In this document: one piece after another, positions 1-34,140 of the stretch | Numbering within the stretch: position 1 is the first letter of the stretch | Layout of the letters: each line of letters starts with the position of its first letter | NCBI GenBank assembly: GCA_000310025.1 | Contig: FN649728.1 | Coordinates: 1,225,952-1,260,091, forward strand | From: Ectocarpus siliculosus | Taxonomy: Eukaryota > Sar > Phaeophyceae > Ectocarpales > Ectocarpaceae | DNA length: 34,140 bases | Direction: 5' to 3' | Made by a program: the position numbers and the translations under genes | Notes under the pieces: model-generated | Told to the model about the DNA's origin: nothing | What the model saw: the letters and a program-made list of their open reading frames with translations, nothing else | The model's database searches: none

Positions 1-4
1 GGCA

Positions 5-25
5 GGGGGGGGGGGGGGGGGGGGG
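5..25. repeat. G homopolymer at window edge
   Basis: An uninterrupted run of 21 G residues lies directly against the first copy of the 136-bp dispersed repeat. The second copy of that repeat, in inverted orientation near 27 kb, also has a homopolymer (C on the plus strand) within a few bases of the same end. The tract therefore seems to belong to the repeat and is not only an assembly-edge artefact. Its exact length is probably unreliable. Confidence 0.85.
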
Positions 26-161
26 CTCATAGTCGTGCATGCCGTAGTCGTTAGACCATTTACCTCGCAACCCCACAAAGCCGGGACGGAGCACGCCAGG
101 TTCTCACCGGACAAGGCTTTCACATCGCCAAGCGCGAAGCGCCGTGTGGTATTCGGCGAGT
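26..161 (+). repeat. 136-bp dispersed repeat, copy 1
   Basis: This stretch matches the reverse complement of 26901-27036 without gaps. I count 12 differences over 136 bases, about 91 % identity. It contains a short hairpin (TAGTC-gtta-GAC at about 45-56). No open frame or known family is recognised. The sharp edge next to the G tract suggests one terminus of an interspersed element. Confidence 0.85.
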
Positions 162-639
162 CGCCCTAAACATTTTCTCAGGCCTTTCTCTATCCACCCC
201 TCATCCACGGAATCCTGCGCTTCCAACAAATTCTAAATATTCAACACACCGTAGCGTTGGATATATATATATGTTGAAGTTCACTCTTCTCATACCCGGC
301 CCGGTGCGTTCTTCTATCCGCAGGCTGCTCACTTCATAGATCCCACCGCGGAAAGCATTGGAGAAATGATGCAAGCTTTTGACGTAGGGGAACATCATTT
401 TGAGCACTGCTCCAACAACACGTGGCCCTAGTGAAAAGCTTGCCTCCGTGCTATCGTTGGTGCTGATATTCGTAAGGCTGCTGGTGCTTCTGCTCCTGCT
501 CGTGTCATGATGTTGTTGCCGCAACGTCGGTGTTACGCCAGTGAATACCCATAATGTTTTTCGAGTTTTTGCCGCTCTCGTTGCTGTCGTTGCTGTTGCC
601 TCTCCCCGCGGCTGTGATTGATGCTCGAATATTCGTCAG
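162..639. other. No gene recognised
   Basis: I see no convincing coding segment here. The stretch contains a short (TA)n run near 261-272 and, towards its end, a pyrimidine-rich tract leading to a possible 3' splice site at 638-639 for the dehydrogenase-like exon that follows. Earlier exons of that gene are either outside the window or missing. Confidence 0.4.
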
Positions 640-1251
640 GGCTTGCTCGCTACGGCACGCTTGTACTGTTGGGTATTGACGCGGCCAAGGTTTCGGTGAC
701 ACCGCCTCAGCTGATTGATGGGAGGAAAAATTGTCACCTGGCCGGCGGGGACTGTACGCGATTCGCAGGCCAGATCCAGGGACGGCGGGAGGGGTCACAA
801 GAATCTTGAGGAAAGGATGGAGATACTATACCGCTCTCAATGTGTGTGTTTTCCTCCAAAGTTCGGGTGACATTGGCAATTCCCGGTTTAACTGTAGACA
901 ACTAGGGCAGGGCGAGTAGCACGGACGGGGGGGAAGGTATGTGACACCATGCAGAGAAGAAGAAACATCTATATATTTCGGCACGGTCGTGCATGATGGT
1001 GAGTAACTCCCATTCTTCCCCTTTGTTGACGTTGTTTGCAGGATGCGATGGAGTTCGCCCATATGCACCAGATCGCCTCCAAGACCGTGTCCTTCGAAGG
1101 CATCGGCAATGCCCCCGAGGCCTACGCGGCAATGCGTGATTGCGTCTTCCTTGTGCTGATCGAGGTGGTCGACTCCGAATGGCGCGGCAACCAACCGCCG
1201 TTCCTGCAGCAAAGCTGCCCGGACGCATCGTATGAAGTGACACTATTTTGA
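640..1251 (+). CDS. C-terminal part of a zinc-type (MDR) alcohol-dehydrogenase-like gene, incomplete
   Basis: Two coding-like segments are visible. The first follows an AG at 638-639 and reads ARYGTLVLLGIDAAKVSV...QLIDGR. This resembles the strand after the Rossmann fold in medium-chain dehydrogenases, where a G-x-LV-x-xG strand is followed by a hydrophobic LI-x-GR segment. The second starts after TTTGCAG at 1035-1041 and reads DAMEFAHMHQIASK...GNAPEAYAAMRDC, ending at TGA 1249-1251. It resembles the family C-terminus, in which a helix is followed by an NEA-[YF]-x-x-M pattern. The second exon starts in phase 0, and a GTATGT donor at 937 would make a 105-bp intron. I cannot find a clean donor after the first segment, which runs into a TGA near 807. 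The N-terminal zinc-binding half is absent. It is either a partly exonised gene starting outside the window or a decayed copy. The family call rests on pattern recognition only. Confidence 0.4.
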
Positions 1252-1297
1252 ATAAAACTGTCGCTGATCTACCTGTGGCGGCGAAAGCAAAACATTG

Positions 1298-1410
1298 GGA
1301 GAGGGAGAAGAGTCAAACAGAGAGAATAATAGAGAGAGAGGGAGGGACTGAGGGAGATTATCAGAGAGAGAGGGAGAGAGAGAGAATCACAGACAGAGAG
1401 GGAAGGTGGC
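1298..1410. repeat. GA-rich imperfect microsatellite
   Basis: The tract is dominated by GAGAGA and GGGAGA units with short interruptions. It lies just downstream of the dehydrogenase-like stop codon. The open frame through it encodes only an Arg/Glu/Gly-rich artefact. Confidence 0.85.
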
Positions 1411-4400
1411 GGGTTCCGTGTTTTCTTTTCCATGTTTCATTCCACTTACTTGTTTTGCCGTCGCCCCACCACTGTTCGCAATACAGGGCGGCGGGGATCA
1501 CGTTATTTGCACCGAAGAACGTCTGTAGCCCTCAGTATGTGCTGAGGCCACTCGTGGTAGCACGCAACCTCACCCTCGAAGTAGGATTGCCCCGGAGCGC
1601 TCGCACCCCTCTGCCTGGGGTCCCAATCTCCGATTCTACACGTAGTGCTGGATCACAGCTACAGTAGTTTTGTACCACAACTTGTTTGTCCATGTAGAGA
1701 TCGTACATGTGCAATCGTTTGGCATCTCGTGGGGCAACTTCGATGGGTGCCACCTTGCACCTTTGGCGCCATTGTAGCACGGAGGGCACAGCAATGGGCA
1801 GGCCGTCACCCGAGGAGTAAAAGAAAATCGTTAAATAATGCGTCATAACTCTAGCAGTGGCGATGGAACCAAAACACCGCGGTTGTTTTCGGCGGTAGGC
1901 GGTTTGAACGTTTTTCGGCGATGACGACTTCGATAAAGGCGGAAACGGCAATTTTTGAAACGGCCATAATTCTGCGGAGTGAGTGGCTCACGAAATTGTA
2001 ATAGGGTGCCCCGTAGAGTCGAGAAACCTCAAAACAATTACATTACTTTTCGACGGCCAGGCGAAACGTCATCGGCGGCTATCGGCCGAACTATGTAGGC
2101 ACTACGCAACAAAACATTTCGGTGAAAGAGATGGTCACAAAAACTTTGTCGTAGTGCTGAAGTGCCCAAGATTATTACACGGTGCGCGCGGAATGTGCCC
2201 CTGTCCATTCAAATAAATAGCGAAGGCTTCTCCCGAACAGGAACCTGACCCAAAATCCAGACGAACCATAAAGCAGACCGAACACCGAAAAAGCTTGACA
2301 CACGATAGTCGCGCCTCCTTGAAACACACAACAAAATCGACAGGTCGCCATGACTATACTCTTCAACGCACTCCTTTTCAGCCCGTCCGTAGCGCGAGAT
2401 AACTCTCATACTCAATTCTCACGACACAAGATCGCAACAGCACCAACCGACAGAGGTGCCTGACCTAGCACATCGCCCAAGGCACGGGATGGAAGCGTAG
2501 CATGCACGTGAAAGCCAATCTCTCCAGCATATCTCGTTCAAGAGCAGAAACTGAGATTTGCCTAGAGTGAGATGCTGGGTCAACAAACAAGCGCACCCTC
2601 CTGCAACCACCAAGACCACGTGTCATTTCTACAGTACTCTCCTTCATATGTGGAACCAAAAAGCCATTCCGCTCGAGGCTGGCTCCGCCGCCCATCACCC
2701 CAGTGAGCGAGTCGCACTGGCCCAAGAGTGTGCCGAGTTTCAAGCCTACACTCCAAGCTCTCAGCACAACAACGAACGCCTCAGAAAGGAGCTTCCCGTG
2801 TTAAATACTCCTTTCGTTGCTCGCGTTCGTCGGTCCAATCGTCCCCCAACTTCCTCAGGCTTCAGATTTCCTCCCCCTAGGGTTTCCCCCAGCAACATGT
2901 GGGTGTCACGCGCAGCCTCCGGCAACCCAAGTCCCGAGGAAGTGCAAGCACTGTTTCTACCACCTCCCCCTGGCCTACCTACGCGACATTCAACAAGACA
3001 TGGTCCATGCCGTTAAACGACAAGATCCACATCAGGAGGAAGACCGTGAGAGATGGCAGCAATCCCTCCCATTTCAGGCCCTGATCACCGTATGACAACT
3101 CGTCCGCCTCGACGAATCTCGCGTAGTACAAGTAAGTGGCCCCAGTGACGAAGGCGAATCCCCTTCGTAGACGCCAAGCGGACAAGCACAAAGACGGCGG
3201 CGTCATTCCTCAGAAAAGTCAAACCGCAGGAGCGGGCGGACAGCTCGTGTCGCCACAACATGCCACTGGAAGTCCGAGACTTGGACGGATCCAAATAGTG
3301 TGGGGAGATAATCGCAGGGTTTGTTCGGGCGGACGGTGACTCGTGACTCGTGCGGTTCGGTGCATGCACACACATATGGTGAAAAAGATCTACATTACCA
3401 TTCATTCAATAAACCCCGCTTTGGCAGTGTCTCAGCGGGGAAAGGGGCCAGCGAAAGTCGTCATGGCGAACCGAAGCCCTGGCTAGGCCAGAAACTTACT
3501 GGTCGGGGTGTGCATCGAACCCCACGAAAAAGTAGGGGTGACTTCAATGAATCATTTGTCATCCACCACCCTCTTGTATCGCGACATGGCCCATGCACCC
3601 GCCACGGGAAAGCACTTTGGCTGTACTTGCCTGTATGAGAGCCTTGTGGACGCCGGCGAAAGTGGAAAAAAAAAAAAGGTCTCTACCATCCAATGATCAT
3701 CCGCCATTTGGCGCTTCCCTTTCGACTGCGGGGACATTTCGCCTCAATGATTGGTTTGGTCCCCGACCGGGGGAGGGAGGGCACGGAGGATAGACAAGTA
3801 TGGTGTTCTTGGTGTGTTTGGCGCCGAACGTTGGTCATTCACCTACTTAACAGTGTATTTCTGGAGGTTAGGAGGAAAGTCTTGATGCACAGTCCGCGCC
3901 ATCCCTTACGATTCATGTGCGCAGAGTAGACAACACACGAGCCACATATGTCTAACAAAGGTCCAGGAACAAGAATCAGGCAATCACGTGCCGCTCAGTG
4001 ACGAAGCAAACGCGCTCACAACTTGCTCACCCCACGAGCCCGAACCATCCAGTGACTCCCGCGACACCCACACATATCCCCGCCACCGCCGCCATGAATT
4101 GTCTGAACCAGTGGACGCATACGGGAAAGTCTTCGAATGTGTCCTGCGGACAACATTAAAAACCGGAATAGCAACGCCGTCGCGGCGACGGCAGCAGCAG
4201 CAGCAGGAGCGCGGTGAATTGCCTAGATGCTCATGAGCGAGCGGCCAACAGAAACCACATCGGAGGAAACAAACATGAACCAAGTAGCAGCACCAGCACA
4301 ACAAGAGTGGCACCACCTCAACAAGATGGCATTCTCCAAACCACTACGGCGAAAAAGAACAAGGGAGGTTGGTCGACTTGCAGTTTGGCGCGGCATATGC

Positions 4401-4460
4401 GATGAGACTGGTTCTGATTCGCCTACCCTTGTTGATAAACACCAAAAACCATAACCATAA
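1411..4460. other. Intergenic, no gene recognised
   Basis: Several overlapping open frames of 60-150 codons exist on both strands. None shows a recognisable domain, a consistent frame or a plausible exon structure. Visible landmarks are an A12 run at 3665-3676 and a CAG-type triplet run near 4192-4205. A region near 2880-3060 has two overlapping frames rich in Pro, Ser and Gln that I could not assign. Confidence 0.4.
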
Positions 4461-4516
4461 TTGTTTGTTGCACTCTTTATATTTATTATTGTTTGTTGCA
4501 CTCTTTATATTTATTC
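4461..4516. repeat. 28-bp tandem duplication
   Basis: A 28-bp AT-rich unit beginning TTGTTTGTTGCACTC occurs twice in direct succession (4461-4488 and 4489-4516). Only the last base differs. The near-perfect identity suggests a recent slippage or duplication event in noncoding DNA. Confidence 0.9.
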
Positions 4517-7235
4517 ATTTGCTCCTTGACCATAACTGGGTAAAAGATGTGACCAGACCCAGCTGCTGCGAGAAACTTTCTAAATGTGTGGGTAACTATG
4601 TGAGGGTCCTCGCAGACTTTACCCGACGGCACTATCGTGGTTAAGAGGAAAAAAAAAACGGTGTAACAGCCACTCGCGTGGGCTGGAGAGATCTAGCTAG
4701 CACACGGCACTCAGGCTTAGCTCCGCGCTCGCCCCGTGATCTGAATGTACGAAAACCAAGTGGATGCCGGCAACGCACTGATGGACTCAACAGTGAGCGG
4801 AACAGTGGTTAGCGCAAGGGTGGGACATCGCTGCCGCCGCAAAAACACTTGGATGCTAGAGGCCATGGATGTCGCGGTGTCTTCTCAGACAGATCAGTAC
4901 CAGGTGGGGGCACAGTCTACGGCGTGTAGATAGGCTGAAGGCGTTGAAATCCCATAAGTGGGAGTTAGGGTGCGGCACACACGTGGGTTGCCAGGAAAAA
5001 AAAACAGAACGCTGGGGCTATGTACCCGTGTTCTTACGGCGAAAGAAAAAACGCCATCACGGCCTTCTAGTCCCCCGACGGACGCCTACGCAAAGACAGC
5101 AAGATTCGCACGAAAATTGACCAGGGAGGGGGAGGGGGCACACACACCCTAACCCCAACCCTTAACCCCGGACTTGGCCGATTCCACACTTTTTCCTGCG
5201 TAGACTTGTCTCCCGACAGGAAGGTCGCAAGAGGGAGGAGATTGGACAACGGGGCCCGAAGAACAACTTGTGTGCGTACGCAGTACCGAGTCGTTGAAGC
5301 TTTGGCTTCAAACATATCTATTTAGTCGCACTTCGCAAAGCGCACGAGAAAAGCCGCAATGTCAAAAAGGGTCAATAATACATCCACACATCAGACTTTG
5401 GAACACTTCCCGAGAATTAGCGACCGGGATTTCACGGGGATAACCGCAAAAATGTACAGCAGTGCCATCGGCCGGGTGACTAGCGGGGAAATCTACTGGT
5501 AAACACCCGACTAAAAACGCCCTACTACTACTGTAGACAAAAATATCTAAGTACCACTTTTCCCACCAATCTGGGCATGCCTGGTGAGCACATTGAACCC
5601 AGATTAGCGGAGGTACAGAAATCTTCCTCCAAGCAAAAGGTGGCAGTAGTCTGTATTTAGTACACCAAGGACACGCCACTGGGAATCTACAACATACAGT
5701 AGCTACCCGTTGACGAGATTGTGGACCCACGTGGAGGCCGCTGAGCCCGGAGAAGCTGCTGCTGTTTCGAGGGCAAACAACTGCTGAAGTTTCCCTTCAA
5801 ACATTCCCAACAAGATCATGGCGGTATCTCATGTCCATGAATTTTGTAGCACGAGATAAATGTTTCCTGGATTGTCTCCTTTCGTCATCCGCTGCTTGTC
5901 GCTGCTGAGCAACCACCCGAAAAACAAGGTTCTCATTTTTACCGTCAGAAAAGCCCGGTCTATTTGCTGGATGGAGAGCACTACGAGCACAGAGCGCAGT
6001 TGATGGTTCCCATAAATATATGGACACTGCGAGGTTTGGTCAACCAGGAGGAGAGAAAGGCGGGACTACCATTGGAGACATTCCAAGCCACGGCGGGCGA
6101 TCAACGGCGCAACAGCAGTACGGAGGAGGGAGATGTGTGCTGTACACACATACCTTATCCCATCTGGCGCCTCGCTGCAACCCCTTAGACCATTTTGTTG
6201 AGCAGCTCTGCACGAATGTAGGCTCCGCCTCCGCCACAACTGTTCTTCTGCTCCGGTTACTCATGGCTTCGCTCTCAACTGCTGGTGCGGGCTTCCGTCC
6301 TGTTGTCCGAGCTGCTGCAGCTGCCTGCTGTGCACCATACCCGCCCACCCCCCCACCCCCGCCTTGTACTCTATTCCTGCGGTATGCGTCCCCCCCCCGC
6401 CCGTTGCCTTGCGTTGCCTTGCATTGCCGTTGTACCGATGTTTTGGGAGTGCTCACACACACGCAGCGCGACTCTACTCATTGAACAACTATGATGCACC
6501 AGCTAAGGAAACCTTCCCATCCTCGTGCAGTGGCTTGTGCGAGACTCCTTCACTCTTCTCCTCCGAAGAAGTCGTCGTTCGGTATGGTAAGAAACAGTGC
6601 ACCTTGCACTTTGTGCACGAGAGGAAGGGTTTTTCACAGGTTTTTCATGTGTTTGTTCGGTGTTGAAAACGGCGGGAAAAGGGTACAGCATACGAGTACA
6701 CCTTTCCAGCCAATATAGGGTACCTCGTACGATGAATACGTAGTACGAGCACAATTTGCGCAGCTGCCGCCCCTTGTACCCCAAGACGTCACTCCGTGCC
6801 GGGATCTAGAGCGTAGACTGCACGGCAACCCACACAAAGAAAGTACAATATTTGGATCACAGTCCGCCCGCCCGGTGGACCAGGCCCGAAGTCAGTGTTG
6901 GTGTGGACCTGGTGTGCACTGCTGGTGTGGACCCTATGTTGCAGAATTTTCTGACTGTCGAAGTCAAGGGCTGACGGGATCAAGCAGGCGAATATAGGCA
7001 TATAGGCCAGATAGATATAGGCACTGTAAGCAGTAAGCAGACCAGCTCCGCCCGGTGAGGAAATCCTCGAACCCTCGAAAGAAAAAGGTTTGTTCTAAAA
7101 AGAGTTCAGAACCCGAGGCGTACCGGAACACAGAACACGCACGGGTGTAGCTACAGAAGGGTTCTCGTTCGTCGGGTCATGCTTTGTACATATCTACGAA
7201 TCCTCGCTGCTGTAGTCTACAACATGTTAGGGTTA
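4517..7235. other. Intergenic, no gene recognised
   Basis: No coding region can be supported. The stretch contains an A10 run at 4650-4659, a telomere-like patch near 5148-5170, Pro-rich low-complexity DNA at 6340-6430 and no clear splice-bounded exon. The open frames at 6020-6490 on either strand are driven by CCC/GGG repetition. Confidence 0.4.
5148..5170. repeat. Short interstitial telomere-like patch
   Basis: A few degenerate CCCTAA-like units (CCCTAACCCCAACCCTTAA) follow a short CA run. They resemble the TTAGGG telomere repeat, but the patch is very short and imperfect. A chance C/A-rich origin is equally possible. Confidence 0.3.
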
Positions 7236-7279
7236 GCTCACAAACGGTGCTCAAGTTCGAGACTTTGAGCTTTGTGAGC
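7236..7279. other. Nested inverted repeat (hairpin)
   Basis: GCTCACAAA (7236-7244) pairs perfectly with TTTGTGAGC (7271-7279). Inside it GCTCAA (7249-7254) pairs with TTGAGC (7265-7270). This leaves a 4-base bulge on one side and a 10-base loop. It is about 1 kb upstream of the HAD hydrolase exons. It is too short for a typical microRNA precursor, and its function is unknown. Confidence 0.55.
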
Positions 7280-7475
7280 ACTCAATCATTTGTTACCTGC
7301 CAAGTTTGTTGAGTTACTACACTGTAGGACCAAAGGATGCTGAAATTTTCCGTCAACGGAGAGTACACGATATTGAAAATCAAGTCAAGTATACCACAGT
7401 AGATAACCCTGCCTCGACCGAAGGACACAAGAATGTTTTATGGGTCGACAGGGATCCATCCCAATGCGGATTTCC

Positions 7476-7640
7476 TAGCTGATCAGGCAGCCGATCAGGC
7501 ATGCCTGAGTTTTTGCCTGAAGCCCCTTCGTGTGAACCCAGGCATGCCTGACTTGCTGCCTGAGAGGGCGTTTCTATGAGATGTTTGCCTGAGACCGTGT
7601 TTAGTTGCCTGACTGCTCCTATATAACCCCAGGCAGCTCC
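7476..7640. repeat. GCCTGA/TCAGGC motif cluster with two palindromes
   Basis: At least eight copies of GCCTGA, TCAGGC or CAGGCAG occur in about 165 bases. Two form perfect palindromes: TCAGGCATGCCTGA at 7495-7508 and CAGGCATGCCTG at 7539-7550. The cluster lies directly upstream of a TATATAA sequence and of the cysteine-rich exon. Further GCCTGA copies fall inside that exon (near 7842 and 7863). The dense repetition could be a protein-binding array or the trace of a repeat expansion. Confidence 0.65.
7620..7626 (+). promoter_or_regulatory. Possible TATA-like element
   Basis: TATATAA occurs immediately after the GCCTGA motif cluster and about 100 bases upstream of a candidate spliced exon. It could be a core promoter for the small cysteine-rich gene. 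The support is positional only, and AT-rich heptamers arise by chance. Confidence 0.2.
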
Positions 7641-7730
7641 CGGCAGCACACGGGGAAAAGCCAGGACTTTATGCCATCGCTATGCTTTAGAAAAATATTA
7701 CATGAAATTTGTGTAGGTTTTTTGTTTCAG

Positions 7731-7915
7731 GAAAAGTGCAGGCGAACACCACGCATCTCAGGTGTGATTGTACATCAGGCAAAAGCCTTATGTTTTACCT
7801 ATGCCCAACATTTTTAGCCTGCGGCGGGCCTCGCTGCGTGTGCCTGAACACGCCTTCGGCGTGCCTGATCGGCGAGGGCTTCCCAATGCGCTTCTGTGAC
7901 CGCTGTGAGGAATAG
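7731..7915 (+). CDS. Cysteine-rich terminal exon, unknown protein
   Basis: A T-rich tract ending TTTTTTGTTTCAG (to 7730) looks like a good 3' splice site. From there a frame (phase 1) stays open to TAG at 7913-7915. It encodes about 61 residues with nine cysteines in clusters: RCDC, LC, AC, RCVC, AC and FCDRC. The end reads GEGFPMRFCDRCEE. Paired CxC and CxxC spacings suggest a small metal-binding or disulphide-rich domain. I do not recognise the family. The first exon is not identified; it may lie just after the TATATAA at 7620. A hairpin, CACGCC-ttc-GGCGTG (7849-7863), lies within the coding stretch. Confidence 0.4.
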
Positions 7916-8035
7916 GTCGAGCGAACAGGACGCAACATATCCTCTGCTATTCCAATGCTATTACCCCCGGGTTGTAGAGTCAAATGAGACCTTTTCTATG
8001 CACGTATGCCTATATGGCTAGAGCTATTCGAATCA

Positions 8036-8075
8036 GACACGCCCTCGTTTGTGCACCTACTTCGGAGGGCGTGTC
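8036..8075. other. Perfect 11-bp inverted repeat
   Basis: GACACGCCCTC (8036-8046) and GAGGGCGTGTC (8065-8075) are exact reverse complements around an 18-base loop. It lies about 190 bases upstream of the first identified exon of the HAD hydrolase gene. It may be part of the 5' region or a cruciform-forming site. No function can be assigned. Confidence 0.6.
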
Positions 8076-8266
8076 ATTGTTGATATGCTTGCTGTGCTTG
8101 TTGTGAAGGTCATGGTGTCTCTCTGTCGTACGCTCTGTACACAGGCCTCTGCGAGTATCTGTTGAGTCTGCCCAGACCTTTTCCTCAACAGCGGCAGCTC
8201 CGCCCTTCTCAAGCCACCTGAATCTGCTTTAGGCTTACCTTTCTGTTTTTCCTGCCCTTGGACCAG

Positions 8267-11200
8267 GCCTTCGACATTGACGGGGTGCTGGTGAGGGGAC
8301 AAGGGGTCCTACCCGGGGCCCGTGAGAGCCTTAAAGCTCTGGAAGATGCCCGTGTTCCGTATGTGTTCGTCACGAATGGGGGGGGTGAGCGATTTTTGTA
8401 CGTACTTTGCCTTACCGGGTTGAATGGTAGTGCCTTTGTCATCCGTTGCAAGACGCGAGATAATCTCCTCGCGCAACCATTAATTTGCCGGGGTCGGTTG
8501 GGGTAGCAGGGTGGGGCGGGACTAAGTCCCGGCTACACCCAGCCGTTCGGAAGGCTCTCCAACACGGAATCCGAATCGCGTTGATCCGAGGCGTGTCACT
8601 TGCTACAGGTTGGTAAGGGTAGTCACCACGTCACTGACTGCTATTCGAGCGAACCCGTTGGGGCGGGGACAATGTCCTGCATACAGTGAACCCGCAACCC
8701 GCCTGCTTGTTCCGCGTGCTTCGCTTTTTTTTACTCTCATGTGCTATGGGTTTGGGTGCTTATTTTGTTTCTCGATCCGTTCTGATTCCTCGCCCCAAGG
8801 CTGCACGGAGGAGGCGAAGGCGAGAGACCTGACCTCAAAGTTGGGAGTGCAAGTGCACCGATCGATGGTGGTTTTGTCGCACTCTCCGATGAGGGCGCTG
8901 GCACCGGAATATTCCGGGAAAAGGGTGATGGTACTGGGGTCCTCGGCCAAGAAAATAGCCGAGGAGGACCTCGGCCTGCTAGACACGGTTGAGTGCACAG
9001 GTTTGCCACGAGCCTGGACTCGCAGACCGATTCAGCTTTGGTTTTGAGATTCCACGCACAGCGCTGAGGTTGAAGGTACTCTGCATGCTTGCTTTGCCTC
9101 ACCAACTCCTGTACCCCCGGGCGTTGTTCTATCCACACAATAGGAGGATTGTCTTTGGTACCGAAGGTTATCCTGGTGCTACTGAGTGGGGCGCTCTCGT
9201 GTACACGGCGGCAATATTTACTCGCTGCTTGCCAGGTTCAGAATTCCGTTTGGCGCATGAATGACTTCGAGTTTCGGCGGCGTGCGTCCATCGTAAAGGG
9301 GACTGTACTGGTGGGTGGTTTATCGCGTTGGCCAGCCCTCGCTATTGTTGCGACTTAGATTCGCGCTCAGCATGCTGCAGTCCAACGCAAGCGATAGCTT
9401 TCTACCTCCCCGTGTACACGTCCCGTCTTTCCTCATTGCAAACTCGTGTCTGCCCTCCACAGGTAACACCGGAGGAGTTTGCAGGCGAGTGGCCTGACAT
9501 TTTTCATTTCACTGGAGACGGTTACTACATCCCAAGACATTTTCCAAGAAGGTGCTGTTCGTGGGCTCTTCCTGAATCTCGTGCTGTTGCGTAATATGAT
9601 TTACTGCATTTCACTGTTGTGTTGCTTGGCAGTGGAGAGATTCATGACCAACCTATCAGATTTGCAATTGCGATTTTTTTAGCGCCATCCACGTTTTGTC
9701 ATTGTGCTCGTCAAAATATCTCGCCGCAAAACCAGGCGGGCAACTACCACACCGGCTGAAGCTGGGCAGGAGTGTGGGCGCTCTTCGTCACGGGCATTAG
9801 GTTTCCCTCCCTTCTCCAATTGTGGGCCGTCCCGGCCGATTTGATGTTGTCTTCCCTCTCGTAGTGCAGGCTCCACAAGGTTGTTGTAGCCAAGGAGTAC
9901 ATCACACCTGTCGTCTCACGAGGGTATCTATCTACATGCAGTGTTCACTATTTTTGTTTCAGCAATAACATTCGTCATTTTCCGTTTCTTTCAACTGAGG
10001 AAGTCTTGCCGAAGGCGAGCGTTCTCGATCTGTGTCCGCCGTAATGGTGCTTCATGACCCCTTGGATTGGGCGCTCGAGGCTCAAGTTGTCGTCGACGTC
10101 CTTCGCGGAGGTGCGCCCGATCACGTTGTTGCAGTTTCGATCCAGGTACACTTGCGCCCGTTGACCTATTCGTCGTGAATTGTCTGCTGGTGGAAAGAAG
10201 CACATGTTCTAGAGCGAACGCGTTCTGGATAAGGTGTTCAAACAAGTGTTGACTTCTCCCTCCTGCACGTGTACTTTGTCTTAGCCAAAGCGTCCCAGTT
10301 GTCGGGTGGCAAGGGGTGGGCATCAAGGTCTAATAGGTTTTGGTGTATTCGCGCAAACTACGAACATCCTCCTCTAGTTTGACGTACCTGCAGCTCGCTG
10401 AACTCGGCAACGAAACGGAAACGTGGGCATGCAAGAAGTTTGCGACCGTTCAATTTCTTACTCCACCTTGTCCGGACATCTCTCGCACGTTTGATCAGGA
10501 GACCCCCCGGGGTCTGGTGGCGCCTCACAAACGCCCATGTATATTTCCAACCCGGACTTCGTTTTTGCCTCCATGTATCAGGAGCCAAGATTTGCCGCGG
10601 TAAGTGGGTCGACCCCGTAGAAGATTCGATATTCGACCGTCCGATATGTGGGGACCAACGGCAAATATTCATGCCGCTGAGTGTGAGGGAAAGTTACCGC
10701 TTGGCTCACCGGTCGTCTCGGCGGGACGGTGGCCAAAGGGTAGACGTGACATAATCGCTGCTACCTGCCATCCTTTTCGGGCGACTGCGCCTTCGTGTTG
10801 CACTCAATGAACAGCGAGAGTCCTCCTGCCCTGCATACTGCTCGCATGCGATGACTCGACGGGGTTTCATGAGGTGATGTCGGTAGAGGTTCCTGTTTTG
10901 CCAACCTGACCGTGTCGGATTTCTTGGTGATGCTTTCTTTCGTTTTGCCGGCATTTGGACAATTCAGGGCGCATTTGCTGACACCGTGCGAATGCTGTAC
11001 GCTAAGAGGTTCGCGACGAGCGAGCCAACAATCGAGGTGTTCGGCAAGCCCACCATTTCGACCTTCGACTACGCGAGGCGCTTGCTGGAAGAGCGCGATG
11101 GAGTCATCCGTCCCCAGCAAGCAACCTCGAAGATAGAACGAATTTACATGGTTGGAGGTGTGTCACGTTCTCGCAGTAACTCCTGTCCCTGTTGGTGGCG

Positions 11201-11701
11201 GACCCCGACCGCCATTCCCCGCGTCATTCCTCTGCTGCTTCTATAGAATCGTGTTTTGCGACTTAGTGCTTGTTGAACAGAGGTGCGCCTACTGTAAGAG
11301 GACTCGCCTTCATGGCAGATTTAAAGAGGTTGATGCGCGCATTTTCGCGTCGAACGTTTGTTGATCGAAATCCCCAGAAACTTGACAACACCCCATGTAG
11401 CAAAATTGTTTGGCCACCGATGTTGTGACCAAGATTTTGTGCGTGCTTGCATTTGTCAAACCGTGCCTCGTTCGTCCCTGTCGCAGACAACCCAAGTGGC
11501 GATATTCGAGGAGCAAATGCCGCCGGACCTCCTTGGGTGTCCAACCTCGTGAAAACAGGCGTTTTTCGTGACACGGGCAATCGGGGCAATGACGCCAAAG
11601 ACCCGGCACACTTTGTCCACGACGACGTCAAAGAATGTGTCAATTTTGCAATTGAACGAGAAGCCCGGGGGGGCGATGAGTATCCACGTAATCAAGTCTG
11701 A
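8267..11701 (+). CDS. HDHD5: HAD-superfamily hydrolase, HDHD5/CECR5 family (seven exons identified)
   Basis: Seven exons assemble into one frame: 8267-8384, 8800-8987, 9463-9520, 10000-10110, 10499-10599, 10968-11157 and 11487-11701. All introns are GT-AG. The summed length is 981 bases, 326 codons plus TGA, with phases matching at every junction. HAD motif I is FDIDGVLVRG at the start of the first exon. Motif II is VFVTNGG at its end. The lysine motif III is VFGKPTIST in exon six. Motif IV is split by the last intron (YMVG/DNPSGDIRGA). Internal family blocks include VLSHSPM, VTPEEF, VMVLHDPLDW and YISNPDF. Known members are phosphatase-like proteins, often mitochondrial; the natural substrate is uncertain. 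The N-terminal 30-50 residues with a start codon are not resolved. An ATG exon at 8085-8108 would keep phase but is weakly supported. The exon 2 donor (ACG/GTTGAG) is the least certain junction. The gene looks intact. Confidence 0.88.
8517..8531. other. Palindrome in first identified intron
   Basis: CGGGACT-A-AGTCCCG is a 7-bp perfect inverted repeat with a single central base, inside the intron between the first two HAD hydrolase exons. It may be incidental. Confidence 0.4.
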
Positions 11702-13775
11702 TTTTGCACCGATTCCATGATGGAGCGTTGGGGGAGTGCGAGCAGTGAGAGCATGTGTATATTCCAGGAGCAATCACCTTGAAAGAGCCAGTGGAGGTGA
11801 TGGCGTCTCTTGGCATTTCCTGACAAAGCTGGAGCGCGATTTCTTCGCCTTTTCTTCCGATCAAACCAAAGGAGTTCGTTGGGTGTGAGAATTCACCAAC
11901 GATTTATCCGCTGCAATCCGAAAAGTTATTTTCTACTATTCTTCATCAGTTCAAAGGCAAGGCTGCTGCCACACATCGCCAGGTTGATCTCGACACACTG
12001 GTCGAGCCTTCGAACCAACCGATGTGTCATCAATACACGAGAGATCATTGCAAATATTCATGCAGTATCTTCCTCCCTGCTCATCTTCGGTTGAACAACT
12101 CTGCAGGTCTCTAGCATAGGGGGGCAGATGATTTTTTGTGCGATTGTTTCGGCCTAATGCTCGTATCGTTTCGGTCACGGATTTCAAGCCAACGACGATA
12201 TCAACGACAAATAGAACTCTTGCCGGTATTGCCCCGAGTTCACGTTGAGGGGAAAAGGGGCTAGTAGCGGGCGAGCTTGAGCTGCCCTGCCGCCCAGGCC
12301 ACCGCTTCCGGAGAAGCATGGACACGCTCGCGCCGATACCCGGGGTGGGCTGCAGGCGATGCGAGGTGTCCAGATGCAATAGGGCGTTGTCGCCTTCCTG
12401 CCGTGATGGGGAAGGCGGCTGGGGGGCGCGCTCACCGGCGGAATTGGCCTCGCTCCCCGACGGGAGCACGTGCTTGTTTTGGAATGCCATGCTCGCTTTT
12501 CGTGCGGTAGCACCGTACGTTGGAGATAAGGGTCGGTTATACGGAATAGAAAGAGGTAGAAGTTCGGCGATCCTTCGTGGGTTACGCCGCACAGTGACCG
12601 CTGGTGATTTGACTTGCTACTTGCCATGAATCTACTACACCGTATCGCTCCTTCCGTGATGCAAGGCACGTTGGGTGCCGGAGGTCCGCAGACGAGGAGA
12701 TCGGTATATTTCTTGTCCCCAAGCTCAACACACCCCTTATTCGCTCGGCACGCGAACGACACGAAAACGTTGGGGGGGCCTTACATGTACGTTTGCATAC
12801 ACTGATACGGGGGCGCGAATAATCCGCGGCCAACAAGCCATACCGGTCCTGCCCTTCCGTGTCGGATGAGAAAAGCTTCATAAAGTCAGGAGCGTGTACG
12901 CGGCGCTCTTATGGCTCCCGTTTGCTGTTTGTCTTGACGTGAAAAGGCGGCCTGGCGCGTTATACCAAAAATCGGAGCGGATCGATAGAGCGGTTCCCTG
13001 CCTGCGGCATGCGCCCGAAAAGCTGAACGACGGGGGGTTTGACTTCCGGTCTCCCTGGAAAAGACAGTCAATATTGGACTCCGAATACCACGGTCGCATG
13101 CACGGGAACAAGAGAATATTTGCTCTTGTAGCAAGACGAAGGGCCAGATCACAGGCGCAAGACTAAACAACAATGGCATCGTCCTTGCAGGTTCCGATCA
13201 GGCCCATTGCGCCAGGTTTGAAGGTCCTCTACTTTGATGGGGGCTAAAATTGATTGTGCCACTGAACGCAGAAAAGTCGTTGATACCTACGACTGCACAC
13301 CCCGAACGTCCTACTCAACATATCCCACATCTTCCCGTCCCGACGAGTGCAGAAAGGAGCGAGGATTCTGGAAAGGAAAACTGGCGTCAACCTCCGAAAC
13401 CATGCAGCATTGTCCCCCAGCAGTGCCGAGTGGACGAAAACGTGTATTTTGGTGAGGAGTCGTCCGCATGAACTCTCACTAAACGCAGGCAACTTTGCCA
13501 CAAAGACTCGCCAAAAGAGAAGAGCAGTATGGAGTAGCACCGCCACGGACAAAACAAAAACTTCAGTATTCAACTCCATATATATCGAAACACACGTTTG
13601 GGAGTAATGAGTGCAACTGCATCCTCTCATCACATTTCCGAATATAGTTACCACACAGTATTTCAGGCACGTATGTAGCCATGCGAAGGTGCCAAAGCGC
13701 TACCGACGCCTCCCCGTGCACACAAACCAGCTTAACTACTCTGCGCGCATCATGCTTCGCAAGGGTAAGGCGCTG
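11702..13775. other. Intergenic, no gene supported
   Basis: This interval separates the 3' end of the HAD hydrolase gene (+) from the 3' end of the ankyrin gene (-), so the two genes converge. Two overlapping minus-strand frames, 11951-12592 (213 codons) and 12184-12762 (192 codons), are long but low-complexity and Ser/Arg/Pro-rich. They show no domain and contradict each other, so I do not call them genes. A splice-like AG at 13191 followed by a short frame ending TAA near 13248 is also unconvincing. Confidence 0.45.
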
Positions 13776-15734
13776 TCAAAGGAAGCTCAGAATCTCACGG
13801 AAGACTCCACTTTGGTCGGGACGATGCAGGAGCCACACCACCGCGCCCCTGCAACGGATGTCTCTTGCTTGACCACCATCAATGGCGTCACCGGCTTGCA
13901 CCGGATTATCTGGGGCCGTTGGCACCCTCTGTTCACTACACTGCCCTCCTAGCGCGCAATCGTGATCGGTGTCCTCCGTCGCCAACCCGTCGTGAAGAGA
14001 TTCGTTCTTCCCGTCCTTCCACCGTCTAGTAGACAACGATAGCAGCGACATTGAGGTACCAAGAACTTGTGTGGCATCAAGGTGTCGAGCCCGCATCATC
14101 ACCAACCATCCCCTACGTCCCCACTTGCTAGCGTTTCTCAACATGCCACAGATGCGGTCAGCGACTGAAGTCTCCACGGCGTTTAACGTGCAAGGAGTTC
14201 GGCTAGTCCCTCCCATCGCCCTCCCCATCGCCGTCCCCATCGCCCTCCCCATCGCACGTCCCTGCCGCGTCTCGAGTGCATCTACTGCCACCATATCAAA
14301 CGGCGAACGGCCTTCGTCACAAAGCAACGAAGTGCTGGCATGATGCCGCAACAGCACCTCCACGGCACCCTCGCGGTTATAGAAGCAGGCAACATGTAGG
14401 GCCGATCGCCCTACTCGGTCAACGCAGTCCACTTTTGCTCCGGCGAGGAGAAGTCGTTCCAACGGCCTGCAGAAACCCTTCTTAGCTGCTACATGAAGGG
14501 GTGGACATTCCTCCCGATCCTTGCCAACGTCCGCTCCGGCAGCGACCAAGTCGTCAATGATGCCCTCTCTGTTTCGAGATGTAGCAACGCTTAGTAGGTT
14601 TTGTTCGGGTATCATGACGGATGCTCTAGTATTGGATACTGAGGCTCCAGCAGCCAGAAGTTCGCGCACCACCTCCTCGTGGCCTTTGTGTACTGCGATC
14701 GACAGCGCAGTTTTCCCGAGATGGCCCTGCATGAGGCACTTGTACTCCAGCGCGGCCCCGGCCTCGATGAGGGCCTTCACGCAGCTCCGGCGCCCATTGG
14801 CGGCCGCGATATACAGAGCAGAGAACGGACGGGAGTGCGGACCGCCAACTTCGCGCACTATCGGAAGAAGACCACCCACTTCAAGAAGGGCCAGCAGAAT
14901 GTCCAAGCTTCCCCCAACCGCGGCGGATACCAAGAGCTTCCGGCAATGTCCCCGGTCAAGTTGTGCGCCAAAAAACGACGGGAAGCCGTCGATAGCAAGG
15001 ACATGTGAAAACATTTGAAAACTTCCGCCAACCACGGCGCCACATAGGAGGTCGAAGCCGTTTTCACGTGTCCAGACCTCCGCGCTTGGGCAACGAGCAA
15101 GGAGAGTAGAAAGTATTTCTACATTTCCTCCTTGCGCGGCTATCTGCATGAACCCCCATGTGGTGATCTCCGTCCAGAACTCCGAATCACTTCGGTATAG
15201 CGCATAGACATCGGAAAATATTTCCAAATTACCTCCCCTCGCAGCGCTTGTTAACAGTGAGCCGGTGTGATGTGTCCATAACTCTGAAACGCTCGGACAG
15301 ACTCTGCGCAGACTGGAAAATATGTGAAAGTTTCCTCCTTCTGCGGCTGCAACGAAAAGACTCCAGCTGGTTTCCTGCGTCCAAAACCCCGAATCGCGAG
15401 GACAGACTGCCAATAGTTGATCAAAGATGCTGAGGTTAGCAGATCTTGCGGCCACTTTCACCGATATCGTCAGCCATTTCCGCCACTGTGCATCCGAGGC
15501 CAACCTGATGAAAACGTCAAGTATCCTCTCCCCGTGGGCCTCCCCGTGGGCCTCGAAAGCAGAGCAACCGCAAAACGATCTGAGGGCGTAGTGTAAATCA
15601 GGGTCTGCTGTCTGCAAAAAGCGCCGGAACACGTCCTTCCAACTGGACTCGGCTCTTGGCCCTTGTCCGTTTCTCTCCTGGTCCATGCGTATTAGTTTTG
15701 CTTCAAGGCCACAAAGCTGTGCCCTGCAACCCAT
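13776..15734 (-). CDS. Ankyrin-repeat protein, 652 residues
   Basis: One uninterrupted frame starts with ATG at 15734 (an alternative ATG is at 15686) and ends with TGA at 13776-13778. Typical ankyrin repeats occupy about residues 305-480, for example ALYIAAANGRRSCVKALIE, KTALSIAVHKGHEEVVRELL, PPLHVAAKKGF and SALHVACFYNREGAVEVLL. Upstream, residues 100-250 hold about four divergent modules of 34-36 residues. Each has a conserved aromatic-W-T (FWT, LWT, FWT, VWT at about 117, 152, 186, 220) followed by a helix of the AA-x-GGN-x-x-IFS type. Short internal duplications encode EAHGEAHGE (about 61-69) and RAMGRAMGTAMGRAMGG (about 493-509). The protein ends GVFREILSFL. No signal peptide or membrane segment is evident, so a soluble protein-interaction role is inferred. 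Partner and pathway are unknown. No intron is needed. Confidence 0.85.
   Translation of the reverse strand: MGCRAQLCGLEAKLIRMDQERNGQGPRAESSWKDVFRRFLQTADPDLHYALRSFCGCSAFEAHGEAHGERILDVFIRLASDAQWRKWLTISVKVAARSANLSIFDQLLAVCPRDSGFWTQETSWSLFVAAAEGGNFHIFSSLRRVCPSVSELWTHHTGSLLTSAARGGNLEIFSDVYALYRSDSEFWTEITTWGFMQIAAQGGNVEILSTLLARCPSAEVWTRENGFDLLCGAVVGGSFQMFSHVLAIDGFPSFFGAQLDRGHCRKLLVSAAVGGSLDILLALLEVGGLLPIVREVGGPHSRPFSALYIAAANGRRSCVKALIEAGAALEYKCLMQGHLGKTALSIAVHKGHEEVVRELLAAGASVSNTRASVMIPEQNLLSVATSRNREGIIDDLVAAGADVGKDREECPPLHVAAKKGFCRPLERLLLAGAKVDCVDRVGRSALHVACFYNREGAVEVLLRHHASTSLLCDEGRSPFDMVAVDALETRQGRAMGRAMGTAMGRAMGGTSRTPCTLNAVETSVADRICGMLRNASKWGRRGWLVMMRARHLDATQVLGTSMSLLSLSTRRWKDGKNESLHDGLATEDTDHDCALGGQCSEQRVPTAPDNPVQAGDAIDGGQARDIRCRGAVVWLLHRPDQSGVFREILSFL
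14208..14260. repeat. 12-bp triplet-type repeat inside the ankyrin gene
   Basis: Short units of the type CCCATCGCC(C/G)TC repeat about four times in frame and encode the Arg-Ala-Met-Gly-rich segment of the ankyrin protein. Being in-frame and a multiple of three, it can expand or contract without breaking the gene. Confidence 0.7.
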
Positions 15735-16109
15735 GGTTCGTTCCGAAGACAGCAGAAGCGTTTCCTGGCAAGAAAAACAACAAAATGGGCTTTTGGGTCA
15801 ACATTTTCATGCGGTCATGGCCGAAACGTCCAGCATGTATCAAAGGCGACATACTCCTGTAATTCAGGCTGCGACATTTTGAAGTTGAAACACATTGGTG
15901 CCCCGGCGTACTTGGGAGCAACTCAATTGAACGATCTGCTAGGGTTGCTCCAGGGTCAACGATCGAAGCGGCCGGTTGCGCACACAAACACACAATAAAA
16001 TTGTAATTGTGTGTGTATGTGTGTGTTTATATTATTAGCATCGACCGCGCTAACCGGCTGACCAATTAAAAGACGTCAGTTATTGTGCGGTTGAAAACAC
16101 AAAACTCTT
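15735..16109. other. Upstream region of the ankyrin gene, with CA/TG hairpin
   Basis: This holds the presumed 5' flank of the minus-strand ankyrin gene. A CA-rich run followed by a TG-rich run (about 15981-16028) forms an imperfect inverted repeat around AATAAAATTGTAATT. No clear promoter element can be named. Confidence 0.4.
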
Positions 16110-16403
16110 CTATCTGCCATGAACTGGGACCCCGTGAGGGGGCAGCATGGGGGAGGCTAAACTATCCTTCGGATTAAAGACAGAAACAGCAGCAACAGAA
16201 GAAAACTGGACGCGTCTACCAAGGCTATTACCTTGTACTCTACTGGTAGTTCGTTTAGGTGTACTTTCACCATTATCCTCCTTGTTTTCGCTACCATCCT
16301 TCTGATCCTCGTTTTGACAAGAATCTCTGGGCAGTTCTTCCCTAGCCCTACGTTTCTTGCTTCGAGGAAGGTCAGGTCCGAACGCCCCTGCGAGAATCAA
16401 CAT
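16110..16403 (-). CDS. Hypothetical protein or terminal exon with RVxF-like motif
   Basis: A minus-strand frame of 97 codons ends at 16110. It contains a basic cluster (SKKRRAREE), an acidic and polar stretch, and GRRVQFSSVAAVSVFNP near the end. On the minus strand the sequence TTCTCGCAG just before the GAFGPDLP segment looks like a 3' splice site, so this may be the last exon of a spliced gene. RVQF matches the short docking motif used by protein phosphatase 1 partners, but such four-residue motifs are frequent by chance. I do not recognise the protein. Confidence 0.25.
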   Translation of the reverse strand: MLILAGAFGPDLPRSKKRRAREELPRDSCQNEDQKDGSENKEDNGESTPKRTTSRVQGNSLGRRVQFSSVAAVSVFNPKDSLASPMLPPHGVPVHGR

Positions 16404-16703
16404 TTGGCATCACCAAAAGCTGTTGTGAATGACAATGCGGTCCCATGTTTTTTGCCGTGTCCTGCTTTGGTCTCGCACCAATATCACCAGCCGGTATTTG
16501 CGTCTAATGTTCCTTGCAATATCGTCTGTGCCGCGCATACAGGACTATGACTTTCTGTATCTTGTAATTTTTTTTCTGTTTCACGAAACCAACGAGGACT
16601 CTATTGAATTTGGAAAGGCAATTAGAGGCACTGCAAATCGTACGAAAGCTTGCTCGGGACAATGTATGTGAGGGCTCGGGCTGTGGCTCCGACAGCAAGA
16701 ACT

Positions 16704-16766
16704 TATTTTCTCTCTCTCTCTCACCCACAAACAAAAAAAGAACACGCACACACACACAGAAGACGA
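16704..16766. repeat. TC, A-rich and CA microsatellites
   Basis: A TCTCTCTCTCTC run is followed by an A7 tract and a CACACACACACACAG run. It is simple-sequence DNA. The open frames that cross it on the minus strand are low-complexity artefacts. Confidence 0.8.
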
Positions 16767-17062
16767 CACAAACATCAGCTCTTGGCCAATTCGTGTGAGA
16801 TCACCACTTCCACCACGCACGCTTGGTAGCGTGGTAGAAGGTAGGAGCAGCAGCAGCGGTAGACTGGTGGACTGACGTGAGTCGCTTGGCACTGGAGCTT
16901 CCAGTCGCATCGGCAATGAGTGGTGTCATGAATCAAGATTTTGTCACCACCATCACCCGGACCTGGACCTGTGCCACGATGCCCAACGGAAGTACGGTAT
17001 TCATGTCCCCTCTGCATCAGCGAAGGATCAACGAACCTGACGGCGAGGAATCTGGCTACACA

Positions 17063-17075
17063 CCAAAAACGTCAG
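17063..17075 (+). repeat. 13-bp direct repeat, left (probable target-site duplication)
   Basis: CCAAAAACGTCAG here is repeated exactly at 17852-17864, on the two sides of the palindromic array. The bases flanking each copy differ, so the duplication is exactly 13 bases. This is what staggered insertion of the array would leave behind. Confidence 0.7.
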
Positions 17076-17851
17076 TCATCTACATTATAGTATTTTTTGG
17101 TGAAATATTTCATGGAAGTCCATGGAAGTCCATGGACGTCCATGAAACCAATCCATTGACTTCCATGGACTTCCGTGAAAAATTTCATGGAAGTCCATNN
17201 NNNNNNNNNNNNNNNNNNNNNNNNNNNNNNNNNNNNNNNNNNNNNNNNNNNNNNNNNNNNNNNNNNNNNNNNNNNNNNNNNNNNNNNNNNNNNNNNNNGA
17301 AACATTTGTTGAACGTTCAGGGATGTTCATGAAATATTTCATGAAAGTCCATGGTCGTTCATGAAACATTTCATGGACGTTCATGGATGTTCATGAAATA
17401 TTTCATGAAAGACCATGGACGTCCATGAAACATTCCATGGACGTTCATTGTATCATGACATTTTTTTTCATGAACGTTCATGGGCGTTCATGAAACATGT
17501 CATGAACGTTCATGAAAGCATGTCATGAACGTCCATGAAACATGTCATGAACGTTCATGAAAGCATGTCATGAACGTCCATGAAACTATTCCATGAAATG
17601 TTTCATGACAAGGAGTGAAATTAGTTCATGGAAAGTTCCATGACAAAAATGTCATGGACATCCATGGAACTTTTCACGGAATGCCGTGAAACATTTCATG
17701 GAATTCCATGGAAGTCCATGGAATTCCATGAAATGTTTCATGGAAGACCATGGAAGTCCATGAAACGGTTTCATGGAAGTCCATGGAAGTCCATGGAAGT
17801 CCATGGACTTCCATGAAACTTTTCATGAAAAAGTACGAAAATGTACAAGCC
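17076..17851. mobile_element. Foldback-like element with ATGGA/TCCAT palindromic core
   Basis: The element lies between two copies of a 13-bp direct repeat. Its ends are imperfect inverted repeats. Left, from about 17081, reads TACATTATAGTA...TTTCATGG. Right, inward from about 17846 on the other strand, reads TACATTTTCGTA...TTTCATGG. They align without gaps, with 22 of 29 bases matching after TACATT, and continue into shared CATGGAAGTCCATGG units. The core is almost entirely short palindromic words such as CATGGACGTCCATG, TTCATGAAA and CATGAACGTTCATG. A 100-N gap interrupts it, so the true length is unknown. No transposase is encoded; the open frames reading MEVHGSPWTSM-like strings are by-products of the repeats. 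I infer a non-autonomous inverted-repeat (MITE or foldback) element. A hypervariable satellite that happens to lie between direct repeats is the alternative. Confidence 0.6.
17199..17298. other. Assembly gap (100 N)
   Basis: Exactly 100 undetermined bases sit inside the palindromic array. A round number of N usually marks a gap of unknown size, which is expected where short reads cannot resolve inverted repeats. Confidence 0.98.
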
Positions 17852-17864
17852 CCAAAAACGTCAG
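17852..17864 (+). repeat. 13-bp direct repeat, right (probable target-site duplication)
   Basis: CCAAAAACGTCAG matches 17063-17075 exactly. Removing one copy plus the array would rejoin the flanking frame as ...GYTPKTSAYR..., so the insertion may have struck an older open frame, possibly the 5' part of the retroelement described next. Confidence 0.7.
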
Positions 17865-20800
17865 CATATAGGTCGAGGAAAGGAGCTACTACTCAGTTTG
17901 TCTCCTCCTGGATCCTTACGCTCGAGCAGCCATGCACCCGATTACGCCGCATGTGGCACATGCGGCGACTTTTTCTCTCCACGCACCAAGCATTGTTGCG
18001 AATCAGGCACTACATCGTCTCCATCTCTCTCTGGGTCGTTGCAATCATCGCAAGAGGATGATGACGACAAGCGGCAACTCCTATTACCGTGGGACCTCAA
18101 CGACGTCAGCAGTGCCCTGGATCAGGTTCGACAAGATACTCTTAAAACGTCAATTGTTTCGACGGTCAAACACGTCGATCCGCAACTGGCGAAAGTATTT
18201 TGCAAACACTGCCAACATGTCGTCATCCTCTTCGTGCAAGCATTTGGAGCTGTACACATGGATCAGCAGAAGTCAGATACCTCAGATCTGTCTCCTCTTG
18301 CAGCGGAAAGATATGAAGCAGCACGTGTCGAAAGACAACTCCAACTTTCCCGAGCAACAAATTTCTGTCAGTGCCGTAATCTCCCCAGCACCTTCACCGC
18401 GCAACAACGACACGCTGGAGCATCTTCGCAACCTACACCCTAACGAAGATCCTGACGTGCGTGGGATTCCAGCATCAAAGCTGCGGGAGATGGTATAAAA
18501 ACGCACAAGATAGACTCCGTCGCCGAAGCTGATGAACCGTTCGAAATCAAGTTCATCAAGCAGACGGTAAACAAAGCCAACCTCAGAGTGCTCCGGGGCC
18601 TGATGGTCTTCGTTTTTCGTATCTCCAAGCTGGTGGAATGAGTGATTTTTTTACTGAAACCTTGGCGGACTTCACTTTTAAAGTCTTTTACTACGGAGAC
18701 GAGCTTCCGGATTTCTGTTGGAACCTCCACACCAGTGCCAACCTTTCAGCGCTGGGAGAGAAAAACGGCCGATTGCAGTTGGAGGGGTTTGGCGTCGCAT
18801 CATCAGCGGCAGCTTCTGCCGCCAATACAAGGGAGGGATGGCCAATATCTCCGAAGCAGCAAACCAGTTCGGAGGTGGTGTTCCAGGAGGAGTTGAGATA
18901 GTGGCTTCCATAGCAGCCCTCAGCCACCAGCAAGGCAGCACCATTCTCTCTTTTGATGGGAAAAATGCTTACAACAGCATGCGCAGATCTTCCATCTTGC
19001 CAAAGGTTGCCACTCATACGCCACATACTTCGGGAACATCTACGCTCGAACCAAGGCGAAATTTCTGTTCAAAACGGAAGATGGTTCGATCGAGGTTGTT
19101 CTTTCACAGCGCGGAGTTCAACAAGGCCGTAATGGGAGGGTTGGCTTCTGTGTAGGACTCCTTGATATCATGAAAGAGTTCAACAACAAGCCACGAGTGC
19201 CAGGAGTCAAACTGATCGGATACGTCGACGACCTCCAAGCGAATCTTCCACCAGGTTTGGCTAGGTACATGCAGGCCATATCCACTGTAACGAATTGGAT
19301 TCAGGAACGTCTCTCCCAACAAGGGATTGAGCTCAGTCTCCCGAAATCCAAAGTGCTTTTCCCGGAAGGTCTTTGCATGTCCTCTTTGACAAACGACGAA
19401 CAGCAACAATTGACGAAAATTGGTCTGTCAGTTGCTGAAGGTGGCATGCCAGTAGTCGGGATCTTAGTAGGGACAGAAGAGTTCCAGAGGAATTTCGTTT
19501 CCAATTTCGCCCGTGGTGACCCGTCAGAATTGATACTCCGCCTAGTAACGCTTGACGACTCTCAAGCCAGCTATCAACAGCTGCGTTTATCTGGTGTGCC
19601 ACGTTTGTCCCATCTGCTGAGGACGATTGCACCGTCTATCACTATCTCTGCCGCAAGAAAACATGACAACATGATGATGTGGGCAATGAGTAAGATCGTC
19701 CTCGGCAAGATGGCCGACAGCATGAGAATACCAACGGACAAAGAAGTACGGGCAGACCCGACGAAGAGCGAGGACGTAGATTTCTTCAAAGGGACAGCTC
19801 GGGCACAGGTGCACCTACGCATGCGTGAAGGAGGACTAGGAATCACGAGCAATGTTCTCATTCGAGAATCGGCTTTTGTGGCAGGGCAAGCACTGGTCTT
19901 GTCGAAGTCAGTGCAAGCATCGACAGGATACATAGTTGAGCAATGTCTGCCCCGGCTTGCCCAGCTACCGACAGGATTGGCTCTGATTGATTCGCTCAAG
20001 AAGCTAGAGGAGATCATCACCAAAGACAAGCTTGAAAAAGTTGTTGGGCAGTCATGGGCTAAACTTGCCACGAGTGATGATTTAACCGCCGCCCTCAAAC
20101 GAGTTTACCTGTTGGAAGCAGGGAAGGCGGGAAAACCCAGTGAAGATGGAAACCCTGACGTCGAACATCAACCACCGTCTACCTACAGCCGAAATGAATT
20201 TGGTCAACACTACCAAGTCTTTGGAGCTCAAGCTCTCCTTTCGAAACCTTTTCATGCACAGTGCGTCATATGCTGGAGACAGACTTGCAGAAGATAGCAG
20301 TCGAGGAAACGTCAAAGAAGAGGGCATTGATCCGCTTGGAGGAAGCGAAAGGCAAGGGAGTCATGTCGTGGTTGACAACGCAAGGGTTGTCAGCAGATGA
20401 AAGAATGATGCCTGATCTATATCAGGAGTCAATCGGTCGTGTACTGGGGAGTCACGATCGAGCAGACTGCGACACAGGCAAACTTTGTGGTGCAGGTGCA
20501 TTGTTACCATGCAAAAACCGCTTGAGCCGAGCCCACTCCCACATCTGCACCAAGACCGGCGCCTCAACCTTCCTCCATAACAGGATGGTTCGAGTAGTCC
20601 CCAACACACTGCGCGAGTGCCATATGCCCATCGCCGTTGAGGATTCTTCCCCTTTTACCACAGGCGCTGGTAGGGGAAAGGGGCTATACAAGATGGATTT
20701 GGTAATCCCCCCAGGATTACACGCACGAGAGAAGGAAGAGGAACTCTGCATCAAGTCCATTCGTAGAGACGTAACAATCGTCAACCCATCCGCAGATGGA

Positions 20801-21321
20801 AGCATCGACAAGTCGATGCAAAAGCCAGGATCCGCCCTCGAAGATCGAGCTCCGAGAAGGCAAATCACTATGCGGGAACTTTCAACCTGTCAAGATCTAC
20901 CCTCCTTACTGCTGCTTGTTCAACGAATCGTGGTCTTGGCAAAGGCACCAATCGACCCATCGTTACTATCGCCAACCACTTGGCGCACAAAGCTTTTTGC
21001 CGGGGGAATTTTGACGACGAAAGAGCCTTAGTTCGCCTGAAAGCTTTTCATACTAACAGGATTTGGAGACGGTTTACTTTCGAGCTAGCTCGTTTTCTGT
21101 CGATGCGAACTCGCGATGTGTTCAAACGTCATGGGCTACTGATCGACCAACTTCCACCAGGGCCAATCGGTTGGGATGTCTGTGACAACGATAGTGATGA
21201 GGGTAGTTATTTTAGGAGTGACGGAGACGAAGGAAAGGGAAAGGGAAGAAAGGAGGACGAAGATGACGATGGAGGAGGAAAACATGGAGGAGTGCAAGAG
21301 AGCAAAGGGCACATGAAATAG
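17865..21321 (+). pseudogene. Non-LTR retrotransposon remnant: reverse transcriptase plus restriction-like endonuclease
   Basis: The recognisable coding blocks lie in all three frames, so at least five frameshifts and some stops are needed and the copy is dead. In order: a Cys-rich segment CGTCGDFFSPRTKHCC (about 17955-18000); LHPNEDPDVRGIPASKL (about 18436-18485); the RT fingers motif SAPGPDGLRFSYLQ (about 18589-18630); RPIAVGGVWRRI (about 18760-18795); FGGGVPGGVE; motif A SFDGKNAYNSMRR (about 18950-18988); SQRGVQQG (about 19107-19130); motif C GYVDDLQ (about 19218-19238). The longest open piece is 19170-20297 (375 codons). Further on come a CxxC...H...C pattern (CKNRLSRAHSHIC, about 20510-20550), the block KMDLVIPPG (about 20690-20715), and RRDVTIVNPSADG. 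I read these as a zinc finger and a PD-(D/E)xK-type endonuclease, as in RLE-type non-LTR elements. The end has an acidic, Gly/Lys-rich tail. Its 5' end may begin before the foldback insertion. Termini are not defined. Confidence 0.72.
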
Positions 21322-23289
21322 ATTATCACTTCGCGTGCAAGAGTGAAATGTCCACCAATGAAGGAGACATCGGGTCAACGAAAGTTGAGCAGGCCAACGA
21401 AAGTCGAGGGACTCACCCCATCCGTACACCACCGTTGGGTGGAAAACATGGAGAGTTCACCGGCGCCATGACTGCCGAGAAGACACACACAAGCAACATT
21501 TTGTGCAGCTGGGGTCTTTGACTACGGCATTCGCACCAAATCTCCAAACTGGTTCTAAGCCATCAATTCATTCAATAACATGCCCCATTCCCACGTATTA
21601 AGTCGGCGCTGTGTGACATGGTAATGTTGTAGTATATCGTCATGCGCTCACGCTCTGAGCGGTGGGCGATAATAAAACATGCTACCACCGCGTAGAATAT
21701 CTTCTGCCGTTCACTAACGCAACCGAATCGGCAACAGACGAGCCACGGCTCGGCCCGCAAGTCGACCGAAACACTCGGGTGCCTACTCTTGCTTCCCCAA
21801 ACACAAAGGGGCAAGTCGACCTCCCCATTATGAGAAAAATTCCAAACAATCCATTGTTGAGACAGCTAGATGCCACGGACATTATTCTGCGCGAAAACAA
21901 TAGCCACCAAAAAAACGTATTGCGCTGTTTTTCATATATTCCTTGATGGCGTTCAAGAGAAACACATTCGCTGGCTTGTTTCATGTGAGCCACCTTGCTT
22001 CCGATTACCTTCCTCCGCATGTCATCCTAAAATACGTACTTTTTGCCGCGCATAGTAAGGCATGCAAATATTCATGAGAGTTGTTGTCATAAACGGCACT
22101 TGGCTACACAGAGAAACAATAACTCGTCATCTCCTTGTCTAAGAACCCGCTTCCAACATTTCTGCAACAGCACCCTCCACAGGTTGTCCTTCACGATCTC
22201 CATCAAGTATGGCGTATGATCGACTTTTGGGCAATTGCGTTCTTCCGTCGTCGTCACTTGTCCGCGGTGGTTTCCCAATTTTCCACGCGAACGTCGAGAA
22301 AAAAAGGTGTATGTGAGGCATGTACTTCTAGCATAGGAGGACATCGTACAAACGTTGCCGCAGGTAAGGAGCAGCGGCAGCCACCGGCGCCGCAAGGATG
22401 TCCACCGCAGCATGCGTGATCGTTCACAAATGGGTATGCCCCCGCCCCGCCTAGGCTTGTGCCAGGGTGGTCCCCGGCCCTTGCGGCGCATGGGACTCAC
22501 TGGCGCCTCGTTATTCCCACCCTGTCATTCCGTTTGCCCATGCAAGGCTCTTCGTGAACATCTTGCCGCACACTCTAAGGTAGAAGTATGTCTCAATTTG
22601 GAAGTTGGAAGAAGCCGGTAGGACACAACAAACTTTGGCTGTGAGTATTGTGGTGAGTGTTCCGGACTGTGGCCAGTTTTGGTAGTAAACGTTTCCCATG
22701 TGGGATCCGGGGAATCCATTGAAAACGTTCCTCCCCCCCCGCAAAGCAGGAGTTCTGCAGATGGACCGGAATCAGAGCGCACCAAGGGACGTCCTCACCC
22801 AGTGCTAGCCTCACGGATATCGGATCGAAATCAAACCATCGAGGCTATACAATCCACTGCTGTACGCGTCTCGGGGCCAAGCTCGAGGAGCAAAGGTGCA
22901 GTACGCGCAAAGGGCGCCTCCGATAAGAGCATTCCAACTTGCAAGTACAGCCCTTTCCATTTGGAATTCAAGATGAATTTCAACTAGGGTCGTTCAACAT
23001 GTTCAAATTGAAACTCCTACCGCGTGCGGTTCTGCTTGAGTATATTGCGGCATTGCAAGCTCTTCTGCCTAATATAAGGGTGGCATCCGCAAGTGCCCCG
23101 AAAATCCGCCCTGTCCACAGGCGTTGTCTTGTGCCATACTGTAGTACCTTCCTTGGTTAATCCTCCTACTGTAGAATAGAACGCAGTTTCTCCGCAAAAA
23201 CAAATCGCAACTATATTTTTGCGGTCATTGGCCGAGGGGCTACAGTCCCGCCAAAGAAATCGGAAAGTGTCGAGCTCCTTGCCAGGCAA
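21322..23289. other. Intergenic, no gene recognised
   Basis: This may include the 3' UTR of the non-LTR element. A CAACGAAAGT(T/C)GAG motif is repeated near 21378 and 21399. A frame at 22135-22419 (+) reads a mixed basic and Cys-containing peptide that I cannot assign. Other frames are short and conflicting. Confidence 0.35.
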
Positions 23290-23530
23290 AGGGTGACTTG
23301 GTTTCAGTATGACATGTGTCCCCAAACCCCCGTGGGGACACTTTCCACACCGAAGGCAAGTCAGCAAATTTTTCCAGTACTAGGCAGTGTACAGCAGTTT
23401 TACCACCTAGGGGACACGTGGCTTGGGAAACTATGTGCAGCGGGTCTGAGGGCGAGGGGAGGCATCACACACCATAGCACACAGGGTACCACCTCACCTA
23501 AAAGCATGATAGAGCAAGGTTCTCACGTGC
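23290..23530 (-). repeat. Dispersed repeat R, copy 1 (minus orientation)
   Basis: The reverse complement of this segment aligns along its whole length with 27596-27842. Shared blocks include GTGAGGTGGTAC, TGTGTGATGCC, TCCCAAGCC, AGTACTGGA, TGCTGACTTG, GAAAGTGT, TTTGGGGACA and CCAAGTCA. Identity by eye is about 70 %. No coding potential is evident. Confidence 0.7.
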
Positions 23531-23702
23531 GTTCGACACAACGGAGCCTTCAAGCTGGTTTACGGAAATTCATCCAAACATAGTCAACCATAGCTGCCAG
23601 AGTACACAAAATTGACGAATATTGTATCATAATGACCCCCATGAGCAAGGGAAGAAATCGCCGTGGCCGGGATTTCAATCAGAGTCGTGGCCACAATGCA
23701 AT

Positions 23703-23805
23703 GGGCATAAAGGTGTCTCAGCCGATCAGAAGCCATCAACATGATATAAAACGAGGGCATAAATGTGTCCCAGCCAATCAAACGCTATCAACATCATTAC
23801 AATGT
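23703..23805. repeat. Two-copy 52-bp tandem repeat with TATA-like sequence
   Basis: Units starting GGGCATAAAGGTGTC (23703) and GGGCATAAATGTGTC (23755) align over about 50 bases with moderate divergence. A GATATAAAAC sequence lies at the junction. The position, about 500-600 bases upstream of the gag-like start, fits a promoter or LTR region of that element. This is inference. Confidence 0.6.
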
Positions 23806-23969
23806 GAAACGAATTATAGCATGCAAACCCGCCTTTCTACCGTAGTTTTGCAACGAAGCAATTCCCGATACTCTAGGGGACTGAAATAACAAAAACAAGA
23901 GAAAAAGTGGGACTTGTGTCTCCTGAACCAACACGCCGCTGTTCGTGTCTGTCTGTCACGTCCATACGT

Positions 23970-23992
23970 CAGTCGGAGATTTCCTCCGACTG
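23970..23992. other. 9-bp hairpin
   Basis: CAGTCGGAG (23970-23978) and CTCCGACTG (23984-23992) are exact inverted repeats around a 5-base loop, upstream of the gag-like frame. It could form an RNA hairpin in the leader of the LTR-type remnant. Confidence 0.5.
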
Positions 23993-24256
23993 GACACATC
24001 CACGTCATTGTCATCAGTGAGGAGGAACTTCGGTTCATGATCTTGATGGCCGACGACTCTGTCCGCCTTCGCCCCTCTCAGCTCAGTTCCTTTCACTACC
24101 TCTGTCTCTGGTTCTACCAGACCTGTCCGACTGTCCACGCGGTTCTACACGTGCCCCACTTCCATCGTCGTTGCTGTACGTGAGGACAACTTGCTCGTCG
24201 CAAGAGTAGAGAGCTCGTAACTCTCCATCGACTGCGCTCTAGACCAAACACCACAT

Positions 24257-24270
24257 TGGCGTCAGTGGCA
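24257..24270 (+). other. Possible primer-binding site of the LTR-type remnant
   Basis: TGGCGTCAGTGGCA begins with TGG and loosely resembles the initiator-tRNA-Met complement used as primer site by many LTR elements. It lies 49 bases before the gag-like ATG, as expected for such a site. The match is imperfect and no LTR pair is proven. Confidence 0.2.
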
Positions 24271-24305
24271 GTTGACAAAGAACTTGTCTAGAGGCAGTCT
24301 TTGTC

Positions 24306-26429
24306 ATGTCGGGAGAACAATTCGAAGAGCAGGCACTGTACGGTGACCTGAACAACGAAGGAGCTGTTGTCAATAACGACATCGCCGCCGAAGCCGAAGG
24401 TGGTGCCGCAGGCGACGGTGCATCCGGCGCGGCCAATGAATCAGCCTCCGCTGCAGGCGACGACGGCTCAGCCTCGGAGTCACCCAACATCTCTTCGGGG
24501 CAACCTGTCAACACTTCGGACCAACTCGCTTCAGGGATCGAAGACACACGGCAGCGGATGACCGAAATCATCAACCAGTAGCTCGACCTCCAACTGCAGG
24601 GCCGCAGCAAGAGCCTTTCGTCCCAAACGCTGCTTATGATGAAGCAACTGGTGAGTCTGCCTTCGAGTTCTGATTGTGGAGATTCAGTTATTGTGACCGG
24701 CGTAACTCCTCCCAACCCTTCCACTCCTGCCAATCCCTCGAAAGTCCCCAGTCAAGCACAGCTGTCGAACACATTAGCCGCTCAACCGAAAACCGCTGTA
24801 GTGTCAGCTGTCGATGTCCGTAGGGTACCAGGTCTTACGGGAAAAGACGATGTCGATGTCTCTGTCTGTCTTTCTCACTTGCGTCTTATTTGTGGCTTCA
24901 AAGCCAAGAGTGTCCGCCCGGAGGAACCTTCGTATGGGGATGAACTCGCGTTCGATTTTTTCCCTCTCATCTGTGATGGTTCTGTCCTAACACTGTACCA
25001 CCAGCTGTCTGATGGTCTAATCGCATGGCAAGCAGACGTCGTGTCATCTGAGCCCACCGGCATTTCTGGGTCTTTTGTCCCACCGTCTACAACTGGGCGG
25101 AACCAAAAAACAGTCTGTCTCGTTGACCTGCTTATGCCATCAAACAGTGTTGAAGACTGTGCTCTTCATTTTTCTCGGTTTAAACAAGAACGAACCGAAT
25201 TCGTCGGCTTATGCCCTGCGTTTACGCACCCTTGTCACTCGTCTTGAGGACGCAGTTGAACGCCAAAGTCCTGGTCGTTCTGTCCTATCTGCCCTCGTTC
25301 TCAATGCATTCCAACATGGCCTTATTCCGACCCTGCATGTTCTGCAATTGTCCAAAAACCCAGTCACTACTTGGAAAGAAGCGGTTTGCCAGGCGTCATG
25401 AAGCAGCCAATGTTGTTCGCACGGCTAGCGCCGCCTCATTCACTACTGTCCCCAACCGTTCCGCTGTCACCCAACAGTTTCGGCACGACCCTAACAATGC
25501 CACAAACCACCTAAGGCGCAACACACCGTCGAAAGGAAAAGGTTCCGGACGTCAAGCTACTGCTGCCGCGGGTACCAAGAACCGTAGCAAGGCCGAACAG
25601 CGGGGTAAAGCTAAGAAAAACAGTAAACCGCGTCCGGTGTGTACGTATGATGAGTGCGACAAAAAGCTCGGCCACACGTATGAAAAGTGTTACCAACGCA
25701 TGCGCGATGAGAAGGAAGCGCGTGCTGAAGCTGAAGAGCACGACCGCAAACGCGCCGTCGTGGGCGTCACACTTCGTCAGAAGATAACGAGGAGGAATCT
25801 GATGAATGGTGTGGCCCAGCTGTTGATACGCCTGCAGTTGGGATGTCCCCTGGAGTCACCAGGGTAGACGTGAAGAGAAATAAATTTCTCTCCACGTCAG
25901 TAGCAGCAACTAAGCGTCGTTTTGTCATGTCGCGTGTCCCTGTCCGTAATGGTCACTATGTAGTGCCTTACGGGCAGGTGCATTCAAAGAGTAGAAAGAG
26001 AAAAATTGCATGTGTTGCAAAACCGTGTGAGATTGGTCTTCCTTCTGCAAATGTCCTTGGTAATCAATCACCGTCCGTGAGCACTACGCGTAAGCGGGTA
26101 ACGTTTGATCTGAATTTGTCTGTAGCCAACAACGACCTCGCCGTTCGTGTTTGCGCTCTGGAACCAATGTTGTTTCCACCGAGAAGGATCAAAATAATAA
26201 AAATGATGTATGGTACAGCTCTGTGCTGGCGCATAAACCCAATTCTGTCTCTCTATCTCTTTCGTCTCGACGAGTCCGCGTTGCCAACTCAGTGGATGAT
26301 TGTCCTGTCAATGATGTCACAATTGATACTGCTACTGATGTATCTGTTGTTTCGCTTGCGTGGTTGAAATCACACAACACGCTACGGAACTTTCCCCTTA
26401 AACCTGTCCCCCCGGCCGCCGTTGCGTGA
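24306..26429 (+). pseudogene. LTR-retrotransposon gag and protease remnant
   Basis: The first frame opens with ATG at 24306 and encodes an acidic, Ala/Ser/Gly-rich N-terminus. It is cut by one in-frame TAG at 24579-24581 and continues in the same frame to 25247. This part resembles a gag capsid region (FPLICDGSVLTLYHQL, FSRFKQE). Coding then shifts frame near 25190 (SSAYALRLRTLVTRLEDAVE), near 25390 (RRHEAANVVRT), near 25770 and near 26150. A zinc-knuckle-like CTYDECDKKLGHTYEKC (Cx4Cx5Hx4C) lies at about 25640-25690, followed by a charged stretch. The last block, about 26290-26360, is an aspartic-protease-like VTIDTATDVSVVSLAWLK, with DTA at the usual DTG/DSG position. No reverse transcriptase, RNase H or integrase follows, and no 3' LTR was found. 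It is a truncated, decayed copy. Confidence 0.65.
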
Positions 26430-26454
26430 GGTGGTACGCAGTATGATATGCTGC
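26426..26454 (+). repeat. 29-bp exact match to repeat R
   Basis: GTGAGGTGGTACGCAGTATG and the next nine bases are identical to 27632-27660, 1,206 bases downstream and inside repeat R copy 2. Here the sequence follows directly on the protease-like frame. Similarity stops abruptly on both sides. Confidence 0.85.
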
Positions 26455-26580
26455 CCCCCCCGGTGTTTGCCATCGGGGTTGGGTTTCGTCGCTTGGCAAC
26501 AACGTTGTAAAACAAGCCCCCCCTCGGTATTTGCTATCGGGATTTGGTTTTCCTCGGTTGGAACGACGTCGTAAAACACG
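26455..26580. repeat. Two-copy diverged tandem repeat of about 63 bp
   Basis: Two successive units share CGGT(G/A)TTTGC(C/T)ATCGGG, T(G/T)GG and a GTAAAACA end. They begin in a C-rich stretch after the 29-bp repeat. They lie just beyond the protease remnant and encode nothing consistent. Confidence 0.65.
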
Positions 26581-26608
26581 CCAATTCACTTCGTGAACTC
26601 GGCAACCA

Positions 26609-26652
26609 GGTTACCGCTTTTTTTTTGCCTTTTTTTTTTTTTTGCGGTAACC
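26609..26652. other. Hairpin with poly-T loop
   Basis: GGTTACCGC (26609-26617) and GCGGTAACC (26644-26652) are exact inverted repeats separated by 26 bases that are almost only T. A smaller hairpin, TTCAC-ttc-GTGAA, lies just before it. The combination could be a processed terminus or a slippage product. Confidence 0.6.
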
Positions 26653-26900
26653 ATAATGGTGGTCGAGTAGATCATGTTGTGCGGGGTCGAGAACCCTCAC
26701 TCCGCGCAAGGGGGATGATCGCACCACGTTGTGTTAAATTGGTCAAGTATCCTCAAGGCAGTTACACAGTGCTTATAACTGTCTCTGGAAGTGAAAGCAC
26801 CAGCAAATAAATTAAGTCATACGCAGCTGTCATCCGTACGCAAGGAAGCAAGCACAAGATGCCGAACACCCTGAGCAGGATGCAGCGCACCCTTCATGCG

Positions 26901-27036
26901 ACTCGCCGAATACCTCACGGCGCTTCGCGCTTGGTGATGTGATAGCCTGGTCCGGTGAGAACTAGGCGTGCTCCGTCCCGGCTTTGTAGGGATGCGAGGT
27001 CAATAGTCTAACGACTACGGCATACACGAGTATGAG
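26901..27036 (-). repeat. 136-bp dispersed repeat, copy 2 (inverted)
   Basis: This is the reverse complement of 26-161 with about 91 % identity and no gaps. A C9 run and CA microsatellite follow 4 bases beyond its end, matching the side where copy 1 carries its G tract. That shared arrangement marks this as one edge of a repeat family. Confidence 0.85.
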
Positions 27037-27595
27037 TACACCCCCCCCCACACACACACAGCGCTTCGTACTAGCCCGATGTACATGTGTGCAGAGTTTC
27101 AAAGCCTTATGAAAACGGCGTGATGTTTTTATGTTGAATATTGCATCCATTTCCTTGAACCAGCTTGTACTGCAGGGCGACTACGGCGTGGTACGTAGAT
27201 ATTTGAGTGCTGTGTCCTTAAAGTCTTCCCATTTGGGCGCCTAGTACTAAGAACGTTTACTACAGTACAGCGAAGCCCAGCGAAGCCCAGCGAAGCCCCG
27301 ACGTCAGGTTTCCCGCACCGCACACCCTGTCGTTTTCCGTCTCGTTGATCTCAGTGATGCACATGATACTTCCACCGTACAAACAATCGATGCGTTCCTC
27401 CACCAAACTGTTGGTTGGTAAGTATTTTAGACAACGCCTACCCGCCTCTTTCGCCTTGATATTCGGGCCCTGCCCGCGGCACACTGGGCCTTTTTTTTTT
27501 TTAACTTCCTAGTACTGGAAGCCCAATGGGGACACTTTGGGGACACACCACTCACATTTGCCTGTTGGGTGCTCGTCAATATGCTCCGCTAAGTG
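27037..27595. other. Noncoding, simple repeats
   Basis: It contains C9 and CA runs (27041-27061), three consecutive CAGCGAAGCC units near 27269-27298, and a T12 run at 27491-27502. No gene is recognised. Confidence 0.45.
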
Positions 27596-27842
27596 AAACG
27601 TGACTGGGAAACCTTGGTCTAGCATGCTTGTGTGAGGTGGTACGCAGTATGATATGCTGCTGTGTGATGCCTGTGTGCCTCTCCTGGGCCGTTGACTTGC
27701 TGTACACAATCTCCCAAGCCGCGGGTTCTCTCGTTGACAAAACGGTACAAGCCAAGTACTGGATAAAAACTGCTGACTTGGCTTCTGTGTAGAAAGTGTT
27801 CCCGGTGCATTTGGGGACAGTTTCTATACTTAAGCCAAGTCA
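27596..27842 (+). repeat. Dispersed repeat R, copy 2
   Basis: This copy is homologous to the reverse complement of 23290-23530. It contains internal complementary segments (GACTTGGCTTC at about 27776-27786 and AAGCCAAGTC at about 27832-27841). It includes the 29-bp sequence also found at 26426-26454. The family is not recognised. Confidence 0.7.
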
Positions 27843-28132
27843 GGCTTCGGCCCTTGGGACTGCACAGCCTCTCCCAATTAACGGACGCGATCTGGACCCA
27901 TAACATGAAAACTACTGCTGTAGCTGGGGAAGTCTTATGTTGCTACCGTAGGATTGTTATTGCGCCGCATTGCCATGGCGTTCATGGAACGTTCATTCAC
28001 AATTCAAACGCTGCACACACACCCGGATGTGGAAGATATACTGAATCGAAAGACCTCATTCGCAAATCCGCCTGGCCACTAATATATTGCGGGAACAGGT
28101 CTGGCAAACACGCAAACTTGTGGAGGTGGAGG

Positions 28133-29237
28133 TTACACCGCTTTTCATGACAGAACAATGTTGCCAAAAAAACTGCATTCCTGCAACTTTCTTGCAGCTT
28201 TGCTAATGTACGCTCAGTATGGGAGCTAAAAGTTGCACGAAAAGTTCTGCAACTTTTTTTCCGGGGCGAATAGCTGCAATCTGGCCAAATTTGTTTTTGC
28301 TTTTCTCGAGTCGGGAAGGGGGGAAGGAGCCAGAAAAGCTGCACGGCGGAAATTATCCCGGTTCACGTCAAGCTGCTTACCCCTTTCCCGCACACACACG
28401 TAGACCCTCTCCAGCATCGATTGTGGGATGGCTATGATCACCGATATCTCGACGAATTCTTAACGAGTTGCCTCATGAATGGTATCTGGAAGGAGGTGAT
28501 GCCATGGGCCGATGGGAAATGCCAAGGTTTGGGGGCGTGAGGTGCTGAATGCGCCGGGAAAAAAGTTTGTGCTGTGTACAACCGTCAACGGCCGCTAGCG
28601 GTTAGTTCAAGTTCGATGTTTTTGACCGCCACGGGTTCCGTTATCCACCGATAACTTTCCGAAGCAACAGCAATAGCAAGGGCGCTCGATGGGAGATAGC
28701 TCTTTGCTCCATCTTTCATGCCCAAGGTTTGGTGCCGTGGGGTATCACGCGCATCGGGAAACAAGTTTGATCGACCCTAAAGTACCCACGTCAGAGAGCG
28801 GTTGGTTCAAGTTCGCAGGGATTGTGTACGCATGGTTTGGTTCTCCAGCGATAACTGTCCGACGGAGAAGGCAACAGCAACAGCGATTCCACCCCGAGGG
28901 AGCTAGCTCTACCCAGCATCTTTCTGCTACACCAGGTTTGATGCCTTGGGGTATGGTGAGTGTGGAGAAAACAGGTTGCAACTACCCTCCCACACGCCCT
29001 GACCGGTTATTTCGCGGTGCGTTATGACAGGCGCGTGCCTTCTTCTCTCGCCGTTGTCAACCGTTGTGAAAATAAAAAAAGATCACGCCTCCGCATTCCA
29101 CCAGTCCCGTGCACAAAAGTTACTTCGTCCCATAAAGAGCGCGCATCAAAAGCTCCATGGACAAAGTTTGGAACAAAGCTGCAGGAAAAGTATGCAGCTT
29201 TTCTTGCAACATTGTGCTGCCATAAGAAGCGGTGTAA
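28133..29237. mobile_element. TIR-bounded noncoding element of about 1.1 kb
   Basis: The left end, 28133-28203, starts TTACACCGCTTTTCATGAC. The right end, 29174-29237, read on the other strand starts TTACACCGCTTCTTATGGC. The two continue to match through ACAATGTTG and GCAGCTTTG, so the ends are inverted repeats of about 65-70 bp; weaker similarity extends further in. No transposase frame is present. Inside lie diverged repeats of about 205 bp. I infer a non-autonomous DNA transposon. I could not identify a convincing target-site duplication. Confidence 0.55.
28522..28985 (+). repeat. Tandem repeat, period about 205 bp
   Basis: Three starts of a diverged unit are visible: CCAAGGTTTGGGGGC at 28522, CCAAGGTTTGGTGCC at 28722 and CCAGGTTTGATGCC at 28932. 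Shared later blocks are AAGTTTG, AGCGGTT(A/G)GTTCAAGTTCG, CGATAACT(T/G)TCCGA and GCAACAGCAA. The array lies wholly inside the TIR-bounded element. Confidence 0.65.
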
Positions 29238-29241
29238 AAGC

Positions 29242-29295
29242 ACTGCGGAATAGTTGTCGACGATGTAGAGTTTGGGATGAAATGAGGCCTCCTGC
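29242..29295 (-). repeat. 54-bp direct repeat, distal copy of DIRS 3' region
   Basis: The segment starting ACTGCGGAATAGTTGTCG is identical over 54 bases to 29581-29634. It begins 4 bases after the TIR element ends. On the minus strand it lies downstream of the recombinase frame, so it may be part of the split terminal repeats of the DIRS-type element. Confidence 0.7.
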
Positions 29296-29333
29296 TACGA
29301 AAAGCCTGGAGACTCCACCCAGGGTTACTACCC

Positions 29334-29365
29334 CCGCGTTGACGTCCCTCGTGTCGTCAACGCGG
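29334..29365. other. 10-bp perfect hairpin between the 54-bp repeats
   Basis: CCGCGTTGAC (29334-29343) and GTCAACGCGG (29356-29365) pair perfectly around a 12-base loop. It lies in the 285-bp segment between the two 54-bp repeats, where a DIRS-type element could have recombination or circularisation sequences. Confidence 0.6.
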
Positions 29366-29580
29366 CAGTCGCGCAGGGAGTAATTACCCCAGTAAATAAA
29401 ATCAAATACAGCGTAGTTGGGCGGGTGGGACGGCTGTTATTCTTACCGTACTTTTCCCTCCGTTAGGGTTGGGAAGGCTTGTCACGAGTGGGCGCTCTCT
29501 TCAAGCCTTTGTCGCAGTAGCAGATCATCTGTTCTCATCCACGGAACCCCTTCGTGGTTCCATGATTTCGACATTATTTT

Positions 29581-29634
29581 ACTGCGGAATAGTTGTCGAC
29601 GATGTAGAGTTTGGGATGAAATGAGGCCTCCTGC
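29581..29634 (-). repeat. 54-bp direct repeat, proximal copy of DIRS 3' region
   Basis: Identical to 29242-29295. It lies 122 bases beyond the stop codon of the tyrosine recombinase frame (minus strand). Confidence 0.7.
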
Positions 29635-29756
29635 CACGGCATGGGACCCACCCATACTTCATGTTTTGACCTGTGTTATCATTCCCTGTCGTTGCCTGAA
29701 TTGATCCCCCACACTTCTCCATCGACGACCCCGCTACCGTAAGTCATTGCTCTTCA

Positions 29757-31094
29757 TTATCCGAAAGCCGAAAAACGTTCAGTAAAGCCTTCTTGCAACG
29801 GGAGATCGACGGTCTTCATGTACAACCGTTCCTGCTCCTGTTGGCTCTGGGTTCGCCTTCGCTTAGCTGCGACTTCTCCCCCTTGGATCGTGGGCCCTAC
29901 ATATCGCTGTGCCACCCCCCGCGTCTTCCATCCGACAAAATCCATGAGGACTTCTACCGCCGTCCCCGCTAGCGTTTGGCTTACCGCTCCTCCTACCCGG
30001 AACGAGTGCATGGTATACTGGCCGCCTGCATCGCCCAGGCGACCGTTCCGAATATGGGCTTGTAACGAGGCGGTCATACGCGCCGCCGACCACTGTGACG
30101 ACCCCCGCGAACCGTCGGCGTTGACCTCGGGAAATAGGTACCCCTCCCGCATGTTCCATCCTGCTGACTTAGCTGCTATGCCAAACTCTTGTATCGTCCG
30201 CAACGGGCATAGCTCGGTACATCGACGATCTCGTCGAACTACTACCGCGTGCGACGAGCTTCGGAGGGTCTTGCCGAAATGAAAATTGAAAATCATCCCC
30301 GTTCCGTCAGGAAGGTGCAAGACTTGTGCCGCCAACGCGCACGCCAAATCGAATCCTCGTTGAATCGAGTGGAAGGCGGTGACAAACAGCGCAATGTCTC
30401 GGCTACGGGCTACCCGCGCGCCCACAGTATGCAAGTGACTCGCGGTGTTGCGCATGTATCGCACCAGACGTAGAAGTAGCGGGGCTAGCATCGGTCGGGC
30501 TTGCTTGACGGTAACTCCCACCCTGCGCTGTTCTACTTGAACCCACGACAGGTATTTCCGAACCGCCGTGCTGTCGGCTGCGTTACCTCTCTTCTCACGC
30601 TCATCCCATGGGTCCGACTTCCCCAGAATCTCAGACATCGCGCACTTGAGTTTCGACACAAACCCTTTGTCTAGTGTTTGAGCAGCGTACCGTTTAGCGC
30701 AGGCACTCTCCTTCCTGCACGCTGCCAGTGAATTGGACCCGATGTCGGGGCAGTCTACCGCATGAACCACCTTCGTACCGTTACCGTGAGAATCTAGCCA
30801 GCAGAGCCAATCCTGCACGTCGACATCGGTAACGTTTTCCCATCCCCTCATCCCGTCCGTGTGCGCTCGGAGAAATGCGTCAAACTTGTCTGCCACCGCG
30901 CATTTGCGTTGCTGACTGGCCTTACTACTCAACGAGGCTAAGACGGTCTCTTTCCGCGCTGCCAACGGGGTTTTATCGATAACTACGGTCGCGTCGGGCG
31001 CCCGAGGCTCTAAAAGCCCCCGAAACGGTGGAGTACCACAATGTTGGCAGAAGTTGAATGTGGCATCGTTCTGGGCCCCACACGTACTACACAA
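29757..31094 (-). CDS. DIRS-type tyrosine recombinase with N-terminal zinc ribbon
   Basis: The open frame has 445 codons and no break. It starts with a zinc-ribbon-like CSTCGAQN...CQHCG (about residues 2-20). The catalytic tyrosine-recombinase half covers about 235-405. Visible residues are Arg in FHSIQRGFDL (246), a Lys in FHFGKTL (275), HSFR (His363, Arg366), a Trp in VGWK (389) where many members have a second His, and the nucleophile Tyr in QRYVG (398). A basic segment, KRRRTQ, follows. In DIRS-type elements this enzyme integrates a circular cDNA without an integrase. The frame lies just downstream of the reverse transcriptase gene on the same strand. The frame is open up to 31217, but no ATG precedes the zinc ribbon: the codon at 31094 is TTG and the first in-frame ATG is at 30851. 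A spliced, frameshifted or non-AUG start is likely. Confidence 0.85.
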   Translation of the reverse strand: MCSTCGAQNDATFNFCQHCGTPPFRGLLEPRAPDATVVIDKTPLAARKETVLASLSSKASQQRKCAVADKFDAFLRAHTDGMRGWENVTDVDVQDWLCWLDSHGNGTKVVHAVDCPDIGSNSLAACRKESACAKRYAAQTLDKGFVSKLKCAMSEILGKSDPWDEREKRGNAADSTAVRKYLSWVQVEQRRVGVTVKQARPMLAPLLLRLVRYMRNTASHLHTVGARVARSRDIALFVTAFHSIQRGFDLACALAAQVLHLPDGTGMIFNFHFGKTLRSSSHAVVVRRDRRCTELCPLRTIQEFGIAAKSAGWNMREGYLFPEVNADGSRGSSQWSAARMTASLQAHIRNGRLGDAGGQYTMHSFRVGGAVSQTLAGTAVEVLMDFVGWKTRGVAQRYVGPTIQGGEVAAKRRRTQSQQEQERLYMKTVDLPLQEGFTERFSAFG

Positions 31095-31231
31095 GACTTG
31101 CGGTATCCGGTCCTGTACTCGCGTAGATCCGGAGGGGACCCGCTCGAGGGTCCCCGCCGCATAATGCTGATGATAGGACAGACACAGCGAAACGAACGCG
31201 AACCAGGAGAGGGGCGACTATAAACACCGTA

Positions 31232-33514
31232 TCATGTATCTCGAAAATCCAATTCCATCGCACGCATTCCGTGTCGCACGTAAATGTAATCGCGAACGCC
31301 GTCCTGATGGTGGGGGTATGCAAACCTCCCCGTCCGCGGTATCGCTAACGATTTGACGGCGGCCCTTGCGGCCCGCGGCCACCAAAACTCTCGTACATCT
31401 GGCACTAGTACTACTGCGTGAGCCCGACACTCGGACAGATGTTGAATAATGTGCCCCGCCATGACCGGCGGCGGGAAACAATACCCAAAGGCCGGCGTGC
31501 CCAGCCCTGGTGTAACCGCTACATCCTGGCTGAAGACGTCTATTCCGGCCGTGCCTGCGCAGTGATACCGTGAGAAAAACGGCAGGCGGGACGGTCCCCC
31601 GGCTCCCCCCGCATCGGTACGCTGAGCATTCTCGGAAGACGCCATAAGATCGACCGTAAATTCTCCGAAAAACTCTCGCAGCTGCCTAAACACGCGTGAT
31701 CGAAGGCGGATAATTTCGTGCCGGGCCGGTCTTGTGATGTCGTCGGCGACACTATTCGCCGCTGACGGTACCCACCTCAATGTGAGCCAAAATCCGTGTG
31801 CGATTTGCAGCTCGTAAAGGCTAACCAGCATCGAGTGTGTGATGGGGTTTCTCGATCTGCCCTTCCTAAACGCGTCGACAACTGCTCTATTGTCGACATC
31901 CATCAGAACTTGTGCTCGCTTAAGTTCGCCCGGGCGAGCGCTACAACACTCCTTCAGTACCTCGAGCAACGCGAACATCTCCTTGCCATTAATGGAACGC
32001 GACAGCCATTCGTGGGGAAAATCGCCGCCTGCGGAGAATGCGCCACTCGGCAGCGACACTACTCCACCGTATTGGTTGGATGATGCGTCTGACGAAGCGG
32101 TGGTGAGAGAAACGTCGTAGTGTCTCGCTTTGTACCACGGTCCCTCCTGAGCGGTCGATGACAGGTTGAGCCAAATGCGTAGCTCTGCGCGGAGGTCGTG
32201 TTTGTCCCTCAACTGAATGACTCGACCCTTAGCCTTCCTGATCGCCGCGAACATGTAATGAGTCCAAAGGGTGGCCGGTCGAATCGCGACAGACATGCTG
32301 ACGCACTTGCCGGCTATCTTCTCGAGCATGCGCACGGGCACGGAGTCGTTCGCAAGCGCTTGGTCGATGAGCTGATGGAGTTTGAGCAACTTATCCTCCG
32401 GGATGCGGAACGATGCGGTGTAGGAATCGCAGATAATTCCGAGGTACCGCTGTTGTCGAGAGGGGTTGAGGTCGCATTTATTGATGGACAGGAAATACCC
32501 GCATCGGTACGATACCAGGATGCCGGTGTGTAGAGCTTCCGCCGCCGACAGCCACTGTACTCGATCCGACTTCCCGAAGGTATCGACAAAGTTCGCGTAC
32601 CAGGCGTCATCGATATACGCCAGGACGGGGATGCCCTTGGACCGCAGGTACGCGGCTTTGGCGTCGCTCAAAGAATGGTAACAAAACGGACTCTCGTTCC
32701 ACCCAAATGGAAGGGTGGTACAGACGTAATCCACCCCATCGTAGTGGACGCCGAATAGCGGCCAGCTCTCGGGCTGCAGGCGAAGATTATGGAAACCCGC
32801 GCGGTCGTCTAGGCTCCCCATGAACACCCCTTCTTCTGCTACGTGTGCCACCCGTGAGACCGTGTCCATCGTAAACGGTACGTGTTTGCAGCAGGTGTTC
32901 AGGGGGATACCGTTTATAATCATACGGGGTTTGGTTGGCTCCACCGAGATGGACAGGACCAACCGCGGTCTATCCGGGCCCTCCGGTCCTCGGACGTCCT
33001 CCCACCGAACTAAATATCCCCGCTTGTCCAGCGCTTCCACCTCCCGCCGCACAAATTCGGCATGTTCGTCGGGAATGTGGTTGGGGAATACGGCCCCCGG
33101 AAACGCTGCTGGGCGATATGGTTCCTTACGCGACTTCCCTCGATACTCATCGTGGAGGAATTCGAAGACGCTGACACCATCCCGAATATATGACATGAGT
33201 TGATCGCGCTGGGGATGGTCTCGTAGGATGACGTTGTCCCAAAATTCGCGGTTGTGACTAAGCCCACCCGGTACGAAATGTTCCCCGTTCGCGCCGGCGT
33301 CTCTCACCGGGGCGTCCCACGGCAGACGGGTGTGTCCGTCCCCGTGCGGTGGTCGCTTTACTTCTGCCATCGTAGGCACGCGGGCTACGCTCGGCACTAA
33401 ACGTGGCCCCGCCCATTCGCGTTGTTCGTCGGACAGGTCGGGGACGTCGGGGAACGTAACTCTTACTTGCTCATGTCGTCTCGCGAGATGCTTCAGCCAA
33501 TCGTCAGCAAATAC
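31232..33514 (-). CDS. DIRS-type reverse transcriptase and RNase H polyprotein
   Basis: The frame is open from 33514 to TGA at 31232-31234. Residues are counted here from the GTG at 33397. Reverse transcriptase covers about 150-340: KPRMIINGIPLN, the aspartate block GSLDDRAGFHNLRL (about 194-207), TTLPFGWNESPF (227-238) and the catalytic YIDD (261-264). RNase H covers about 430-560: DASSNQYGG (Asp437), SINGKEMFAL (Glu473), MDVDNRAVVDAF (Asp500/502) and ADDITRP. A further conserved-looking region with DLMASSENAQ, FPPPVMAGHI and LVPDVREFWWP follows (580-680). I see no DPPY-type adenine methyltransferase motif, which some DIRS elements have. The first ATG is at 33370, yet the frame upstream to 33514 also looks coding (DDWLKHLARR, DEQREWAGPRL), and a TAG directly precedes it. 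A 3' splice site ending CTACGTAG at 33515 or a gag frameshift could explain this. The recombinase frame follows after a short spacer. Confidence 0.87.
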   Translation of the reverse strand, partial: VFADDWLKHLARRHEQVRVTFPDVPDLSDEQREWAGPRLVPSVARVPTMAEVKRPPHGDGHTRLPWDAPVRDAGANGEHFVPGGLSHNREFWDNVILRDHPQRDQLMSYIRDGVSVFEFLHDEYRGKSRKEPYRPAAFPGAVFPNHIPDEHAEFVRREVEALDKRGYLVRWEDVRGPEGPDRPRLVLSISVEPTKPRMIINGIPLNTCCKHVPFTMDTVSRVAHVAEEGVFMGSLDDRAGFHNLRLQPESWPLFGVHYDGVDYVCTTLPFGWNESPFCYHSLSDAKAAYLRSKGIPVLAYIDDAWYANFVDTFGKSDRVQWLSAAEALHTGILVSYRCGYFLSINKCDLNPSRQQRYLGIICDSYTASFRIPEDKLLKLHQLIDQALANDSVPVRMLEKIAGKCVSMSVAIRPATLWTHYMFAAIRKAKGRVIQLRDKHDLRAELRIWLNLSSTAQEGPWYKARHYDVSLTTASSDASSNQYGGVVSLPSGAFSAGGDFPHEWLSRSINGKEMFALLEVLKECCSARPGELKRAQVLMDVDNRAVVDAFRKGRSRNPITHSMLVSLYELQIAHGFWLTLRWVPSAANSVADDITRPARHEIIRLRSRVFRQLREFFGEFTVDLMASSENAQRTDAGGAGGPSRLPFFSRYHCAGTAGIDVFSQDVAVTPGLGTPAFGYCFPPPVMAGHIIQHLSECRAHAVVLVPDVREFWWPRAARAAVKSLAIPRTGRFAYPHHQDGVRDYIYVRHGMRAMELDFRDT

Positions 33515-34140
33515 CTACGTAGTGAGGCGTTGAACGGGGTGCGCCGGTATACGGCTGTATTTTCACTCTATGATAATGATACCGCGTGGCGGGAAGATAG
33601 AGATTCGTTGACAGGGGTTAGCTAGGGGTCGTAGTAGGAAAAGCAAACGTAGCTACGATGTACTGTGACCAGACGGACCCACCGAGATGCGTGGCGGACG
33701 CAAGGAGAGCAGACACAACGACACTCCGGGCTGATTATTTTGCAGTGATACACGGACATTTCTTCTCCCTAATGTGATACACGGTCTACCAGGATGGAGG
33801 GTTAAACTGCGTCAGGAATATCAGCCAATGCCCTCGTAAGGCATAGGCCATTGTATGCTACTCTCTTGTTATTCTCGCTCGCGGGCGATCCAGGCGCTCC
33901 GCGGGGAATGAATGGTGTTCGTGCTATTATCATGAGGTCGTGCATGAGAATAGGGGACTAAACTGCTGTAGAACGGGTTGATTTCCCGCCGACAGCCGAC
34001 CGAAGAACGCGCCGCGTGGGTATCACCTGCGACTCTCGTGTTATTTCTCGATCCCGTGCGATCAAAAGAACGCACCGCGTGGATCCGCGCTCATGTTGCG
34101 CCAGTTTTACAAGGACATGCATTAAAAGAAACGATACGAA
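33515..34140 (-). other. 5' side of the DIRS-type element, no gag recognised
   Basis: On the coding (minus) strand this lies upstream of the polyprotein. No long gag-like frame is present. A sequence AAGAACGC(G/A)CCGCGTGG occurs twice (about 34005 and 34069), possibly part of a terminal repeat. I found no match to the segment between the 54-bp repeats at the other side, so the 5' end is probably beyond the window. Confidence 0.4.

What the first reader, a model, noticed from the sequence alone, without database searches (positions are those of the whole stretch)
17063..17864. Foldback-like element made of ATGGA/TCCAT palindromes, flanked by a 13-bp duplication
The core is built almost only from short self-complementary words. 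Its two ends align as inverted repeats, and an exact 13-bp direct repeat flanks it. Dispersed satellites seldom carry such a duplication; it points to transposition as a unit. The extreme palindrome density also explains the assembly gap. A non-autonomous element whose whole body can fold on itself in many registers would be unusual, and 13 bp is longer than the target duplications of most known cut-and-paste families.
Basis: partly seen in the sequence, partly recalled or inferred. Interest (0 to 1): 0.75.

Follow-up and report, generated by a model that had tools for sequence, protein, structure and literature searches.

The report
Deleted transposon with palindromic site arrays
The repeat-filled stretch is a defective, internally deleted copy of a large cut-and-paste jumping gene whose two ends are packed with mirror-image DNA words, possibly docking sites for the enzyme that moves it; it shows how a foldback-like element can arise from a known but little-studied transposon group.

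Summary
The stretch is a dispersed transposon. Its ends recur genome-wide (43 left, 42 right matches at up to 3 mismatches, reversed controls 0). Of 23 distinct end pairs, 15 carry a 7-8-bp duplication, 11 an exact 8-bp one touching both ends; an 11,736-bp copy has one too. The '13 bp' is an 8-bp duplication (AAAAACGT) plus five chance bases. One related locus looks like an empty site. The element is not palindromic throughout: fuller copies carry a non-palindromic core between two CATG arrays, here hidden in the 100-N gap, so true length is probably 1.6-1.9 kb. At least three short classes are internal deletions of the 11.7-kb element. That element holds a multi-exon gene with a CxC6 cysteine cluster, which Pfam ties to KDZ transposases (just under the curated cut-off when scanned as a protein). 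Best reading: non-autonomous deletion derivative of a KDZ-superfamily transposon (8-bp duplication, as reported for Zisupton). That the arrays are dyad sites for a dimeric zinc domain is inference. The KDZ catalytic domain (PF18758) was not matched.

The parts
17065..17072 (+). left target-site duplication AAAAACGT
   Evidence: identical to 17854-17861; 8-bp duplications at the same place in other copies
17073..17098 (+). left terminus CAGTCATCTACATTATAGTATTTTTT
   Evidence: 43 genome matches at <=3 mismatches, reversed control 0; the 19 best other BLAST matches begin at 17071-17073
17099..17198 (+). left palindromic array (its start; cut by the gap)
   Evidence: CATG density, fold z -8.6 for 17073-17198
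17199..17298 (.). 100-N assembly gap; by comparison with C31 and C23 it stands for about 1.25 kb (C19: about 0.9 kb): rest of left array, non-palindromic core, start of right array
   Evidence: hit coordinates; cores
17299..17829 (+). right palindromic array
   Evidence: fold z -21.3 for 17299-17853; tandem periods 10, 22, 32, 33, 45, 53, 64
17830..17853 (-). right terminus AAAGTACGAAAATGTACAAGCCCC on the + strand (imperfect inverted copy of the left terminus)
   Evidence: 42 genome matches at <=3 mismatches, control 0; 12 of the 19 best other BLAST matches end exactly at 17853; 20/30 identity to left end
17854..17861 (+). right target-site duplication AAAAACGT

Best explanation
It is a non-autonomous, internally deleted copy of a KDZ-superfamily (Kyakuja-Dileera-Zisupton) DNA transposon. 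The parent is about 11.7 kb, makes 8-bp target duplications, and has a 0.5-0.7-kb array of CATG-centred palindromes just inside each end (shown for the C95 copy). Short copies arose by deletions joining the left array and a bit of interior to the right array; one junction lies in a CATGG word (shown by comparison). They are moved in trans by the transposase of full copies (inferred). The palindromes most likely serve as arrays of two-fold-symmetric sites for dimers of a transposase zinc domain, perhaps its CxC6 cluster; foldback ability is then a by-product that also drives array-length change and assembly gaps (inferred).
For: Termini. 8-bp duplications: 15 of 23 distinct end pairs with 7-8 bp (17 of 26 before dropping three duplicate rows) against 5 of 648 mismatched pairings; C211 exact CGTATACT; C95 exact TGCCGACT around 11,736 bp. 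Candidate empty site at C474, 47/57 identical across the insertion point. C57 and C95 share 6.5 kb of interior at 93%. Deletion classes keep the parent's first 1393/1404, first 1156, or first ~490-635 bases and resume in or near the right array. Gene: exon A matches 73 places, 4 at 90-100% (this family) and 69 at 37-51%; 26 aligned fragments share invariant G, G, E, A, L, P, Y, C; colinear exons with other families. CxC6 ('associated with KDZ transposases') E 6e-6 on one exon, and the profile is covered 1-64 of 66 when exon pieces are joined (E 8.8e-6). Genome search with CxC6: 11 hits; all 4 over cut-off, and 7 of 11, lie 0.7-1.1 kb upstream of an exon-A match on the same strand. Zisupton makes 8-bp duplications (PMC12730594, passages).
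Against: The KDZ catalytic model PF18758 found nothing in the genome, although its control also rang nowhere. Exons A and B had no Pfam hit even at E 1-10. CxC6 scores 26.8 and 26.3 bits, just under the 27.5 cut-off in hmmscan; the near-identical C95 exon gave no hit at E<=1 and the corresponding exon of another family (L070:2363-2740) none at E<=10. AlphaFold of exon A failed (pLDDT 42). 8 of 23 distinct end pairs show no duplication of 7 bp or more. No copy with a demonstrably intact gene was found; C211's interior is N. Nothing here tests binding.
Confidence: 0.77

Rival explanations
1. Same deletion-derivative story, but the transposase belongs to another superfamily with 8-bp duplications (hAT, P, Merlin or MULE).
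For: 8-bp duplications fit several superfamilies (recalled); no catalytic-domain hit to KDZ.
Against: No Pfam hit to those families in the exon pieces scanned either; the only hit below E 1e-5 is CxC6, a KDZ-associated domain, with partners in the same order elsewhere in the genome. The hAT target preference nTnnnnAn (recalled) is not seen in 16 duplications. Termini CAGTC/GGGGC do not match the hAT end pattern (recalled).
Confidence: 0.15
2. A local or dispersed satellite of palindromic words, not a mobile element.
For: Array length varies between copies of one site (1117 versus 1578 bp).
Against: Shared sharp termini, 8-bp duplications, shared core, long parent.
Confidence: 0.02
3. About the arrays only (independent of what the element is): the palindromes are not protein sites but grow by hairpin-templated or slippage DNA synthesis, as passive by-products.
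For: Ends of spacers between neighbouring CATGs are complementary more often than permuted ends in the window copy at positions 1 and 3 (17 and 29 of 2000 permutations reach the value), not at position 2 (434 of 2000); in other loci z 14.5, 12.6, 11.4, but those copies are related. Post-insertion deletions at repeats.
Against: Arrays sit at both ends of the full copy and of the short copies binned. A nearby element has 21 exact TTCCATGGAA dyads separated by non-conserved spacers, which looks like site arrays rather than slippage.
Confidence: 0.4

Closest known systems
Zisupton and other KDZ DNA transposons; giant KDZ families of Ectocarpus (PMC12477816, section 5 read; PMC12730594, passages)
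   Same: 8-bp duplication (Zisupton), element above 10 kb, cysteine cluster tied to KDZ transposases by Pfam; giant families there often have broken transposase genes, presumed mobilisation in trans and nested insertions
   Different: Palindromic arrays inside both ends were not mentioned (the word stem 'palindrom' occurs 0 times in the Ectocarpus paper's main text); the catalytic domain was not matched here
Foldback-like elements: Galileo (P superfamily; PMC3688188, abstract), Tetris (listing only), Drosophila FB (recalled)
   Same: Long internally repetitive foldback ends; multiple transposase-domain sites proposed for Galileo's ends
   Different: Here the inverted repeats proper are short and imperfect; self-complementarity is within each array, not only between the ends; duplication 8 bp; no P-type domain found in the exons scanned
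piggyBac/piggyBat ends (PMC11707139, passages)
   Same: Palindromes near the ends bound by pairs of cysteine-rich zinc domains: the proposed working model
   Different: A few palindromes, not dozens; TTAA target (recalled); unrelated transposase
Ds-type and MITE-type non-autonomous DNA transposons (recalled)
   Same: Internal deletion keeping both ends
   Different: Mostly 1.1-2 kb with arrays, low copy number (tens)

Membership tests
Class II (cut-and-paste) DNA transposon | Conserved termini in inverted orientation | tested here: met
   (imperfect: 20/30)
Class II (cut-and-paste) DNA transposon | Fixed-length target-site duplication | tested here: met
   15 of 23 distinct pairs 7-8 bp, 11 exact and adjacent 8 bp, 8 none; also C95 and C211
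Class II (cut-and-paste) DNA transposon | Empty site | tested here: inconclusive
   one site tested: one diverged uninterrupted match, 47/57 bp; the three close copies of that site carry the element
KDZ (Kyakuja-Dileera-Zisupton) | KDZ transposase catalytic domain (PF18758) | tested here: inconclusive
   no hit, control uninformative; exon pieces no hit
KDZ (Kyakuja-Dileera-Zisupton) | Associated cysteine cluster (CxC6, PF18721) | tested here: met
   E 6e-6 and 8.8e-6 but 26.8 and 26.3 bits against cut-off 27.5 in hmmscan; C296 counted over cut-off with its neighbours in the genome search; C95 exon missed at E<=1
KDZ (Zisupton) | 8-bp duplication | tested here: met
   literature value from PMC12730594
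hAT | nTnnnnAn duplication bias and CAnnG-type ends (recalled) | tested here: not met
   16 duplications: T at position 2 in 3, A at position 7 in 5; ends CAGTC / GGGGC
Foldback (FB/Galileo) | Long inverted repeats pairing end to end plus P-type transposase (recalled) | tested here: not met
   short imperfect inverted termini; arrays self-pair locally; no P-type hit in the exon pieces scanned

The most novel reading that the evidence does not exclude
A KDZ lineage whose two ends have turned into dense arrays of overlapping dyad sites read by dimers of the transposase's own cysteine cluster, with different families carrying different palindromic words (CATGGA/CATGAA here, TTCCATGGAA and CCCATGGG near related genes), so that foldback elements arise as a by-product of binding-site multiplication.
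Probability: 0.33. Interest if true: 0.65.

Novelty: new variant of a known kind. Interest (0 to 1): 0.5.

Why it matters
It turns a puzzling palindrome block into a member of a traceable transposon system with a parent, deletion classes and a testable site array. It offers a concrete route by which foldback-like elements form outside the P and Mutator groups, gives a handle on how the poorly studied KDZ transposases may recognise their ends, and warns that such copies can be shortened and hidden by assembly gaps.

Tried and rejected
An autonomous copy was sought in the longest end pairs first. C33 (6,658 bp) is long because of a ~4.9-kb insert in its left array not shared with the other copies compared. 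C53 (5,408 bp) contains another abundant repeat. C211 (10.8 kb) is N inside. Of the 112 matches to CARTCATSTACATT (100 listed), 64 of the listed ones read CATG; the four of these that I fetched to look (L052-L055) are an unrelated ~860-bp repeat, while at least two others are ours (C165 = L012, C18 = L024). A relaxed right end gave 38 matches against 2 controls. PF18758 gave nothing, control empty. Structure prediction of exon A was useless, so no fold search was made. The C345 left match starting at query 1 is alike only in about a dozen flanking bases and no right end was found in the 2.8 kb fetched. The palindrome score was too insensitive to judge by: it also missed the C95 left array. Papers: the listings showed no KDZ element with palindromic end arrays; supplements could not be read, so a catalogue entry may exist. 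The organism was not identified; brown alga is only a guess.

Full report
What is in the window. The exact 13-mer CCAAAAACGTCAG occurs at 17063-17075 and 17852-17864, with a 100-N gap at 17199-17298. CATG is about 15 times denser in the element than in the rest of the window (76.9 against 5.1 per kb). Both halves fold far better than shuffles as single strands (z -8.6 and -21.3). The base facts are therefore right. A 13-bp repeat alone is weak evidence, since one other non-homopolymer pair at similar distance exists in this window.

It is dispersed with fixed ends. BLAST of the left end against the own genome scored 40 of 162 candidates; the 19 best matches other than itself all begin at query 12-14, that is 17071-17073. 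The right part scored 40 of 136; 12 of the 19 best other matches end exactly at 17853. Pattern scans with up to 3 mismatches found 43 left ends and 42 right ends, 0 reversed controls for each. The ends are imperfect inverted repeats, 20 of 30.

Target duplication. I paired ends in 26 cases. Three rows repeat another insertion: a second left end inside L019, L037 (same flanks as L035) and L046 (nearly the same flanks as L032). Of the 23 left, 15 have a 7-8-bp duplication and 11 have an exact 8-bp one touching both ends; 8 have none of 7 bp or more: L006, L012, L018, L026, L029, L032, L038, L049. Mismatched pairings gave 7 bp or more in 5 of 648, a number that still includes the duplicated locus pair L035/L037. 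Two long copies not in that table also have exact 8-bp duplications: C211 and C95. For the window the duplication is AAAAACGT; the flanking CC and CAG happen to equal the element's own last and first bases. Joined flanks of the L035 site hit filled sites on C30, C349 and C158 (left flank in all three, right flank in two, with an 8-bp overlap) and one diverged uninterrupted locus, C474, 47 of 57 bp identical across the junction.

Anatomy. Fuller copies are: left end, palindromic array, non-palindromic core, palindromic array, right end. The cores fall into two sets. In the window the core lies in the gap: in C31 and C23 the corresponding stretch is about 1.25 kb (C23 itself has an 85-N run), in C19 about 0.9 kb (coordinates), so the real copy is probably 1.6-1.9 kb.

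Parent element. A search with a core found longer copies. C57 and C95 share 6.5 kb of interior at 93%. The C95 copy is C95:140174-151909, 11,736 bp, with arrays at both ends and the duplication TGCCGACT. Short copies are internal deletions of it: one class (L005, L009, L012, L014, L019) keeps the first 1393 or 1404 bases, another (L020, L034, L037, L042) the first 1156, and both resume in the right array, at about 11,240-11,430 (the exact point is uncertain in repeats); a third (L018, L033) keeps the first 490-635 and resumes at 10,923; L010 and L017 and L013 also lack about 773-1071. The second class joins at CATGG, present in the core and in the array. After insertion, copies go on shrinking: L035 and L037 sit at one duplicated site (1395 of 1440 aligned bases identical), and L035 lacks 347 bp of core (CCTCGC at both edges) and 115 bp of array.

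The gene. On the minus strand of the parent lie exons conserved with other families. Exon A matches 73 places: 4 at 90-100% identity (C95, C57, C455, C296) and 69 at 37-51%. Pfam sees nothing in exons A and B. Another exon hits CxC6, 'cysteine cluster associated with KDZ transposases' (E 6e-6; 26.8 bits, cut-off 27.5), and with the neighbouring exon joined the profile is covered from 1 to 64 of 66 (26.3 bits). A genome search with CxC6 gave 11 hits; all 4 over the cut-off, and 7 of 11 in all, lie 0.7-1.1 kb upstream of an exon-A match on the same strand. I take this as good but not final evidence for KDZ: the catalytic model PF18758 found nothing here or in its controls, the near-identical C95 exon missed CxC6 at E<=1, the corresponding exon of another family missed it at E<=10, and a structure prediction of exon A failed. 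Zisupton is reported to make 8-bp duplications (PMC12730594, passages), and giant transposons of the KDZ and other superfamilies, often with broken transposase genes, are reported in Ectocarpus (PMC12477816, section 5).

How it probably works. Shown: mobility as a unit, 8-bp duplication, deletion from a long parent. Inferred: movement in trans by the parent's enzyme. Inferred, weaker: the arrays are two-fold-symmetric sites. In favour: the arrays are kept at both ends of the full copy and of the short copies binned with both ends; spacers between CATGs are often complementary at their ends (positions 1 and 3, not 2, in the window copy); an element next to the C296 gene has 21 exact TTCCATGGAA dyads at irregular 15-70-bp spacing with unconserved spacers, beginning within about 2 bp of where homology to the parent ends and with a terminus that resembles ours (9 of 2204 windows reach the score against the left end, but 196 of 2204 against the right end, so only the left is suggestive); and a related gene on C33 has a short array of CCCATGGG-type words about 1.1 kb away. 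piggyBac-type cysteine-rich zinc domains bind palindromes near their ends in pairs (PMC11707139, passages), and Galileo's long ends hold several sites for its DNA-binding domain (PMC3688188, abstract). Against: no binding data; slippage could make the same pattern; and the other four related-family loci (L069, L070, L071, L073) show no clear array in the 3.5-4.5 kb fetched, although their ends may lie outside.

Novelty. Papers in the listings show no KDZ element with such ends, but curated repeat libraries often sit in supplements that I could not read. I call it a new variant of a known kind.

Noticed in passing
L068 4496-5250 (C296:16995-17749): Array of 21 exact TTCCATGGAA dyads (C before in 21/21, G after in 20/21) with irregular spacers, starting at GGGGTAACCTACACTATTGTAC where homology to the 11.7-kb element stops: possibly a sister family.
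   Followed up: partly
L072 about 3030-3350 (C33:4175529-4175849): Palindromic array of CCCATGGG/GGGTACCC words about 1.1 kb from the exon-A ORF of a related family (under the threshold).
   Followed up: partly
L064 2223-2946, L065 2196-2822: Part of the element's core (query about 410-1084) is 71-76% similar to another repeat family at about 14 loci.
   Followed up: no
L003 about 602-5531: 4.9-kb insert inside the left array of the C33 copy with an 801-aa Ala-rich ORF that has CX2CX4HX4C-like motifs (motif recalled); unidentified.
   Followed up: no
L052-L055: Unrelated repeat of ~860-bp spacing that shares the 14-mer CAGTCATGTACATT with our terminus.
   Followed up: partly
window 13776-15734 (-): 652-aa ankyrin-repeat protein (Ank_2 E 6.9e-31).
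   Followed up: no
window 31232-33397 (-): 721-aa ORF with a weak reverse-transcriptase match (RVT_1 E 2.2e-4, under cut-off).
   Followed up: no
window 18718-21031 (+): Neighbouring ORFs with a YVDD stretch that look like a decayed reverse transcriptase (recalled motif; no Pfam hit), near the insertion.
   Followed up: no
C211:30296-41098 (L001, L002): Copy with ends 98-99% identical to the window's and an exact 8-bp duplication, but a 9.85-kb N interior: a good place to look for a full recent copy.
   Followed up: no
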